From: Paenibacillus sp. FSL M7-0420
GTDB taxonomy: Bacteria; Bacillota; Bacilli; Paenibacillales; Paenibacillaceae
Length of the DNA stretch: 64,000 nt
Reading direction: 5' to 3'
NCBI RefSeq assembly: GCF_038002345.1
Contig: NZ_JBBOCJ010000001.1
Location: forward strand, 6,758,001 to 6,822,000
The position numbers and the translations under genes were made by a program. Positions 1-64,000 of this stretch are shown here, in pieces (within the stretch, counting starts at the first letter, position 1; every line of letters starts with the position of its first letter). Below the pieces are notes generated by a model. It searched no databases, was not told where the DNA came from, and saw only the letters and a program-made list of their open reading frames with translations.

Positions 1-688
1 TCGCCGCCGCACTGCTCTCCAGCGAAGCCTTCCAGGCACGCAGCATGTGCAGATCCTGCGGCAGGAATTCCTCCAGCATATGGCTGAGCCCCAGATAGAG
101 CGGGCTGTCGGTTGCAGCGTTCATTCTCGCACAGAATTGTGGAGTCCACTTCAGCAGATGCTCTTCGAGGAACCTCTCCTGGATCTCCAGAAGCTCCATC
201 GCACTGCGGATCGAGAAGCTGTTGTACAGCATCCGTTCATGCAGCACGGCCATGAATTCCAGCTCAATGGCAATGTGGTCGTCGGCTTCGCCGCTGCACT
301 TCTTGAAGACAATCCCCGCCGAAGCGTACACATCCGAGAGCACGTTGCAGAATTCTTCCTCACGGCCCAGCTGAGCCGCTTCACGGGCTACGAAGGAGCT
401 GACCGCGCGCTCGTTCATCAGACGTTTGTATTCGAGTTTCTCTTTCTCACAGATGGCCGGTAGCATAGACGGCTCCTGGCTGCACAGATAACGCTTCAAT
501 TCACGGCCGCCTTCGGTCATCTCCGCAGCGACACTCATCTCACGGTTACGGCTCCACTGGGCGACCAGTGAGAGAGATGGTTTTCTTCCATAGAAGTCCA
601 CCAGCAGCTGATATATTAATCCCCGACTCTCCAGCCAGCGGCTGCAAGCCTCCGGCACGACAAGCGATGGAACAGTTGGTATGGTCAT
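1..688 (-). CDS. TorD/DmsD-family molybdoenzyme chaperone (3' end off window)
   Basis: The reading frame is open on the minus strand from an ATG at 688 to the window edge (229 codons, no stop reached). A GGAGG ribosome binding site lies just upstream. The product is mostly helical. It has the family pattern DDHIAIELEFMAVLHERM in the middle and HMLRAW near the C-terminus, as in cytoplasmic TorD/DmsD/NarJ-type chaperones. These bind the apo form or Tat signal of molybdopterin oxidoreductases and help insert the cofactor. About 200 residues is usual for the family, so little is missing. The divergent neighbour is moaA, which makes the cofactor. The rest of a DMSO- or nitrate-reductase-like operon probably lies to the left, which I infer and cannot see. 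Confidence 0.8.
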   Translation of the reverse strand, partial: MTIPTVPSLVVPEACSRWLESRGLIYQLLVDFYGRKPSLSLVAQWSRNREMSVAAEMTEGGRELKRYLCSQEPSMLPAICEKEKLEYKRLMNERAVSSFVAREAAQLGREEEFCNVLSDVYASAGIVFKKCSGEADDHIAIELEFMAVLHERMLYNSFSIRSAMELLEIQERFLEEHLLKWTPQFCARMNAATDSPLYLGLSHMLEEFLPQDLHMLRAWKASLESSAAA

Positions 689-1014
689 TTTGCAAATCCT
701 CCCTACATAGTTTGCCGGATACCCGGGGTATCCTTAGGGATCGCCGCCTGAGCCTTCCGGTATCATAGCTGTGCTTCGCAAAAGTAAAAGGTTCTAAAGT
801 TTGAATCTTCCGCACCTAAATTATATCGAAATTGATAAGCGCTTTCGGTGAGCATTCTATGACCATTCCCTGGAATTGTCGCACTTTTGTCATAATTAGG
901 CTGCTGCTTTGGCCTTCTGTCCCCCTATGCTTTAGATTGTCCGCTTGTGCATTGACGCAGCCGACTGCTTTCTTTAAAATTTAAACTAAAATCAACAGGT
1001 GAAGGAGCAACGCT
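689..1014. promoter_or_regulatory. Divergent intergenic region between the TorD-like gene and moaA
   Basis: There is no gene here; short frames lack ribosome binding sites. On the minus strand a TATAAT box (825-820) serves the chaperone gene but has no good -35 at 17 bp, which suggests activation by a regulator. I looked for Fnr-type TGTGA-N6-TCACA boxes like those at 25.6 and 28.7 kb and did not find one. A GGTGAAGGAG ribosome binding site ends the region in front of moaA. Confidence 0.4.
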
Positions 1015-2016
1015 ATGGAGCCGCTGACTGACCCTTTTGGACGCATACATGATTACCTCCGTATCTCGGTTACAGACCGCTGCAACCTGCGCTGTATCTA
1101 TTGTATGCCCGCCGAAGGAATGCAATTCCAGCCGCAGGACGAGATTATGAGCTACGAGGAAATTGCCGCTGTGGTGGAGGCGCTTGCGCCCCTGGGCCTG
1201 CGGAAGGTCCGGCTGACGGGGGGCGAACCGCTGGTCCGCAAGGATCTGGAGAAGCTGGTAGCCATGATCTCCGCTATACCCGGCATTGAAGATATCTCAT
1301 TGACGACGAACGGGCTGATGCTTCCTGCCAAAGCGGCTATCCTGAAGCAGGCCGGGCTGTCCCGGGTGAACATCAGCCTGGATTCGCTGCGGCCGGACCG
1401 CTTCTCGATGATTACCCGTGGCGGCGATGTTGCCAAGGTGCTGAAGGGAATTGAAGCCGCAGAAGCCGCCGGCCTGTCCCCGATCAAGCTGAATGTCGTG
1501 CTGATGAAAGGCATCAACGATGACGAGATCAAGGATTTCATCGCCTTGACCTTGAACGGCCCGCTCAATGTTCGCTTCATTGAATACATGCCGATCGGCA
1601 GCGCCAGCGATGCCTGGCGGCAGACCTATCTGCCGCTGGAGACTGTAGTAGAGGCCTGCAAGGAAGCTGGCTGGACCACCGAGGAGGCCGACATGCCCTC
1701 CGGGAATGGCCCTTCCCAGAACCGGCTTATCACCGGCGCGAAGGGAACCTTCGGGCTGATCCATCCGGTCAGCGAGCATTTCTGCGACAATTGCAACCGC
1801 CTGCGCCTGACCGCCGACGGCAACATCAAAGCCTGCCTGTACTGGCAGGACGAATATAATGTGCGCCCGCTGATCAGCGACCCTGCGGCGGTACAGGCCC
1901 TGTTCCGCGAGGCGCTCGGCAACAAGCCGCATAACCATGAAATGGCCCTGGCCCTGGAGCACAAAGCCCAGAGCCACACCCCCACCGCCCGCCGCATGTC
2001 GCAGATTGGGGGGTAG
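1015..2016 (+). CDS. moaA: GTP 3',8-cyclase MoaA (molybdenum cofactor biosynthesis)
   Basis: This radical-SAM enzyme converts GTP to 3',8-cyclo-7,8-dihydro-GTP, the first step of molybdopterin synthesis. The N-terminal CxxxCxxC cluster motif is seen in [12 protein letters not shown] (about residues 21-32). The C-terminal cluster motif is [18 protein letters not shown] (about residues 259-276). The protein ends in Gly-Gly, as active MoaA proteins do. The length of 333 residues is normal, and a GAAGGAG ribosome binding site precedes the ATG. The gene stands alone on this strand, divergent from a molybdoenzyme chaperone gene, so it probably supplies cofactor to the neighbouring reductase. Confidence 0.97.
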
Positions 2017-2036
2017 GGCACGGAGACAAATGTAAC

Positions 2037-2062
2037 AGGCCCATGAACTTATTCATGGGCCT
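2037..2062 (+). terminator. Hairpin after moaA
   Basis: A perfect 11-bp stem (AGGCCCATGAA with its complement) and a 4-nt loop lie 20 bp after the moaA stop. The T tract is weak, so termination may be partial. Confidence 0.6.
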
Positions 2063-2070
2063 ATTCTAAA

Positions 2071-2099
2071 AAGACCTGGAAGAGTTACTTCCAGGTCTT
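2071..2099. repeat. Perfect inverted repeat beside the transposase remnant
   Basis: AAGACCTGGAAG pairs perfectly with its complement around a 5-nt loop. It lies between the moaA terminator and the 3' end of the transposase remnant. It may be a second terminator or a relic of the insertion sequence end. Confidence 0.5.
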
Positions 2100-2122
2100 G
2101 CAAACTTTATGTTTGTCAAACT

Positions 2123-2683
2123 TTAAGCGAGGCATAGATCATCGAACTTGCCGGAAGTACCGTCATTGTACTCAGCGAGGACAGGTACCCTCGGGTGAAT
2201 TTCATCAAAAATGTATTTCAAAAACCCATAAGCGGCAAGGGCCACAAACACATGCAGCTTAATGCCTCCTCTGAATTTTTTATACGGGGCCCAAGGCATG
2301 CGGGAGTTTGCCGCCGTAATCGTCGCCTAGTCAATAAGCAGAAGATCTTTAGGCAGATTCAGGTCCCGCCGGGTTTGCCGGTTACATTTCTAGACGAGCA
2401 TTTGAAACAGATGTTTGAAGATATCGTAAGGGACTTCACCGGCTTTGTCAGAAAGGGTGGAGTAATAAACCTTGGGCAGATCGTAGTTCGAGCCCACGCG
2501 GGCACTTTGACGGAAGCCGACCCATTGGTGGTAACAAGCTTGGACAAAGTAATCGAACAACACACCGACGGTCATTTTGGTTCCTGTATCCTCATAGTCC
2601 TCGGTTTCCCCAGTCACCCTTTGGACTTCTTCTGGCGTTAATACTTGTTTGAACACTGCCAAGAATGGGGTAAGTTTATTCAT
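2123..2683 (-). pseudogene. IS4-type DDE transposase remnant with two in-frame stops
   Basis: One continuous minus-strand frame runs from ATG 2683 to a TAA at 2123 (187 codons) but is interrupted by two TAG codons. The first comes after FKHLFQMLV and the second within LLLID*ATITA, where IS4-type transposases have the catalytic Asp of an IVDST motif. The N-terminal part has the usual YSTLS and the later part KKFRGGIKLHVFVAL. The central and C-terminal catalytic residues are missing, since a full IS4 transposase is about 350-450 residues. No reading-frame shift was found, only nonsense changes and a large deletion. It marks the left edge of the AT-rich island. Confidence 0.8.
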
Positions 2684-2968
2684 GAGGTCGCCTCATTTCG
2701 GTTTGGTTTGGTTGTACTTACCATTACCCGAAATGGCGTCCTTTTTTGTCCCTTCACTTGGAAATTAACACACTTACAAAATCATGAATATAAGCTGGTT
2801 TATCAGTTTGACTTCTATGAAATAATTGACTTTTATTTTACTCTAAAATCCGCTATAGTTGGTTATTTCTATCGTGATTCGTTTTGAAAGCCGCCACAAG
2901 GACGCACTGTTGTGCTCTCACAGATTCAATGATCTGTCCTGTCATTTCTTCTAGTAAATAAAAAAAGT
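2684..2968. other. AT-rich intergenic stretch, no gene seen
   Basis: About 285 bp of AT-rich DNA lie between the transposase remnant and the promoter at 2970. Open frames here lack ribosome binding sites and recognisable products. I see no clear terminal inverted repeat of the insertion sequence. Confidence 0.5.
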
Positions 2969-2998
2969 ATTGCGTAACGAAACGCAATATAATATAAT
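2969..2998 (+). promoter_or_regulatory. Promoter with palindromic operator (island element A)
   Basis: A 20-bp interrupted palindrome, ATTGCGT-N6-ACGCAAT (2969-2988), runs into TATAATATAAT. TTGCGT (2970-2975) and the second TATAAT (2993-2998) are 17 bp apart and make a plausible sigma-A promoter. The spacer holds ACGAAACG, an element that recurs in the spacers of the promoters at 6666-6694 and 6810-6838. Transcription would read into the 345-residue protein gene. Confidence 0.55.
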
Positions 2999-3103
2999 AT
3001 GAATACGAACAGCGCTACTATTGTTAATAGACAAATTCACTGCAATTATCCGGAGATTGAAGAGAACCGTTGTCTTTATTGTAATAGATTCTGTTCGTGC
3101 AAC

Positions 3104-3127
3104 TATAATGCGTAACATGACGTTACG
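3104..3127 (+). promoter_or_regulatory. TATAAT box followed by a perfect palindrome CGTAAC-N5-GTTACG
   Basis: TATAAT at 3104-3109 is followed at once by a perfect 6+6 palindrome (3111-3127) and then the AGGAGG ribosome binding site of the next gene. The half-site resembles GTTACG in front of the ribbon-helix-helix operon. It may be a second operator or a second promoter for the same gene. Confidence 0.4.
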
Positions 3128-3149
3128 ATACATTAGGAGGAATTTTATT

Positions 3150-4187
3150 ATGCCATGTTCACAAGTTAATTTAGGTGCAGTTACAATGTCTGCTCCAGCG
3201 GAGTATTCAACATCTTTTGGGTATACACCGATTTCTGGAACAAGATTGTATGTGTGTGACAATCCTGAACCGTTGATTTCTAATTACTTTACCAATGCCT
3301 CTATGATCACACTGTGGGAAGACCAAGTACCTGCAACTTTGAAGGTAAAGTATCGAGTATTTATGTGGCACCATAATGAAACAGGCAATCAGATTAAATA
3401 TGGTTTGACAGTGGGGAGCGCTGGTTCTCCGATAACCGTAAGTGAAATCAAGTTTGAAACTGCAGTCACCACTAATGGCGGTGATATTCTTACAAACGCT
3501 GGACAATGTTTAGCTAAAGCACTTCTTGGGAAAACGCTAACCTCAGGAACTGCAGATATTAGTGTTCCAACTAATGGTGTTCGAACAGTAAAAGAATTTA
3601 CTCTCGAAAAAAACGAAGTAAGAGGAGTTATAATGGAGTTTACTCTTACTAGTGCCAATCTTATGGTCGCAAAGATCCGTACTGTGGCAGCCAAAAATGC
3701 TGCTCAAGTATTAAATACTCACCAAGGTCCCGTTATCGGAACTGTTCTTACTCACCCTAGAGGTACTTGGAATTACGCTGATGTTCAAGGTGATAATTTC
3801 ACATTGTCGCTTGGCAGTAGTAACGTTTCAAATAGCGTAGGCATCCTCGGTACTCCAGCAGTTTTTCCTGAATACTCAAGCAATGATACAGTATACCCTA
3901 ACCCTGGTTCTTATGGAGGGATTTATAATGTAAACATTACAATTACTAATACCTCAGGACGTGCTCAAACCGCTAATCTTTACCTTAATCCACGCGGTGG
4001 GCTATATGCCGGAGCTATTAAGGTAGGTAGCAATGCAGTTAATGGTATTAACAAGGTAAAAGCAGGTGAAGCAGTAAAAGTTGGCGCATTCTCGCTTGCT
4101 ATTGGGCAATCTATTACAGTCCCAGTACAACTAACTACTGCTGGAGGTAGTTCTACACCAATTGGTTTCTTCGTTCGTGGTTTGTAA
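3150..4187 (+). CDS. Unknown 345-residue protein, beta-rich
   Basis: I do not recognise this protein. The start at ATG 3150 is chosen for its TTAGGAGGAA ribosome binding site. The frame stays open upstream to a TTG at 3021, but that segment has no ribosome binding site. There is no signal peptide and no transmembrane segment. The sequence is rich in Thr, Ser, Val, Asn and Gly, with many short alternating beta-type stretches. The C-terminal third (YNVNITITNTSGRAQTANLY) reads like an Ig-like or jelly-roll fold. Codon use is AT-rich, unlike the backbone. Upstream lie two palindromes, and a strong terminator follows. Two stalk-domain genes come next on the same strand. A structural or surface role is possible but is only inference. 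Confidence 0.75.
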   Translation: MPCSQVNLGAVTMSAPAEYSTSFGYTPISGTRLYVCDNPEPLISNYFTNASMITLWEDQVPATLKVKYRVFMWHHNETGNQIKYGLTVGSAGSPITVSEIKFETAVTTNGGDILTNAGQCLAKALLGKTLTSGTADISVPTNGVRTVKEFTLEKNEVRGVIMEFTLTSANLMVAKIRTVAAKNAAQVLNTHQGPVIGTVLTHPRGTWNYADVQGDNFTLSLGSSNVSNSVGILGTPAVFPEYSSNDTVYPNPGSYGGIYNVNITITNTSGRAQTANLYLNPRGGLYAGAIKVGSNAVNGINKVKAGEAVKVGAFSLAIGQSITVPVQLTTAGGSSTPIGFFVRGL

Positions 4188-4200
4188 ATCTTAATTAATA

Positions 4201-4232
4201 AAGAGCCGATTCCTTTCAAGGAGTCGGCTCTT
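4201..4232 (+). terminator. Strong terminator after the 345-residue protein gene
   Basis: A near-perfect 15-bp stem starting AAGAGCCGA has a 2-nt loop and ends in CTCTTT. Confidence 0.85.
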
Positions 4233-4345
4233 TACTGTGGAGAATAATAATAAATTCCATTTCAAAGAATTTTTTGGTTTAATAGTAACATAGAGTGGAT
4301 AATATACGTCTAAATACATGAATAACAATTTTGGAGGGAATAACG

Positions 4346-4981
4346 ATGAGAAATTGGAAAAAAATATGTGTATCTGCTGTTCTTTTCACTTCCGTGTTCA
4401 GTGCAGGCGCTTATGCTGCAACTACGGTTCCTAAAATTTTTGTTAATGGTAATCAAGTACAAACAAGTGTACAGCCTAAAATTATTAATGGTTCTGTTTT
4501 TGTTCCTCTTCGTGCTATATCAGAAGGCCTAGGAGTCAATATTCAATGGGATAATAAGGCGAAAAATGTATACGTAGATTCTGATCCTAATTTCAAAACA
4601 GAAACAGGTAGTGTAACATATGTTTCAAAACGTAATTTAGCACTTAAGTGGATAATGTCTTATGACGAGAGAATGGAAGAAGAGGTCCTTAAGTTAGTGG
4701 CTCCAAATTTCATAACTGATATTTATGATGTACAATCTTTTCCTGTAGGAAACTACAATCTGGGTAGTATTGTTGATATGAGAGTTATTGGACAATCCAC
4801 AAATGGACTTACTGTTCGAATCGTTCAACGAGTCACTGCAGAAGATGACTATAAAGTAAAAGTAGAAAAATGGGATTTCACATTTGAGAATAATAAGATT
4901 AAATCTGTAAAAGTTGTACCGAAATCCACAAAATATTTAGATCGTTATACGTTATTTCCAGGAACAAGCTTTGGTATATAA
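4346..4981 (+). CDS. Secreted stalk-domain (copper amine oxidase N-terminal-like) protein
   Basis: The start is ATG 4346 behind TTGGAGGGAA. The 211-residue product begins with a clear Sec signal peptide: MRNWKK, a hydrophobic core, then a likely AYA-A cleavage near residue 24. Residues of about 28-80 form the copper amine oxidase N-terminal-like (stalk) fold that is common in paenibacilli, with KIFVNGNQV, then VFVPLRAISEGLGVNIQWD and NVYVDSDP. The remaining 130 residues are not recognised. No catalytic amine oxidase domain is present. The protein is probably exported, either wall-associated or free. A related but broken gene follows. Confidence 0.8.
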   Translation: MRNWKKICVSAVLFTSVFSAGAYAATTVPKIFVNGNQVQTSVQPKIINGSVFVPLRAISEGLGVNIQWDNKAKNVYVDSDPNFKTETGSVTYVSKRNLALKWIMSYDERMEEEVLKLVAPNFITDIYDVQSFPVGNYNLGSIVDMRVIGQSTNGLTVRIVQRVTAEDDYKVKVEKWDFTFENNKIKSVKVVPKSTKYLDRYTLFPGTSFGI

Positions 4982-5040
4982 TTTATTTGGTTTAAGCTCA
5001 TTATTCTAATATAGGGTGATGAGCTTTGAGCTCTGAGGAT

Positions 5041-5551
5041 CCGAACCCTCGATTCACTTGGCTTAGCTGTTCATGGGATTCCCAATCTCATACTGCAACA
5101 ATTACCAATTCTACAAAAGACACTTTTAAGATGACTCAAGGACTATCTATAGCCAGTAAAAATGGATAGTGTAGCCAACAACTACAACGGACGCATGATG
5201 GTGGCAGCACGTTTTGTTAGTGAAGCCTTTGGCCACAGTGTCTACTATGAGGGGACTCGCGGCATACTATTTGTAACGAGCAAGGATTACACAGTTGATT
5301 CGACTAAGCTTACATCAAGTAATATACAAGAAGCTCGTATAGCAGCTATTTCTTTACCCATTCAATATTCATTTAATTCTGATCGCCAAGCAGAAAGTGA
5401 TAAAAATTTAACTTACACTTACATTTTCGCCGCTAATGATGCCACTCGCTATATATATGAGAACGGCGCAGTCTCTACTGTAATTGAAATTAAGGATAAT
5501 AAGACAAAAGCAGTCTATGGAGAAATAATTCAACCTATTCCCCTGCCATAG
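5041..5551 (+). pseudogene. Broken second stalk-domain protein gene
   Basis: Two fragments in different frames together resemble one stalk-domain protein. Frame one (about 5041-5169) reads FTWLSCSWDSQSHTATITNS and ends at a TAG. Frame two (ATG 5162 to 5551) continues with NGRMMVAARFVSEAFGHSVY, the usual second half of the fold, and then an unrecognised C-terminal part. The start, signal peptide and first strands are missing. The join needs a shift of one base near 5160. No ribosome binding site precedes ATG 5162, so the 129-residue frame is probably not translated. Confidence 0.65.
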
Positions 5552-5572
5552 CTAAGCGTATACAAACTCAAC

Positions 5573-5610
5573 AAAAAGCGACAGTCCGATTTCATGGACT
5601 GCCGCTTTTT
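5573..5610 (+). terminator. Terminator after the broken stalk-domain gene
   Basis: A 15-bp stem (AAAAAGCG-CAGTCC with its complement, one mismatch) ends in a run of five T. Confidence 0.85.
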
Positions 5611-5737
5611 GTTGCATTTATCTACTTCATCCCTTGAAATTATAAAGCAACAAAAAACATCAATATTGTAACCTGAAAAATCGAAACATATCAGGCCTGA
5701 AGCACGTAAAAGATATACTCCTGTGGAAATTTAACCC

Positions 5738-5766
5738 TTAACATGCGAACAAACGTTTGGTATAAT
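5738..5766 (+). promoter_or_regulatory. Sigma-A promoter with an embedded LexA (SOS) box
   Basis: TTAACA (5738-5743) and TATAAT (5761-5766) are exactly 17 bp apart. The spacer contains CGAACAAACGTTTG (5746-5759), which fits the Gram-positive LexA/DinR consensus CGAAC-N4-GTTYG almost perfectly. A LexA dimer there would block RNA polymerase, so the downstream gene should be induced by DNA damage. Confidence 0.75.
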
Positions 5767-5818
5767 GAACAAACCAAGTATAGGAAACGGCATTCACTTA
5801 AAAGGGGGCTCTTATCAT

Positions 5819-6100
5819 ATGTTATTCAAGGAAAATCAATTAACCAGTGTCTCTTCATATGTAAAGCAACATATTATGGAGATCATCGAAGCAAGTACAA
5901 CCTCTCAATTTCATTGTCATGTAACAAAAGAAATTCCTAACTTTTATGTCTACCTCATAGAAGATAATAGATCAGAAAACTATTCTGTCTTACATGTCTT
6001 TTCGTATGACCTAATTAGTCCAGATTACTCCTATCAACAATTCACTATTGACCAAATCCATAAAATGTATCAATACGTTAAAGAGGCTAATTTTATTTAG
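5819..6100 (+). CDS. Unknown 93-residue protein under a LexA-type promoter
   Basis: I do not recognise this protein. The ATG at 5819 follows AAAGGGGG with good spacing. Upstream starts at 5743 or 5765 overlap the promoter and can be dismissed. The product is a small soluble mixed alpha/beta protein with no signal peptide. Its N-terminus (MLFKENQLTSVSSYVKQHI) looks helical. The SOS promoter and the plasmid- or phage-like setting suggest a damage-response role of a mobile element, but this is inference. Its stop codon sits in a hairpin shared with the convergent gene. Confidence 0.7.
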   Translation: MLFKENQLTSVSSYVKQHIMEIIEASTTSQFHCHVTKEIPNFYVYLIEDNRSENYSVLHVFSYDLISPDYSYQQFTIDQIHKMYQYVKEANFI

Positions 6101-6108
6101 CCTCTTTT
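6080..6108. terminator. Bidirectional terminator overlapping both convergent stop codons
   Basis: AAAGAGGCTAA pairs perfectly with its complement. The downstream arm carries the stop codons of both the 5819 gene (plus) and the 6257 gene (minus). T and A runs flank it on both sides. Confidence 0.8.
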
Positions 6109-6257
6109 TCCTTTATTACACGTTCATATTCTTCTTCAATAGTTTTAGATAATAGTTCGGTTGCTGTCATATTAAGTTTTTTTGCGGCTGCAGCTAATTG
6201 CGACTTTATATAAACAGGTACGTCATAATGAAATTTCACCTTATTTCCGTATGCCAT
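6093..6257 (-). CDS. Small ribbon-helix-helix-like protein (54 residues)
   Basis: The start is ATG 6257 behind ACAGGAG with 9-nt spacing. A longer frame from 6305 overlaps the preceding gene and has no ribosome binding site. The pattern is a short beta strand (NKVKFHYDVP) followed by two helices (VYIKSQLAAAAKKLNMTATELLS, described in two parts here as VYIKSQLAAAAKK and NMTATELLS), typical of CopG/Arc-type ribbon-helix-helix DNA-binding proteins. It lies 16 bp behind a second gene with the same C-terminal pattern. The pair is probably an operon from the promoter at 6666-6694. It is likely a repressor or copy-control protein of the island; the target sites are inferred. Confidence 0.65.
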   Translation of the reverse strand: MAYGNKVKFHYDVPVYIKSQLAAAAKKLNMTATELLSKTIEEEYERVIKEKEAK

Positions 6258-6273
6258 TGGTCGATCACTCCTG

Positions 6274-6639
6274 TCATCCCATAATTTCTTGGTATTTATT
6301 CTCAATAATACGAATTAATAATTGAGTTGCTGATATTTCTTGTAATGCCGCTGCTTCAATTAGTTTCTCCTTGATTTCAGGCTGGAATTCATAGGGTAAC
6401 TTTAGCTTAGGTTCTACCATACGGCCATCTAATGTTTTTTCAGCATCCAAGGCAAGTTTTACTAAAGAATCTAAGGATGAATCATTTGAAGCCTCTCTTC
6501 CATACTTGGGCAACACACGTACCAGATAGTTTTTTAAAGCCTTTTGATTTTCCTCCGGTATTTCTATACCAAGATTCTCACCACTAATTTTAATATTACA
6601 ATCAACCATCAAGCCAAATAAGTTGATACTATACTTCAT
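6274..6639 (-). CDS. Ribbon-helix-helix-like protein with N-terminal extension (121 residues)
   Basis: The start is ATG 6639 behind GGAGGGGAAAT. The C-terminal 45 residues (LPYEFQPEIKEKLIEAAALQ, then EISATQLLIRIIENKYQEI) match the strand-helix-helix layout of the next gene, so the two look like paralogues. The first 75 residues form a separate unknown domain beginning MKYSINLFGLMVDC. There is no signal peptide. The gene is AT-rich like the rest of the island. Its own promoter carries the putative operator, which would fit autoregulation. An antitoxin-like role is possible, but no toxin gene is evident beside it. Confidence 0.6.
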   Translation of the reverse strand: MKYSINLFGLMVDCNIKISGENLGIEIPEENQKALKNYLVRVLPKYGREASNDSSLDSLVKLALDAEKTLDGRMVEPKLKLPYEFQPEIKEKLIEAAALQEISATQLLIRIIENKYQEIMG

Positions 6640-6665
6640 ATTTCCCCTCCTTATCATCTATGAAT

Positions 6666-6694
6666 ATTATATAGCGATTCGTAACCCCTCACAA
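6666..6694 (-). promoter_or_regulatory. Promoter of the ribbon-helix-helix operon (island element D)
   Basis: On the minus strand TTGTGA (6694-6689) and TATAAT (6671-6666) are 17 bp apart. The spacer contains GTTACGAATCGC, which carries the ACG-www-CG core also found in elements A and C. Confidence 0.55.
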
Positions 6695-6809
6695 TATTTA
6701 TTCCTCTTTGAATACTAATCTCACTTGAATTCGAGCATATATTTTAACTTATTTTTATTATAGCTTATTTGATATGCCATATTACCACAAAATATACCTC
6801 CTCAAAATA

Positions 6810-6838
6810 TAGCGTTACGTTTCGTTATGTATTATAAT
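6810..6838 (+). promoter_or_regulatory. Promoter of the YvrJ-like gene (island element C)
   Basis: TAGCGT (6810-6815) and TATAAT (6833-6838) are 17 bp apart, with TACGTTTCG in the spacer. Aligned over 29 bp, 20 positions match the promoter at 2970-2998, including GCGT, ACG, CG and TATAAT at identical positions. Confidence 0.55.
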
Positions 6839-6865
6839 AAAAATAACGAAAGGAGGTTTTTTCTT

Positions 6866-7087
6866 ATGGATCTACAGGCTGTTGTCCAGCTAATAGGAAA
6901 TGTTGGATTCCCGATTGCACTTTCTCTAATTCTTCTTCAGACGGTACTGGTTAAATTCAATCAACAAATGGATGGATTAGAGAAACGCTTGGCTCAACTT
7001 GATAAGACAATGAATCTGCTTGTCAAAACGTTTCATCAAAGTACGTCAAAAACAGCTATTCGTCAGGACAAAAAGGAAACAGATTAA
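6866..7087 (+). CDS. YvrJ-family small membrane protein
   Basis: The ATG at 6866 follows a strong AAAGGAGG. The 73-residue product has one N-terminal membrane segment (IGNVGFPIALSLILLQTVLV, about residues 9-28), then a coiled-coil-like amphipathic stretch (MDGLEKRLAQLDKTMNLLVK) and a charged tail. The IGNVGFPI signature is that of the YvrJ family, which resembles the BhlA/UviB holin-like peptides. The function of YvrJ is not known. The gene is transcribed from the element C promoter and ends in a good hairpin. Confidence 0.75.
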   Translation: MDLQAVVQLIGNVGFPIALSLILLQTVLVKFNQQMDGLEKRLAQLDKTMNLLVKTFHQSTSKTAIRQDKKETD

Positions 7088-7104
7088 TGTATATGCCTAA
7101 CGTC

Positions 7105-7140
7105 CAACGGCCGAGATTCCAGAAGGATTCTCAGCCGTTG
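7105..7140 (+). terminator. Terminator after the YvrJ-like gene
   Basis: A 16-bp stem beginning CAACGGC, with two mismatches, closes on a 4-nt loop. It also lies just beyond the end of the convergent receptor gene. Confidence 0.7.
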
Positions 7141-7164
7141 TGTAAGGAATGTCTAATATGTGCT

Positions 7165-8499
7165 TCAACCCGACTTCGGAATATCCGAAATCGCAATCTC
7201 GAAATCCACGGATATGGTCCCCCGGATCACTTGCTGCTCGCTGTCTAATTTGGCGGATAAGTCTACGCTTTGCATGATCACATCGTCGCCTTTGTATCGC
7301 TTGCGGGATAGATAGTAGGTCGCCAACTCGCTGCAGAATTGGGTGTAGTTTTTTTCATGAATGAACTTGTTGTGCTCACCAAAGATACTATAAACCTTCC
7401 GGTAAGGAATGTAGTCCGCAAATCTCTGTATCACATGATCAACGTCCCACTTATACTGATTAGCCAACTGAACGATCTTGAACAGCGCCATAAAAATCTC
7501 GTTCTCACGGGTTGAAATATACTCTATATATTCTTCCAGCACCTCAATCTGCCCGTCCATTAAGCGGTAAAGGTACGTATTAGCCGTTCCCCATTCTATA
7601 TATTGAGCCTTAATACGCCTTGCTTCTTCGTCATCTTCCCGTATCCAGCTGTGATCCATATAGAGTGGTACCATATCCAATGCGGATGTATAGTCCCCCA
7701 TCTCTTCATAAGTAGACGACCTCATAAGCTGAGCATGTAATATATAAGTATATAGCGGCCTTTTATATAACTTATGATCTCTATGCCTACGGCCTGATTC
7801 ACCATGAAGGTCATAATGGATGGAAGCCACTCGGAGCATTTCTTCTACAACCTCAGATACCTTGTCCCATTTCTGAAGCGCGAGGTAGATATCCGCCAAC
7901 TGCTTCAGCGCATCCAGCTGATTGACTTCATCCAGCTTATCGACATAATTCTCTAATAAAGTAGCAGCGATTAGATTTTCCTGTGGATCATCGCCAAGAT
8001 TAATCAGGAAGAGCCGATATTGACAGAGTGCCAGGCGTTCGGAATGCTGATATTTCTCGCTGGCTCCCACATTTTCGTAGATTAATGCTGCGGCCTGCCA
8101 GTTTTTCTGCTCAAATAACTCCTCCGCAACCTCGAACAGCAGCGGTGCATACAGCAGATTATCCAGTAAATTCTGCGCCACCCGCTCAATACAATCCAGA
8201 CGCGATAACGCCGCGCATTGCAGCAGGAACGGCCGTAAGCGCCGCCAGGTCGGCGTCGAATCGTATAAACATTCATCCACATACTGACTGTAAAAGTAGT
8301 CCTCCGGCAGCCCCATCCCGTTGGTCACGCGGGTCAGGTGATTCATCGCCAAGGCCTGCTGGCCTTTCATGACCCGGCTGAGTGTGCCGGAATGAATTCC
8401 GCTGGCAATTGCAAACTGATTAATAGACAGTTTATGTTTTGTAAGATACGCCGCTATCTCGTCTCGAATTTTGACTGTATGCTCCACAGCATCTACCAC
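7165..8499 (-). CDS. RNPP/AloR-like HTH-TPR peptide receptor, orphan, C-terminus replaced
   Basis: The 444-residue protein has an N-terminal XRE-type helix-turn-helix (about residues 22-70, SINQFAIASGIHSGTLSRVM) and a long helical TPR-like region. This is the RNPP layout of cytoplasmic receptors for re-imported signalling peptides. It is a close paralogue of the 9034-10425 gene over nearly all its length (both have GMGL, TPTWRRLRPF or APTWRRLRPF, and WGTANTYLYRL or WGKANTYLYRL). The last 25 or so residues differ: after KLDSEQQVIRG the shared CVDLFEQNR-type end is absent. No pre-peptide frame overlaps or follows the stop. A GTG start at 8499 or at 8487 is possible behind AGAGGTGG. It is probably an orphan or damaged receptor. 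Confidence 0.85.
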   Translation of the reverse strand: MVDAVEHTVKIRDEIAAYLTKHKLSINQFAIASGIHSGTLSRVMKGQQALAMNHLTRVTNGMGLPEDYFYSQYVDECLYDSTPTWRRLRPFLLQCAALSRLDCIERVAQNLLDNLLYAPLLFEVAEELFEQKNWQAAALIYENVGASEKYQHSERLALCQYRLFLINLGDDPQENLIAATLLENYVDKLDEVNQLDALKQLADIYLALQKWDKVSEVVEEMLRVASIHYDLHGESGRRHRDHKLYKRPLYTYILHAQLMRSSTYEEMGDYTSALDMVPLYMDHSWIREDDEEARRIKAQYIEWGTANTYLYRLMDGQIEVLEEYIEYISTRENEIFMALFKIVQLANQYKWDVDHVIQRFADYIPYRKVYSIFGEHNKFIHEKNYTQFCSELATYYLSRKRYKGDDVIMQSVDLSAKLDSEQQVIRGTISVDFEIAISDIPKSG

Positions 8500-8563
8500 C
8501 TCTTTTAAACACGTATCCGTTGGATCTTATATTTAAATTTCCTGTTATTTTCAAGATCAATGT

Positions 8564-8743
8564 TTACGCAGGTGGACGCTTGTTCATCCGATAGACATTA
8601 TCGTAGGCATTGAGCAGCTCATCCAGTACTACGGATTGCCGCAAGACCTCTGGGTGATTGAAACCGCCATATTGAATATGTAATGTATAAAGCTTACTCC
8701 TAGCTTGCTCTATACGAATTCTAACGATTGCTGGACTATGCAT
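8564..8743 (-). CDS. Spo0E-family aspartyl-phosphate phosphatase (59 residues)
   Basis: ATG 8743 lies behind a perfect AAGGAGG with 10-nt spacing. The small helical-hairpin protein has IEQARSKLYTLHIQYGG and then the family signature SVVLDELLN (compare SQELD in Spo0E). Such proteins remove phosphate from Spo0A~P and so oppose sporulation. A TATAAT box lies 30 bp upstream. It sits between two RNPP receptor genes on the same strand, downstream of the receptor/pre-peptide pair. A second Spo0E-like gene sits beside the other receptor at 62.4 kb. This suggests that peptide sensing is coupled to the phosphorelay. Confidence 0.85.
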   Translation of the reverse strand: MHSPAIVRIRIEQARSKLYTLHIQYGGFNHPEVLRQSVVLDELLNAYDNVYRMNKRPPA

Positions 8744-8869
8744 GGGAATCCCGCCTCCTTATGCAACATTATAGATATTTATGTAAAACTACAAAATAAT
8801 GGACTGATTGCATTATCTGTTAAAGTGAATATATTGACAAAGCTCTGACAAGGTAGAAGTTGTCCATAA

Positions 8870-8901
8870 AAAAGACGCCCCTGCATTAGCAGAAGACGCC
8901 T
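8870..8901 (-). terminator. Terminator after the pre-peptide gene
   Basis: On the minus strand an imperfect stem (GGCGTCTTCTGC with GCAGGGGCGTC, some G-U pairs) is followed by six T. It separates the receptor/pre-peptide pair from the Spo0E-like gene. Confidence 0.6.
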
Positions 8902-8933
8902 ACAATGATACTGTTATAACTGTAGCCGCTTAT

Positions 8934-9071
8934 TCAGCCGCCACCTGGGCCGTGCCCCATTGTTTGAATGCTTTGTTGTTGTAAAGATTTGTCCATCATA
9001 TGTGGTTCAGGAATAGTAATAAATATAATAAAACTAACCGTTGCTAGCAATAATAGGAGTTTTCTTTTCAT
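8934..9071 (-). CDS. Secreted signalling pre-propeptide (45 residues, AloP/Phr-like)
   Basis: ATG 9071 to TGA 8934 encodes a peptide that begins MKRKLLLL, followed by a hydrophobic core (ATVSFIIFITI). This is an export signal. A polar linker (PEPHMMDKSLQQQS) and a glycine-rich end, TMGHGPGGG, come next. The first 38 bp overlap the 3' end of the receptor gene in another frame. This is how PapR, Phr, AimP and AloP pre-peptides are placed. As I recall, mature AloP peptides of Paenibacillus polymyxa carry an HG-x-GG pattern, which GHGPGG would fit. Exact processing cannot be read from DNA. An AAAGGGG ribosome binding site lies about 12 nt upstream, and a terminator follows. Confidence 0.8.
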   Translation of the reverse strand: MKRKLLLLLATVSFIIFITIPEPHMMDKSLQQQSIQTMGHGPGGG

Positions 9072-10425
9072 TTGTATCCCGCACCCCTTTTATTAAGATT
9101 TTATATTGTCTCTGCTCATCTTCCCCGGCAATATGCCTGTTCTGCTCGAAGAGATCAACACATTTGAAGATGATACTCTCATTATTAATTTTAGATGATG
9201 ATTCCAAACTTTGCAGTATATATCTAATGCCTTCACTTCGCTTATTCCTCAAATAATAGACTCCCAGTTCAACAAGAAATCTGGCATGCTGATCCGCTTT
9301 AATCTGATGATTGTACACTCCGAATTCTGTGAGTTGTAACCTGTACGGCGTATAATCAGAGAAACGTTCTAAAATATAGTCTATATTCCAGTTATATAGG
9401 TTTGCGGATTTGACGATATAATATAAAGCTGTGAAAATTTCTCCTTGTTGCGTGGATATATAATCAACATAATCAGTTAATGCCTCTACTTGGCCATCCA
9501 GTAAGCGATATAAATAAGTATTGGCCTTGCCCCATTCCTGAAATTGCGCCACAGTCCTCTTCGTTTCCTCATTTTCTTCATGTATCCAATTTACGTCGGT
9601 ATATAAAGGTACAATTTCAAGTGCCGCTTTGTAATCCCCACATTCTTCGTATGCATTTGAACGCATTAGATGAGCATACAATATATAAAAGCAAAGAGGT
9701 CTTTCACCGCTATTCACTGCTCCTTTATATTTCGGGTTACAATAAAGATCATATTGAATTGTTGCAATTCGTAGTAGTTCAAGAGCAAGCTCATTTACTT
9801 TATTCCACAATTGTAATGAATAGTAGACATGCATCAAATGCTTCAACCCATCCAGCTGATCCGCCTCGTTCAGGCGCGGGATGTAGCTCTCAAACAGGGT
9901 GGCTGCGCGCAGGTTCGTGCTCTGGTCATCACCCAGTGCAATCTGGAACAGGCGGTATTGGCAGGTGGCCAACCGTTCGGAATACTGATATTTCTCGCTG
10001 GCGCTTACATTCTCATAGAGCAGTGCAGCCGCCGGCCAGTGGCCCTGCTGGAACAAGCCTTCCGCCACTTCAAACAGCATGGGTACATAAGTCAGATTAT
10101 CCAGCAGGTTCTCCACCAGACGCTCGATACAATCGGTACGCCCCAGTTCCGCACACTTCACAATGAACGGGCGAAGCCGCCGCCAGGTCGGTGCCGAATA
10201 ATAGAAACATTCCTCCACATACAAGCTGTAAAAAAAATCCTCGCTAAGCCCCATTCCTGCAGTGATTAACTCCAGATGGCTCATGGCAATAGGCTGATGA
10301 CCATTAATAATCCGGCTCAGTGTCCCGGAATTGATACCGGAGCTTATGGCGAAGTGATTAATAGACATCTCATGCCGGGTTAAATAATCTGCAAGCTGGT
10401 CTCGAATCATGACTGCAGGCTTCAA
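9034..10425 (-). CDS. RNPP/AloR-like HTH-TPR peptide receptor with its own pre-peptide
   Basis: A TTG start at 10425 follows GGGAGGTGGTG. The 463-residue protein has an N-terminal helix-turn-helix (SINHFAISSGINSGTLSRII, about residues 20-40) and a C-terminal TPR-like superhelix. It should bind DNA in the cytoplasm under control of a small imported peptide. It is paralogous to the 7165-8499 gene and more distantly to the 60884-62290 gene. All three share the YVDECF/YVEECF-type segment after the HTH and the SERLA/SERMA...QYR(L/I)F segment. The pre-peptide gene starts inside its last codons, and a Spo0E-like gene follows further on. Regulated targets are unknown. Confidence 0.88.
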   Translation of the reverse strand: MKPAVMIRDQLADYLTRHEMSINHFAISSGINSGTLSRIINGHQPIAMSHLELITAGMGLSEDFFYSLYVEECFYYSAPTWRRLRPFIVKCAELGRTDCIERLVENLLDNLTYVPMLFEVAEGLFQQGHWPAAALLYENVSASEKYQYSERLATCQYRLFQIALGDDQSTNLRAATLFESYIPRLNEADQLDGLKHLMHVYYSLQLWNKVNELALELLRIATIQYDLYCNPKYKGAVNSGERPLCFYILYAHLMRSNAYEECGDYKAALEIVPLYTDVNWIHEENEETKRTVAQFQEWGKANTYLYRLLDGQVEALTDYVDYISTQQGEIFTALYYIVKSANLYNWNIDYILERFSDYTPYRLQLTEFGVYNHQIKADQHARFLVELGVYYLRNKRSEGIRYILQSLESSSKINNESIIFKCVDLFEQNRHIAGEDEQRQYKILIKGVRDTNEKKTPIIASNG

Positions 10426-10606
10426 AGCAACACCACCTCCCGCATTCCATTATTTAGAACTTTATGTTTATATCTGTAATAGTAGGGGATCGAATTTGAA
10501 AATTCAATAGAATAGAGTCAAATAAAACAACTATATCGCGAAAGTGTGAAGAATTCGAAACAGTTTGGCAACGGGCTGGCCGAACCTTACGATAAGGGGA
10601 GAGTTT

Positions 10607-10996
10607 ATGAGAAAAATAAGCATCATTTCAATTTCATTGATAATATTGTTTGTTTTAATATATGTTTTAGTCAGACCACATCCTGAGATTGTTAGCGTCA
10701 GTCTTATTTCCGAAACAACGGAAATTACTTACACTGATATTGAAAGCATTCGAATATTCGACGATGCTATAAGAACGGTGAAAAAAGTACGCGGGGCTGT
10801 TGATGTGGGTCCCCCCACATATCGAATGAATGTTACTTACGCGGATAGCGAAGTTGTGAAATCCAGCCTTTATTTAGATTTTAAATCCAAAAGTGGATTC
10901 TTGATTAAAGATAGTAATAGCGAAAAAATGTTGAAATTAAAAGATCGCAGTTCTAAAGAATTAACAGATTTATTGAGTAAATTAAGTACAAACTAA
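10607..10996 (+). CDS. Membrane-anchored small protein, YhfM-like domain possible
   Basis: The start is ATG 10607 behind AAGGGGAG. An N-terminal hydrophobic segment (about residues 4-24, IISISLIILFVLIYVLV) serves as anchor or uncleaved signal. The exported remainder has about 105 residues: DIESIRIFDDAIRTVKKVRG, a GPPTYRMNV strand, and SKELTDLL near the end. The pattern resembles the YhfM-like domain of Bacillus proteins, for which no function is known. That is a weak similarity judged by eye. The base composition is AT-rich. It is divergent from the receptor operon. Confidence 0.6.
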   Translation: MRKISIISISLIILFVLIYVLVRPHPEIVSVSLISETTEITYTDIESIRIFDDAIRTVKKVRGAVDVGPPTYRMNVTYADSEVVKSSLYLDFKSKSGFLIKDSNSEKMLKLKDRSSKELTDLLSKLSTN

Positions 10997-11059
10997 AACA
11001 GTCAGTTAAATGAGGCTAAGCAAGTCTCATATCATTCAGCAGGATTGTGGGAAATCTCT

Positions 11060-11677
11060 TTAGCCATACAACAGCCCCCACAGCTGAACTCCCATATAAA
11101 CGGCGATCCCCCAGATCAACAGGGCGGAAACGGTATTCAGCCCCTTCATGACCTTGCCGGAAGCATCCAGTCTGCCGAGCTGGCGGCCCGCTGCAGCAAG
11201 ACCCAGGAACCAGAACCAGGAGACGGTCACTGTGGCAGCCGCGAAGGTCCAGCGTACCGCCCCTTCGTATTGCAGTGAGCTGATCCCGATCACGCCCACC
11301 GTATCCAGAAGGGCATGCGGGTTCAGGAGGGACACAGACAGCGCATAAAGGATCTGTCCCTTCGCCGAGAGTCGGCCCGACTCATCCTTCGCCGGAGTAG
11401 AGCGCCAGATTCTCCAGCCCATGAAAGTCAGAAACAGAATGCCTGCCCCATATATAACAGGCGTGACCCAGCGCAGCGATAAAATGACCAAGGAGACTCC
11501 GCCGACTGCGGCAGCGATAAGCAGTGTGTCGCATACCGCTGCCGTCAGTACGACAGGCAGCACACTGCGGAATCTGGGATGCTGCGCCCCTTGATTGAAG
11601 ACGAATATGTTCTGTACGCCCAGCGGCAGAATCAGCCCGAAGGCCAGGATCATTCCATGTAGAATGGCCTGCACCAT
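11060..11677 (-). CDS. LysE/ArgO-family amino acid exporter
   Basis: The 205-residue protein has about six hydrophobic helices and the family N-terminus GLILPLGVQNIFVFNQG. LNPHALLDTVGVIG follows in the middle. The family exports basic amino acids such as arginine and lysine, but some members export other compounds. AAGGGGGAAAAGAA precedes ATG 11677. It is divergent from a MocR-type regulator, and paired LysE/MocR genes are frequent in Bacillales, so the regulator probably controls it. Confidence 0.9.
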   Translation of the reverse strand: MVQAILHGMILAFGLILPLGVQNIFVFNQGAQHPRFRSVLPVVLTAAVCDTLLIAAAVGGVSLVILSLRWVTPVIYGAGILFLTFMGWRIWRSTPAKDESGRLSAKGQILYALSVSLLNPHALLDTVGVIGISSLQYEGAVRWTFAAATVTVSWFWFLGLAAAGRQLGRLDASGKVMKGLNTVSALLIWGIAVYMGVQLWGLLYG

Positions 11678-11982
11678 TTCTTTTCCCCCTTATATCTTGC
11701 TAGTAGTGCTTCCAGATAAACGAGCCTCTCAGGCTACCTCCGGTAATAGCCTACTGATCGTACCCTGCCATAGCAGCTGCCGTAACCATCCAAGTTCTGC
11801 GGCACATACCACCCAAGACGAATGAAAGAGGAGGAATCATGATAGACTGGAAGAAAGAGCGAACGACAAATGAAAGAGAAAAAAAGGAATGAACGATAAT
11901 GCTAGCCAATAGTGGCTGTGAGGGGGAGAATGTGTTCGGTTTTTCGCTTTTGTACAATAATCCGTCCGGAAGGAGGCTGCCC
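11678..11982. promoter_or_regulatory. Divergent region between the LysE-like and MocR-like genes
   Basis: This should hold both promoters and the MocR operator. A possible -10 (TACAAT, 11953-11958) faces the MocR gene. A short frame at 11839-11892 (MIDWKKERTTNEREKKE) has a GAGGAGGAATC ribosome binding site and could be a leader peptide. I see no other support for it. Confidence 0.35.
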
Positions 11983-13599
11983 TTGACACATCCTCAACGG
12001 CCCAACCATACAACAACAGACTTAAGCACGCCTGGCCAATCCATACATTCGGAGGCTTCCCGGCCTGAAGATCCTGAAGCGGAACAAGAGAGGACAGTCC
12101 CCAGCCTGCCGGAGAACTGGAAGCCGGACCCGGCTTCTCCGCTGCCGCTGCATGGTCAGATCACCGGCTACTTCCTGACCAAGATCACTACCGGGGCCTG
12201 GCCGCCCGGCATGCGGCTGGCCCCGCAGCGGGTGCTGTGCCGCCAGCTCGGCGTGAACCGCAGCACGGTGGTTACAGCGCTGGGCCAGCTTACCGCCCTG
12301 GGCCTGATTGAAGGCAGACGCGGCGGCGGAACGATAGTTACAGGCGGGCGGCCGCCTATCGGCCATACACATTCAGATACGGCGGACGCAGCAGTTCCGG
12401 CCGGACCGGAGCGTTCAGCCCATGGCAACTGGAACGACTATGTGGAGGAGGGAATTCATTATCCCAACCTGCCCACCATTCAGGACATTAACCGGCTCGA
12501 ATATGAGCCGGGCCTGATCCGCCTTGGCACAGGTGAGCCAGCGCCTGAGCTGCTGCCCGGAGCAGCGATGAACGAGGTGCTGAGCGGACTCGCGCAGCGC
12601 GTTCTTCCTCCGCTCTCCTATGAGGAGCCGCTCGGTAGTCCGGCGATGCGGGCGGCGGTCAGCCGGTTACTGGCACGGAGCGGCATTACCGCTGACCCTG
12701 CCTCCATCCTGATTACTTCCGGTGCCCTTCAGGGGCTTCAGCTCATTGCCCTCGGGCTGCTGCCGCGCGGCTCGTCTATTCTGCTGGAGAAGCCGTCCTA
12801 TTTGTATTCGATTCACGCCTTCCAATCTGCCGGGGTGAAATTCAGCGGCCTGCCTATGGACGGGCGTGGTCTGATCCCGGAGCAGCTTACAGCAGAGGCG
12901 GTGCGCAGTAAGGCGGCGATGCTCTACAGCATTCCTTCCTTTCATAACCCTACGGGAATCCTGATGGATGCCGAGCGCCGCCGGGAGCTGATGGAGGTCA
13001 CAGGCAGACTTGGGCTGCCCATTCTGGAGGATGGGGCCTATCAGGAATTATGGCTGGACGCTCCGCCACCACCGCCGCTGAAGGCACTGGACCATGAGGG
13101 ACGGGTCCTGCATCTGGGTACTCTGTCCAAGGCCGCCAGCCCCGGTCTGCGCATCGGCTGGATTGCCGGACCAGAGCCGGTCGTCCGGCGGCTGGCCGAC
13201 ATCAAGATGCAGAGTGATTACGGCGCAAGCTCCCTATCTCAGCTGGCGGCCGCCAGCTGGCTTACGGGCGGCTATCATGAGGAGCACGTGCATGTGCTGC
13301 GGGGCAGACTACGCGTGCGCCGCGACCACATGCTTGAGCTGCTGCAGCTCCATTGCACCGGACTGGCAAGCTGGAATATACCGGCAGGAGGATTCTATAT
13401 CTGGCTTTCTCTCCACCAGACTGTCCCCCCGCGTAAGCTGTTCACCGCAGCGCTGCGTGCCGGACTGCTGCTGAATACTGGCGATCTGTATGACCGCAGC
13501 GACGGGAGGCATCTCAGACTGTCCTACGCCTATGCCTCTGCGGCAGAACTGGAGCGCGGCATCCCCCTGCTGGCAGAGATGATCCGGCGGGAACCCTGA
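11983..13599 (+). CDS. MocR/GabR-type regulator (GntR HTH fused to aminotransferase fold)
   Basis: A TTG start at 11983 is preferred because GGAAGGAGG lies 6 nt upstream. The frame is also open to an ATG at 11899 with a poor ribosome binding site. From the TTG the protein has 538 residues. A winged-helix GntR domain (PLPLHGQITGYFLTKI, then LCRQLGVNRSTVV) is followed by a type-I aminotransferase domain. That domain has IPSFHNPTGILMD and the PLP-lysine motif LSKAASPGLRIGW. The first 65 residues are low-complexity. Such proteins use PLP as effector cofactor. The divergent LysE-type exporter is the likely target. Confidence 0.92.
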   Translation: MTHPQRPNHTTTDLSTPGQSIHSEASRPEDPEAEQERTVPSLPENWKPDPASPLPLHGQITGYFLTKITTGAWPPGMRLAPQRVLCRQLGVNRSTVVTALGQLTALGLIEGRRGGGTIVTGGRPPIGHTHSDTADAAVPAGPERSAHGNWNDYVEEGIHYPNLPTIQDINRLEYEPGLIRLGTGEPAPELLPGAAMNEVLSGLAQRVLPPLSYEEPLGSPAMRAAVSRLLARSGITADPASILITSGALQGLQLIALGLLPRGSSILLEKPSYLYSIHAFQSAGVKFSGLPMDGRGLIPEQLTAEAVRSKAAMLYSIPSFHNPTGILMDAERRRELMEVTGRLGLPILEDGAYQELWLDAPPPPPLKALDHEGRVLHLGTLSKAASPGLRIGWIAGPEPVVRRLADIKMQSDYGASSLSQLAAASWLTGGYHEEHVHVLRGRLRVRRDHMLELLQLHCTGLASWNIPAGGFYIWLSLHQTVPPRKLFTAALRAGLLLNTGDLYDRSDGRHLRLSYAYASAAELERGIPLLAEMIRREP

Positions 13600-13637
13600 T
13601 GGGAGACAACGCAGCCCTATCTCAAGCCAATGCGCAA

Positions 13638-13688
13638 ATAGCCCCGAACCCTGACAACATCCTCTGGCTGTCATGGGTTCGGGGCTAT
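13638..13688. terminator. Bidirectional terminator between MocR-like and kinase genes
   Basis: ATAGCCCCGAACCC pairs perfectly with its complement, and TGACA/TGTCA extends the stem inward. It serves two convergent genes. A 76-residue frame over it (13599-13829) is dismissed. Confidence 0.8.
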
Positions 13689-13797
13689 GTTGTTCGGGGC
13701 CCGGGGGAACCGGAGGACATCGCCTGCGTAATCACTCGCCTGTCCGGTGAACACTGGGGCTTGGTCAGCAATCTGATCATTACCTTTTACCGCAGGC

Positions 13798-14865
13798 TCA
13801 TCCGCCCTGCTGCGGCAGCCGCACGATGAACGCCGTCCCCTCTCCGGGGCGGCTTGTTACGTGTACGCTGCCTTCGTGGAGCTCCACGATCTTCTTCACG
13901 AGCGGGAGTCCCAGCCCGCTGCCGCTGCCGCTATTGACGCTTCTGGACTTATCCGCCTTATAGAACCGTTCGAATATCCGGGTCAGCTCCTCTTCGGTCA
14001 TGCCGATCCCGCTGTCCCTGACCTCCACTTCCGCCCACTCCCTCGTATTGCGCATAGTGACAGTGATCCTTCCACCCTGCGGAGTGAATTTGATACTGTT
14101 ATGCAGCAGGTTGGTCCATACCTGGCTCAGCAGATCCTGCACCGCGGTCACGGTGGTCTCCTGAAGCTCGGCCTCCACCTCAATCTCCTTGCCAAGCCAC
14201 TGCGGCTCTGCGGCCAGGATCATCGCCTGTACTTGCTTATCCAGCCTATAAGGCTTCCGCTCGAACGGGAAGCTCTCCGCATCCAGCACGGACAGCTTCA
14301 GCAGATTGTCGCTCAGGCCGGACAGGCGGCGGCTCTCCGCTTCTATAATATCCAGGTAATGCTTGCGTATCTCCGGACTGAGGTTCTCCTCTTGCAGCGC
14401 GGCAGCGAACCCGCGGATCGAGGTCAGCGGCGACTGGATCTCATGGGATACGCTGGCGATGAAGTCCTGCCGCATCAGCTCCATCCGGCTCAGCTCACTC
14501 GCCATTTCGTTGATCCCTTCCACAATCCCTCCGAACTGCCGGTACTGGCCGCTGTTCTCCAGTTCAATCTTGAAGTTGCCTTGAGAGATCTGCCGCATGG
14601 CTGTAAGGATCGGCCTATAGAAGTTCTGATCCTTGCCGCGTGTAGCAAAGGCAATCATCGCCCCGCAGACGAAAAAGATGATAATCTGCATCGCCATAAC
14701 AAACAGGTGATACCCGTATTCGGAGAAGGACCAGTGAAAATAATGGACCAGCAGCCTTGAGCCGAAATAGCTTCCGTTCCAGGAGATAAAGAACATGGTC
14801 AACATTCCGGCTATAGGTCCAACTATACTGATTTTCTCCCATATCTTCATGACTCTGCGCTTCAT
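13798..14865 (-). CDS. Sensor histidine kinase (HAMP, HisKA, HATPase)
   Basis: The 355-residue membrane kinase has two N-terminal hydrophobic helices (about residues 12-30 and 52-74) with a short extracytoplasmic loop. A HAMP-like linker and the HisKA box SVSHEIQSPLTSIRG (His near residue 140) follow. The ATPase domain has the N box LLHNSIKFTP, DSGIGM and GLGLPLVKK. The short sensor loop is like intramembrane-sensing kinases that respond to cell-envelope stress or transporters. It starts 2 bp after the regulator gene, and both follow a BmrA-like exporter gene. The three form one operon. Confidence 0.93.
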   Translation of the reverse strand: MKRRVMKIWEKISIVGPIAGMLTMFFISWNGSYFGSRLLVHYFHWSFSEYGYHLFVMAMQIIIFFVCGAMIAFATRGKDQNFYRPILTAMRQISQGNFKIELENSGQYRQFGGIVEGINEMASELSRMELMRQDFIASVSHEIQSPLTSIRGFAAALQEENLSPEIRKHYLDIIEAESRRLSGLSDNLLKLSVLDAESFPFERKPYRLDKQVQAMILAAEPQWLGKEIEVEAELQETTVTAVQDLLSQVWTNLLHNSIKFTPQGGRITVTMRNTREWAEVEVRDSGIGMTEEELTRIFERFYKADKSRSVNSGSGSGLGLPLVKKIVELHEGSVHVTSRPGEGTAFIVRLPQQGG

Positions 14866-14867
14866 GC

Positions 14868-15539
14868 TTATCCCTCCAGCCGGTAGCCAAGCCCCCGGAT
14901 CGTACGGATGGAGAATCCGAACTTCTCCTGCGGAAACCGCTCGCGCAGACGGCCTACATGGACATCCAGCGTCCGCTCATTGCCTTCGTAATCGTAGCCC
15001 CAGATCTCTTCAATCAGCCGGTCACGGGTCAGCGTCTGCCCCCGGTAACTGGCCAGCTTGAAGAGCAGCTCGAATTCCTTCAGCGGCAGCGTGAACCCGC
15101 CATGCTCGGACAGCACCTCATAGGTGACGCGGTTCATCCGCAGACTGCCAACGGTAACACTCTGGGCGGCCGCAATCTGGTAACGCTTCAGCAGGGCCTT
15201 GACCCTGGCGATCAGCACCGGCGGCTCGAACGGCTTGACCAGATAGTCGTCTGTACCCAGCTCGAAGCCTTTGACAATCTGCGAGGTCTCCCCTTTGGCC
15301 GTCAGCATTAGAATCGGAAAATCATACTGCTTACGCAGCTCCCGGCACAGCTCCCAGCCGTCCATATTCGGCATCATAATATCAATGATCGCCATATCCG
15401 CCGCAGTCTCTTCGAGCAGCCGCAAGGCCTCCAGCCCGTCAGAGGCGCTCAGCACCTCGGCCATCCCTTCAGCTCTCAGGAACACTCCCACCAATTCGCG
15501 GATATGCGGATCGTCGTCCACCACCAGTATTTTGACCAT
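14868..15539 (-). CDS. OmpR/PhoB-family response regulator
   Basis: The 223-residue protein has a receiver domain with acidic pocket VVDDD, phospho-acceptor Asp in AIIDIMMPNMDG (about residue 53) and switch Lys in YLVKPF. The C-terminal winged helix ends with RTIRGLGYRLE. Its start is supported by GAGGAGGG and lies inside the last 71 bp of the exporter gene, so translation of the two is probably coupled. Its partner kinase follows directly. It probably controls the operon in response to a substrate of the exporter, which I infer from gene order. Confidence 0.95.
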   Translation of the reverse strand: MVKILVVDDDPHIRELVGVFLRAEGMAEVLSASDGLEALRLLEETAADMAIIDIMMPNMDGWELCRELRKQYDFPILMLTAKGETSQIVKGFELGTDDYLVKPFEPPVLIARVKALLKRYQIAAAQSVTVGSLRMNRVTYEVLSEHGGFTLPLKEFELLFKLASYRGQTLTRDRLIEEIWGYDYEGNERTLDVHVGRLRERFPQEKFGFSIRTIRGLGYRLEG

Positions 15540-17334
15540 AATCTGTCGAACCCTCCTCTATCCCTTGGCTCAGAAGCTCAGGTGTGTTCATCTGCAGCTG
15601 CTGCTCGGCGAATTCACGGTACAGCTCATGGTCCCTCAGCAGCTCCTCATGCGTGCCCTTGCCGGTAATCCGGCCTTTCTCCATGAAAATAATCTGGTCC
15701 GCATTCACCACCGTAGCTAATCTGTGAGCAATCACAATCGTAGTCCGGCCCTGCATCAGATTGCCCAGCGCCTTCTGCACCACGGCCTCCGACTGGCTGT
15801 CGAGGCTTGAGGTCGCCTCATCGAGCATGAGGATCTTCGGATCGCGCAGCAGTGCTCTGGCGATGGCAATCCGCTGCCGCTGTCCGCCGGACAGCTTCAC
15901 CCCGCGTTCACCGACATCCGTGTTGTACCCGTCCGGGAGCTCTTCAATGAAGCCGTCAGCGTAGGCCATGGCCGCCGCCCGCTTCAGCTCCTCCTTGCTG
16001 ATCTCGCGGTCCAGCCCGTATCCAAGATTCTCTGCAATAGTACCGGCCAGTAGCGGACTTTCCTGTGAGACATAACCGATTCTCTTCCGCCAGGATTTGA
16101 GGGAGAACATCGATGCCGGTTTGCCGTCCAGCCGGATGACTCCGCTATGCGGTTCATAGAACCGTTCCAGCAGCGAGAACAGGGTGGTTTTGCCGCCTCC
16201 GCTCGGACCGACAATGGCAGTCACCTGCCCCGGCTGCATAGTGAAGCTTACCTTGCTGAGCACCTTCTCGCCCGTCTTGTATCCGAAGCTGAGATCCTCC
16301 ACTGCGATCGGTCCCTCTGTGCCTTCAGCCTCTTCCACGCCGTCATACACCTCTTCCTCTGCGGCAAGGGTCTCAATAATCCGCTCAGAGGCTCCCTTGG
16401 CCTTCTGGAGCTGGGTGAAGAATTGCGTCAGCTGCGTCAGCGGCATAATAATCTGGATCAGATACAGAATGAAGGCGACCAGTTCACCGGCAGTGAGCGC
16501 CCCCGAGGATACCAGCATCCCGCCATAGCCGATAATAACTACCAGCAGCATCATGAAGACGAAGGAGATCAGCGGGCTGATCAGGGCGCTGATCTTACCC
16601 TCACGAATCCCGAAGCCCAGCAGGTTCATAATCCCTTTCCGCCCGGCTTCATACTCCTTCTGCTCCGCGCCTGAGGATTTCACCAGCCGAATCTCGGACA
16701 ATACGCCGCTGAGCACAGCGGTGAAGGAGGCCGTCTCGTCCTGCGTGCCTTTAGAGATCTTGTACATCTGCCGTCCCAGCGGCACCAGAATGAGCGCCGA
16801 CAGCGGGAGCACCGTGAACAGCACCAGCGTCATTTTCCAGTTCAGATAGAACAGCACCAGGACAGAGCCGACAATGGAGATGAGGCCGGTGAACAGACTG
16901 GCCAGATGCTCCGAGATCAGTGTCTTGAGAATTCCTGTATCATTAGTCATCCGGCTGACGCTCTCGCCTGTCCGGTTCTCATTGTAATAGGAGACGGGCA
17001 GCACCAGGAATTTGCGCCACAGCCTGTCACGAAGCCCGGCCACAACTTTTTGCCCGACGGCATTCAGAAGATAGATCGAGACTCCGCCAGCCACGGTCTG
17101 CGCAATGAACGCTCCGGCGATACCGGCAATCTGCAGCTTGCTGACAGAAGCCAGCGAGAAGCCGTCCACCAGATTCTTCGTGAACATGGGAATGACCAGA
17201 CCGACCAGGGTCGAAATGATGCTGAGGCCAAGGGCCAGCGCCAGCAGCAGATAAGATGGCTTGGTTTCGTGCAGCAGCTTCAGGAACGGCTTCATGGCCG
17301 CGCCCTGCTTCTGCGGTGCTTGCTTGTTTGTCAT
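15469..17334 (-). CDS. BmrA-like homodimeric ABC multidrug exporter
   Basis: The 621-residue half-transporter has six membrane helices followed by an ATPase domain: Walker A VGPSGGGKTT, signature LSGGQRQRIAIARALL, Walker B ILMLDEATSSLD. It matches BmrA (YvcC) of Bacillus subtilis closely by eye, for example PVSYYNENRTGESVSRMTND and WRKRIGYVSQESPLLAGTI. The catalytic Glu is present, so it should work as a homodimer. The last 35 residues beyond the family end are an extension in the frame that overlaps the response regulator gene. It probably exports toxic amphiphiles. Co-transcription with a two-component system suggests inducible resistance. Confidence 0.9.
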   Translation of the reverse strand: MTNKQAPQKQGAAMKPFLKLLHETKPSYLLLALALGLSIISTLVGLVIPMFTKNLVDGFSLASVSKLQIAGIAGAFIAQTVAGGVSIYLLNAVGQKVVAGLRDRLWRKFLVLPVSYYNENRTGESVSRMTNDTGILKTLISEHLASLFTGLISIVGSVLVLFYLNWKMTLVLFTVLPLSALILVPLGRQMYKISKGTQDETASFTAVLSGVLSEIRLVKSSGAEQKEYEAGRKGIMNLLGFGIREGKISALISPLISFVFMMLLVVIIGYGGMLVSSGALTAGELVAFILYLIQIIMPLTQLTQFFTQLQKAKGASERIIETLAAEEEVYDGVEEAEGTEGPIAVEDLSFGYKTGEKVLSKVSFTMQPGQVTAIVGPSGGGKTTLFSLLERFYEPHSGVIRLDGKPASMFSLKSWRKRIGYVSQESPLLAGTIAENLGYGLDREISKEELKRAAAMAYADGFIEELPDGYNTDVGERGVKLSGGQRQRIAIARALLRDPKILMLDEATSSLDSQSEAVVQKALGNLMQGRTTIVIAHRLATVVNADQIIFMEKGRITGKGTHEELLRDHELYREFAEQQLQMNTPELLSQGIEEGSTDYGQNTGGGRRSAYPRIGGSVPES

Positions 17335-17574
17335 AAGGAATCCCCTTTTCCGGCAGATAGATGGTTGGAGCAGTGGGGCCCCGCTTCCGCCTTAGAACCC
17401 AGAATAACTGGCCTATGTAAACTGAAGTTAAACAGATATTTTGCCATTGATTTGTAATTCCCCATAAAAGTTGGTTTGTATCCCTTTTCAACAAATGTTA
17501 CAGTGATATCAGCGGCATAATAAGGCGGCCACAGCAAGAATGCAAGGCATCCTAGCGGGAAAGGAGTGCAACGT

Positions 17575-18792
17575 TTGCGGGATCATCTCGATAAGCAGCT
17601 GTCTTTCACCTCTCTGAAATGGTTCAACTTCTTCGTATATGGAACGGTTGTCCTCTTCACCAGCTTCTTTCCCTTATATCTGCAGGATGTGGGGATGAAT
17701 AAGCTGGAGATTGGGAGCCTGATGTCTGTAGGCGCACTGGTCTCCATTATTGCCAACCCCTTCTGGGGCATCTGGAGTGACCGGTATCAGAATATCCGGC
17801 GGATTGTCCTCGTCATGCTGACGGGAACGCTGGTCTTGACCCAACTTGTCTTTCAGGCGAATACATATGAAATGATCTACATATCCATTCTGTTCTTCTA
17901 TTTCTTCCAGGGGCCCTTGTTCGCCCAGAGCAACACGATGATTCTCAGCTATATTGACGGAACCAGCCGCAGCTTTGGCTCTTTCCGGCTATGGGGATCA
18001 CTAGGCTGGGCTTTCACCGCCATCCTTGCCGGTCCCGTGATTGAATGGGCCGGCATCTCTGTGCTGTCCTATCTGTTTGCGTCCCTGCTCTGTGCGGCGA
18101 TGATTGCACTGATCACCCTGCCGAAGCTGGACCATTCGATCGGAATCGCCCCCTTGCCCTTTAAAGGCATGAGCCAGATCTTCCATAACCCGTTCTTCCT
18201 GTGCTTCATCCTCTTCGGCATCCTGGTCTCGATCCCGAATACGATGAATAACACCTTTGTGTCACTGTACATCACGGAGCTGGGCGGAAGCAAGACCATG
18301 ATCGGTCTCGCTGTATTCCTGTCCTCCATCCTGGAGATGGGTGTGCTGCTCCTGTGCAATATCGTTCTCCGGCGCAAAATTCCGGTCCTGCTGGCCTCGC
18401 TCACGCTGGTCAGCGCGCTGTTCTTCCTGCGGTGGTGGCTGATGGCCGATGCAACGACTCCGCTGCAGGTCGCACTTATTCAGGTGCTGCACTCCATTAC
18501 CTTCGGCGGCTTCTTCTATGTCGGAACCCAGCTGACCATGCTGCTGGTGCCAAGGCCCTACCGTTCCTCAGGACAGGCTCTCTACACGCTCACCTGGAGC
18601 GGAATCTCCGGCATTCTTGGGGGCGTTCTCGGCGGCTGGATGTATCAGACCCTCGGCGCGCAGACGATGTATCAATCCGGTGCGCTTCTTGCCCTGTTCG
18701 GGGCGATCGGCTTCGGAATGATGTGGCTCACTGTCATTCGCGGCAGCTACCGCCCTCCGGCCGATCCCGAGGACGAGCTGGCGGAAGACTAG
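17575..18792 (+). CDS. MFS transporter (LacY/MFS_1-like)
   Basis: The TTG at 17575 is chosen as start because AAAGGAG ends 8 nt before it; the GTG at 17566 overlaps that site. About 405 residues make 12 hydrophobic helices, with the loop motif GIWSDRYQNIRR between helices 2 and 3 and LWGSLGWAF in helix 5. This resembles the MFS_1-like group with YwbF-type proteins. The substrate cannot be told. It is divergent from the BmrA-like operon and ends in a strong terminator. Confidence 0.85.
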   Translation: MRDHLDKQLSFTSLKWFNFFVYGTVVLFTSFFPLYLQDVGMNKLEIGSLMSVGALVSIIANPFWGIWSDRYQNIRRIVLVMLTGTLVLTQLVFQANTYEMIYISILFFYFFQGPLFAQSNTMILSYIDGTSRSFGSFRLWGSLGWAFTAILAGPVIEWAGISVLSYLFASLLCAAMIALITLPKLDHSIGIAPLPFKGMSQIFHNPFFLCFILFGILVSIPNTMNNTFVSLYITELGGSKTMIGLAVFLSSILEMGVLLLCNIVLRRKIPVLLASLTLVSALFFLRWWLMADATTPLQVALIQVLHSITFGGFFYVGTQLTMLLVPRPYRSSGQALYTLTWSGISGILGGVLGGWMYQTLGAQTMYQSGALLALFGAIGFGMMWLTVIRGSYRPPADPEDELAED

Positions 18793-18807
18793 GAATGCGC
18801 ACAGGTG

Positions 18808-18848
18808 GAAACGGCTTTGCCGTCCTTTAAAAGGACGGTACCGTTTCA
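18808..18848. repeat. Two-part hairpin with a sequence repeated at 39.8 kb
   Basis: An outer stem GAAACGG/CCGTTTC encloses an inner perfect stem CCGTCCTTT/AAAGGACGG. The right half AAGGACGGTACCGTTTCA recurs exactly at 39791-39808. It may be a small interspersed repeat or part of a terminator. Confidence 0.6.
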
Positions 18849-18906
18849 GCGAGAAATAGAAGGATAATTTGTAGCGTAAAACCTATAAATCTTATATTTG
18901 GATATA

Positions 18907-18949
18907 GCAAACAGGCTTGGCCTCCCGGCGGGAGACCAAGCCTGTTTGC
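18907..18949. terminator. Bidirectional terminator between the MFS gene and glnS
   Basis: A perfect 14-bp stem (GCAAACAGGCTTGG with its complement) lies between two convergent genes. Confidence 0.85.
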
Positions 18950-18964
18950 TTATATGCAGCTCTT

Positions 18965-20677
18965 CTAGCCTTTCTTGGGCTGGAAGGAGCTTTTGAGGGA
19001 TACAATCAGATTGAACACCAGATGCTCCGGCGACGAATACTTGCTGTCTACGTTGAAGTACCCGTGACGGAAGAACTGGAACTTGTCCTGCGCCACACTG
19101 TCCTTCAGCCCAGGCTCCACGAAGCCCTGCAGGATCTCGATGGACTTCGGATTCAGCTGATCCAGGAAGGTTGGCTCCGGCTTGTCAGCGGAAGCTTCCA
19201 GACCTTCTACTTCAGCATCCGTCTCCGCCTCTTCGGCAGAGATCAGCGGCTCATAGAGGCGGAATTCCGCCGGTACAGCCTGTCCTGCATCTACCCAGTG
19301 CAGCGTTCCCTTAACCTTGCGGCCGGTGAAGCCGCTGCCGCTCTTCGTCTCAGGATCGTAGGTACAGTGCAGCTCCACCACTTCGCCGTTCTCGTCCTTG
19401 ATGAAGTCGTTGCACTTGATGAAATAAGCATTCTTGAGACGCACTTCATTGCCGGGGAACAAGCGGAAATACTTATTCGGCGGAATCTCCATGAAGTCAT
19501 CGCGTTCAATATAGATCTCACGGGAGAACGGAATCTGGCGGTTGCCCATCTCCGGGTTCTCCACATTGTTCTCAATTTCGAAGTATTCGGTTTCGCCTTC
19601 AGGATAATTCGTAATAACCACCTTCAGCGGCCGCAGCACAGACATCGTCCGGGGAACCGTCAGCTTGAGATCTTCACGGATGAAGTGCTCCAGCATCTGC
19701 AGGTCCACGAGCCCCTGGCTCTTGGAGATACCAGTCTCATGCACGAAGCTGCGGATGGCCTCCGGCGTATAGCCGCGGCGGCGCAGCCCGGAGATGGTCG
19801 GCATGCGGGGATCATCCCAGCCGTCCACATGGCCTTCATCGACCAGCAGCTTCAGCTTGCGCTTGCTCGTAACGGTCTGGGCCAGATTAAGGCGTCCGAA
19901 TTCATATTGGTGAGGTGCAGCCTCCATGTCACATTCCGCGACAACCCAGTCATAGAACGGGCGCTGGTCCTCGAACTCCAGGGAACAGAGGGAATGGGTG
20001 ACATGCTCAATGGCATCCTCCAGCGGATGTGCGAAGGTATACATCGGATAAATGCACCATGCGTCGCCCGTATTATGGTGATGGGAGTGGGATATCCGGT
20101 AAATGACCGGGTCACGCAGATTGATGTTAGGAGAGGACATGTCAATTTTGGCGCGCAGAACCTTCTCGCCGTCCTTGAATTCTCCCGCCTTCATGCGGTG
20201 GAACAGATCCAGGTTCTCTTCTACCCCGCGCTCGCGGTAAGGGCTGTTCTGCCCCGGCTCCGTCAGGGTTCCCCGGAATTCACGGATCTGCTCGGCGCTG
20301 AGATCATCGACATAGGCCTTGCCCTTCTTGATCAGCAGCTCGGCCCGCGCATACATCTCCCCGAAATAATCCGAGGCGAACCGCAGCTCCTCCCATTCAT
20401 ACCCGAGCCATTTCACATCCTCCTGGATGGAATTGACGTACTCGGTATCTTCCTTGAGCGGATTCGTATCATCGAATCTCAGATGGGTCTTGCCGCCGAA
20501 CTCATCCGCCAGCGTGAAGTTAATCCAGATCGCCTTGGCATGTCCGATATGTAAATAACCGTTCGGCTCCGGCGGAAAGCGGGTGACGACTTCCTTAACC
20601 TTACCCGAGCGGAGATCTTCGGTAATGACGTTCTTAATGAAATTGGAGGGTGTACCCTGGTTCTCCACATTGATCAA
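18965..20677 (-). CDS. glnS: Glutaminyl-tRNA synthetase
   Basis: This cytoplasmic class-I enzyme charges tRNA-Gln with glutamine. The HIGH motif is in [15 protein letters not shown] (about residues 35-49). The signature [11 protein letters not shown] and [10 protein letters not shown] are present. The KMSKS equivalent is VTSKRKL. The length of 570 residues is slightly above the usual 550, owing to an acidic linker near residue 480 ([13 protein letters not shown]). Most Firmicutes lack this enzyme and make Gln-tRNA through GatCAB. Paenibacilli are an exception, and the gene is generally thought to be an acquired one. No T-box leader is visible upstream. Confidence 0.96.
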
Positions 20678-20848
20678 CCTTTCATTCTGTAATATAACTA
20701 CTTCCTTGTATGAACATGTTTCCTACTAATATACCCGTTAAGCCGGGAATGTTCAATAAAAGTTGAGCAGCCCCCGCATCCTTTGACTTCTCTCCCGGCG
20801 ATGGAGTAGCATGATAAATATAGGAATATTAAGACAAGGGGGATGCTT

Positions 20849-21094
20849 ATGCAACCGGTAAAACTGCCTAAAGAGCAGCGCGATATGATTACGGACAATA
20901 TCCGTGCCTACTTCGAGGCGGAGCGCGGGGAAACGATCGGCCACCTGGCCGCAGACAATCTGCTGGAGTTCTTCCTGAAGGAGCTGGGACCGGCGATCTA
21001 TAACGGGGCGCTTAGCGACTGCCGCACACTTACCCTCCAGCGCATGCAGGCTCTGGAGGAAGACATCTACGCCTTGGAGTGGAGGAAGCGTTAG
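20849..21094 (+). CDS. DUF2164-family small protein
   Basis: ATG 20849 is preferred over ATG 20843 because AAGGGGG abuts the latter. The 81-residue helical protein (LPKEQRDMITDNIRAYF, then ELGPAIYNGAL) matches the DUF2164 family of unknown function. There are no membrane segments. A GNAT gene follows on the same strand after 42 bp. Confidence 0.8.
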   Translation: MQPVKLPKEQRDMITDNIRAYFEAERGETIGHLAADNLLEFFLKELGPAIYNGALSDCRTLTLQRMQALEEDIYALEWRKR

Positions 21095-21136
21095 TTCAGC
21101 GTGGGTTATATCTCATAACGTATAGGGGGCAGCCGC

Positions 21137-21685
21137 ATGTTTAATTATGTCATAGATGAAGAGCTGAAGCTGAAGCTGCTCATGCCGGAGCATGCCCGTC
21201 AGATGTTCGCTCTGGTGGAACGCTCCCGCCACCGGCTCAGGCAGTGGCTGCCTTGGGTGGACGGCGTAACCGAACAGGCCCATCTCACCACGTTCATTAA
21301 GAACTCCGTGAAGCAAGGCATTGATAACGGCGGGTTCACCGCCGGGCTGTGGGTCCGGGAGGAATTGGCCGGAATTATCGGCTATCACGAGATTGACTGG
21401 CATAACCGCTCGGTCGGCATCGGCTACTGGCTGGGCGAAGGCTATGAGGGACAAGGCTATATGACCAGCGCCTGCCGGGTCTTTGTCGATTACGCCCTGC
21501 TGGAGCTGGAGCTCAACCGCATCGAGATTCGCTGCGCTACAGGCAACCTGGCCAGCAGAGCGATCCCCGAACGGCTGGGATTTATCTTCGAAGGGGTCAT
21601 CCGCCAGGCGGAGAAGCTGCCTGGCGGTTATGTGAACCATGCAGTGTACGGCCTGCTGCGCAGCGAATGGAAGCTGCTGGGCTGA
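21137..21685 (+). CDS. RimL/RimJ-type GNAT N-acetyltransferase
   Basis: The 182-residue protein has the RimL subgroup features QWLPWVDGV near residue 33, IGYWLGEGYEGQGYMTSACR for acetyl-CoA binding, and NLASRAIPERLGF near the C-terminus. Family members acetylate ribosomal protein N-termini or other amino groups, so the substrate here is unknown. Starts at ATG 21137 after TAGGGGGC. Confidence 0.88.
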   Translation: MFNYVIDEELKLKLLMPEHARQMFALVERSRHRLRQWLPWVDGVTEQAHLTTFIKNSVKQGIDNGGFTAGLWVREELAGIIGYHEIDWHNRSVGIGYWLGEGYEGQGYMTSACRVFVDYALLELELNRIEIRCATGNLASRAIPERLGFIFEGVIRQAEKLPGGYVNHAVYGLLRSEWKLLG

Positions 21686-21787
21686 AACTAACTATTTTAG
21701 CTGGACTTGTTCCAATTATTTGCGGTTATTTGCTTGAAGGGCTGGGCGGAGTGGCATGTGCACGCGAGGTGGAGAGGGACGAGCGTC

Positions 21788-22450
21788 CTAGCCCTCCGCC
21801 GCATCCAGCCATCTCTGGAACCGCTCCCGGAGGCCGGCCGCAAGGCTCTCCAGTCCGGCCAGCTCCGCAAGGCCCGTATGGTCCTTGCGCCCATGCTCCA
21901 TCGAGTACAGAACCTGCCTCACCGGGATACGGCCTGCTCCGCCCGCAAGCTTGGTAATCCGGTCCCCGGCCGCAAGGCTGCCTTCACGCAGCACGCGAAG
22001 GTAGAAGCCGCTGTAACCGGTGGACAGCACCTGGGCCGGCATATCCGCAGGTCCATGCTTCTGCGTGAGCTTGAAGCACGGGAAGCGCGGCTGGCTCACC
22101 TCCAGCAGTGCTGTACCGATCTCAAACACATCCCCGATGCACACCTCAGTCTCCAGCAGTCCGCGCGCCGTGATATTCTCGCCGAAGGCGGAAACCTCCA
22201 GCTTACGGCCAAGCCGCTCCTCCCAGTGGGCATAATGCTCCACCGGATAGACGCAGACTGCCTTGTCAGGGCCTCCATGATTGACCAGATCCGCTTGCCC
22301 GTCTCCGGTGAACCCACCCACCCGAAGCGCAAGCGGACCGGCTACCGGCAGCTTGTAGATTCCGGTATCCAGCGGCTTACCGCGGTACTCTACCGTCTTC
22401 GGCTTGCCTACATTAAGCGAGACGACTTGCATCTTCACTTCACTCTCCAT
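21788..22450 (-). CDS. MOSC-domain protein (YiiM-like)
   Basis: The 220-residue protein has the MOSC core GDGQADLVNHGGPDKAVCVY, the molybdenum-binding-type FGENI, and the conserved Cys region QPRFPCFKL. YiiM-like proteins reduce N-hydroxylated compounds with molybdenum cofactor. This fits a genome that carries moaA. The ATG at 22450 follows GGAGGAGAAGGGG and overlaps the stop of the upstream acetyltransferase gene by 11 bp, so the two are co-translated. A later ATG at 22432 is possible. Confidence 0.88.
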   Translation of the reverse strand: MESEVKMQVVSLNVGKPKTVEYRGKPLDTGIYKLPVAGPLALRVGGFTGDGQADLVNHGGPDKAVCVYPVEHYAHWEERLGRKLEVSAFGENITARGLLETEVCIGDVFEIGTALLEVSQPRFPCFKLTQKHGPADMPAQVLSTGYSGFYLRVLREGSLAAGDRITKLAGGAGRIPVRQVLYSMEHGRKDHTGLAELAGLESLAAGLRERFQRWLDAAEG

Positions 22451-22964
22451 CCCCTTCTCCTCCCGTCAGCCTACAGCTCATGAATACTTCATCCACATAA
22501 CGTCCGCTTAAGTAGAATTCCTCCCGCAGCCGTCCCTCTTCCTCGAATCCGCATTTGCGGTAGAACTGAAGCGCCGGTGTATTGCAGGAGAGCACACGCA
22601 GCCGCAGCTTGCGGATGCCATGCTTCGCAGCATGGCGCTTGATCTCCGCGATCAATCGGCTGCCTACACCCAGCCGCTGAAAGCGCGGGTGCACAGCGAT
22701 ATTCACCTCGCATACATGGCGGTTGCTCTCCATCCCGCTGGGACAGCCGAAGCCGACATAACCGCATAGCTCCCCGTCCTGCAAGGCCACAAGCTGGGAG
22801 CCGGGCGGCGCATGCAGCAGATAGTCCTCCCGCGAGCGCCACATCAGCGGACCCGGGGTCGTATTCTCCGTCCAGATCATATTATCGAGCACGATCAGCT
22901 CACGGGCATCCTTGATTTCAGAGGGCCGGATAAGCAGTGCAGCATCTCTGTTAATTGGTTGCAT
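22440..22964 (-). CDS. GNAT N-acetyltransferase
   Basis: The 174-residue protein has the acetyl-CoA loop VHPRFQRLGVGSRLIAEIKR, followed by LRLRVLSCNTPALQFYRKCG and FEEEGRLREEF, a standard GNAT layout. The substrate is unknown. The upstream region has no obvious operator. It forms a two-gene unit with the MOSC protein gene. Confidence 0.87.
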   Translation of the reverse strand: MQPINRDAALLIRPSEIKDARELIVLDNMIWTENTTPGPLMWRSREDYLLHAPPGSQLVALQDGELCGYVGFGCPSGMESNRHVCEVNIAVHPRFQRLGVGSRLIAEIKRHAAKHGIRKLRLRVLSCNTPALQFYRKCGFEEEGRLREEFYLSGRYVDEVFMSCRLTGGEGDGE

Positions 22965-23024
22965 TATTATACACCCCTTGCCTTACTAAGCAGTTAGTAA
23001 AAATATTAGTTGCAGCATGAACGA

Positions 23025-24236
23025 TTATGCAGTCCTGCGCTCAAGCTGTACAGCGGAACGGTTCATGTAGGCGTGTAGCGCGAAGAATCCTACGGACAGC
23101 ACAGCCATTCCACAAGCGAGCCAGCCGGTTGGCGCAAGACCGCCCCTGTCGAACTGAACACCCATCAGATAAGGCCCGATGACACGGCCGATTGCGCCAA
23201 TTCCGCCACTCAGTCCGAGATAGAACGGCGCGCTGCGCTGGGCATGCTCCGAGATGAAGGAAGGCATCGCCGGAGAGATCAGCATCTCCCCAAGGGTAGC
23301 CAGCACCATACCCAGCAGCATCCCCGGATAGCTTGGCATAAACAGAATTACAGCATACCCGCCCAGGTAAAAGACGGCGCTTGCTGTCATCTGCGCGGTT
23401 GACGTCTGCGCGAACCCGCGCTTGATCAGGCTGACCAGCGGCTGCGCCGCGAAGATCAGCACGCCGTTCAGCGTCCAGAGGAAGCCGTATAGCTGCTTCG
23501 ACCAGCCTTCCGAGATAATGAACGGCGAGACTCCGCTGTTCCAGATCGAATTGCCGATCAGCAGGAACATCGAGCCCACCGCCATGAACAGATAGATCCG
23601 TATATGGCCGAGGAGTCTCCAGCCCGATAATTCATGCTGCGGTTGCTTTTTCGATACTGTGCTATGAGCCGGTGCCGTCCCTACCTTACGCAGATAGACG
23701 AAGAAGAATCCGGCAAATACGGCCGAGGTCACCCCGTTGAGCACAAAGCTAAGCATATAATTGCCCAGGAAGCCGCTCAGCGCGGTTCCGAGGGCTACCC
23801 CTATATTATTGGCAACATAGATGATATTGAACAGCTCTGCGCGCTGCTCCGCGAACCGGAAACCGATAAAGGCCTGGATCGCCGGGAGGGAGAGGGAGTT
23901 GAACAATCCCATCAGACCCATGACGATTATGAATACGCTCCAGCTTCCGCTCGCCCACGGGAGGGCAAACAGCGTCAAGGCATTCATCGCTAATGCGCCG
24001 ACAATCAGGCGGTTCACTCCTACCTTATGATACAACGAACCGCCCAGCAGCTGACCGGCAATCCCGCCGAGTGACTGCACCAGCAGCACAATTCCCGCGT
24101 CCTTCATACTGCGTCCCAGTTCATCGAATACATACATCGTAACCAGCGGCCACATCAGCGCACTGCCGGTAGCATTAATAAGACTGGCAATCAAGAATAC
24201 TTTAATTTCCTTCGGATAGGCCTGCATGAATCTCAT
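23025..24236 (-). CDS. MFS transporter (drug-efflux type)
   Basis: The 403-residue protein has 12 hydrophobic helices, with the loop motif GGSLYHKVGVNRLIVG after helix 2 and a charged central loop near residue 200 (STVSKKQPQHE). It resembles the YttB/MdtG-like drug efflux group, but the substrate is not shown. ATG 24236 is used; ATG 24227 is also possible. An AGGGGATG ribosome binding site lies about 12 nt upstream. Confidence 0.85.
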   Translation of the reverse strand: MRFMQAYPKEIKVFLIASLINATGSALMWPLVTMYVFDELGRSMKDAGIVLLVQSLGGIAGQLLGGSLYHKVGVNRLIVGALAMNALTLFALPWASGSWSVFIIVMGLMGLFNSLSLPAIQAFIGFRFAEQRAELFNIIYVANNIGVALGTALSGFLGNYMLSFVLNGVTSAVFAGFFFVYLRKVGTAPAHSTVSKKQPQHELSGWRLLGHIRIYLFMAVGSMFLLIGNSIWNSGVSPFIISEGWSKQLYGFLWTLNGVLIFAAQPLVSLIKRGFAQTSTAQMTASAVFYLGGYAVILFMPSYPGMLLGMVLATLGEMLISPAMPSFISEHAQRSAPFYLGLSGGIGAIGRVIGPYLMGVQFDRGGLAPTGWLACGMAVLSVGFFALHAYMNRSAVQLERRTA

Positions 24237-24708
24237 ATCTTGTCTGTCATCCCCTGTAACATAGCTGTCATTAATCCATCCAGTATCATCCTAAAACAGG
24301 GGGCGGGGCAAGCATACGCGTTAATGCTGTATCGCGGGAAACCAGGGAATTATCCTATTGAAAATCAATCCTGTCTTCACCGCCGCCAGCGATATTAATA
24401 TTCTATAACCCGCTCTTTCACACGTAAAGAAAAATACCTCGCCCGCACTGATTCGTTCCCCGGAAGCCGGGGTAATGATCCATATGAAACACTCCCTATT
24501 TTATTCACCGTGAGATCCGATTTCGTTCCCCCGAATCGGATTGCACGGTGAATTTTGTTTTGTCCGGAGGATGATCCTGCTGTACCCGATACAAAAACAC
24601 TCCCTGTCTCTGCGAATCCCTTGAAGCAGGGTGCCGAGAAGCAGGAAGTGCTAGGCCGAGCTATGTTACAGTCCGGCGATGTGATTCACCGGGTCAGGTC
24701 CGTATTCA
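24237..24708. other. Gene-free region with strong hairpins and short direct repeats
   Basis: No coding frame here is convincing. A long hairpin at 24503-24553 has a perfect outer stem ATTCACCGTG and inner stem ATCCGATT. A smaller one, CCCCGG-AAG-CCGGGG, lies at about 24461-24476. The block ATGATCC...AACACTCCCT occurs twice, about 110 bp apart. On the plus strand the large hairpin is followed by ATTTTGTTTTG, like a terminator, but no plus-strand gene lies upstream. It could hold a small RNA. Confidence 0.4.
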
Positions 24709-25536
24709 TTAAGCGTGTTTCTTCAATCCAGCAGCAGGTACGCCTGCGGCTGGGCTCACAGCACCCGGCTCCTTGCGCAGATAAGCCATCCAGTATGCCG
24801 CAGCCACGAAGATTGCGCCGCCCGTCAGATTGCCCAGCCAGACCGGAACGAAGTTGGCCACATACTGGCCCCAGGTGAAATGTCCTTCGAAGATCGCAGC
24901 AGGGATAAGGAACATGTTAGCTACAACGTGCTGGAAGCCGATGGCTACAAACGCCATGGTCGGGAACCAGATACCGAGGATTTTGCCGCTGAAATTGTCT
25001 GCCCCGTACGACAGCCATACCGCCAGCGCTACGAGCCAGTTACAGCCGATCCCGGAGATAAAAGCCTGCAGGAACGTAGCATCGATCTTATGCTCCGCCA
25101 TACTTACCAGCTTCTCCAGATACACGCCATCTGATGTAAGACCAACGATGTGACCGAAGAAATAAGCGACGAATAAGGCACCCGCCAGGTTGCTGAGTGT
25201 GATCAGCACGAGGTTCTTAATGACTTCCCAGAACGAAATCTTCTTCGCAATGAACGCCAGCGGCACCGCCATCATATTCCCTGTCAGCAGTTCCCCTCCG
25301 GCAAGCAGCACCAGGATCAGTCCGACCGGGAATACGGCTGCTCCGATAAAGTTGGCAATGGACCCCCACTCGGCAGGCGCACCTGCAATGACACGAATAT
25401 CCAGCAAAAATCCGAGCGCGATAAACGCTCCTCCCAAGAAACCAAGAATGAGTACAGTGCTGAGCGGATTATGTGCCTTCTTCACTCCGTTCTCTACCGT
25501 GACTTCAGCGATTCCCTGCGGTTTGTTATAAGCCAT
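24709..25536 (-). CDS. Formate/nitrite transporter (FocA/NirC family)
   Basis: The 275-residue pentameric channel protein has six membrane helices. Conserved features are AGGELLTGNMMAVPLAF (near residue 80), the SNLAGALFVAYFFG helix, GIGCNWLVALAVWLSY and GFQHVVANMFLIPAAIF with the pore His. It moves formate or nitrite across the membrane, and sequence alone does not decide which. AGAAGGGGATAGGAATC precedes ATG. Three Fnr/Crp-type boxes upstream point to control by oxygen or nitrate. It stands alone. Confidence 0.92.
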   Translation of the reverse strand: MAYNKPQGIAEVTVENGVKKAHNPLSTVLILGFLGGAFIALGFLLDIRVIAGAPAEWGSIANFIGAAVFPVGLILVLLAGGELLTGNMMAVPLAFIAKKISFWEVIKNLVLITLSNLAGALFVAYFFGHIVGLTSDGVYLEKLVSMAEHKIDATFLQAFISGIGCNWLVALAVWLSYGADNFSGKILGIWFPTMAFVAIGFQHVVANMFLIPAAIFEGHFTWGQYVANFVPVWLGNLTGGAIFVAAAYWMAYLRKEPGAVSPAAGVPAAGLKKHA

Positions 25537-25581
25537 GATTCCTATCCCCTTCTAATTACTTAAAATTTGTTCCTTTATGCC

Positions 25582-25653
25582 ATTGTAACGTGATCCCAAT
25601 CACATTTACGTGATAAAAGTCACTATCATAAAAACCACGTGAAAGTTTTCACT
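25582..25653 (-). promoter_or_regulatory. Promoter with three Fnr/Crp-type boxes for the formate/nitrite channel
   Basis: Three copies of the TGTGA-N6-TCACA pattern lie at 25589-25604 (CGTGA/TCACA), 25609-25624 (CGTGA/TCACT) and 25638-25653 (CGTGA/TCACT). A -10 box TACAAT is at 25587-25582. A start near 25575 would put the middle box at about -41.5, the class II activator position. The first box lies between -10 and -35 and could repress. Confidence 0.7.
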
Positions 25654-25957
25654 GACATGTCAAATTTACCATAAAAGCTGGTGCTGCGGTACAAAGAGAA
25701 AACGGATGTCTCCCCTAAAGAGGCAGTTCTTTCCTATGGGCTTTCCTCGTGGGATTCTATTATTCTTCGTTATTTCCGCCCTTTTTGACAATCTGGCAGG
25801 ACATTATGCTAGTCGGGCTGGAGAATTCATACATACCCTACAGCAGACTTCCAAATGCGGCATCCGTATTCCATCTGGTGCGCCTGCCCATCTGGCCAGC
25901 CGGTCCTCCGGGTCCGGGAAGTCCATCCGGTTCAACACCAGGAAAGGGGATTAATCC

Positions 25958-27121
25958 ATGAATTTAAACAAGGCAGAAGCAAGCAACAGGAAATTACCCT
26001 CACGCGATCCTTATGTCTACGTGACTTATGAAATTGACTATCAACATGGCTATGTCGCTGTTATTGATCCTGCAGAAGATCGGATCATCAAGCGGATTCA
26101 GGTAGGTGCTAACCCTGGCGCTATGGCTATGGACCCCGACGAGAAGAAGCTATTCGTAGCGAATACCCGCATCGGTTCACTCTCCATTATTGATACGAGA
26201 TCCCATAGCATTCTCAATACGGTTCCCGTGGGCAATATGAGCTCCAATCCTGCCCGTCCCGTTGCAGTCTTGGTTGCTTCGAATGGCAAGAAAGCCTATG
26301 TGGCGAATTATGGAGATAAGAACGTTACGATTATTGATTCTCCTACGAATACGGTTTTGAAAAATGTGGATGTCGGTCCAGGCCGGCCTTTCGCCTTGGC
26401 GAGCAATGAGAATAGCTCCTATATGTATGTAGCCTGTAAGGTTGCCGATGGAAGAGATTATGTCGCCGCCATATCCATTGAGGATGACAGCGTTCATCCA
26501 TACGGGTCCCAATTTCAGCTCACCTTTGACACGGCACACAATCCACTGGTCGTCCACCCGGAGGGGTATTCGCTAATCGCTCTTGGAAAGACCGGTATGC
26601 TCTGTTTTTATGACGGTGATGTACAAGGCGAGCCTACGACCTCAAGTTTGCTGGATAACACGGTATCCGGCGTCTACCTGGACAACAAATTATTGTTTTG
26701 CACCACGGAAAACGATAGAGGCTATCTGAAACTATTTAATGACCTGTACGCTGATTGGATGGGAACCATATATGGCAATGCCCTTCCAGATGTCACCAGT
26801 TATAAAGGCCAGGATAAAATCCGGCTTTCGCGTAGGCAAGTGTATATTGGGGTCACAATTCAACCAACTTCTTTACCGACGGGAGGTCTGCAAATCTTCA
26901 ACACTACACGCGCCCAGACCCGGTTCGTTCCGCTTACTTCTGTCGGCGATCTGGCATTCTTCTCCGACACTAAGGCTTATGTGGGAGAATCAAGAGCGAT
27001 TCGCCCGATTGATCTGACAACCGCAAACGCAACGGCCCTGCCTGCTATTGAGATTGGACCCACAGACAGCAATCCTATCGCCGTCAAGAATATAATCTCC
27101 GGGTATCGCAATCAATCGTAA
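25958..27121 (+). CDS. YncE-like beta-propeller protein (YVTN repeats)
   Basis: The 387-residue protein has repeating blades of the YVTN type, for example YVAVIDPAEDRIIKRIQVG, KLFVANTRIGSLSIIDT and KAYVANYGDKNVTIIDSPTN. No signal peptide or anchor is present, unlike many YncE proteins, so a cytoplasmic or non-classical location is likely. AGGAAAGGGG precedes ATG 25958. The role is unknown. The 300 bp upstream (25654-25957) hold no other gene. A terminator follows. Confidence 0.8.
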   Translation: MNLNKAEASNRKLPSRDPYVYVTYEIDYQHGYVAVIDPAEDRIIKRIQVGANPGAMAMDPDEKKLFVANTRIGSLSIIDTRSHSILNTVPVGNMSSNPARPVAVLVASNGKKAYVANYGDKNVTIIDSPTNTVLKNVDVGPGRPFALASNENSSYMYVACKVADGRDYVAAISIEDDSVHPYGSQFQLTFDTAHNPLVVHPEGYSLIALGKTGMLCFYDGDVQGEPTTSSLLDNTVSGVYLDNKLLFCTTENDRGYLKLFNDLYADWMGTIYGNALPDVTSYKGQDKIRLSRRQVYIGVTIQPTSLPTGGLQIFNTTRAQTRFVPLTSVGDLAFFSDTKAYVGESRAIRPIDLTTANATALPAIEIGPTDSNPIAVKNIISGYRNQS

Positions 27122-27142
27122 TCGACACGTATCGTTAAAGTT

Positions 27143-27183
27143 GAGCTGCCTCAACAAGTCGAAGTTGACTTGAGAGGCAGCTC
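27143..27183 (+). terminator. Terminator after the beta-propeller gene
   Basis: GAGCTGCCTC pairs with GAGAGGCAGCTC (one bulge), and CAAGTC/GACTTG extends the stem inward. Confidence 0.75.
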
Positions 27184-27252
27184 TCCTTGTCTATTGCCGC
27201 ATCAAAAAAAGAGCCCTGAATGGGCTCCGGCAGAACATTTTATATTTTACAA

Positions 27253-28617
27253 TTATGCGTGTACTGGCTCTTTGACTGCAGCAAGTTTCGGCAGAGCCTG
27301 GAGGCCTGCGGTGTTCAGGAAGTTCCAAGGCTTGTTGTAATGCGGCTGGAAGAAGAAGTCGATGAAGCCAAGCTGGTCTACAGTCATCTTATTCTGGATG
27401 CAGACCGATACGGTATTGATCGACTGCGTCAGATCCATCTTGGACATAATCTGCGCGCCCAGAATGCGGCGGGTGGCACGGTCAAAGACCACTTTTACCT
27501 GAACCTGCTCAAAGGTTGGCATGAACTCCGGACGGTAGTTGTCGATCAGCATGACACTTTCCGCATCCATCCCTTCAGCCTTGGCAGCCTCTTCAGTCAG
27601 TCCGGTTCCGGCAATATTGTCCTCGTAGATCTTGATACCCGACGTTCCTTGCGTACCCATGTAAGGGATCGTGTTCGAGACCAGATTGCGGGCAACCAGC
27701 GTTCCCATACGCACTGCGTTGGTGGCCAGCGGGATATACGCGTGTTTACCCGTCGGATTGTAATGAATCGCACAGCTGTCACCGGCAGCATAGACATCCG
27801 GCAGGCTGGTCTGCATATAATCGTTAACCATAATCGCGCCGTTCGGCAGCATATCCACTTGACCCTTCAGCAACTCGGTATTCGGACGGAAGCCGATGCA
27901 GAGAATCACCAGATCGGTCTCATGTTCACCCTTGCTCGTAATCACCTTGGTCACTCTTCCGTTCTCACCAGTGAAGGAGGCGACCTTCTCGCCCAGCGCC
28001 AGCTTAATGCCGTGATCCTCAAGCGACTGCTGGATCGGTGCGGTGAACTCTTCATCGAGATATTTGCTCAGGATGCGGTCTTCCCCATCAATCAGCGTAA
28101 CTTCCTTGCCATTCATCTGAAAAGCCTCCACCAGCTCGACCCCGATATATCCGGCACCGACCACAGTAATTCTTTTCACCTTCTGCGCTTCTTCGATAAT
28201 GGTGTTGGAGTGATTGTAGTTCTTCGAGAGCAGGATGCCCTCCATCTCTATTCCTTCAAGCTTAGGCACAATCGGCCATGAGCCTGTTGTCATAATCAAT
28301 TTGTCATAAGTATCTTCCATTTCCTCGCCGGTCACGAGGTTGCGGGCTTTCAAGGTTTTGCGGGCGGTATCAATGTTGATTACCTCATGGCGCATCTTCG
28401 TCTGCACACCCAGCGCAGCCAGCTGTTCCGGGGAGGAATAGAATAGTCCCTGCGGGTCCTTGACCACACCGCCAACGTATAAGGCAATGCCGCAAGACAG
28501 GAATGAGATATTATCGTTGCGCTCGTACACCGTAATCTGGGCATCCGGGTATAACTGTGCGGTATTTACAATGGCGGCCGTTCCAGCGTGGGTACATCCA
28601 ATAACTGCTACTTTCAT
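27253..28617 (-). CDS. nox: Water-forming NADH oxidase (Nox)
   Basis: This flavoprotein oxidises NADH and reduces oxygen to water. The 454-residue protein has an FAD site (VAVIGCTHAGTAAI), the redox-active Cys in NISFLSCGIALYVGG (about residue 44), an NADH site (VVGAGYIGVELVEAF) and a C-terminal LGFIDFFFQPHYNKPWN. These match streptococcal and lactococcal NoxE closely. CoA-disulfide reductases are related, but the C-terminal pattern favours Nox. ATG 28617 follows GGAGGAGGAAG; a TTG at 28635 overlaps that site. The upstream region holds three Fnr/Crp-type boxes. Confidence 0.9.
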   Translation of the reverse strand: MKVAVIGCTHAGTAAIVNTAQLYPDAQITVYERNDNISFLSCGIALYVGGVVKDPQGLFYSSPEQLAALGVQTKMRHEVINIDTARKTLKARNLVTGEEMEDTYDKLIMTTGSWPIVPKLEGIEMEGILLSKNYNHSNTIIEEAQKVKRITVVGAGYIGVELVEAFQMNGKEVTLIDGEDRILSKYLDEEFTAPIQQSLEDHGIKLALGEKVASFTGENGRVTKVITSKGEHETDLVILCIGFRPNTELLKGQVDMLPNGAIMVNDYMQTSLPDVYAAGDSCAIHYNPTGKHAYIPLATNAVRMGTLVARNLVSNTIPYMGTQGTSGIKIYEDNIAGTGLTEEAAKAEGMDAESVMLIDNYRPEFMPTFEQVQVKVVFDRATRRILGAQIMSKMDLTQSINTVSVCIQNKMTVDQLGFIDFFFQPHYNKPWNFLNTAGLQALPKLAAVKEPVHA

Positions 28618-28678
28618 GATTTCTTCCTCCTCCAAGTTGAAAAGCTTATTTAGTAGGGCTTGTGAGCTCGTGACTTTG

Positions 28679-28774
28679 TTTATAAAACTATTCGTTTGTG
28701 ATTGTTTTCACTTTATACACTGATTATATTGTGATATTTATCACATTGCAAGAGTTATTGTGATTTTTCTCACA
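28679..28774 (-). promoter_or_regulatory. nox promoter region with three Fnr/Crp-type boxes
   Basis: TGTGA-N6-TCACA occurs perfectly at 28730-28745 and 28759-28774, and with one mismatch (TCACT) at 28697-28712. A -10 like TATAAA lies at 28684-28679 on the minus strand. The same kind of triple array precedes the formate/nitrite channel gene, so the two genes probably share a regulator. Confidence 0.7.
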
Positions 28775-28940
28775 TTGTTCACAATTTCAAATTTTAATCA
28801 CTTTGGAGTTTCACCACATCACCCACTCCACTTGTGCCGCCGATTCCCTCTTCAACCTTGGCTTAGTTTCCCCCGGAGGAGGGGCATTATGTCTGCCAGG
28901 AGCAGGAAACAGCAGGAGAAAATTTGGCCTACGCGACGTG

Positions 28941-29275
28941 CCCGGTCCCATTGTGATCGGTTTTTCGATTACATTTGGCTTATGCGGCGCACCCATGGTC
29001 CAATTGTGATCGGTTTTTCGATTACATTTGGCCTACGCGGCGTTCCCGGTCCCATTGTGATCGGTTTTTCGATTACATTTGGCCTACGCGGCGCTCCCGG
29101 TCCAATTGTGATCGGTTTTTCGATTACATTTGGCCTACGCGGCGCGCCCGGTCCAATTGTGATCGGTTTTTCGATTACATTTGGCCTACGCGGCGCACCC
29201 GGTCCAATTGTGATCGGTTTTTCGATTACATTCGGCTTACGTGGCGCACCCGGTCCAATTGTGATCGTTCTGTTT
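28941..29275. repeat. 51-bp tandem repeat (about 6.5 copies)
   Basis: The word TTGTGATCGGTTTTTCGAT starts at 28951, 29004, 29055, 29106, 29157, 29208 and, with a changed end, 29259. The period is 51 bp except for one 53-bp unit. Each unit contains ATCG-N6-CGAT and ends in a GC-rich GGCCTACGCGGCG block. Because 51 is a multiple of 3, several frames stay open on both strands (17-residue repeats such as GPIVIGFSITFGLRGAP). None has a ribosome binding site, so I do not call a gene. The array lies between nox and fhs, upstream of the nox promoter. Confidence 0.9.
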
Positions 29276-29345
29276 TTAGGCGCGCTGCTCATTTTCATGC
29301 TGGGGTTGTGCCTTGAAAGACATGTTTGTTTTGGCATACAAAATA

Positions 29346-29383
29346 GCCTCACCCTCCGCAGCATATCTGCGGTAAAGTGAGGC
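29346..29383 (-). terminator. Terminator after fhs
   Basis: GCCTCAC/GTGAGGC forms the outer stem and CCGCAG/CTGCGG the inner one. On the minus strand TATTTTGT follows. Confidence 0.75.
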
Positions 29384-29411
29384 CAAACTACAACCATTAG
29401 CTGATGCTGTC

Positions 29412-31046
29412 TTATTCCAGACCCGAGATTACGCCATCCTCATCGACCAGCAGGCCTTCTGCTGCGGGCTTGGCGGGGAGACCCGGCATCGTGACCATGT
29501 TCCCCGTAATCACTACAGCGAATCCCGCCCCGAGGGACAGGGTGATGTCCCGGACGCCCATAGTGAAGCCTTCCGGTGCGCCGAGCAGCCGGGGCTGATC
29601 CGAGAAGGAATACGGGGTTTTGGCCATGCAGACTTGAAGATGGTGCAGACCCAGCCGGTCAATGACAGCAAGACTGCGCTTGGCTGCCGGAGAGAAGGCT
29701 ACTCCCGCGCCACGGTAGATCTCCGTGACGATGCGGTTGATTTTGGACGGGATATCCAGTTGGTCTTCATACAGCGGCGCATAATTCACAGGCTCTTCCC
29801 GTTCCAACAGCTTCATCAGCTCCTTCGCCAGCACCTGTCCGCCCGCGCTTCCCTCCGCCCATACCTTGGATACTGCAGCAGGTACACCCAGCCGCCCGCA
29901 GGCTTCCAGCACCTCATTTACTTCAGCAGGAGCATCCCCTTCAAAATGATTCAGCGCCACCAGCACAGGCACACCGAACTTGCGCAGGTTCTCAATATGC
30001 CGCACCATATTGGACAATCCGGAGAGCAGCGCCGGACGGTTGCCCTCATACAGCTCCTCCTTGCGGACGCCGCCGTTGTATTTCAGCGACTTCACCGTCA
30101 CCACCAGGACAGCAGCCGCAGGAGCCAGCCCGGCCTGGCGGCATTTGATGTCCATGAACTTCTCCGCGCCCAGATCTGCGCCGAAGCCTGCCTCCGTCAC
30201 CACCACATCGCCTAGCTTCAGCGCGTAGCGGGTTCCTATCACACTGCTGCAGCCGTGGGCAATATTGGCGAACGGGCCGCCATGCACAATGACCGGGGTT
30301 CCTTCCAGCGTCTGCACCAGATTCGGCTTCACCGCCTCCTTCAGCAGCGCAGTCATCGCCTCCACGGCTCCAATCGCCTGTGCCGTTACAGGCTGGCCCG
30401 CATGGTCATACCCGACCAGAATGCGGCTGAGGCGCTGCTTCAGATCCGCAAGATCGCTGCACAGGCAGAGCACAGCCATAATCTCGGAGGCTGTTGTAAT
30501 CTGGAAGCCGCTCTCCCGCACAGTTCCGTTGCCGTCGCCAATGCCGGTCACGATATTCCGCAGGCTGCGGTCATTCATATCCATAACCCTTTTCCAGACG
30601 ATCCGCTGCGGATCAAGCCCCAGACTGTTGCCCTGGAACATATGATTGTCGATCATCGCCGAGAGCAGGTTATGCGCTGCGCTCACCGCATGGATATCCC
30701 CTGTGAAATGCAGGTTAATCTCATCTGCCGGAACGATCTGCGCCTTGCCGCCTCCGGTCGCTCCGCCCTTCATTCCCAGACAGGGACCGAGCGAAGGTTC
30801 ACGCAGCGCTGCTACCGTGCGTACACCCGCTGCATTCATCGCTTGGGCGAGCCCGATGGTCGTCAGCGTCTTGCCCTCACCTGCCGGTGTAGGATTCATC
30901 GCGGTCACCAGAACCAGCTTGCCGTCCGGTTTGTGCTTCAGCTCTGTCCAGAGCGAGGGCGACAGCTTGCTTTTGTATTTGCCGTACAGTTCCAGATGCT
31001 CCTCCTTGATCCCCGCTGCCGATGCTACCTCTGTAATTAACCTCAT
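29412..31046 (-). CDS. fhs: Formate-tetrahydrofolate ligase
   Basis: This cytoplasmic enzyme makes 10-formyltetrahydrofolate from formate, tetrahydrofolate and ATP for one-carbon metabolism. The 544-residue protein has the ATP loop MNPTPAGEGKTLTTIGL (about residues 50-66), the signature REPSLGPCLGMKGGATGGG and VIVHGGPFANIAHGCSS. GFGADLGAEKF and the C-terminal GNMVTMPGLP follow, all typical. GGCAGGAGGGTT precedes the ATG. It lies near a formate/nitrite channel gene but not in one operon with it. Confidence 0.97.
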   Translation of the reverse strand: MRLITEVASAAGIKEEHLELYGKYKSKLSPSLWTELKHKPDGKLVLVTAMNPTPAGEGKTLTTIGLAQAMNAAGVRTVAALREPSLGPCLGMKGGATGGGKAQIVPADEINLHFTGDIHAVSAAHNLLSAMIDNHMFQGNSLGLDPQRIVWKRVMDMNDRSLRNIVTGIGDGNGTVRESGFQITTASEIMAVLCLCSDLADLKQRLSRILVGYDHAGQPVTAQAIGAVEAMTALLKEAVKPNLVQTLEGTPVIVHGGPFANIAHGCSSVIGTRYALKLGDVVVTEAGFGADLGAEKFMDIKCRQAGLAPAAAVLVVTVKSLKYNGGVRKEELYEGNRPALLSGLSNMVRHIENLRKFGVPVLVALNHFEGDAPAEVNEVLEACGRLGVPAAVSKVWAEGSAGGQVLAKELMKLLEREEPVNYAPLYEDQLDIPSKINRIVTEIYRGAGVAFSPAAKRSLAVIDRLGLHHLQVCMAKTPYSFSDQPRLLGAPEGFTMGVRDITLSLGAGFAVVITGNMVTMPGLPAKPAAEGLLVDEDGVISGLE

Positions 31047-31419
31047 GCCGTTATGTAACCCTCCTGCCGTTATTATCCTGCATCCTTGCTTCCTGTATGC
31101 GATTCATGTAGTCAGGCGAAGCATTTCTCTTCAAAGAATACAGGGTCTCTGAAAAGATTCAAGGATAATTTTCATACATTATAGAAAACTCCCGGACCGG
31201 GCGCATCTGCACCACTATCCGGGAGAACACGTATAGCCTGGCTCCAGCCTTCAGAGCGGATGATTTCGACTTCATTAAAGAAGTTGGTCGAGAAAGCCCA
31301 CTCCTTTAGGGGTGGGTTGAATCTTCTTTAATCAAGGAACATCCTTATGTTGTAAAAATTGTACTAAATGAGCGCGTGTTCTTGTAGTAGTTAAATTGTT
31401 TAAATGCTACAATTTAGGT

Positions 31420-31823
31420 ATGAGACAATCCTACAGAAATACCAAAACAACCGTATCATTCATTAACTATCATTTTGTTTTTTTGCCCTAGATACAGACG
31501 TAAAGTGCTAGTCGATCAAGTGGTGATTCAGTTTAAGCAAATCGTTATAGAGATATGTGCCGAACAGGATTGGCAGCTACTCGCAATGGAAGTAAGCCTG
31601 ATCATGTGTATATTTTTCTAAACGTACTGCCCACCGATTCTCCCGCAGAACTTATGGCGAAACTGAAAAGAATCACTTCACTTCCCGGTGCCTCCGTGAA
31701 CAATTTAAGCACTTGAACCACTTGCCTTCCCTCTGGACTCGTTCCTACTTGGTCAGTACCGCAGGGAACGTTTCAAGCAAAACGATCAAACAATATGTTG
31801 AAGAACAAAAAAAGAGGGGGTGA
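31420..31823 (+). pseudogene. tnpA: IS200-type Y1 transposase tnpA, frameshifted
   Basis: The reading order of a Y1 transposase is recognisable across three frames: MRQSYRNTKTTVSFINYHFV, then CPRYRRKVLVDQVV, PDHVYIFLNVLPTDSPAELM, and LREQFKHLNHLPSLWTRSY with SSKTIKQYVEEQ at the end. Breaks lie in the T run near 31483, near 31591 and near 31690. The metal-binding HUH motif reads HVY instead of HVH. The catalytic Tyr in IKQY is still present. The 3' end overlaps the tnpB start. Confidence 0.88.
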
Positions 31824-32883
31824 AACCCTGCAAACCGTAACGATTCAAATCCGCATTTTTCCAACCCATCCGTCTGTATTGGTGGATATGGGCAACGAAT
31901 ACATTCGAACCGTCAACGAATTAACGGAGCAAGCCGAACGGTCTGGAACGTTTCCCAAAATAACTTCAAAAACCATTCATGCCAATCTACCCTCTGCCGT
32001 AAAGAATCAAGTGATTCGAGACGCCAAAAGCCTATTTCAGCGGTTTAAGAAAACGAAGAAGCGACCTCTTCTCCAAAAGAGATTGTATTACGTTAACAAT
32101 CAAAATTATACGATTTGGGGCAACCACATTTCTTTTCCAGTGATGCTGGAAAGAAAAGTACAACGTCTGGTGGTTCCTGTGCTTCTTTCGGATCGGGAGC
32201 GTGACATGCTTTCGAATGGGAAACTTGGACTTCTGCGAGTGGTTCAAAAATCAGCGAAATGGTTTGTTCAAATTTCAATCGAACGCCCCACTGAGCCAGC
32301 CGATGGTCATGAAGTGATGGGGATTGATTTAGGCTTGAAAGTACCTGCTGTTGTCGTAACCTCTAGCGGAAAGACCAAATTTTGTGGAAATGGACGTCAA
32401 AACAAGTTTGTTCGCCGTAAGTACCATAGCTATCGCCGCAAATTAGGAAAGCTTAAAAAGCTATCAGCGATCCGCAAACAGAACGACAAGGAAAGTCGTT
32501 TTATGAAAGATCAGAATCACAAAATTAGCCGCCAGATCGTAAATATGGCGATTCAAGAAAGGGTATCTGTCATCAAGCTAGAGAAGCTGAAGAATATCCG
32601 TAAGACGACAAGAACAAGTCGTAAAAACGCTAAAAATCTGCATCATTGGTCGTTCTATCAGTTGCAAATGTTCATTGGATATAAGGCGGCACTCGCTGGA
32701 ATCCAAGTGGTTGAAGTGAATCCGGCATACACCTCGCAAACCTGTCCCTCTTGTGGAGAGCGGAACAAAGCAAAGGATCGAACGTATCAGTGCGACTGCG
32801 GGTATACAGCACATCGAGATCGGGTCGGTGCCATCAACATCATGCGTCAACCTGTGGCAGATGGTAACAGTCTGCCAGCCTAG
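31795..32883 (+). CDS. tnpB: TnpB RNA-guided endonuclease (IS605 OrfB)
   Basis: The 362-residue protein has an intact split RuvC site: Asp178 in MGIDLGLK, Glu263 in VIKLEKLK and Asp342 in HRDRVGAIN. A zinc finger CPSCG/CDCG lies at about residues 315-333. TnpB proteins cut DNA next to a transposon-specific motif, guided by an RNA from the element's right end, and help retain the element. ATG 31795 is used and overlaps tnpA. A start nearer 31828 behind AGAGGGGGTGAAA is an alternative. Length is normal for the compact members. It is probably active although tnpA is dead. Confidence 0.92.
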   Translation: MLKNKKRGGETLQTVTIQIRIFPTHPSVLVDMGNEYIRTVNELTEQAERSGTFPKITSKTIHANLPSAVKNQVIRDAKSLFQRFKKTKKRPLLQKRLYYVNNQNYTIWGNHISFPVMLERKVQRLVVPVLLSDRERDMLSNGKLGLLRVVQKSAKWFVQISIERPTEPADGHEVMGIDLGLKVPAVVVTSSGKTKFCGNGRQNKFVRRKYHSYRRKLGKLKKLSAIRKQNDKESRFMKDQNHKISRQIVNMAIQERVSVIKLEKLKNIRKTTRTSRKNAKNLHHWSFYQLQMFIGYKAALAGIQVVEVNPAYTSQTCPSCGERNKAKDRTYQCDCGYTAHRDRVGAINIMRQPVADGNSLPA

Positions 32884-33011
32884 ATAGCTATACGCTCTGA
32901 TCTAGGATGGGCGAATGAACTCGCCCTTAACTTAGCAGTAGGGCAAAGCGGAAACGTATGCGCCCGCTAACTAGCTAAGAATCCCGCCCTTTTAAGGGTG
33001 TGGAAGTTCAA
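32884..33011 (+). ncRNA. Candidate omega (right-end) guide RNA scaffold of TnpB
   Basis: The region from the tnpB stop to the right end is non-coding and structured. It has a hairpin GGGCGA-N6-TCGCCC at 32909-32926 and the terminal hairpin at about 32983-33003. In this family the RNA covers the tnpB 3' end and this region, and the guide is the flanking DNA beyond 33011. Placement follows family knowledge; the exact 5' end is not visible. Confidence 0.55.
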
Positions 33012-33484
33012 AGCATGGATTCGATAAGTCCCTTCATGCTCTCCGGTGATTCCTTAGGCTCGACACGGGCCACTACATTGCCGCTGCGGTCCACCAGGAA
33101 CTTCGTGAAGTTCCACTGGATATCACTGCTCTCGCCGTCACCCGGCTGCTGGCCCTTCAAATATTGAAACAGCAGGCTCGCCTCCGGACCATTCACATCG
33201 ACCTTGGCGAACACCGGGAACGTAACCCCATAGTTAATCTGGCAAAAGGACTCCGCTTCCTCGCTTGTGCCCGGCTCCTGACCGGCGAACTGGTTGCATG
33301 GAAAGCCCAGCACCACCAGCCCCTGGTCCCCGTACTGCTCGTACAGCTTCTGCAAATCTCCGTATTGCGGGGTCAGTCCGCACTTGCTGGCCGTATTGGC
33401 GATCAGCAGTACCTTGCCCTCATAGTCCTTGAACGGCACTTCTGTACCCGAAGGCGTCACTCCTGCAAAACTATAAATCGACAT
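33008..33484 (-). CDS. Glutathione peroxidase-like thiol peroxidase
   Basis: The 158-residue cytoplasmic protein has the active-site Cys in LLIANTASKCGLTPQY (about residue 36), FPCNQFAGQEPG with Gln, and WNFTKFLVDR with Trp. This is the usual Cys-type BsaA/Gpx set, which probably uses thioredoxin or bacillithiol instead of glutathione. GGAAGCGAAG precedes the ATG. The TGA stop (33010-33008) lies within the last bases of the adjacent IS605 element, so the insertion may have set the C-terminus. Confidence 0.92.
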   Translation of the reverse strand: MSIYSFAGVTPSGTEVPFKDYEGKVLLIANTASKCGLTPQYGDLQKLYEQYGDQGLVVLGFPCNQFAGQEPGTSEEAESFCQINYGVTFPVFAKVDVNGPEASLLFQYLKGQQPGDGESSDIQWNFTKFLVDRSGNVVARVEPKESPESMKGLIESML

Positions 33485-33568
33485 CTCTGCTTCGCTTCCT
33501 TTCGGCTATATAATTAACCTCTTCATTCTACCCTATTCGCAGCCAAAACCAAATTCCGGCGGCAAAGG

Positions 33569-34591
33569 CTACGCCCTGCGCTGCAGCCCGCAGGCTTCGG
33601 CGATGAGCCTGATGGATTGCAGCTTGTCCTTGAACTCATGGATATGCGAAGAAATCATCAGCTCCCCGCAGCGGTATTCGTCCGCCAGCAGCTGAAGCTG
33701 CTCCCTGACTTCAGCAGGCGAGCCTATGACCATCCGCTTCCGGTTATCCGTAATGGTGAAACGGTCGTAAGGGGTATATGTATAGTTCAGTGCAGTCTCT
33801 ACGGACGGGGTCGGGGAAGAGAGGTTTTCCCGCTCCAGGCTAACCAGTGAGAGATCCATACTGGCAGCCAGCCGGTCTGCTTCGGCCGATGTCTCTGCAC
33901 AGACGGCGAACACCGCAAGCAGCGGCTTCGGCGATGCAGCAGCCACGGATGGCGCGAAGCTGTCCTGGTACTCATGCACCGCGTCCGCTCCCCCATTCCC
34001 GGCAATGAACCGGGCGAAGGCATACCCGGTACCCAGCCGGGCCGAGAACACCGCACTCTCCCGGCTTGAGCCCAGCAGCCAGACTTCCGGCGCTGAGTCC
34101 ACTGCAGGCGTTGCCCTTAATCCGGCATAACGCTGCGGGGCTGCTCCGCCCTCAAATTCATAGAGATAGGCTATCAGCTCCTGAATCTGCTGCTCGTACC
34201 GGTCAACGTCGTCAATAGTCACACGGGTATCCTGTAGTGCTTTGGCGGCCAGGGCACCGCCGCCTGCCGCTCTCCCTATCCCGAGATCGATCCGCCCGGG
34301 ATAGAGCGCCTCCAGGACGCGAAAATTCTCAGCGACCTTGAACGCACTGTAATGCGGGAGCAGCACCGCTCCCGAGCCGATGCGGATCGCTGAGGTTACC
34401 GCAGCGAGATGCGCCATCAGCACTTCCGGGCTGGAGCTGGCGAGGCCCGGCGCAGCATGATGCTCCGCAACCCAGAAGCGGTGATAACCGAGCCGCTCTG
34501 CTTCGCGGGCCAGCAGCGCCGTCTGCCGGAGCGCTTCGGCCGGAATGCTTCCCTCCGGCACCGGGGATTGATCGAGAATGCTTAATTTCAT
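33569..34591 (-). CDS. LLM-class flavin-dependent oxidoreductase
   Basis: The 340-residue luciferase-like monooxygenase fold has LSILDQSPVPEG at the start, FWVAEHHAAPGLASSSPEVL, GSGAVLLPHYSAFKVAENFR, and YPGRIDLGIGRAAGG in the middle. These match the YtoI/YceB-type group of the family that uses FMN. The substrate is unknown. It has 36 bp to the next gene on the same strand. Confidence 0.9.
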   Translation of the reverse strand: MKLSILDQSPVPEGSIPAEALRQTALLAREAERLGYHRFWVAEHHAAPGLASSSPEVLMAHLAAVTSAIRIGSGAVLLPHYSAFKVAENFRVLEALYPGRIDLGIGRAAGGGALAAKALQDTRVTIDDVDRYEQQIQELIAYLYEFEGGAAPQRYAGLRATPAVDSAPEVWLLGSSRESAVFSARLGTGYAFARFIAGNGGADAVHEYQDSFAPSVAAASPKPLLAVFAVCAETSAEADRLAASMDLSLVSLERENLSSPTPSVETALNYTYTPYDRFTITDNRKRMVIGSPAEVREQLQLLADEYRCGELMISSHIHEFKDKLQSIRLIAEACGLQRRA

Positions 34592-34627
34592 ATGAGAGCA
34601 GCTCCAATGGGTTGGATTTTCGCGGCT

Positions 34628-35230
34628 TCAGAGATATCTTGGCGTCTTACGGCTATAGGACCTGTATTCGTCACCGAACACCAGACGCAGATGCTCCTCC
34701 TCCTGCAGAATCAGCAGATGAATAGCCACAATATTTAACACTAGAATCACCAGCGTCAGCCAGTTCGGATACATCAGATATAACCCGGCGAACATCAGGT
34801 CGAAGCCGACAAAAGCGGCGTTCCGGCTGTACTTGTACACTCCGCGCGTCACCAGCCTGGTCGTGGTGGACTTATCAATCCCGACTCTCCAGGAAGTATT
34901 CATTGTCGCCATGGCCAGGATGAACACTGCACACCCTATACTAACTATACCCGCACCGATGTAATTCACAACCGGAAGATTATAATGCCGACCAAGCAAA
35001 TTCACCAAATACGGCTCCGCTACAGACATCAGGAACCAGGCCGCGCCCCACAGGAACGTAGCGATTTTGACAAACCATTCCGTTGATTTAATGGCGGTGA
35101 GCTTCTTGCCGCCTTTGCCCAGCACATTGGCCTGGATATTGTTCTTGCTGTAGAGAATTATAAGCTTCAACACATAAGAGGCAAGGAACGCACAGAATAC
35201 GATCAGGGATAGGAGATTGAGGGTGGTCAT
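34628..35230 (-). CDS. Isoprenylcysteine carboxyl methyltransferase-family membrane protein
   Basis: ATG 35230 is used, with AAGGAG upstream; the frame open to 35311 adds a poorly supported N-terminus. The 200-residue protein has about five hydrophobic helices. The C-terminal half has TRGVYKYSRNAAFVGFDLMF and EEEHLRLVFGDEYRSYSRKTPRYL, the SAM-binding pattern of the ICMT/PEMT group. Bacterial members methylate unknown small or lipid substrates. Confidence 0.85.
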   Translation of the reverse strand: MTTLNLLSLIVFCAFLASYVLKLIILYSKNNIQANVLGKGGKKLTAIKSTEWFVKIATFLWGAAWFLMSVAEPYLVNLLGRHYNLPVVNYIGAGIVSIGCAVFILAMATMNTSWRVGIDKSTTTRLVTRGVYKYSRNAAFVGFDLMFAGLYLMYPNWLTLVILVLNIVAIHLLILQEEEHLRLVFGDEYRSYSRKTPRYL

Positions 35231-35372
35231 TGGGCACTGCTCCTTTGTCGGATGGGTGGGTGAATGAATAGATGAATGGTTAGATACCAATACATATGAA
35301 TATTTGATCATATATTAAAATGATTATATCCTCCACACCGCCGATGTGTCAAAGGGTACTTGCACAGGAAAC

Positions 35373-35403
35373 AGGCGGCTCCGCAAGGATCACGGAACCG
35401 CCT
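35373..35403 (-). terminator. Terminator after the DUF3243 gene
   Basis: AGGCGGCTCCG pairs with CGGAACCGCCT around a 9-nt loop, about 80 bp beyond the stop. Confidence 0.65.
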
Positions 35404-35484
35404 GATTGATTTTCATAGGACGGAATGCAACAATGCTGTTCATGTTATTTTTTCAGGGAGCCATGTTGCTTGTGCTACATCTGT

Positions 35485-35823
35485 TTACTGTTGCACCATC
35501 TTCACCAGCATATGCGCCAGCCGGTGGCGCTCCTCCTTGTTGCCGGCCTTCCACAATTCCAGCAGCAGCTTCTCTTCACTATTGCGGGGCTCCTCATACG
35601 CTGCCAGATATCCGGCGATTTTCTCGGCGGCCAGTGCCAGCTGTTCGTCGCTGAGACCGATTTTTTGCGCCAGTTGAATGCGCTTTCCTAAATACACCTT
35701 GAAATTCTCGAAGTTGTCCAGAATCATCTCCTTCTGCCCGGGGTCAATCCGGTCCAGCGCCTCCGTTACGCGGTTCATGGTCACACTGCCGTCCTTACTC
35801 ACCACATGATTATGTTCAGACAT
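35485..35823 (-). CDS. DUF3243-family protein
   Basis: The 112-residue soluble helical protein has DNFENFKVYLGKRIQLAQKI and the C-terminal ELWKAGNKEERHRLAHMLVK, which match DUF3243 (YmfJ-like) proteins of Bacillales. Their function is unknown. ATG 35823 follows GGGAGGCGTTTCTTG; the TTG just before is less likely. Confidence 0.85.
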   Translation of the reverse strand: MSEHNHVVSKDGSVTMNRVTEALDRIDPGQKEMILDNFENFKVYLGKRIQLAQKIGLSDEQLALAAEKIAGYLAAYEEPRNSEEKLLLELWKAGNKEERHRLAHMLVKMVQQ

Positions 35824-36140
35824 CAAGAAACGCCTCCCATTTCATAGTGTGCGGTTTCCCACTACTTAACCAGCGTTCCCGGGGGTGAACCACCGTTCCC
35901 GAACGAGTCTCCGCCCGCTTCAGCAGCATGTAAGTGGATAAACGTATCTTATTTTCCCGGTTTCAGAGGATTGGCAGGAAGCAAGTGGAAAAAGAGCAGC
36001 TAGTTGGTGGCGTTTGGGTACTTTTGCTGAATATTGATTAATTAAGTGCTCATTATCCAACTGCTGCCGGTGGATGATTCAATTGCGCCGCAGCAGTTGG
36101 ATGGAATCCACTTATTTCCTGTGACGCGCATCATCAGGAC
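35824..36140. other. Intergenic region, no gene seen
   Basis: It lies upstream of the DUF3243 gene and runs into two repeat blocks. Open frames have no ribosome binding sites. Nothing else stands out. Confidence 0.5.
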
Positions 36141-36260
36141 ATATTACCCAACATTAGCACACCTTGTAGCATTAGAGTGTACATTACCCGGCATTAGCGC
36201 ACCTTGTAGCATTAGAGTGTATATTACCCGGCATTAGCGCACCTAGTAGCATCAGAGTGT
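36141..36260. repeat. 40-bp tandem repeat (three copies)
   Basis: Units begin at 36141, 36181 and 36221 with ATATTACCC or ACATTACCC and end in AGAGTGT. A degenerate fourth unit starts at 36261. Copies differ at a few positions. The period is not a multiple of 3, which argues against coding. Confidence 0.85.
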
Positions 36261-36363
36261 ATACATTACTCATCCTAGCATGCTTCTCTGTAGCTTCAGA
36301 TTTGCAACCGCTTACTATAGCGCCCATTTAGAGTCACAACACACTTCATTGTGGAGATCCAGC

Positions 36364-36603
36364 GCTTAATTGCAGTCTGTACAACTAAATCGCCGGACGT
36401 GCCTCCAAATCTATGTTTAGCTGTATTTCGTGCAATTAAACTACCTCTATACCTGAATTTTCGCCCATCCGGGCAAGTTTAGTTGTACAGACTACAGTTA
36501 GGAGGAAAAAGCCTTCCGTTTCAGCGTTTTTAGTTGCACGGAATACACTTATCCCTGTTTTTTCGCTACGAACGCAGCTTCAAATCTTGCCGCATTTATG
36601 GAA
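36364..36603. repeat. 240-bp dispersed repeat, copy 1
   Basis: This block is colinear, without gaps, with 53183-53422. It contains a perfect inverted repeat TCTGTACAACTAAA (36376-36389) and TTTAGTTGTACAGA (36478-36491), with the conserved loop word TTTTCGCCCATCCGGGCAA. A related word, TTTAGTTGCACGGAATACA, follows and is partly inverted at 36421-36441. In all, four copies of a roughly 23-bp motif are arranged two against two. Confidence 0.85.
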
Positions 36604-36646
36604 GGGCAGATACTGGTGACGAGCTACTCCCGCCCAGACACACAAA

Positions 36647-36671
36647 CGGCCCCGCAAATCGCGGGACCGCC
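36647..36671 (-). terminator. Hairpin after the carboxypeptidase gene
   Basis: CCCGC/GCGGG with flanking GG/CC pairs, followed on the minus strand by TTTGTGT. Confidence 0.55.
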
Positions 36672-36687
36672 TAATTATAGTGTGGGG

Positions 36688-37500
36688 TTAATTCGACACC
36701 GGGACGGCGTCATAATATTCTTCGAGTGTGATCCCTCTTTCGGCGATGGAAGCGGCAATCTCCTTGCCTACATACCGGACATGCCAAGGCTCGTACTTGT
36801 ACCCGGTAATGGCCTCCTTGCCCTCAAGGAACCGGATAATATAGCCGTATTCAGCGGCATGGGCGGCAAGCCACTCTGCTTCCTTCGTCCCTGCAAAACA
36901 GCTCTCGGCCGCACACTTGCCGTCTCTGCCGGACAGGTCAATGGCCAGTCCCGTCTGATGCTCGCTGTGACCGGGCATCGCGCTGTAGGTCTGGGCTTTC
37001 TCCTCGCCGTCTCTGGCGACATAGTTATCGTACAGCCGTCTCTGGGTCGATTCGGAACGGTAGCCGGATACACCGGCCAGATAGACCCCGTCCTCCTTCG
37101 CCCCCGCGAACATCTCCTCCAGCGCGGCAGCTGCTTCACGCCGCAGCATGCGCTTCTCAATCTTTTCCGAGAAAATAAAAGGGACATCCGGGTAGACCAG
37201 ATCAGAAGGCTTATACTGATCAGGCAGGCTGTACTGCTTATTAACCATAACCGTGATGCTCTCCGGCTCGGCTACCACCATCTGCGCATCATTGTTCCCG
37301 GAGCTTCCAGGAGCCGGCTGATCCGTAGGCACTGGCGAAGCTTCTGGCGCTGCATCCGGCCCCTCGGCTCCCAGATCTGCACCTGTGTTTATATTGGTTC
37401 CATTCTCCGGGGAAGCGGAAGGGGACGTATACTTCCCGATTCCCCAGCCGACCGCAATGACGAAGATGAGTATAATGACAATTTTGGCGGTTTTGGACAT
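36688..37500 (-). CDS. M15-family D-alanyl-D-alanine carboxypeptidase (VanY/DdcY-like)
   Basis: The 270-residue protein starts with a membrane anchor (residues 5-22, AKIVIILIFVIAVGWGI) and a Pro/Ser/Gly-rich linker to about residue 75. The peptidase domain has the zinc motif SEHQTGLAIDLSG and the catalytic EPWHVRYVG. VSGYRSESTQRRLYDNY is also typical. It trims the terminal D-Ala of peptidoglycan stem peptides at the outer membrane face. There is no vancomycin-resistance cluster nearby, so a housekeeping wall role is likely. GGAGGATTACACAGC precedes the ATG. Confidence 0.93.
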   Translation of the reverse strand: MSKTAKIVIILIFVIAVGWGIGKYTSPSASPENGTNINTGADLGAEGPDAAPEASPVPTDQPAPGSSGNNDAQMVVAEPESITVMVNKQYSLPDQYKPSDLVYPDVPFIFSEKIEKRMLRREAAAALEEMFAGAKEDGVYLAGVSGYRSESTQRRLYDNYVARDGEEKAQTYSAMPGHSEHQTGLAIDLSGRDGKCAAESCFAGTKEAEWLAAHAAEYGYIIRFLEGKEAITGYKYEPWHVRYVGKEIAASIAERGITLEEYYDAVPVSN

Positions 37501-37673
37501 GCTGTGTAATCCTCCTAAACGTTGTGTACCCTCGCACTTCTGAATCCGGCAGAATCCGCAGGATCAAAAGCGCAGGTTACTTTCTATATCTCTCTATTTA
37601 TATTTGTACCCGAATGTTACGGCAGTATCTATATAGACAGGCCTAATATCCAAAAGGTTTCAGTAAATAAATA

Positions 37674-37718
37674 TTACCATAGAGTCAGTTGGCTGTGACG
37701 CCAACGGCCCTATGGTAA
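37674..37718 (-). terminator. Terminator after the helicase gene
   Basis: TTACCATAG/CTATGGTAA forms the outer stem and GTTGGC/GCCAAC the inner one. It sits about 30 bp beyond the end of the RGG tail frame, which supports that tail as the true gene end. Confidence 0.75.
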
Positions 37719-37747
37719 CAAGGATTAGCTATGCATGTAAAGCACCT

Positions 37748-38458
37748 TTATCTGGAGGAGCCGCGTCCGCCGCGTGAACCGCCGCCGGAGCCGCCGCTGC
37801 GCCCGCCGCGCGATGAATTCCCGCCGCTGCTGCGTCCGCCTGAGCTGAAGCCGCCTTTGCCGCCCTTAGAGCCGCCGCGTGAGCCGCCTTTGGGAGCGGA
37901 GGCGTTATAGCCGCCCGCATCGTTGCTGCGCGCTACATGCGCCCGGAATTTCGGGCTCGACTTCGCGCCGCCGGGATTATACCCGGCCCCGGAGCCGGCA
38001 CCTTTCGAAGCGCCGTAGCTGAAGCCCCCGGCTTCTGCGCCCCGGGATACGTTGGTGCTGTAGCCGCTGCTCGGCCCGCCCTGGGCGGCGTTGCCTCTGG
38101 CGGCCCCGCCCCGCGCAGCGCCGCCCTTGCCGCCGCGCCCGGCTGCGGCACCCGCACCTACACCCGCAGCATAGCTGCTGGCTGGTGCGCTGTCGCCGCC
38201 GCTGGCGAAGGCACCGTAGCCGCCGCCAGGTCTCGGCTTCTTCGCCGCGCCTTGCCCGGCGGAGTCGCCCTTCGGCGCCGCAGCCGCGCTGTACGCGCTG
38301 CGCTTGCCGCCTCCGGCCGCGTCCTTCCGGCTGCGGCCGCCGCCTTCAGCAGGCGCGCCCCAGCCGCCTGCGTCTCTGCCGCCGCGTCCGCGCCCGCCCG
38401 GACGCCCAGCGGCTTCGCCGCGCGGCGCACCGCCGCTGCGGCCCTGCCCGGCCGCCAC
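37748..38458 (-). pseudogene. RGG-rich helicase tail, displaced into another frame
   Basis: The frame encodes about 230 residues almost wholly of Gly, Ala, Arg and Ser, ending in repeated GGRSGG/GGSRGG boxes. This is an RNA-binding tail usual for RhlE/CshA-type helicases. It is in the +1 frame relative to the helicase, and its first codon (GTG) has no ribosome binding site. It follows directly on the helicase and ends before a terminator. I take it as the original C-terminus, separated by a frameshift or by a base error in very GC-rich DNA at about 38430-38470. Confidence 0.7.
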
Positions 38459-39674
38459 GGCCGGCGCGCGCCGCTTCAGGCGCCGCGCTCTGCCGCCCGC
38501 GCGGCGAGCCGCCGCCTTGCACCGAGGTGAATTCGCCTACGCCGAATTCATCCTTCTCGTACCGGCGGCGGTCCAGCCGCTGGGAGATGCCGTGCTCGAT
38601 CAGTTCGAGCCCGGCGCGCTCACGCGGCGAAGCGAACGTGATCGCGAGGCCCTTGCCTCCGGCGCGGCCGGTGCGGCCGATCCGGTGAATATAGCTGTCC
38701 GCATCCAGCGGAAGATCATAGTTGAAGATATGGGTGACCCCTTCAACATCCAGACCCCGTGCCGCCACATCCGTAGCCACCAGCAATTGGAGCTTGGCGT
38801 CACGGAACCGCTTCATGACGGCTTCACGCTTGCCCTGCGACAGATCGCCGTGCAGCTCGTCACAGTCATACCCGGCCGCCTGCAGCGCCTCGTTCAGCTT
38901 GATAGCCCGGCGCTTCGTCCGGCAGAAGATGATCGCCAGGTATGGACGGTCGCGCTCGATCAGGGAGATCAGCGCCTCCTCCTTGTTGCGGTCTGAGCAT
39001 TCCACCACCTGCTGGCGGATATTGTCCAGAGGAATCGGCGAGCCGCTCTTGATAATGACATCCAGCGGCTCCTTCATATAGTTCGCTGCCAGCCGTTTGA
39101 TCGGGTCCGGCATCGTCGCGGAGAACAGCATCGTCTGGCGGCGGTAAGGCACAGCCGTAATGATCGTCTCCACATCCTCCAGGAAGCCCATATGCAGCAT
39201 CTGGTCCGCTTCATCCAGCACCAGCATCTTCACGCCGCTAAGGTCCAGGGTCTCCCGGCGGAGGTGATCCAGCAGCCGTCCCGGCGTACCGATGATCAGA
39301 TGTCTGCCGCCTTCCAGCTTACGAAGCTGCTTCTCCACATCCTGACCGCCGTAGACCGCCAGAATCTTCACGCCCGTATGACGGGCCAGCTTGCGTGCCT
39401 CTTCGGTAATCTGCAGCGCCAGCTCACGCGTCGGAGCCAGAATCAGCGCCTGCGGATAAGCGGCCTCAACCCGGATCTTGTCCATAATCGGCAGCAGAAA
39501 AGCCAGCGTCTTCCCCGTTCCCGTCTTCGCACGTGCGATCACATCCAGACCCTGCACCAGCGGCGGAATCGCCTCTTCCTGCACCGGCGTCGGCTTCACG
39601 ATGCCCTGCCCCTTGAGCAGATCCATCAGCACTTCAGATACTCCTAAATCTTTAAAACCCGGCAATTGCTCCAC
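38346..39674 (-). CDS. DEAD-box RNA helicase
   Basis: The ATP-dependent helicase core is complete: Q motif PTPVQEEAIPPL, Walker A AKTGTGKT, PTRELALQI, TPGRLLDHL, DEAD as VLDEADQML, SAT in MLFSATMP, then FCRTKRRAI, TDVAARGLDVEGV and HRIGRTGRAG. The core ends near residue 370. After FTSVQGGGSPRGRQ the frame runs into an Arg-rich out-of-frame tail and stops at 38346 (442 residues). The normal RGG tail is in the +1 frame. The core resembles CshA/RhlE helicases that unwind mRNA or rRNA in the cold. Confidence 0.9.
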   Translation of the reverse strand: MEQLPGFKDLGVSEVLMDLLKGQGIVKPTPVQEEAIPPLVQGLDVIARAKTGTGKTLAFLLPIMDKIRVEAAYPQALILAPTRELALQITEEARKLARHTGVKILAVYGGQDVEKQLRKLEGGRHLIIGTPGRLLDHLRRETLDLSGVKMLVLDEADQMLHMGFLEDVETIITAVPYRRQTMLFSATMPDPIKRLAANYMKEPLDVIIKSGSPIPLDNIRQQVVECSDRNKEEALISLIERDRPYLAIIFCRTKRRAIKLNEALQAAGYDCDELHGDLSQGKREAVMKRFRDAKLQLLVATDVAARGLDVEGVTHIFNYDLPLDADSYIHRIGRTGRAGGKGLAITFASPRERAGLELIEHGISQRLDRRRYEKDEFGVGEFTSVQGGGSPRGRQSAAPEAARAGRGGRAGPQRRCAARRSRWASGRARTRRQRRRRLGRAC

Positions 39675-40053
39675 CTCACTAATTTTCTGAATTTTCAGTT
39701 CATCATGTCAGTCCATAACTTATATTCATCCATGTAACGGAGTAATGTACGCAAGGTAAGCAGAGGGCATATCACCCTCAGGCCCTGTATAAGGACGGTA
39801 CCGTTTCACATTCTTATCGTATCAAATAAAAGCGGAAGCACCCCGTCACCGGAGCCCTTCCGTCCCATAGGCCCGCAAGGCAGCGGTCGAACGTTCGGTT
39901 ATACGGCGCAGCAGCGATCCACCGGACGTTCAGACGGCACTCCATTTGCGTTCCATTACACTTTAATTGTGGCAAGTTATCTTAATATTGTACTTGATTT
40001 TGCAACCTTTGTGTGCATTCGGCGAAGAATAATTATTTATCCGGCCCTCCCGG
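39675..40053. other. Intergenic region upstream of the helicase gene
   Basis: No gene is seen in this 380-bp stretch. It contains the second copy of AAGGACGGTACCGTTTCA (39791-39808). A GC-rich part (39840-39960) precedes an AT-rich end. It could provide a long 5' leader for the helicase mRNA, as in cold-shock helicases, but I see no clear structure. Confidence 0.4.
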
Positions 40054-41724
40054 CTAGAATCTGCCCGATTTGAAGATGGAGAACAGCAGCCACAGAATCA
40101 TCAGCAGTGCGATGACCGAGCCGATCTCCACAATCGGGAAGTCCCAGAGCAGCGACGGCTCGCCGCGCAGGGAGGAGGCAACAATCAGTCCGGCCATGAT
40201 GATGCTGAAGGCCAGCAGCACGATACTGAAGGAGAGGCGGTTGCCGATCCGGCTGAACTTATGCTCCAGGTCCTGCAGCTCGGGGACCCCGATCTCCACC
40301 TTCAGCTTCCCCTTGCTGATCAGCGAGGAGAGCTGCCGGGCCTGAGCGGGAAGCTCGACCAGACTCTCGGCAAGATCAGCTACCCCGCCCAGCAGCTTGC
40401 GCTGCAGGCGGCTTCCGCTGAAGCGCTGCTTGATCAGCCGCCTGCCGAACGGCTCGGCCATCTGCATAATGCTGAAGGCCGGGTCCAGGCTGGCGACCAT
40501 GCCCTCCAAGGTCAGCATCGTCTTGCCCAGCAGCGCCAGATCCGGCGGAATGACCAGCCGGTGCTTGCGGGCAATGCTGAACAGATCATTCAGCGCCTTG
40601 CCGATGCTGACCTGCTTGAACGGGATATCATAATACTGCTCGCGCAGCCGGTCCATATCCTCGTGCAGTGCCATCCGGTCGGCCTCCTCCGGGATCACTC
40701 CCAGGCGCAGAATGGCCCGTACCATCGAGTCCGTATTCTTGCGCATGAGTGCAATCACCAGCGCGGACAGACCGTCCTTCATCTCCTCGCTAAGCCGTCC
40801 GACCATCCCGAAATCGATCAGGGCCAGCTTCCCGTCCTCCAGCACCATGACATTCCCGGGATGCGGGTCGGCATGAAAGAAGCCATGAATAAAAATCTGG
40901 TTCAGCATCATCTCCACAAACTGCTGGGCGATGGTCTTAAGCTTCACGCCCGAGCCCAGCAGTTCGTCCTTGCGGTTCAGCGTAATTCCTTCCATGTATT
41001 CCATGGTCAGAATCCTGGTGGAGCTGAAGTCCCAATAGATGGCCGGTATATATACGTTATCTTGAGCAGACAGCTGCCCGGCTATGCGCTCGGCATTGCG
41101 CCCTTCCTGGGCATAATCCAGCTCCGCCAGCAGCGCCCGGGAGAATTCCTCAACCATCCGGGCTAATCCGTATTGCTTGGCCCAGTCCATCTTGCGCTCG
41201 GCGAGCAGGCTCAGATCCGATAGAATCTCAAGATCCCTGCTCATCGTCCGCATGACGCCTGGACGTTGTATTTTGACCGCTACACTCTGCCCGCCATGCA
41301 GCACAGCCCGGTGCACCTGACCGATGGAGGCGGCAGCGAGCGGATTATTCTCAAAGTATTGGAAGACCGCATCGATATTCTGGTCCAGCTCCTGCTCCAG
41401 AATATTGCGGGCTGTCTCGGCTGAGAACGGCGGCACATGGTCCTGCAGCTTGACCAGCTCCTGAATAATCGCATCAGGCAGCAGATCGGAGCGCGTGCTG
41501 GCAAGCTGGCCCAATTTGACGAAGGTTGGCCCCAGCTCCTCCAGCACCCTGCGGACCCGTTCACCGAGGGTCACACTTTCATGAACCTCCTGTGTGATGA
41601 TCCTGCGGGGAAGTGACAGAAGATGGTAGAGGCCCAGTTCCTCCACCATATAGCCGAAGCCATGACGCATAAGCGCCATGGCGATTGCCCGGTAACGTCC
41701 GGCATGCCTTATGCGGACAGCCAT
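40054..41724 (-). CDS. UbiB/ABC1 (AarF)-family atypical kinase
   Basis: The 556-residue protein has the family KxGQ motif GPTFVKLGQLASTRSD, the Ala-rich nucleotide loop AAASIGQVHRA, the VAVKIQRPG lysine, FHADPHPGNVMV and IDFGMVG. Two membrane helices lie at the C-terminus (about residues 500-550). In ubiquinone-making bacteria UbiB extracts or moves quinone precursors. Firmicutes use menaquinone, so here a role in isoprenoid-lipid handling is only a guess. Its start directly abuts the stop of the phasin-like gene, so the two are co-translated. Confidence 0.92.
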   Translation of the reverse strand: MAVRIRHAGRYRAIAMALMRHGFGYMVEELGLYHLLSLPRRIITQEVHESVTLGERVRRVLEELGPTFVKLGQLASTRSDLLPDAIIQELVKLQDHVPPFSAETARNILEQELDQNIDAVFQYFENNPLAAASIGQVHRAVLHGGQSVAVKIQRPGVMRTMSRDLEILSDLSLLAERKMDWAKQYGLARMVEEFSRALLAELDYAQEGRNAERIAGQLSAQDNVYIPAIYWDFSSTRILTMEYMEGITLNRKDELLGSGVKLKTIAQQFVEMMLNQIFIHGFFHADPHPGNVMVLEDGKLALIDFGMVGRLSEEMKDGLSALVIALMRKNTDSMVRAILRLGVIPEEADRMALHEDMDRLREQYYDIPFKQVSIGKALNDLFSIARKHRLVIPPDLALLGKTMLTLEGMVASLDPAFSIMQMAEPFGRRLIKQRFSGSRLQRKLLGGVADLAESLVELPAQARQLSSLISKGKLKVEIGVPELQDLEHKFSRIGNRLSFSIVLLAFSIIMAGLIVASSLRGEPSLLWDFPIVEIGSVIALLMILWLLFSIFKSGRF

Positions 41725-42072
41725 TTATTCCGTACGCTGTTCCGGCACGGTGGTCTCCTGGGGTGACTTGCCCTCAAGCTCGGCAACACGGCCCTCAAGC
41801 TGGGCAATGCGCGACTCCAGCCTGGTGATATCCTCCTGCACAGGTACCTTAAGCTCCTTCAGCACCCGCTGAACCTGCTCCTGCACGGCAGACTTGAACA
41901 CACCCCGTTCTTCATCTCCGCGCTCGACCAGCCGTTCCACCAGCGCCTTGGATTCCGACGGGGCCAGCTCGCCCCGCTTCACCAGCTCGTCTACGACCTT
42001 CTCAACCTTCTCCTTGCTGACAATGGTGAGGCCTACGCCTAATGAGATAGCTTTCTTCAACAGATCACTCAT
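41725..42072 (-). CDS. Phasin-like coiled-coil protein
   Basis: ATG 42072 follows GGGAGGGAAG; the longer frame upstream is not supported. The 115-residue protein has DLLKKAISLGVGLTIVSKEK, a charged helix, and a C-terminal heptad coiled coil (ITRLESRIAQLEGRVAELEG). It resembles the PhaF/PhaI-like phasin family, which bind polyhydroxyalkanoate granules or lipids. No PHA genes are nearby. The pairing with UbiB suggests a lipid-related partner role. Confidence 0.8.
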   Translation of the reverse strand: MSDLLKKAISLGVGLTIVSKEKVEKVVDELVKRGELAPSESKALVERLVERGDEERGVFKSAVQEQVQRVLKELKVPVQEDITRLESRIAQLEGRVAELEGKSPQETTVPEQRTE

Positions 42073-42188
42073 GGTACTTCCCTCCCAAAGATTGCAGTTA
42101 TGGATAAAGTATACCCCTTCGCCCGCCATTTCACAAAACAACCCCACAAAAGTGGGGCTTAGCTTCGATAAGGCCGATTATTTGCTGA

Positions 42189-42821
42189 TTATCTGGGGAT
42201 ACGCGCCGCCCAGGTGGCTGCCCGCAGAATCAGCTGACGGATCGCCGGATGCCGGAACGACGGCTCATGATGGCCGGGCATCAGATAGACCACCCGTCCC
42301 AGGCCATAGCTGTGGCACCAGGCCGCAGGCAGCATCTCCCCGTCCGCTTCGTATTCGAGCAGAATCTGCTTCTCGGTGAACGGATCGAACTCGAACCGGT
42401 ACGGCTCTTCATCGAGCTGGAAGTCTTCGATGCCTTCGGTAATATCATGCTCCTGCACCTTGAACTGAAGCGGAGTATAGGCCGGATGGCCGGTGAATCT
42501 GGCGCCGATCAGCTGGGCCAGCTCATAACGCTTCGCCAGGGATACCCCGGTGTGCAGGACAATCAGACCGCCTCCTCCGCTGACATAGCTCAGCAGACCT
42601 GCCGTTTGCTGCGGAGATACGGTTTCATTCCACAATTCATTATATGCGATGCACAGATCATATCCGGACAGATGCTCACTTAGCATCAGCTTCTTGTTCT
42701 CCGAGCATTGTACCGTCAGAAGCTCATTCAGAATTTCACTGACCTGCTTGTCCACACCTTGCAACGGGTGAAACCGAGGGTGTGTGTAATCGCCTAACAA
42801 CAGGCATTTTCTCTTGTCCAT
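42189..42821 (-). CDS. ThuA-like domain protein
   Basis: The 210-residue protein has the class-I glutamine amidotransferase-like fold of ThuA: CLLLGDYTHPRFHPL at the start, LSYVSGGGGLIVLHTGVS, ARFTGHPAY and GLGRVVYLMPGHH. ThuA proteins are linked to sugar metabolism (trehalose use), but their reaction is unclear. GGAGGAGACCT precedes the ATG. It stands alone. Confidence 0.82.
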   Translation of the reverse strand: MDKRKCLLLGDYTHPRFHPLQGVDKQVSEILNELLTVQCSENKKLMLSEHLSGYDLCIAYNELWNETVSPQQTAGLLSYVSGGGGLIVLHTGVSLAKRYELAQLIGARFTGHPAYTPLQFKVQEHDITEGIEDFQLDEEPYRFEFDPFTEKQILLEYEADGEMLPAAWCHSYGLGRVVYLMPGHHEPSFRHPAIRQLILRAATWAARIPR

Positions 42822-42883
42822 AGGTCTCCTCCTCCATATCTCTCTGTATTTGTAGCAGTAACTGTTAATTGAACAGCCGGCTG

Positions 42884-43696
42884 CTACCGGTTAGCTGCAA
42901 TATAGCGGCCCAGGGTAACGAACATGCTGCCCATCCGCTCGTGCTCCGGCATGACAATCCGCTTCACGCCTTCTTCCTTCAGGGCCTCCGAGGTCATACG
43001 GCCGACAGATACCGCCAGCACCCTCTCTTCAAAAGCCTGCACCAACGCCGCAAGCTGCCCCTGCTTCCGCGCATGCTGTGCCAGGAAGCGGAATTGCGGC
43101 GCACTTGTGAACGCCACTGCATCCACCTGTCCTTCGGTGATCTCTGTGAGCAGCAGCTCCAGCGCTCCAGGCTCCGGCTGAGTATACCGGTAAGGCTGCA
43201 CACAGCTTACGGCTGCGCCCGCCTGCTCCAGCCAGCCGGTCAGCTGCGGGGCAGTCTCCCCATGCAGCTGAAGCATGACCCGCTTGCCCTGCAGATCATA
43301 GTCCTGCAGGCCGCGAATCAGTCCGGCAGAGCTGCCGTCATCGTCACGCACGACCGGCTCAAGTCCGCGCTTCTTCAGGGCATTCACTGTCTTATAACCA
43401 CGGGCAGCAACAGGTGAGCCAGAGAGAACCTCCAGGAAGCGGTCCGCAAGCGCCAGCTTCGCAGCCGTCTCGAACAATGCGTCCAGCCCCATACCGGTAG
43501 TCAGAATAGCCAGATCCGGCGGCTGCTCTGTCCAGGCAATCAGCCCCTCACGCAGGGCGGCATCATCCAGAAAGGTTGTCCCTTGAGCGGGACGGTGCAG
43601 CGCGGTTCCTCCCATATTCTCTACCAGCTTGGCCATGTCTTCCGCTTTACGCGGACCGGCCAGGGCTACGGTAATGCCCTTTAATTGCTCTGCCAT
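42884..43696 (-). CDS. Uroporphyrinogen-III synthase-like protein
   Basis: The 270-residue protein has two Rossmann-like halves: ITVALAGPRKAEDMAKLVEN at the start, SPVAARGYKTVNALKKRG, VMLQLHGETAPQLTGWL, and VDAVAFTSAPQFRFL with VLAVSVGRMTSEALKEEGV. This is the HemD layout (cyclisation of hydroxymethylbilane in heme and siroheme synthesis). It is outside a hem operon, and such solitary copies are often extra enzymes or regulators. Activity is likely but not certain. Confidence 0.8.
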   Translation of the reverse strand: MAEQLKGITVALAGPRKAEDMAKLVENMGGTALHRPAQGTTFLDDAALREGLIAWTEQPPDLAILTTGMGLDALFETAAKLALADRFLEVLSGSPVAARGYKTVNALKKRGLEPVVRDDDGSSAGLIRGLQDYDLQGKRVMLQLHGETAPQLTGWLEQAGAAVSCVQPYRYTQPEPGALELLLTEITEGQVDAVAFTSAPQFRFLAQHARKQGQLAALVQAFEERVLAVSVGRMTSEALKEEGVKRIVMPEHERMGSMFVTLGRYIAANR

Positions 43697-43787
43697 GAAC
43701 GCTTCTCCCCTTCATCACCCCGTATTGTTGCTTACCAGTATACTTGCAAAGTGAGGTAAAAGAAAAGACCAGACCGCATATTCGGCC

Positions 43788-45842
43788 TCATGAATTCTGC
43801 TGTTCCCCAGGGAGGCTCTCCCCCGGCTTGACCGCTTCCGGCGCGGCAGGAGCCTGGTTTCCCGGGTACAGCTTGAAGCGTCCGACCAGCTGCTGCAATT
43901 CATCGGCTTGTCGGCTCAGGTCGGCGGTGGAAGAGGCGATCTCTTCCACCGAGGCAAGCTGCTGCTGGGCTGCTGCCGAGATCGTCTCGGTGCTGCCTGC
44001 CGCAGCCTCGGTAATGCCGCGGATCTCGCTAATAGCCTGATCCAGACTATCTGCTTCTGCAGTCAGGGTCTGAACGCCTTCGTTCATTCCGCCTATAGTC
44101 TCCGCGGCCCCCTTAATCGCCCTGCGGATACGCGAGAACGAACGTCCTGTTGTATCCACAGCCATAATGCCGTCCATCACCTTGGTCTTCGCATCCTCCA
44201 TGCTTGCCGTAGCCCGGAGCATCTCTGAATGGATAGAGGCAACCTGCTCGGAGATCAGGCTTGCCGACTTTCCGGATTCTTCCGCCAGCTTGCGGACCTC
44301 CGAGGCTACCACAGCGAACCCGCGACCCTGTTCACCGGCTCTGGCCGCTTCTATGGACGCATTCAGCGCCAGCAGGTTCGTCTGCCGCGAGATTCCCGAG
44401 ATCACGCCGGTAATCCCCTGGATCTGCCCGACCCGCTCACTCAGCTGATCGATGACGGTACCCATTTCCTCCACGGTCTCATGAATACCGTTGATTTTGT
44501 CGACTACGCTGATGACCGAATCATTGCCCTCCGAAGCCGACAGCGAGGTCTTGTCCATCATTACCGACACCTGCTTCATGAACTCCGAGATATGGGCTAC
44601 CTCGGTTGTGGTGGCAGCCGTGCTTGCCATTCCTTTATGTACACTGTTTACCTGCTGCTGCGTGCCGGCTGCCACCTCCTGGATGGCCACTGTAACATGC
44701 TCTATAGCTTTGGTCGTCTGCTCTGCCCCTGCGCTCAGCTGCTCAGCGGAGAAAGAGACATTATCCGTCATGGTCTGCACCCCGATAATCATCTGCCGCA
44801 GATTCTCCACCATCAGGCGGAAATTTCCGGCCAGCAGGCCGATCTCATCCCCCCGGAATTCCCCGATATCCTGCGACAGGTCACCGCCGGCAATCCGCTC
44901 GGTTGCCTTACGCAGGCGGATCAGCGGCTTTAGAATCGACGCAATGTTGAAATAGATCAGCACCAGCGCCAGCAGCACGGATACAGAGATGACCAGCCAG
45001 ACCGTCTCGCGGATGCCGCTGGTTGCCTGCGTAATCTCATTCAAGCTGATGGTGCCTCCGATTCGCCAGCCCGTCAGCTCATTCACCATGAAGGTCATCT
45101 TCTTGGGTGCATCCTTATATACATAATCGAAGCTTCCGCTCTCACTCCCGAACATCTGCTTCACGAACTCAAGCGAGGATTCCGCGCCAATCGCTTCTGT
45201 GGGATGAACCAGGAATTTCTTGCTGCTGTCGATAATCAGAATATAGCCCTCCTGACCGACCTTGATATCCGTCATACCGGCAAGCGAGGACAGATTCAGA
45301 TCAAGACTGACAACACCATTGCCATCCGCGAGCACCGCCGATACCGCAATGGCGCTCTCTCCATTCACTGTCTGAAATACCGGGGAGATTACAGTGCCGC
45401 TGCCATGCTTAAGCGCGTTGATATAGGTATTCTCCTTGCGCGGATCATAGCCTTCCGGCAGCTCCAGCTCTGCCGCACGGATGCTCTTGCCTTTGCTGGT
45501 TCCGGCATAAATATCAAGCACATCGGGATGCAGTGCGGCATACTCCCGCAATCTGTTCTCCAGTGCAGGCGCCGCCAGTCCGGCCGCCTCGTTATTAATG
45601 GAATCTGCCGGAAGCTGTCCGGCGAAATAGAGAATATCATCTATTTTCGACTGGATATTGGAACTTATGATCTCATTCACTGCAATTACGCTTTCCTGGG
45701 CATTATTGGTAAGCTGCTTCTCAACGTTGCTGCTGGCTGATTGATAGGTTAACCAGCCTATAATGATGCTCGGTGCCAGCAGGACAAGCAGATAGGTAAT
45801 AATCAGCTTCGTACGGATGTTCAGACGCACCTTTTTATTCAT
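43788..45842 (-). CDS. Methyl-accepting chemotaxis protein (Cache sensor)
   Basis: The 684-residue membrane receptor has a first helix at residues 11-31, an extracellular double Cache sensor to about residue 290 (including [16 protein letters not shown]), a second helix, a HAMP domain and a long coiled-coil signalling domain. The CheA/CheW-binding tip reads [20 protein letters not shown] with [20 protein letters not shown]. The ligand is unknown; Cache receptors often bind amino acids or organic acids. The ribosome binding site is weak. Confidence 0.93.
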
Positions 45843-45997
45843 ATGATGGACTCACTCTCTCTTTCCTTATAGGTCTTAAGAAGGATTATTTCCCGGATCC
45901 TATATATAATTAAATACCAGCCCCCGAATCCCTCTTTTTTCTGGAAACTTATGATTATTTCCCTATGTTTATTGATAATTTTTATATCAGCACAGCA

Positions 45998-46027
45998 AAA
46001 AGACCGTTTCCATGAAAACGGTCTTTT
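45998..46027 (-). terminator. Terminator between the PerR-like gene and the chemoreceptor gene
   Basis: A perfect stem AAAAGACCGTTT/AAACGGTCTTTT surrounds a 6-nt loop. T/A runs on both sides make it possibly bidirectional. Confidence 0.85.
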
Positions 46028-46073
46028 GTTATATTCCGTTACTAAGCGAGCCAGCATACCTCATACAAACGTC

Positions 46074-46475
46074 CTAGTTCTGGCGTGAATTTCTGCTCTG
46101 GCAGGCCGGGCAGATGCCTCCGAATACCACATGCGTATGAGTGATCGAATAGCCTGTATCTGCTGCCACCGAGTCGCTCCACTCCTGCGGAACCTGGCTC
46201 ATCACTTCATCCACAGCACCGCAGATTTCACAGACAATATGCTGGTGGTCGTCCAGGCGCGCATCATACCGGCTGGCCGCCTCGCCCAGCTTCAGCTCGC
46301 GGATCATCTGCTTATCTGTAAGGTAGCGCAGGGAATTGTAGACCGTTCCATAAGCGAGGTTATGCCCCTGCTCAACCAGCCGGTTCATGACTTCCGCAGC
46401 GGTAGGGTGATCATGGGAATTGCGGACGATATCATACACGGCTTGACGCTGAGAGGTCAGGTTCAGGGTTCTCAT
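46074..46475 (-). CDS. Fur-family repressor, PerR-like
   Basis: The 133-residue protein has an N-terminal winged helix (LTSQRQAVYDIV, HPTAAEVMNRL, YGTVYNSLRYL) and a metal-binding dimer domain. GEAASRYDARLDDHQHIVCE and CEICGAVDEV carry the His/Asp ligands as in PerR, and a second CxxC (CPACQ) completes the structural zinc site. PerR senses peroxide through iron-catalysed His oxidation. I could not see a PerR box upstream. Zur-like or other Fur roles remain possible. Confidence 0.85.
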   Translation of the reverse strand: MRTLNLTSQRQAVYDIVRNSHDHPTAAEVMNRLVEQGHNLAYGTVYNSLRYLTDKQMIRELKLGEAASRYDARLDDHQHIVCEICGAVDEVMSQVPQEWSDSVAADTGYSITHTHVVFGGICPACQSRNSRQN

Positions 46476-46546
46476 CTTTTATCATCCTCTAATTTGTTTT
46501 TAGATCAAGTATAAGTCCTGATGCCGGAAGCGTCAATCCTGCGGCC

Positions 46547-47662
46547 CTATTTGATCATGCCCGAGTATTTAACGTCCACTTTGGCATTCACGCGGAAGTC
46601 GAGACGGGGATATAGACTCTCCCATACCCTCATTTCCGTGTCGTTATTCCAGTGCCTCGCCCCGTAATGCAGCCCCCAGCCCAGCGGGTCCATGCCGCTG
46701 TCCCGGATCTTGACCAGCAGCGCCTTAACCGCAGCGCTCAGCTCTGCTGCACCGGCCTCTCCAATCTTTGTCAGCATATGGTGGGTAATCATCTCCTCCG
46801 TACTGTTCTCCTCCAGGATCGCACGAATCTTAATGGTATAGCGGATGTAAGGCTCACCTTCCCGGGGAACAACAATCTTATAGCCGGAGGAGGAGCTCTC
46901 GGTGTAGTATTCATACATTCCGCTGCCTATATGGGCGGGGAAGTTCGTCCGCAGATTGGAGCGGGACAGCAGATTGAGCAGCCTGGTCTCATCGGGTGAG
47001 AGGACGAGCCGGATTTTATTTTTATCCAGCAGAGCGATCTTGTTAATCAGGAACTGTTCCTTCCCCTGCGCTTCAATGACCGGCAGTATGGGGTCAATGC
47101 CATTCTCATAAATACTTCTCATAAGCTGATAGGAGTACACGCTTGAGATAAAAGGCGACTCTGTTCCCTGCCCACTCATAGCCAGGATCAGCGAGTTCGA
47201 CGGAATGCGCTCGGCGGGCGGCTTAACCCTCAGCACCTCCAGCGCCCCCGGCCTGCCCACGGCGAAATTAAGAATCAGCTGGATGTCTCTGCGCCGGACT
47301 GCCCAGTCCGTTACATGCCGGATATCGCCCGCGGCCAGCCCTTCCCCCAGAATCACCGATTTGCAGTGCACATAGTCGAGCTCCTTCTCCACCTTGGACT
47401 TCATTCTGCGCAGTGCTTCAGAGATGCTATCCGATTCTTCGGTCAGGATCTGCATCTTCTCGTCAATCTTCGTGACATCCCCTTGCGGAATCGCCAGCTT
47501 CAGGCTGACCTTGAACGTTCCTTCCTTCCGGCCGGGATCAATGCCAATAGCAACCACAAATATTCTCCGGTCAATATCCTTGAAATTGCAGCCTGTAAGG
47601 ACCAGGGTCATGGTTGCGGACAGCAGCATCACCAGCAGAGTCCCGATTACTCCCGCTCTCAC
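46547..47662 (-). CDS. Ger(x)C-family spore germination lipoprotein
   Basis: The GTG start at 47662 lies 8 nt after AAGGAGG and overlaps the upstream stop by 4 bp. The 371-residue lipoprotein has the signal LLSATMTLVLTGC with lipobox Cys. VVAIGIDPGRKEGTFKVSLK and the C-terminal region ending WESLYPRLDFRVNAKVDV are typical GerAC features. In dormant spores it sits on the outer face of the inner membrane and forms a germinant receptor with the two proteins encoded upstream. Confidence 0.92.
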   Translation of the reverse strand: MRAGVIGTLLVMLLSATMTLVLTGCNFKDIDRRIFVVAIGIDPGRKEGTFKVSLKLAIPQGDVTKIDEKMQILTEESDSISEALRRMKSKVEKELDYVHCKSVILGEGLAAGDIRHVTDWAVRRRDIQLILNFAVGRPGALEVLRVKPPAERIPSNSLILAMSGQGTESPFISSVYSYQLMRSIYENGIDPILPVIEAQGKEQFLINKIALLDKNKIRLVLSPDETRLLNLLSRSNLRTNFPAHIGSGMYEYYTESSSSGYKIVVPREGEPYIRYTIKIRAILEENSTEEMITHHMLTKIGEAGAAELSAAVKALLVKIRDSGMDPLGWGLHYGARHWNNDTEMRVWESLYPRLDFRVNAKVDVKYSGMIK

Positions 47663-48756
47663 ACTCTTCGCCTCCTTACCATCCAGTAGCACCAGAATAA
47701 CAGCAGGATCAGCAGCAGCTCCCCGTACCAGCGGATATGCAGCAGGAATACCCCGAGCATATTAAGGTCGTACTGGTCTATGCGCATCATGAGCATGGTG
47801 CCCGCTGCAAAAACCGCCATAATGACGATCTCCTGCCGCAGTCTCGTCTTAGGTCTGCCGGAGGCGGAGGGGAGCTGGCTGAGGAGCAGCTCTTTGCCGA
47901 CATGCCACTGGATAATGGCACTGACGAGCGCCAGTGTGCTGTAAGCAAAATAAAAAAGATAGAGCATGCGCTCAATCAAAAACGACTCAATCCGGATGCT
48001 GTCCGCTGTAGTGAACCAGGTGTACACATGCCGCTCGACACCGACGGTTCCGTGATATCCGATGGGCACATAAAACGTGATGGCCAGCACGAGCAGCCCC
48101 TCCAGACTCAGAATCCAGATATGCCTCAGCTTCAAGCCATGAAAGACCCGGTTGAAGACCGCCATATTAATGTAGCCGCTGAATGTAAAGGTCGCTGCCG
48201 CAAGGCTGTTCCAGTCGGGAGGATGCAGGGCATGTGTCATGATCTGCAGTACGGCGTCCCAGCTAAAGTCCGGGTTCACCACCGCCTTGACTGTCGTGTA
48301 CAGAATTAAGGGGAGCGTGATGGCCAGTGTAATTTCCAGTCCATAGAGCAGGGACAGCGAGTCTATTCTGGCACACAGACAGGTCAATATCAGGAACCCG
48401 AGCAAGACTGCCATCGGGCCGGTGTCCGGGCTGATGAACCGGAGGGTAATGTCCACAAAGGACAGAAGAATCAGCGCCCCGGCCAGATACCAGAGAACCG
48501 CATATACGACAATCAGCGGGGAGGACAGCAGCCTCGGCATCACTGAACCGAAGATCTCCGGCAGTCCCTTCCCCGGAAATTTACGGATGACTCTGGTGAA
48601 CAGGTAGATGAACAGCGTGCCCGTACCCACCGCAACCAGAATGGAGGACTGCGCACCGTCGAAGCGGGCATCCAGCAGCTCCCGAGGGGCGAAGTTAATG
48701 ATATTGATCAGAGAGTTCATGAGAAACAGACAGTAGAAATAGCGGCTGTTGGCCAT
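47659..48756 (-). CDS. GerAB-family germinant receptor permease subunit
   Basis: The 365-residue membrane protein has ten hydrophobic helices of the amino-acid permease type (FYCLFLMNSLINIINFAPRE at the start, FPGKGLPEIFGSV). The family binds the germinant in the spore inner membrane. The ATG overlaps the upstream stop by one base (TAATG), so translation is coupled across the operon. Confidence 0.92.
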   Translation of the reverse strand: MANSRYFYCLFLMNSLINIINFAPRELLDARFDGAQSSILVAVGTGTLFIYLFTRVIRKFPGKGLPEIFGSVMPRLLSSPLIVVYAVLWYLAGALILLSFVDITLRFISPDTGPMAVLLGFLILTCLCARIDSLSLLYGLEITLAITLPLILYTTVKAVVNPDFSWDAVLQIMTHALHPPDWNSLAAATFTFSGYINMAVFNRVFHGLKLRHIWILSLEGLLVLAITFYVPIGYHGTVGVERHVYTWFTTADSIRIESFLIERMLYLFYFAYSTLALVSAIIQWHVGKELLLSQLPSASGRPKTRLRQEIVIMAVFAAGTMLMMRIDQYDLNMLGVFLLHIRWYGELLLILLLFWCYWMVRRRRV

Positions 48757-50198
48757 TAGGAGCCCCCGCTTTTCTTCTTCAGTGACGCTCCCAGCGCATC
48801 AAGGACGAACATCTTGAAATACGGCTGGCCGAAGCTGCGCTGGCTGCATAAGTACAGCGTGAAGCCCACCAGGCAGATCACGACACCGACAAGCCCGAGC
48901 ACAGCTGCTGCAATGACAAAGAAATACTTCAGCACACGGATGGAGAAGCTCATCATATTCAGCGGAACCAGGAAATTGGATATCGCCACTACGGAGACGA
49001 GAATAATCATAATGTTACCGATCAGCCCCGCCGCTGTAGCAGCTTGCCCCAGGATCAGACCGCCGACCGTGGTCGCTGTAGGACCGATGGCTCTGGGCAG
49101 ACGCAAGCTAGCCTCCGTCAGGAACTCCATCATGATCATCATCAGAATCACCTCGACAAAAGAAGGGTAAGGCACCGTAGCGCGGCTTCCCCCGATCAGC
49201 AGGGCGATCTGCACCCGCACAATCTCCGGATTGTATGAGGTGAAGGCAATGTACAAGGCCGGCAGCCATAACGTCATGGCCACGCCCAGAATGCGCAGCA
49301 GCTTCAGGAAGCGGCCGACGAAGGGCAGATGGATTTTGTCATCCATGGCAGTGAAGAAATCATTGAATATCGACGGAAGCACAATCGCATACCCGGTCGT
49401 ATCCAGCAGGATCGCCACCTTGCCCTCTGCCAGATTGAATACCACCCGGTCGGGGCGCTCGGTTACTATGGTCTTGGGAAAAATGCGCAGCTTGTCGCTG
49501 CTGATATATTTCTCCAGTTCACCGGCGGCCTGCAGAATGTCGAGCTTCAGCGAGTCCAGCTTCTCTTTTAACTCGGCCAGAACCTGGGGATTCACCCGGC
49601 TCTCGTCGTAGAGGATCGCCACCTTGGTCTTGGACACATTGCCGATAATGGTAAATTCCATCTTGAGCGCAGAGGACAGATAACGCCGCCGGACCAGATT
49701 GAGGTTCACCGCCAGACTCTCCCCCAGCGCATCGGAGGGGCCTTGGCTGATGCTCTCCGTAATCGTCTCCTTGATACTGCTGGCCTCCGCCCGGAGGACA
49801 TCGAAGCAGCAGAGCTTGCCCTCCCGCCCAATACAGGCATAGCCGCTGAGCAGAAGATCCAGAGCACGCTGCCCGTCTGTCACCTCTTCACTGCCGGGAT
49901 AATCGGCCACATAGCTGTAGTAGGCTGCGGGATGGCCCATCTCGTAGAACGGAGCAATAATATTGCGGCTGATGACCTGTCCGTCTGTCACACTTTTGAT
50001 ATAGAGCAGGCTGACCTGTCCCGCCGGAATCGTCAAGACCTTATCTTCAAGATCGGCGAACCCGTTTAGCTGACCTCTGATCCAGTCGAGCGAGGCTGCC
50101 TGCTTATGCTGTTGTCCCGACATAGGTCCGTCCCTGCCCCTCTCCGCCCGCTGCCCGGTGAATTTCTTCTTAGGTTGGCACTTTCTGGCGGTTTTCAT
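48756..50198 (-). CDS. GerAA-family germinant receptor subunit
   Basis: The 480-residue protein has a hydrophilic N-terminal half and about five C-terminal membrane helices. Typical motifs are YESRVNPQVL-like YDESRVNPQVLAELKEKL, PDRVVFNLAEGKVAILLDTT, and GGSRATVPYPSFVEVILMM. It forms an ion-conducting part of the germinant receptor. ATG 50198 follows GGCAGGTGC. A later ATG at 50123 is also possible. It is first in the three-gene operon, which should be made in the forespore. Confidence 0.92.
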   Translation of the reverse strand: MKTARKCQPKKKFTGQRAERGRDGPMSGQQHKQAASLDWIRGQLNGFADLEDKVLTIPAGQVSLLYIKSVTDGQVISRNIIAPFYEMGHPAAYYSYVADYPGSEEVTDGQRALDLLLSGYACIGREGKLCCFDVLRAEASSIKETITESISQGPSDALGESLAVNLNLVRRRYLSSALKMEFTIIGNVSKTKVAILYDESRVNPQVLAELKEKLDSLKLDILQAAGELEKYISSDKLRIFPKTIVTERPDRVVFNLAEGKVAILLDTTGYAIVLPSIFNDFFTAMDDKIHLPFVGRFLKLLRILGVAMTLWLPALYIAFTSYNPEIVRVQIALLIGGSRATVPYPSFVEVILMMIMMEFLTEASLRLPRAIGPTATTVGGLILGQAATAAGLIGNIMIILVSVVAISNFLVPLNMMSFSIRVLKYFFVIAAAVLGLVGVVICLVGFTLYLCSQRSFGQPYFKMFVLDALGASLKKKSGGS

Positions 50199-50282
50199 GC
50201 ACCTGCCGGGGGAGCGGGGCGTTTCTTTTCACGGAAGAGTGGTAATAAATGAAATGGATCATCACTTAGGAGGGACTAGACT

Positions 50283-51836
50283 ATGAGCACACAGGAACCC
50301 CGTTCGCAAGGTCTTCCGCAATTTCCGGAATCGTTATGGATAGGCAGTACAGGTCTGCCGTCTTTTCCGGTGCTTGCGGAAGATCATGTCACAGACGTAG
50401 CTATTGTAGGGGCAGGAATTACCGGGATTACTACCGCTTATCTGCTGTCCAAGGCCGGATATAAGGTCACCCTGCTTGAAGCCGGACAGATTCTCGGCGG
50501 GGCCACCGGCTATACCAGCGCCAAAATCTCCGCCCAGCACGGCATGATCTATAATGATCTGCTGAAGCATTTCGGCGGGGAGCAGGCCCGGATGTATTAT
50601 CAGTCGAACAGCGAGGCCATGGAGTGGATGATTGCCACAGCGGAGGAGCTGGACCTGTCCTGCGGGATGAAGCGGGAAGCGGCCTACCTGTATGCGGATC
50701 AAGGTGACGAGAAGACGCTGAAGGCGCTGAATAAGGAATTCGAGGCTTATGGCAAGCTGGGACTGCCCGGAGAGTGGCTGGATCAGGTGCCGCTGCCGCT
50801 GGGCGCGGGCGGGGCCATCCGGATGCCGGATCAGGCCCGTTTTCACCCGCTGGAGTACCTGAAGGGACTGCTGCAGGCGGTTCTGGACAGGGGCGGCACT
50901 GTATTTGAGCACACGATGATCGGAGAGAAGGTCGATACGGACGGACAGATAACCCTGCATACCGAGGGAGAGAAGCTCCAGATCCGCTGCCGCCATGCCG
51001 TGTCGGCTTCCCACTTCCCCTTCTATGACGGCGGGTCTCTCTACTTCTCGCGGCTGCATGCGGAACGCTCCTACTGTCTGGCGTTCGAGCCGGAGACGGA
51101 TTATGAGGGCGGCATGTATCTGAGTGCCGGTGAACCTACCCGTTCGCTGCGGGCAGTGGAATGGGGAGACCGGAAGCTGGTCATCGCCGGCGGGGAGAAC
51201 CACAAGACGGGTCAAGGCATTTGTACGTTCGGCCATTATGAGAATCTGGAGCGGTTCGCCGGGGAGCTGCTGGGCATCCGCAGTATTCCGTTCCGCTGGT
51301 CCACCCAGGATCTGCTCACACTGGACCGGGTTCCTTACATCGGCAAGCGCGCCGGGGACGAGGAGATCTATATCGCCACCGGCTTCGGGAAATGGGGCAT
51401 GACGAACGGAACCGTGGCTGCCCGCCTGATCGCAGACGGCATTCTGGGAAGCAGTAACCCCTACACCGGGTTATATGATCCCTCACGCTTCAAGGCGGTG
51501 CCCGCGATCAAGAACTTCATCGTGCAGAACTTCTCGGTCGCCAAGGAGCTGGTGGCTGGCAAAGTGGAGATTGTACACACCAAGACGAAGGATCTGGAGC
51601 CGGATCAGGGTGCAGTCGTCTTCCATGACGGCAAACGCGTAGGTGCCTACCGCGACCCTGAGGGCCAATTGCATCTCGTTGACAGAACCTGCACTCATCT
51701 GGGCTGTGAATGCGAGTGGAATGACGCCGAGCGCTCCTGGGATTGCCCGTGTCACGGCTCCCGCTTCTCCTACGAAGGCGATGTGCTTGAAGGTCCGGCG
51801 ACCGTGCCGCTTAAGACGATCACGCCGGAAGGCTAA
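50283..51836 (+). CDS. FAD oxidoreductase fused to a Rieske [2Fe-2S] domain
   Basis: The 517-residue protein has a DAO-type FAD domain (VAIVGAGITGITTAYLLSKA, about residues 40-59, and TGYTSAKISAQHGMIY) and a C-terminal Rieske domain (about residues 430-510) with CTHLGC and CPCHGS cluster ligands. Similar proteins occur across Bacillales. The substrate is unknown; the Rieske cluster probably passes electrons to or from FAD. TTAGGAGGGACT precedes the ATG. Confidence 0.9.
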   Translation: MSTQEPRSQGLPQFPESLWIGSTGLPSFPVLAEDHVTDVAIVGAGITGITTAYLLSKAGYKVTLLEAGQILGGATGYTSAKISAQHGMIYNDLLKHFGGEQARMYYQSNSEAMEWMIATAEELDLSCGMKREAAYLYADQGDEKTLKALNKEFEAYGKLGLPGEWLDQVPLPLGAGGAIRMPDQARFHPLEYLKGLLQAVLDRGGTVFEHTMIGEKVDTDGQITLHTEGEKLQIRCRHAVSASHFPFYDGGSLYFSRLHAERSYCLAFEPETDYEGGMYLSAGEPTRSLRAVEWGDRKLVIAGGENHKTGQGICTFGHYENLERFAGELLGIRSIPFRWSTQDLLTLDRVPYIGKRAGDEEIYIATGFGKWGMTNGTVAARLIADGILGSSNPYTGLYDPSRFKAVPAIKNFIVQNFSVAKELVAGKVEIVHTKTKDLEPDQGAVVFHDGKRVGAYRDPEGQLHLVDRTCTHLGCECEWNDAERSWDCPCHGSRFSYEGDVLEGPATVPLKTITPEG

Positions 51837-52011
51837 AGCGGGATGACCGGGCGCTGCGGGACATTAGCGGCACAAGTGGTACAGGGGGACTGGCGGCCTG
51901 CACTGCCGGAGCTGCGGCTCCGGCGTGATTGTGCCCGGCCGCTCAGGTATAATAGACAGTATCTTCTAGAATTACCCATCATTCTATATATAAGGAGCGT
52001 GACGACAGGTT

Positions 52012-52731
52012 ATGGATTTGAGAGGAACCAGTATTGTCATTACAGGTGCAGGCAAGGGAATCGGCAAGGCGCTCGCTATGGCGCTGGCTAAGGAAGGCGC
52101 CAACCTGGGGCTGATCTCCAGAACCTCGGCGGATCTGGAGGCGCTGAAGGCGGCGCTGACCGAGGTGTACGACATCAAGGTCAGTATCGCCGTAGCCGAT
52201 ATTGCAGTACGTGAAGAAGCAGAGCGGGCGGTAGTAGCGCTACAGAAGGATCTCGGCCCCTTCGACGCGCTTATTAACAACGCCGGGATCGCCCAGTTCG
52301 GCACGTTCCTGGAGATGGACCCGGCAGACTGGGAACGGCATATGCAGATCAACCTGTTCGGGGCCTATTATGTGACACGTGCGGCACTGCCTGCGATGAT
52401 CGAGCGTTCAAGCGGCAATATCATCAACATCTCCTCCACCGCAGGGGAACGCGGCTTCGCCGCAGGCTCGGCCTACTGTGCTTCCAAGTTTGCTCTTATG
52501 GGCATGACGGAGTCACTGGCGATGGAGGTACGCAAGCATAATATCCGTGTCGTGGCGCTGACCCCAAGCACAGTGAATACAGGCCTCGCTACCGGCGCGG
52601 GTCTTAAGATCGGGGACGAGGACCGGATGATGCAGCCGGAGGACGTTGCCGAGCTGACGCTCGCTGCGCTTAAGCTGCCTGACCGTGTCTTCCTGAAGAC
52701 GGCAGGCATCTGGACCACCAATCCGCAATAA
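52012..52731 (+). CDS. Short-chain dehydrogenase/reductase (FabG-like)
   Basis: The 239-residue protein has the NAD(P) loop TGAGKGIGKALA, NNAG in LINNAGIAQFG, Ser in INISSTAGERG and the catalytic YCASK. The closest look is YvaG/FabG-like 3-oxoacyl reductases, for example B. subtilis YqjQ/FabG paralogues. The substrate is unknown. A TATAAT box lies about 60 bp upstream, and AAGGAGCGTGA precedes the ATG. An IsdG-like gene follows after 42 bp. Confidence 0.9.
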   Translation: MDLRGTSIVITGAGKGIGKALAMALAKEGANLGLISRTSADLEALKAALTEVYDIKVSIAVADIAVREEAERAVVALQKDLGPFDALINNAGIAQFGTFLEMDPADWERHMQINLFGAYYVTRAALPAMIERSSGNIINISSTAGERGFAAGSAYCASKFALMGMTESLAMEVRKHNIRVVALTPSTVNTGLATGAGLKIGDEDRMMQPEDVAELTLAALKLPDRVFLKTAGIWTTNPQ

Positions 52732-52773
52732 TGGAGGCGGAAATTACGCAAAGCTCTACAAGGAGGACTTGGC

Positions 52774-53094
52774 ATGCTGGTAGTTACTAATACGATTAAG
52801 ATCAAGGAAGGGCATGGTGAAGCGCTGGCCTCACGATTCAGCGCAGATAACGGGGTGCAGAGCATCCCCGGCTTCATCCGCATGGAGGTGTGGCGCGGCG
52901 CTCCCAAGGAAGGCATAGAGGAGCTGAAGATCAGCACCGTCTGGGAGAATGAGGAAGCGCTGAACGGCTGGACCTCAAGCCCCGCCTTCCGGGACTCGCA
53001 CCGCGGTGCCGGCCGGAACGAAGCCATTGTCGGCTCCTCGCTCGACAAGTACGAGCTGGTGCACAGCCGCACTCCGGACGTTCAGGCTGAATAG
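52774..53094 (+). CDS. IsdG/HmoA-like heme-degrading monooxygenase
   Basis: The 106-residue ABM-fold protein has the conserved Asn (VVTNTIKIKEGHG), Trp (STVWENEEALNGW) and His (FRDSH) positions of the IsdG triad. IsdG-type enzymes cleave heme to release iron. Length and pattern match HmoA of Bacillus. AAGGAGGACTTGGC precedes the ATG. It is probably co-transcribed with the SDR gene. No Fur box is evident. Confidence 0.8.
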   Translation: MLVVTNTIKIKEGHGEALASRFSADNGVQSIPGFIRMEVWRGAPKEGIEELKISTVWENEEALNGWTSSPAFRDSHRGAGRNEAIVGSSLDKYELVHSRTPDVQAE

Positions 53095-53182
53095 TAGCAC
53101 ATCAGATCTAAACATGTTGAGAATTACTTTAACTAATGGCTTGCTGAGGGGTTACCTCACCCCGATTAGGTGCAAGGGGTAG

Positions 53183-53422
53183 GCTTAATTGCAATTCGTA
53201 CAACTAAATCGTCCGATACGCTGCCAAATCTCCGTTTAGATGTAGTACGTGCAATTAAAATGCCCCTAAACCTGGATTTTCGCCCATCCGGGCAAATTTA
53301 GTTGTACAGACTACACTTAGAAGAGGAAGTCCACCCGTTTCCCTGTTTTTAGTTGCACAGAATACACTTATCCCTGTTTTTTCACTACGAAGGCAGCTTC
53401 GTACCTTACTGCTTTTATGGAA
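53183..53422. repeat. 240-bp dispersed repeat, copy 2
   Basis: It is the same length and orientation as the block at 36364-36603. It keeps TACAACTAAATCG at its left, CGCCCATCCGGGCAA in the centre, TTTAGTTGTACAGACTACA and AGTTGCACAGAATACACTTA on the right, and TTTATGGAA at the end. The remaining intergenic DNA to 53512 holds nothing recognisable. Confidence 0.85.
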
Positions 53423-53512
53423 TGAACTCACTTGTTTAATTCTGATGATCTACTAGCTTCGTACAAAAGAAGCGCTTCTCCCTTTAATAGAGATTTGCTG
53501 GCAAAAGCAAAA

Positions 53513-53568
53513 AAATCGCTCCTTTCGGGATGGTTGATGGATCTTCCATTTACCCGAAAGGGCGATTT
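53513..53568 (-). terminator. Terminator after the MMPL transporter gene
   Basis: AAATCGC-CCTTTCGGG pairs with CCCGAAAGG-GCGATTT, and a run of T follows on the minus strand. Confidence 0.8.
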
Positions 53569-53608
53569 CTTTGTTGTTTTTTCAGAAAATTGCTGAACTA
53601 ACCACTTC

Positions 53609-55837
53609 TTACCGCTGTGTATCCGAAGCAGAGGCTTCGCTTATCTCCTGATGCTTGCCGGGCCAGAAGGCCAGACGGCCGAAGAGAACAGTGATAGCCG
53701 GTACCAGGAACGGACGGACCACGAAGGTATCCAGCAGGACACCGATCGCAGTGATGATGCCGAACTGGACCAGTACCTGAATCGGAAGACTTGCCAGAAC
53801 GGCGAATGTACCGGCCAGGATAAGTCCGGCGGAGGTAATAACCGAGCCGGTCTCATTCACACCTTCTGCAATCGCCTGCTTCAGCGGCTTATGCTTACGT
53901 TTTTTCCAGATATTCGAGATCATGAAGATGTTGTAATCCTCCCCGAGCGCTACCAGGAAGACGAAGGAATATAGCGGAATGGACCCTTGAATCGCATCTG
54001 CTCCGAGTACATAATGAATGATGATCCAGCCCAGGCCCAGTGCCGAGAAGAACGATAGAATTACTGTCCCCACCAGATATACTGTGGCTACGACAGATCT
54101 GAGATAGACCAGCAGCAGCACCGTAATCAGGCCGATAACAACCGGGATGATCAGATCGGTGTCACGTTCTCCAAGCTCCTTGGTATCGTGCTGGGTAGCG
54201 GTCTGGCCGCTAATCCATACCTTATCCTGCGCGTTCTCAATCCCTGATTCCGTCAGGGCCGACTCAACCGTAGCCTGAAGTGCCGGGATGTGGTCCATCG
54301 CCTCAATCGAATACGGATTGTCCTTGAACTCAATATCATAGGCGGTAATCTTCGGGTTAACGGCCCCTTGCTGCGGGTCTGAGACCACATCCACGTAGGA
54401 CAGGCTGCTCAGCACCGATTTCAGGTCTTCTCCGCCGGATAACCCTTCCGTATCGACCATCAGCTTGGCGGGTGCCAGCTCACCGGGGGAGAATTGCTTG
54501 CCGATCAGGTCGAAGCCTTCCCGCGACTCCATAGTCTTCGGGAACGACGACAGAATATCATAGGTGAACTTGATTCCGCTGGAGAATGAGGCCAGCACTC
54601 CCAGAAGTATTACAGTAATTCCGACAATGGCCCACGGGCGGGATACCACCAGGTACCCGATTCCCTTACGGCGGGCAGGCTGCGGCTGCGGGACCGGTCT
54701 GCCCTTGGCCTTGGCCCGCTCTGCTTCCATCTGCGGCGTGCGCGGCACGAACGGGAAGAAGGAGGTCCGTCCGAAGATCGCCAGCAAGGCCGGAACCAGG
54801 GTCAGACTGGCTACCCCCATAATCAGAATCGAGACGCTGAACGGCACTGCAAACCGGTGGTACGCGCCGTATTTGGCCAGCAGCAGAGCGAAGAGGGCCA
54901 GCACCACGGTGAAGCCGCTCATCGCAATCGCCCCGGAGGAGTGGGAAATGGCGCTCAGCAGTGCGCGCCCCTTATTCTCCTCCACCTTCAGCATCTGACG
55001 GAAGCGCGAGATCAGGAACAGGCAATAGTCTGTCCCTGCCCCGAAGAGCAGCACAGTCATTATCGAGACTGCCTGCGAATCCACCGTAATCCAGCCTTCC
55101 CTGGCCATCAGGCCAAGCACCGGGCTGGTTACGCCATAAGCGAAGCCTACAGCGACCAGCGGAATCAGCGCCAGAATCGGCGAACGGTAGATCAGCAGCA
55201 GGAAGACCAGCACCAGAATGACGGTGGCAATCAGCAGCGACACGTCGGCATTCTTGAACAGCCCTGTAGCATCTACCGAGATTCCGACCGGGCCGGATAC
55301 GCGCAGGCTTAAGTCTCCGCTGTCCGGCTTGGCGGCAGACGGGTCAGTCCCCGTCTCCGTCCGCACCAGCTCCTTCAGGCTCTTCAGCGACTCTCCCAGC
55401 TGGTCGCTGTCCGCCGTCTTGTCGAACAGCACCGGGGTAACGAGCGTGCTCCGGTCCTCCGACAAGGACGCCTGCAGCGCCTGCGGCGGCAGCTTGCCCA
55501 GCGGCGGAACGAAGTTCTGATGCATAAGAGGCTGCTGCTCCAGCTTGCTGTATACTGCTGTTATATGTACGAGATCCTCCTCCGGGATGCCTCCGTCACG
55601 ATGCCAAACGAGCAGTGCCGGCACTCCGCTTCCGGCCGGAAATTCTCTCTCGGCAACGACCGATGCCCGCACCGATTGTGAATCCTCAGGCAGATTGGAG
55701 GCATTGTTAGCAACCTGTGAATTCACTGAAGGCCATAGCATCGTAAGCACCCCGACCAGTGCAACCCACACCAGCAGAGTAATCCATTTGGTCTTGCTCC
55801 CTGCTACCCATTTTCCGTAGCCCGACATACCTTTCAT
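53609..55837 (-). CDS. MMPL/RND-family transporter (YdfJ-like)
   Basis: ATG 55837 is chosen (AGGAGAGAGG upstream); the open frame to 55861 overlaps that site. The 742-residue protein has 12 membrane helices and two large outer loops. Family motifs are FGAGTDYCLFLISRFR in the first half and VALGEDYNIFMISNIWKK in the second. Gram-positive MMPL proteins export lipids, siderophores or drugs by proton motive force. The substrate is unknown. Confidence 0.9.
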   Translation of the reverse strand: MKGMSGYGKWVAGSKTKWITLLVWVALVGVLTMLWPSVNSQVANNASNLPEDSQSVRASVVAEREFPAGSGVPALLVWHRDGGIPEEDLVHITAVYSKLEQQPLMHQNFVPPLGKLPPQALQASLSEDRSTLVTPVLFDKTADSDQLGESLKSLKELVRTETGTDPSAAKPDSGDLSLRVSGPVGISVDATGLFKNADVSLLIATVILVLVFLLLIYRSPILALIPLVAVGFAYGVTSPVLGLMAREGWITVDSQAVSIMTVLLFGAGTDYCLFLISRFRQMLKVEENKGRALLSAISHSSGAIAMSGFTVVLALFALLLAKYGAYHRFAVPFSVSILIMGVASLTLVPALLAIFGRTSFFPFVPRTPQMEAERAKAKGRPVPQPQPARRKGIGYLVVSRPWAIVGITVILLGVLASFSSGIKFTYDILSSFPKTMESREGFDLIGKQFSPGELAPAKLMVDTEGLSGGEDLKSVLSSLSYVDVVSDPQQGAVNPKITAYDIEFKDNPYSIEAMDHIPALQATVESALTESGIENAQDKVWISGQTATQHDTKELGERDTDLIIPVVIGLITVLLLVYLRSVVATVYLVGTVILSFFSALGLGWIIIHYVLGADAIQGSIPLYSFVFLVALGEDYNIFMISNIWKKRKHKPLKQAIAEGVNETGSVITSAGLILAGTFAVLASLPIQVLVQFGIITAIGVLLDTFVVRPFLVPAITVLFGRLAFWPGKHQEISEASASDTQR

Positions 55838-55861
55838 CCTCTCTCCTATCCGTCCGCCCAA

Positions 55862-56198
55862 AAAATGAGCCGCGGGTCATTTTGATATCCTTATCATATA
55901 TACCCCGAAAATTTTAAGCAAATCTTTTTTCTGAAATGTTGTAAAACTAGAGTGATCACTGCCGCTGTGCCCCCTGGAATGCCTGAACTTATGCCGTGGA
56001 CGCAGGGGGGCCCGGACTCTTTTTCTAGTATAATCTGGAAAATACTATATAATACACAGGCGTCTAAAGACTATGACTTGAATCTGCACACGGAAATCTT
56101 GCAGTTATTGCAACTTTCGCTTACAGATAACCTGATATTTGGAGGATTGCTGCACGAAATGCAGGAATTTTCATTGGCAGCCTATGGATGGAGGAGGA
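55862..56198. other. Upstream region of the MMPL gene, no firm gene
   Basis: Two TATAAT-like boxes (about 56027 and 56048, plus strand) point toward the small frame at 56199. Other frames lack ribosome binding sites. Confidence 0.35.
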
Positions 56199-56339
56199 AT
56201 GCTGCCTTCTGTACAACAATTTAAGATTAAGGCCAATTGGACGCGGGGAAAGTTGTATTTTATGCAGGAAAAGGCTGGGCTTTTGGATGAGTTGCAAAAA
56301 AGCGTTCATACAGAGAATGTCCGAAGACGCTCTGCATGA
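56199..56339 (+). CDS. Possible small protein (46 residues)
   Basis: ATG 56199 follows GGAGGAGG. The frame encodes a short basic helical peptide (VQQFKIKANWTRGKLYF, then GLLDELQKSVHTENVRRRSA). It has no known relative that I recognise. The ribosome binding site and nearby TATAAT boxes are the only support. Confidence 0.3.
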   Translation: MLPSVQQFKIKANWTRGKLYFMQEKAGLLDELQKSVHTENVRRRSA

Positions 56340-56409
56340 ACGCTAGGTGATGCCTGGCTGTGACCTACAGCCGGTTATATTCAGGTAACTATTCCATTCA
56401 GATCAGAGA

Positions 56410-58308
56410 TCAGCCTGCATCCGGCAGGTCATCCCCGGAGAACTGGCTGTTATAGAGATCGGCATAGAAGCCGCCCGCTTCCAGCAGTTCCACATGGGTG
56501 CCCTTCTCAATTACGCTACCCTGGTTCATCACCAGGATCAGATCGGCATCCTTGATGGTGGACAGGCGGTGAGCGATCACGAAGCTGGTTCTGCCGTGCA
56601 TCAGCGTGTTCATCGCCTTCTGGATCTGCACCTCTGTCCGCGTATCTACGCTGCTGGTTGCTTCATCCAGAATAAGGATGGACGGATCGGCCAGAATCGC
56701 CCGGGCGATGGTCAGCAGCTGCTTTTGACCCTGGGAGATGTTCGAGGCCTCTTCATTCAGAATCGTGTCATACCCGAGCGGCAGCGTACGGATAAAGTGA
56801 TCGGCATGCGCAGCCTTGGCTGCCCGCACCACATCAGCCTCCGAAGCCCCTTCCCGGCCGTAAGCGATATTATCGCGGATAGTCCCGTTGAACAGCCAGG
56901 TATCCTGAAGCACCATACCGAATTTGCTGCGCAGCTCGCTGCGCTTCATATCGGTGATATTCACACCGTCGATCACAATCTCCCCGCCGCTGATCTCATA
57001 GAAGCGCATGAGCAGGTTGATCAGCGTGGTTTTGCCGGCCCCGGTTGGCCCTACAATCGCAATGGTCTGTCCCGGACTGACCTCGATGTTCATGTCTTCA
57101 ATCAGGAGTTCACCCGGCTTGTATCCGAACTGCACGTGACGGAATTCCACAGAGCCCTCTTCTGCAGCTGCTGAACGTTTCGCCAGTGTAGCCGCCACTT
57201 CAGGGACTTCCTCTTCCTCATCCAGCAGTTCAAATACACGTTCTGCCGAAGCGATGGTGGACTGAATGATGTTGGCAATATTGGCAGTCTGCGTAATCGG
57301 CATGGTGAACTGGCGCGAATACTGGATGAATGCCTGGATGTCACCGACGTCGATCGCTTTTTTGGTCACGAAGATCCCGCCGACCACACAGACCAGCACA
57401 TACCCCAGGTTCCCGATGAACATCATCAGCGGCATAATAATCCCGGAGATGAACTGGGAGCGCCAGCCGGAGTTATACAGCTCCTCATTGATGGCATTGA
57501 AGTCCTTCAGGGAATTCTTCTCCCGTCCAAAAGCCTTGATGATCCGGTGCCCGGTATACATCTCCTCCACATGACCATTCAGCTGGCCCAGCGATTTCTG
57601 CTGTCCGACGAAATAGGTCTGGGAGCGCTTGGTGATCAGCATAATCACCACGAAGCTCAGCGGCAGCGTTACGATCGTAATCAGGGTCAGCCACGGGCTG
57701 ATCGTCAGCATCATCACAATAACCCCGACAATCGTCACAATGGAGGTGATCAGCTGGGTCAAGCTCTGCTGCAGAGTGGTGCTGATGTTGTCCACATCAT
57801 TGGTCGCCCGGCTGAGCGTCTCCCCGTGGGTCCGGGAATCAAAGTATTTCAGCGGCAGCCGCTCCAGCTTGCTGTTGATCTGCTCGCGCATATCGTAGAC
57901 AACCTTCTGCGCCACACCGGCCATGACATACTGCTGGATATAACTGAACAGCGCGCTGAACAGATACAGGCCTGCCAGCAGGATCAGAATATCATTCACA
58001 TAGCCAAAATCAATCTTTGCCCCAGGTACATCCATCATCTTGCCATAAGCGCCTTCGAACAGCTTGGTCGTTGCCTTACCCATCACCTTAGGGCTGAAAA
58101 TACTGAATACGGTACTGGCAATCGCCATTACGAATACGATAATCAGCTGTACCTGGCGCGGGCGCAAATACCGGACCAGGCGGCGCAGGGTGCCCTTGAA
58201 ATCCTTCGCCTTCTCGGGAGGCATACCCATGCCGGGTCCGCCCGGGCCGGGGCCGAATCCGCCGTGTCTGCGGGCGGGCGGCTTCATTGCTTTGTTCTGC
58301 TCACTCAT
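56410..58308 (-). CDS. ABC exporter subunit with canonical ATPase site (heterodimer partner 2)
   Basis: The 632-residue half-transporter begins with a Gly/Pro-rich N-terminus (FGPGPGGPGMGM), then six membrane helices. The ATPase domain has Walker A VGPTGAGKTT, a degenerate signature NISQGQKQLLTIARAIL and Walker B ILILDEATSSVD with the catalytic Glu. Together with the next protein it should form a heterodimeric exporter of the LmrCD/EfrAB or YfiBC type. The ATG overlaps the upstream stop by 4 bp. Confidence 0.9.
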   Translation of the reverse strand: MSEQNKAMKPPARRHGGFGPGPGGPGMGMPPEKAKDFKGTLRRLVRYLRPRQVQLIIVFVMAIASTVFSIFSPKVMGKATTKLFEGAYGKMMDVPGAKIDFGYVNDILILLAGLYLFSALFSYIQQYVMAGVAQKVVYDMREQINSKLERLPLKYFDSRTHGETLSRATNDVDNISTTLQQSLTQLITSIVTIVGVIVMMLTISPWLTLITIVTLPLSFVVIMLITKRSQTYFVGQQKSLGQLNGHVEEMYTGHRIIKAFGREKNSLKDFNAINEELYNSGWRSQFISGIIMPLMMFIGNLGYVLVCVVGGIFVTKKAIDVGDIQAFIQYSRQFTMPITQTANIANIIQSTIASAERVFELLDEEEEVPEVAATLAKRSAAAEEGSVEFRHVQFGYKPGELLIEDMNIEVSPGQTIAIVGPTGAGKTTLINLLMRFYEISGGEIVIDGVNITDMKRSELRSKFGMVLQDTWLFNGTIRDNIAYGREGASEADVVRAAKAAHADHFIRTLPLGYDTILNEEASNISQGQKQLLTIARAILADPSILILDEATSSVDTRTEVQIQKAMNTLMHGRTSFVIAHRLSTIKDADLILVMNQGSVIEKGTHVELLEAGGFYADLYNSQFSGDDLPDAG

Positions 58309-60065
58309 GCTATTTCCTCCTCTGACAGCTGCGAGGATACAATCTCGCGGTACACCTCATTGTTGTCCAGCAGCTCGCGGTGCGTACCCATACCGACAAT
58401 TTGACCTTCATCCAGTACGATAATCCGGTCTGCATCCATTACCGTGCTTACCCGCTGTGCGACGATAAGGACCGTAGATTCCGTAGTCTCCTCCTTGAGC
58501 GCGGCACGCAGCTTGGCATCGGTCTTGAAGTCCAGCGCGGAGAAGCTGTCATCGAACAGATATACCTCCGGCTTGCGGACGAGGGCACGGGCTATCGACA
58601 GACGCTGCTTCTGGCCGCCGGAGACGTTACCGCCCCCCTGGGAGATGCTTGAATCGAAGCCTTCCTTCATCGCTGTGACAAAATCATAGGCCTGTGCCAC
58701 CTTGGCGGCATGAAGAATCTCCTCCTCGGTTGCATCCTCTTTGCCGTACCGGATATTCTCGTTGATGGTACCGGTGAACAGCACGGCTTTTTGCGGAATA
58801 TAACCAATCTTGCTCCGCAATTCCTCCTGCGTCATCTGGCGCACATCCACACCGTCCACACTTACCGTACCTTCTATGGCATCATAGAATCTCGGAATCA
58901 TGTTCAGCAGCGTGGACTTGCCTGACCCGGTTCCGCCGATAATGGCGGTAATCTCACCGGGGCGCGCACTGAAGGTAATTCCCGACAAGGCTGCCTGCTC
59001 TGCACCCGGATAAGCGAAGGATACATTGTCGAACTCCACATACCCGTGCAATCCGTCACGGCCGTCCTCCTGTGTAGCTGTAGCCGTAGTCTTCAGTTCT
59101 GCAGAGGTAGGGTCCTTAATCTCTGGCTGCATATCCAGCACTTCATTAATGCGCAGCGCTGAGGCAGAAGCTCTTGGAATCAGCACGAACATCATCGACA
59201 CCATGATCAGCGAGAACATAATCTGCATGGCATACTGAATGAATGCCATCAAGGAGCCAACCTTCAGATCCCCGTCGCCAATGCGGATTCCGCCGTAATA
59301 CAGAATGGCAATCATCGAGAAGTTCATGACGATCATCATCAGCGGCATCAGGCCCGCCATCACCTTATTGACTTTGATTGCAGTATCCGTAAGATCTGCG
59401 TTGGCCGCACTGAACCGTCTGTTCTCATGCTCAATCCGGTTGAAGGAGCGGATGACGCGGATACCGGTCAGATGCTCGCGCAGCACCAGATTTAATTTGT
59501 CCAGCTTGATCTGGATCGCCTTAAACAGCGGCAGACCCTTCATTCCGATGAAAAATATCGCTCCGACCAGCAGCGGAATCACCACTACAAAGATCAGCGA
59601 GAGCTTGGCGTCCTCCGACACCGCCATAATAATCCCGCCGATCATCATCATCGGAGCACCGACCATCATGCGGAGCATCATAGTCAGTACCGTCTGAACC
59701 TGTGTAATATCATTAGTGGTACGTGTAATCAATGAGGCCGTGCCCAGCTTGTCGAATTCATGAAGCGTAAAGTTCTCCACATGATTGAACACCCGTGAAC
59801 GGGTATTCTTTCCGAAGCCTGCCGCCACTCTGGCTGACAGATAGCTGGCAATAATAGAGCATAGCACACCTCCGGCCGCCACCAGCAGCATGAAGCCGCC
59901 AATTCTCCAGATATACGGCTGGTCACCCTCCACAATCCCTTTGTCGATAATGTTACTCATCAAGGTGGGAAGATACAGATCGCCCATGGACTGCAGGAAT
60001 ACCAGAATCAGTACCCCTGCGATAGCCAAGCGGAAGGGCTTCAGTTGTTTCATTAATTTAATCAT
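58305..60065 (-). CDS. ABC exporter subunit with degenerate ATPase site (heterodimer partner 1)
   Basis: ATG 60065 is preferred (GGAGATGAGAAGC upstream) over the in-frame ATG 60074. The 586-residue half-transporter has six helices, Walker A IGGTGSGKST, a perfect signature VSGGQKQRLSIARAL, but Walker B VYLFDDSFSALD. Asp replaces the catalytic Glu, the hallmark of the non-catalytic site in heterodimeric exporters. It overlaps the MarR gene end by 8 bp. Substrates are probably drugs or other amphiphiles. Confidence 0.92.
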   Translation of the reverse strand: MIKLMKQLKPFRLAIAGVLILVFLQSMGDLYLPTLMSNIIDKGIVEGDQPYIWRIGGFMLLVAAGGVLCSIIASYLSARVAAGFGKNTRSRVFNHVENFTLHEFDKLGTASLITRTTNDITQVQTVLTMMLRMMVGAPMMMIGGIIMAVSEDAKLSLIFVVVIPLLVGAIFFIGMKGLPLFKAIQIKLDKLNLVLREHLTGIRVIRSFNRIEHENRRFSAANADLTDTAIKVNKVMAGLMPLMMIVMNFSMIAILYYGGIRIGDGDLKVGSLMAFIQYAMQIMFSLIMVSMMFVLIPRASASALRINEVLDMQPEIKDPTSAELKTTATATQEDGRDGLHGYVEFDNVSFAYPGAEQAALSGITFSARPGEITAIIGGTGSGKSTLLNMIPRFYDAIEGTVSVDGVDVRQMTQEELRSKIGYIPQKAVLFTGTINENIRYGKEDATEEEILHAAKVAQAYDFVTAMKEGFDSSISQGGGNVSGGQKQRLSIARALVRKPEVYLFDDSFSALDFKTDAKLRAALKEETTESTVLIVAQRVSTVMDADRIIVLDEGQIVGMGTHRELLDNNEVYREIVSSQLSEEEIA

Positions 60066-60558
60066 GCTTCTCATCTCCGTTCATTTGTAACCGGTCTAGA
60101 TTAGGCGGAGGATTATCCTCCATAAAGGCATAGACTTTCAGCAGCAGTTCCGCCAGTTGATCAGATTCTTCCTCACCTAAGTACTCCACCATCTTGTTCA
60201 GTGTGGCGTCCATATGGTCCCTGGCCCTGCGGGTAATAATTTTCCCCTGTTCGGTCAACTTGATGCGCACTACCCTCCGGTCAGACGGATCAGCCTGCCG
60301 TTCTACCATCTGCTTGGCTTCAAGACTGTTAATCAGCTGGGTTACTGTTGGCGGAGTCAGTCCCAGGAAGCGGCTGATCTCCGACACCTTGAGTCCCAGA
60401 TCTGAAGCATGCGACGCCCGTGCAATACATATCAATAAAGTCATCTCACTTGGCTTATGCCCCTCCACCGAGTGATGCCAATGCCCTTTGCGCAGCTTCC
60501 GGAGTGCAGAAAAAAGCTTGTGTCCGACTGAGTTTTCACCTTCGCGATTTATCCCAAT
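60058..60558 (-). CDS. MarR-family repressor of the ABC exporter operon, unusual start
   Basis: The winged helix (LKVSEISRFLGLTPPTVTQLINSLE, seen in parts as VSEISRFLGL and PPTVTQLINSLE, then DPSDRRVVRIKLTEQGK) is clearly MarR. A GTG at 60468 would cut off the conserved first helix (HKLFSALRKLRKGHWHHS). The frame is open upstream. The only start with a ribosome binding site (GGAGG, 7 nt) is an ATT at 60558, giving 166 residues. An ATG at 60572 lies in another frame and stops after 7 codons. Either ATT is used or one base is changed. The operator lies over the -10 box upstream. Confidence 0.8.
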   Translation of the reverse strand: MGINREGENSVGHKLFSALRKLRKGHWHHSVEGHKPSEMTLLICIARASHASDLGLKVSEISRFLGLTPPTVTQLINSLEAKQMVERQADPSDRRVVRIKLTEQGKIITRRARDHMDATLNKMVEYLGEEESDQLAELLLKVYAFMEDNPPPNLDRLQMNGDEKHD

Positions 60559-60607
60559 GCTTCCACCTCCATTTTTAGTTAGGTCTACAAATAATTAAAC
60601 CCTATAT

Positions 60608-60651
60608 TAATTAGGCTACCTAATTATATTTTCGTGCCTGCACTTTGTCAA
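60608..60651 (-). promoter_or_regulatory. Consensus promoter with MarR-type palindrome
   Basis: On the minus strand TTGACA (60651-60646) and TATAAT (60628-60623) are both perfect and exactly 17 bp apart. A perfect palindrome TAATTAGG-CTA-CCTAATTA (60608-60626) overlaps the -10 box. This fits strong transcription that the MarR protein shuts off. Confidence 0.8.
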
Positions 60652-60801
60652 TTCTTGAATGCGCTCTTAATATTTACAGAATGGAGAACATCATTCGGCA
60701 GAGTCATGTAACTTTTTTCACATTATCACGCGCAAACGCTCCCGCGACACAAAGGGCCGGGGAGTCTCTCTTAGATATACAATTAACTGCTCTAATCCGC
60801 T

Positions 60802-60930
60802 TTAGAATTCCACTCCGTGTTCAACAGCAGTTAACCCTCTCGTCTTAGACTTCTGATCTGTTCCTATACCCGCAAGGATGAAGCTAAACAATACCAAAAC
60901 GCTGACCGTCATCAACAGTGATCTCTTCAT
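60802..60930 (-). CDS. Secreted signalling pre-propeptide (42 residues, AloP/Phr-like)
   Basis: ATG 60930, behind GGGAGGTGAGAGCGC, to TAA 60802. It encodes an export signal (MKRSLLMTVSVLVLFSFILA), a polar linker (GIGTDQKSKTRG) and the end LTAVEHGVEF. The first 47 bp overlap the 3' end of the receptor gene in another frame, as at 8934-9071. The C-terminal 5-8 residues are probably the signal, but the processing site cannot be read. It has a better ribosome binding site than the first pre-peptide gene. Confidence 0.78.
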   Translation of the reverse strand: MKRSLLMTVSVLVLFSFILAGIGTDQKSKTRGLTAVEHGVEF

Positions 60931-62290
60931 GCGCTCTCACCTCCCTGATGAGCTCCCGGTATGCATTCTGCTGGGTATCCGAGGCATAGTCTCTGTTCAG
61001 TTCAAATAAGGTTACACAGTTAATGAAGTCCTTGCCGCTGTTCAGTCTGATGGTCAGACGCAGGCAATGAATGATATAGTCTATTCCCTTGGCATACTGC
61101 TGGCGGGAGATATGATAGATCGCAATCTGATAATAGAGACGGTACACCCGGTCTACATTGATCGTATCCTGGAATTGTTCGAAGCGCAGCATCTCCCGGG
61201 AAAAGCGCGACATCACAGCATCAGCGGAGAACCCGAAGCGGTTGGCCGACTCCATAATGATTACCATGCCGGACAGAATCTCGCCGGGATGCTCGGACAA
61301 GAAAGCGATATAGGACGGCAATACAGAGATGTTGCCCATCAGAATCTCCAGCGTGAACCCGTTGGCCGTGGCAAACAGCTTGAAGCTGTCCACACTGCTG
61401 CGCCCCTCGTCATCCAGCATCTCGAACCATCCCAGGTCCGCATAGCCGGCGGTATATTTCTTGGCCTGCTCATATTCCCCCTGCTTCGTAAGCGCCGATG
61501 CCTTCAGCAGATAACCGTGCCCGTAATAGACCACCAGCGGGCGTTCCGCCTGAAAGGGCTCCCCTCTCCTCGCCTTGCTGCGGCGCAGCTCCTCGCGGTA
61601 GATTCCGCTTGCTAACGCCCTCAGCTCATCGGAGAATTTCTCCACATCCTTCCAGCGGTGCAGCGCGAAGCATACTTTCGCCAGCTTCAGCAGCCCGTCC
61701 AGCTGCATCTCCTCGGGAAGCAGCCCGCGGTAAGGCTCGAAGCTGATGACGGCGCGCAGCTTCTGCTCCATATCCACATCGGGAGTAGACTGCAAAGACA
61801 TGAAGATACGGTACTGGCTAATCGCCATACGCTCGGAATAGCTGTCTTGTTCATGGTCTACAATCAGCTTGTAGAATACGATGGACTCCTGTACTTTGCC
61901 GCTGCAGAATAGCCTCTCTGCCACCCTGTAGATGATATCCAGCGGCCGCTGATATTCCATAATCCGCCTTAAGACCTCTTCAATGCATTGCTGCTTGCCC
62001 ATCTCGGCACATTTAACCAGGAAGGGCTCGATACGGCGGCGGGAGATCCGCTCTTCACTGAAGCACTCATCCACATACAGCGGATACAGCCAGCCTTCCG
62101 GGAAGCCGAAGGCCCGGATCATGGCATCGAGCTGTCCCAACGAGATGGGCTTCGGCGGATTGCCGTGAAGAATGGCGCTGAGACTGCCGCGGTTCAGGCC
62201 GGAGACTTTGGCAAATGAGGCAAGATTATGGCCCGAGCGGGACAGACTCTTCTCGATTTCCGTACGTAATGTAGTCAGCTTCGCCTCCAC
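60884..62290 (-). CDS. RNPP/AloR-like HTH-TPR peptide receptor
   Basis: A GTG start at 62290 follows GGGAGGTG. The 468-residue protein has an N-terminal helix-turn-helix (NLASFAKVSGLNRGSLSAIL) and a long TPR-like region (SERMAISQYRIF, HRWKDVEKFSDELRALA, INCVTLFELNRDYAS). It is a more distant paralogue of the two receptors at 7.2-10.4 kb. Its pre-peptide gene begins inside its own 3' end, and a Spo0E-like gene lies just upstream on the same strand. Confidence 0.87.
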   Translation of the reverse strand: MEAKLTTLRTEIEKSLSRSGHNLASFAKVSGLNRGSLSAILHGNPPKPISLGQLDAMIRAFGFPEGWLYPLYVDECFSEERISRRRIEPFLVKCAEMGKQQCIEEVLRRIMEYQRPLDIIYRVAERLFCSGKVQESIVFYKLIVDHEQDSYSERMAISQYRIFMSLQSTPDVDMEQKLRAVISFEPYRGLLPEEMQLDGLLKLAKVCFALHRWKDVEKFSDELRALASGIYREELRRSKARRGEPFQAERPLVVYYGHGYLLKASALTKQGEYEQAKKYTAGYADLGWFEMLDDEGRSSVDSFKLFATANGFTLEILMGNISVLPSYIAFLSEHPGEILSGMVIIMESANRFGFSADAVMSRFSREMLRFEQFQDTINVDRVYRLYYQIAIYHISRQQYAKGIDYIIHCLRLTIRLNSGKDFINCVTLFELNRDYASDTQQNAYRELIREVRAHEEITVDDGQRFGIV

Positions 62291-62433
62291 CCGGCACCTC
62301 CCTATCCATCATTCAGGTTATCCTTCTATTAATTGCCATTATAGGACAACACTATGAAAAGCACAACAAAATGGCCCCACATTAGTAGGACCACGATTAA
62401 CAAACACCGTCAGATGCTCGGGTGTATTATAGA

Positions 62434-62718
62434 TTATTGCTGCAGAGCCGCCTGATTCCTGATCCGCTGGCTCTTCTTATTCTTGCCGTAGGGCGCGGCT
62501 CCATTCTTGCGGCTGCGCAGGCTCTCCATCATCAGGTTCTGGGCCATCACGATATATCCGTCCAGCCGCTGGCTAAGCTCCAGCACTGCATGGTCGCTCA
62601 GACTCCGTTCCTGGGCCACCTCCAGCAGCTCACTTCTTAAATTCTCTATAGTAAGGAACAGCTCATCTTCTCTGTAATCCCGGCCGCTAATATCAGGAGA
62701 ATTCTGGTAAAGGTTCAC
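62434..62718 (-). CDS. Spo0E-family aspartyl-phosphate phosphatase (94 residues)
   Basis: A GTG start at 62718 follows AAGGTGAG. The core has LFLTIENLRSELLEVAQERS and the signature LELSQRLDGYIVMAQN, which matches the SQELD motif of Spo0E. A basic tail (RSRKNGAAPYGKNKKSQR) follows and is unusual. The protein should dephosphorylate Spo0A~P. It precedes the receptor gene by 143 bp on the same strand and may be in one operon with it. Confidence 0.82.
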   Translation of the reverse strand: MNLYQNSPDISGRDYREDELFLTIENLRSELLEVAQERSLSDHAVLELSQRLDGYIVMAQNLMMESLRSRKNGAAPYGKNKKSQRIRNQAALQQ

Positions 62719-62832
62719 GGTTACTCACCTTCTCTCTATCAACTTCTCCCTTATCATAAATCATGATGCCAAAAAACAAAATTTGCAAAAAAAGAAAAAA
62801 ATGTCGGCGGAAGTATAAATAAGCTCTGTTAT

Positions 62833-63750
62833 TTATATATCCTCCGGAGGCTCCGGCCGCGAATACCGCTCTCCTAATACATTCATCGCAAAAGCAATCC
62901 ACTCCCTCGCGGCAAAGGACAGATAGCGGTCCTTGCGCCAGATCATGCCCAGCTGCCAGGGAATCACCGGCTCGGTCAGGGGAATCACCGCAATCCGCGA
63001 ACGGTCGATATCCCGGCAGATGGTCTCCGGCAGCAGCGCAATGCCCATTCCGGCGGCCACCATCCGGCTGATCAGATCCCATTGGGAGCTTTCATAGACC
63101 ACCTTGGGCTGAAAGCCCGCCTTGACGCATTCCGAGATAATCCGGTCATGGAGGGCGAAGTCCTCCCGGAACAGGACGAACTCCTCCCCGGCCAGCTCTT
63201 TCAGCGGCACCTGCTGCGCTCCGTCCAGACGGTGGCCTGTGGGAACCAGCAATTCCAGCTTCTCCTCCACAAAGGTGAAGCAGTGGAATCTGGCCGGGTC
63301 CACCGGCAGTACAATCGCCCCGATATCGAGCTGGCCGGACTCTACGTCATCCTCCACTTTCTTCGCCCCGTCCTCATGCAGCCGGATTGTCACCTCGGGA
63401 TACTTCCGGTGGAATTCCCCGATGACCGCCGGGAAGAAGCTGGCCCCCACCATGGGCGGAAGTCCGATACGGATATGCCCCTGCTTCAGATTGCGCAGGC
63501 TGTCCAGCTCGGAGGAGAGGCTGGCAAAGGACTCTACAATGTTCTGCGCCTTGACGAGCAGCAGCTCTCCGGCATCCGTGAGACGGATGCTCCGGCCTTC
63601 GCGGTAGAACAGGTCGGCTCCCAGCTCCGTCTCCAGATTGCGGACCATCTTGCTGATGGTCGGCTGGGTGATATACAGCGATTCTGCGGCTCTGGAGAAG
63701 CTGTTCAGCCTGGCAGCCTGCACGAAATACTCCAGCTGTCTGATATCCAT
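62833..63750 (-). CDS. LysR-family regulator, CidR-like
   Basis: ATG 63750 is used (GGAGGGTACCTA upstream) instead of 63774. The 305-residue protein has the LysR helix-turn-helix (DIRQLEYFVQAARLNSFSRA, ITQPTISKMVRNLE) and a periplasmic-binding-like effector domain. It is divergent from a cidA/lrgA gene, as is CidR (YwbI/CcpE-type) in Bacillus and Staphylococcus, where acetate or pyruvate state controls cid genes. The effector is inferred from that. Confidence 0.88.
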   Translation of the reverse strand: MDIRQLEYFVQAARLNSFSRAAESLYITQPTISKMVRNLETELGADLFYREGRSIRLTDAGELLLVKAQNIVESFASLSSELDSLRNLKQGHIRIGLPPMVGASFFPAVIGEFHRKYPEVTIRLHEDGAKKVEDDVESGQLDIGAIVLPVDPARFHCFTFVEEKLELLVPTGHRLDGAQQVPLKELAGEEFVLFREDFALHDRIISECVKAGFQPKVVYESSQWDLISRMVAAGMGIALLPETICRDIDRSRIAVIPLTEPVIPWQLGMIWRKDRYLSFAAREWIAFAMNVLGERYSRPEPPEDI

Positions 63751-63859
63751 TAGGTACCCTCCATGCATAGACAATTAGAATGTGAGATATTCAATCCATT
63801 CATTGTACCTATGAAAGAATTAGATGTAAAATTTCAGTAAGAGATGAAAGGAGGTAATC

Positions 63860-64000
63860 ATGATGAAAAAGATTGCCTTAGGCTTACTGCAGGTGGCCGG
63901 ACTAACCGTGTTCTCCCTGCTCGTTAACGGATTAACCTCACTACTGCATATTCCGCTTCCCGGAAGCATTATCGGGATGATTCTATTATTCCTGCTGCTC
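63860..64000 (+). CDS. cidA: CidA/LrgA-family holin-like protein (5' part)
   Basis: A perfect AAAGGAGG precedes ATG 63860 and ATG 63863. The visible 47 codons encode hydrophobic helices with the family signature IPLPGSIIGMILLFLLL. CidA/LrgA proteins with CidB/LrgB act in cell lysis control or pyruvate transport. The gene runs off the right edge. Confidence 0.9.
   Translation, partial: MMKKIALGLLQVAGLTVFSLLVNGLTSLLHIPLPGSIIGMILLFLLL

Follow-up and report, generated by a model that had tools for sequence, protein, structure and literature searches.

A Paenibacillus AloR/AloP-type locus with a putatively exchangeable signal and sensor cassette

The stretch of 64,000 nucleotides from Paenibacillus sp. 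FSL M7-0420 that was analysed here (the window) carries what is most probably an AloR/AloP pair at an Alo13-type locus, in which the signal and the sensor half of the receptor appear to have been exchanged repeatedly, as one cassette, on a fixed output (probability about 0.85). This reading draws on four direct observations: the gene anatomy, its conservation, the mosaic structure of the locus and a conflict between trees. The AloR/AloP kind itself is known; the new element is the mosaic, and comparison of relatives suggests that the signal and the sensing half are exchanged jointly.

Gene content and identity of the locus

The aloR-type receptor gene (9034..10425, minus strand) starts with TTG and encodes 463 amino acids according to the ORF listing. 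The AlphaFold2 model of its product (pLDDT 86.9, pTM 0.76, alignment of 10 sequences) has a predicted HTH at residues ~7-57, followed by all-helical TPR-like repeats up to residue ~454. The Pfam HTH and TPR models matched the receptor only below their cut-offs, no useful receptor family was found in Pfam, NCBIfam or PHROGs, and a PDB sequence search returned no clear relative and no RRNPP match. Foldseek with the model returned TPR proteins in general at low TM-scores, with PlcR-PapR7 at rank 7 (E 1.6e-3, TM 0.23/0.33) and RapH at rank 32.

The aloP-type pre-peptide gene (8934..9071, minus strand) starts with ATG inside the receptor gene, overlaps its last 38 nt (9034..9071, minus strand) and encodes the 45-residue product MKRKLLLLLATVSFIIFITIPEPHMMDKSLQQQSIQTMGHGPGGG, which fits the AloP size class (32-50 residues) and the overlapping place. 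A sequence-only reading had proposed a 45-codon frame starting within the 3' end of the receptor gene, with an export signal and the tail GHGPGG. The frame was found as described, and its product has a signal-like, hydrophobic N-terminus by a simple ten-residue hydrophobicity window; the glycine-rich tail is also present, with one further glycine (GHGPGGG). The same reading held such a frame to be too short for standard gene callers, which does not always hold: in P. polymyxa ATCC 842, a 43-residue frame in the same place on a plasmid has been annotated as a hypothetical protein. Codons 39-45 (8937..8957, minus strand) encode the putative mature signal GHGPGGG, at the position of the published SHGRGG.

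Downstream of aloP, on the same strand, are an intrinsic terminator with a stem-loop and T run (8873..8901; -16.4 kcal/mol, z -4.1), a conserved block (8768..8788), a spo0E-like gene encoding 59 residues (8564..8743; Pfam PF09388, E 5.9e-12), which is the presumed target, and a second, aloR14-like receptor gene (7165..8499) that, by alignment, has a shorter C-terminal part. The second receptor gene falls in a 19-row clade, and no peptide gene was seen in the frames read 3' of it. The Alo13-type order is thus present, with a spo0E-like gene directly downstream and then an orphan aloR14-like receptor. Among the 20 relatives' loci taken for comparison (one genome per species), the second receptor was kept in 18 and a spo0E-like frame was found in 16 by the search expression used; in one of the remaining four (G031), spo0E was recovered with a looser expression. 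The upstream neighbour is a LysE-type exporter gene (11060..11677, minus strand; Pfam PF01810, E 3.7e-25), and a similar C-terminus was judged by eye to be present in 11 of the 20 loci. An ORF encoding 143 residues (10565-10996, plus strand), divergently oriented to aloR and hydrophobic over a stretch close to its start, had no family match in family profile searches.

According to the accessible text of Voichek et al. (2020; PMC7425212), the Alo systems of P. polymyxa ATCC 842 pair an HTH-TPR receptor with a gene for an exported peptide that follows the receptor gene directly or overlaps it, and an aloP that overlaps the aloR 3' end was already described there. Alo13 has the C-terminal hexapeptide SHGRGG and an adjoining spo0E-like gene, followed by aloR14 with a degenerate peptide; in a B. 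subtilis reporter, the spo0E promoter is activated by AloR13 and switched off by the peptide (same text of PMC7425212). The Alo13-Alo14 region is like the window in its receptor, small peptide gene, spo0E-like gene, second receptor, and HG core with a glycine tail, whereas its signal is SHGRGG and that of the window would be GHGPGGG.

The comparison supports the proposal that the pair belongs to this published family. The host lies within the Paenibacillaceae (its nearest gyrA among 18 compared is that of G088), and a plasmid-borne receptor of P. polymyxa ATCC 842 is 39% identical to the window's receptor over all 463 residues; the overlap is alike and the gene order is that of Alo13-Alo14. 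Orthology with P. polymyxa AloR13 is putative and rests on this gene order. A search for DNA coding for SHGRGG or near variants gave matches in 14 of 100 congeners; 12 of the loci were read, and no match proved to be an aloP. The tail had also been called a new signal variant, a claim that holds weakly: the hexamer GHGPGG occurs in two relatives (L049 and L050) as well, and the 7-mer GHGPGGG occurs once among 52 HG-tailed peptides, as do most of their tails.

The block 5' of the spo0E-like gene is a candidate AloR-controlled promoter. The window copy reads TTTTACATAAATATCTATAAT, and TTTTACATAAANATCTATAAT was found exactly in 14 of 17 aligned loci and as a variant in L081, L083 and L084, with a ribosome-binding site after it. 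The block ends in TATAAT and has no good -35, as would be expected of an activated promoter. At up to two mismatches, the window block is the sole site in its own genome, with one control match; as a guess from conservation, it may be the site that AloR binds. A shared AloR operator, TTTTACATAAANNTCTAWAAT, was also considered and rejected: it occurs once in the genome, with one control match, and a related word 5' of aloR exceeds the control only in the clade of this locus. No general operator is therefore claimed.

The receptor searches gave 13 matches in the window's own genome (itself included), matches in 36 of 60 relatives (E <= 0.001) and in 24 of 100 congeners (E <= 1e-170), and 35 plasmid records, 25 of them from Paenibacillus. 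The window itself holds a second AloR/AloP pair, with a receptor of 468 residues (60884-62290, minus strand) and the peptide MKRSLLMTVSVLVLFSFILAGIGTDQKSKTRGLTAVEHGVEF (60802-60930, minus strand) overlapping by 47 nt. In the Brevibacillus phage SecTim467 (L104), a receptor 27.6% identical to AloR is overlapped by a small annotated ORF that lacks a hydrophobic start, and a putative Spo0E gene lies just upstream. Nine viral contigs in IMG/VR (L106-L114) carry AloR relatives at 39-51% identity; a small hydrophobic frame is present at the aloR end in six (L107, L110-L114), L106 and L108 end at that point, and none was seen in L109.

Conservation and coding constraint of the small frame

The sequence-only reading had named comparison of the overlap among relatives as one of its checks. 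An intact aloP frame is present at the same place in all 19 syntenic loci (loci with both receptors, the window included), which confirms that the 45-codon frame in the 3' end of aloR is genuine and not a chance frame. The overlap in these loci is 38 nt, except in G028 (32 nt); G101 and G086 have GTG at the aloP start position, with an ATG in the same frame six bases further upstream.

In a wider set of 64 aloR loci (L001-L011 and L016-L068, some of them near-duplicates; two half-length receptors and two duplicates of L048/L049, together L012-L015, were omitted), a script that filtered for place, charge and a hydrophobic stretch found aloP in 55, giving 52 distinct peptides. Exactly 38 nt of overlap were found in 45 of the 55, HG within the last 12 residues in 52, and HGxG in 50. 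Nine loci lacked a scripted aloP (L005, L007, L009, L027, L036, L037, L040, L047 and L055); of these, L055 does have an intact peptide frame, lost to the charge filter, and in L040 the frame is displaced.

Among eight close orthologues, pN/pS was 0.11 in the GHGxG codons, 0.35 in the last ten codons, 0.90 in the linker and 1.46 in codons 13-22 of the signal part. The whole frame has a dN/dS of 0.65, and the two shifted frames 0.32 and 1.72. Coding constraint on aloP is therefore clear only in the tail, where the mature signal should lie.

A possible translation signal was found inside the receptor gene. The word GAGGTN, ending ten bases before the aloP start, is present in 37 of the 45 loci with a 38-nt overlap and looks like a Shine-Dalgarno word coded within aloR, where it reads Glu-Val in the receptor frame. 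Elsewhere in 19 aloR genes, GAG makes up 343 of 718 Glu codons; no probability is attached to the pattern, because the loci are related. In the window copy, GGGGTG stands at this position (9082..9087, minus strand) in place of the usual GAGGTG.

Mosaic structure of the receptor gene

The front halves of the receptor (residues 1-190) are at least 95% identical in 22 of the 171 pairs formed by 19 loci, and in 15 of these 22 pairs residues 200-463 are at most 75% identical and the signals are different. The reverse mosaic (back half at least 95%, front half at most 75%) was found in none of the 171 pairs. One such pair is G115/G114, whose receptors are 100% identical over residues 1-190 and 48% identical over residues 200-463, with different signals; divergence is 0.45 inside the segment found by the two-border scan described below and 0.03 outside it, and the spo0E neighbours are near-identical.

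Sliding identity to the window was computed for 13 syntenic loci. G087, G113, G115 and G114 are 80-98% identical to it over the 5' flank and aloR as far as ~9864; between ~9864 and ~8904 the identity is 44-69%, and from spo0E on it is 76-98%, with a drop to 59-88% in much of aloR14 in G087. Synonymous divergence follows the same course: pS between these four genomes and the window is 0.13-0.39 over the aloR codons up to 187 and 0.75-0.88 over the later ones, 0.57-0.82 in aloP and 0.27-0.54 in aloR14. The converse was seen for G084, G063 and G095, with pS of 0.26-0.44 in the back half and 0.66-0.68 in aloR14. A patch of aloR14 (7704-7943) is 71-82% identical to G088 and G101 and 92-95% identical to G113, G115 and G114, and may be a separate recombination patch.

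The borders were located by a two-border scan run on every pairing of seven close genomes (21 pairs). In all 15 pairs with different signals, the scan returned a segment from aloR codon 191-202 to window position 8785-8880, with a divergence of 0.39-0.45 inside and 0.03-0.17 outside; in the six pairs of the same signal type this segment was never returned, and other segments were found instead. The putative cassette thus comprises aloR from codon ~195, aloP and the terminator (8785..9851, minus strand), with borders that vary by pair (9818-9851 and 8785-8880). G087 shares with G113 and G115 a block of low divergence (~10570-7900; 0.06-0.08 against 0.28-0.29 outside), and larger blocks therefore seem to move as well.

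In another scan, of seven pairs, a border lying 264-271 codons ahead of the aloR stop codon was found in G115/G114, G112/G086, G034/G028, G031/G028 and G015/G028, and a like border at another locus in L030/L033; it was absent from G015/G031, which have a signal tail in common. Against the window, no border shows for the five most distant loci (G015, G031, G036, G034 and G028), because their front halves are near saturation (pS 0.50-0.86).

Trees of the two halves are in conflict. A gyrA tree of 19 genomes (G034 absent) unites G000, G088, G113, G114, G115, G087 and G101 (100/99), and the tree of receptor residues 1-190 contains the identical seven-genome clade (100/98). In the tree of residues 200-463 this clade is missing and receptors group by signal, across species: eight with GHGxG(G/A) tails (100/100), three with SHGIGG (100/100) beside SHGVGGS receptors of another locus, and GHGHGGY with GHGSGGY (100/99). 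AU tests were made on quick trees with 37 of 59 rows (22 omitted), and the groups were named after the trees had been seen. They rejected the species clade on the back-half data (p 1e-6) and the signal clade on the front-half data (p 7e-27); when the front half was constrained to type B (with its SHGVGGS neighbours), p was 0.003, and with type C (with L062/L063) it was only 0.044.

A control receptor locus in the same seven genomes (locus Z, signal GHGTGDG or GHGTGNG) is 95-99% identical in the front and 94-98% in the back half in all 21 pairs. It has no drop, and the jump between front and back is therefore not something that AloR shows in general. An intermediate pattern, between mosaic and control, is seen at locus Y, which has tandem copies; locus X, represented by four of five loci (L146 absent) with three of the four rows beginning late, was not used for counts. 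The tandem aloR copies of locus Y, one of them without an HG-tailed aloP, were observed in five genomes (L005, L150, L151, L152 and L155).

Proposed mechanism, alternatives and meaning

The export, maturation, regulatory action and dialect specificity of the peptide are proposed to be as follows. AloP would be translated from the start codon within aloR, exported via its signal sequence and cut outside the cell to a C-terminal peptide, probably GHGPGGG, which would be re-imported and bind to the TPR half of the receptor. On the model of Alo13, AloR without bound peptide would activate the spo0E-like promoter and the peptide would shut it off, so that high density would mean less Spo0E-type phosphatase and favour sporulation. 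Related bacteria would have traded the sensor half (from codon ~195) and aloP time and again, keeping the DNA-binding half, the target promoter and the flanking genes in place, so that the signal dialect would change and the output remain fixed.

Two alternatives concern the peptide. If the small frame were a chance overlap frame, or a relic without a signal product, the whole-frame dN/dS of 0.65, which is not low, and the unusual ribosome-binding word of the window copy would fit. This reading was rejected and is now hardly credible, on the conservation of the frame in 19 of 19 loci, the constraint on its tail codons and the 38-nt overlap common to 45 of 55 loci; in the available part of PMC7425212, mass spectrometry is moreover reported to have detected fragments of nine of 14 AloP peptides in P. 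polymyxa. A short, glycine-rich and probably exported peptide could also be a bacteriocin-like or membrane-active product that carries no signal to AloR. Such a role is extremely improbable for a peptide that is tied to aloR in 55 of 64 loci, changes together with the sensor half, and matches in position and HG core the SHGRGG signal, whose activity is published.

The mosaic could also have arisen without exchange of the back half. Fast evolution in place, under positive selection for new signal specificity, would agree with the pN/pS of 1.46 in aloP codons 13-22 and with the lower identity to the window of back halves (79-87%) than of front halves (89-96%) among orthologues with the same cassette. 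Selection of this kind is opposed by the jump in synonymous divergence (from 0.13-0.39 to 0.75-0.88), the sharp border with divergence falling again beyond aloP, the clustering of back halves across species by signal type, and the absence of a drop at locus Z; on these grounds positive selection as the sole cause was rejected, and is considered very unlikely. A mosaic of the same appearance would also result if the back half were vertically inherited and old, as trans-species alleles, and gene conversion or sweeps had kept the front half and flanks alike. This history is unlikely, as the front-half tree agrees with gyrA, and the low divergence of the front half extends to the 5' flank, to spo0E and to most of aloR14. 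Repeated exchange of the signal and sensor half as one cassette is the preferred explanation.

Rap receptors are not known to have a DNA-binding HTH, and act on response regulators; the window's receptor differs, with HTH helices predicted at residues 7-57 of the model. The peptide of ComQXPA is modified by ComQ, and the ComQXPA sensor is a membrane kinase, whereas AloR is an HTH/TPR regulator. The cassette pattern resembles the pherotype polymorphism of ComQXPA in Bacillus subtilis, in which, according to the text available for PMC4008528, a variable signal gene and the signal-binding part of the sensor place strains in communication groups. Rap-Phr of Bacillus is like Alo in its many paralogous peptide-receptor pairs and its horizontal transfer, but in the accessible portion of Even-Tov et al. 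(2016; PMC5199041) a search for divergence of Rap via recombination between different Rap homologues is reported to have found no evidence of it, whereas AloR of the window looks recombinant. ComRS of streptococci has an RRNPP-type sensor with distinct pherotypes, and the available text of PMC8605241 makes no mention of a mosaic or swap; nor does that of PMC7425212, where "recombin" occurs once, in the reference list. Literature searches and the accessible text of PMC10075063, PMC9765709, PMC7425212 and PMC8605241, a body of sources in which subscription papers and preprints are mostly not represented, yielded no report of cassette exchange in AloR.

The pair alone would be one more Alo system; the greater interest lies in the mosaic. 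It is an old question how signal and receptor can change specificity together without a non-working intermediate step, and natural chimeras for it are at hand in G115/G114, with an identical front half and a different back half and signal. From the sequence comparisons it seems likely that AloR receptors change their signal in this way: with a recombination border fixed at about codon 195, the sensor half and aloP could be replaced together under an unchanged DNA-binding half, operator and target gene, and would have been so in several lineages and at two or more loci. If the cassette reading is true, closely related species would use one sporulation switch with mutually deaf dialects.
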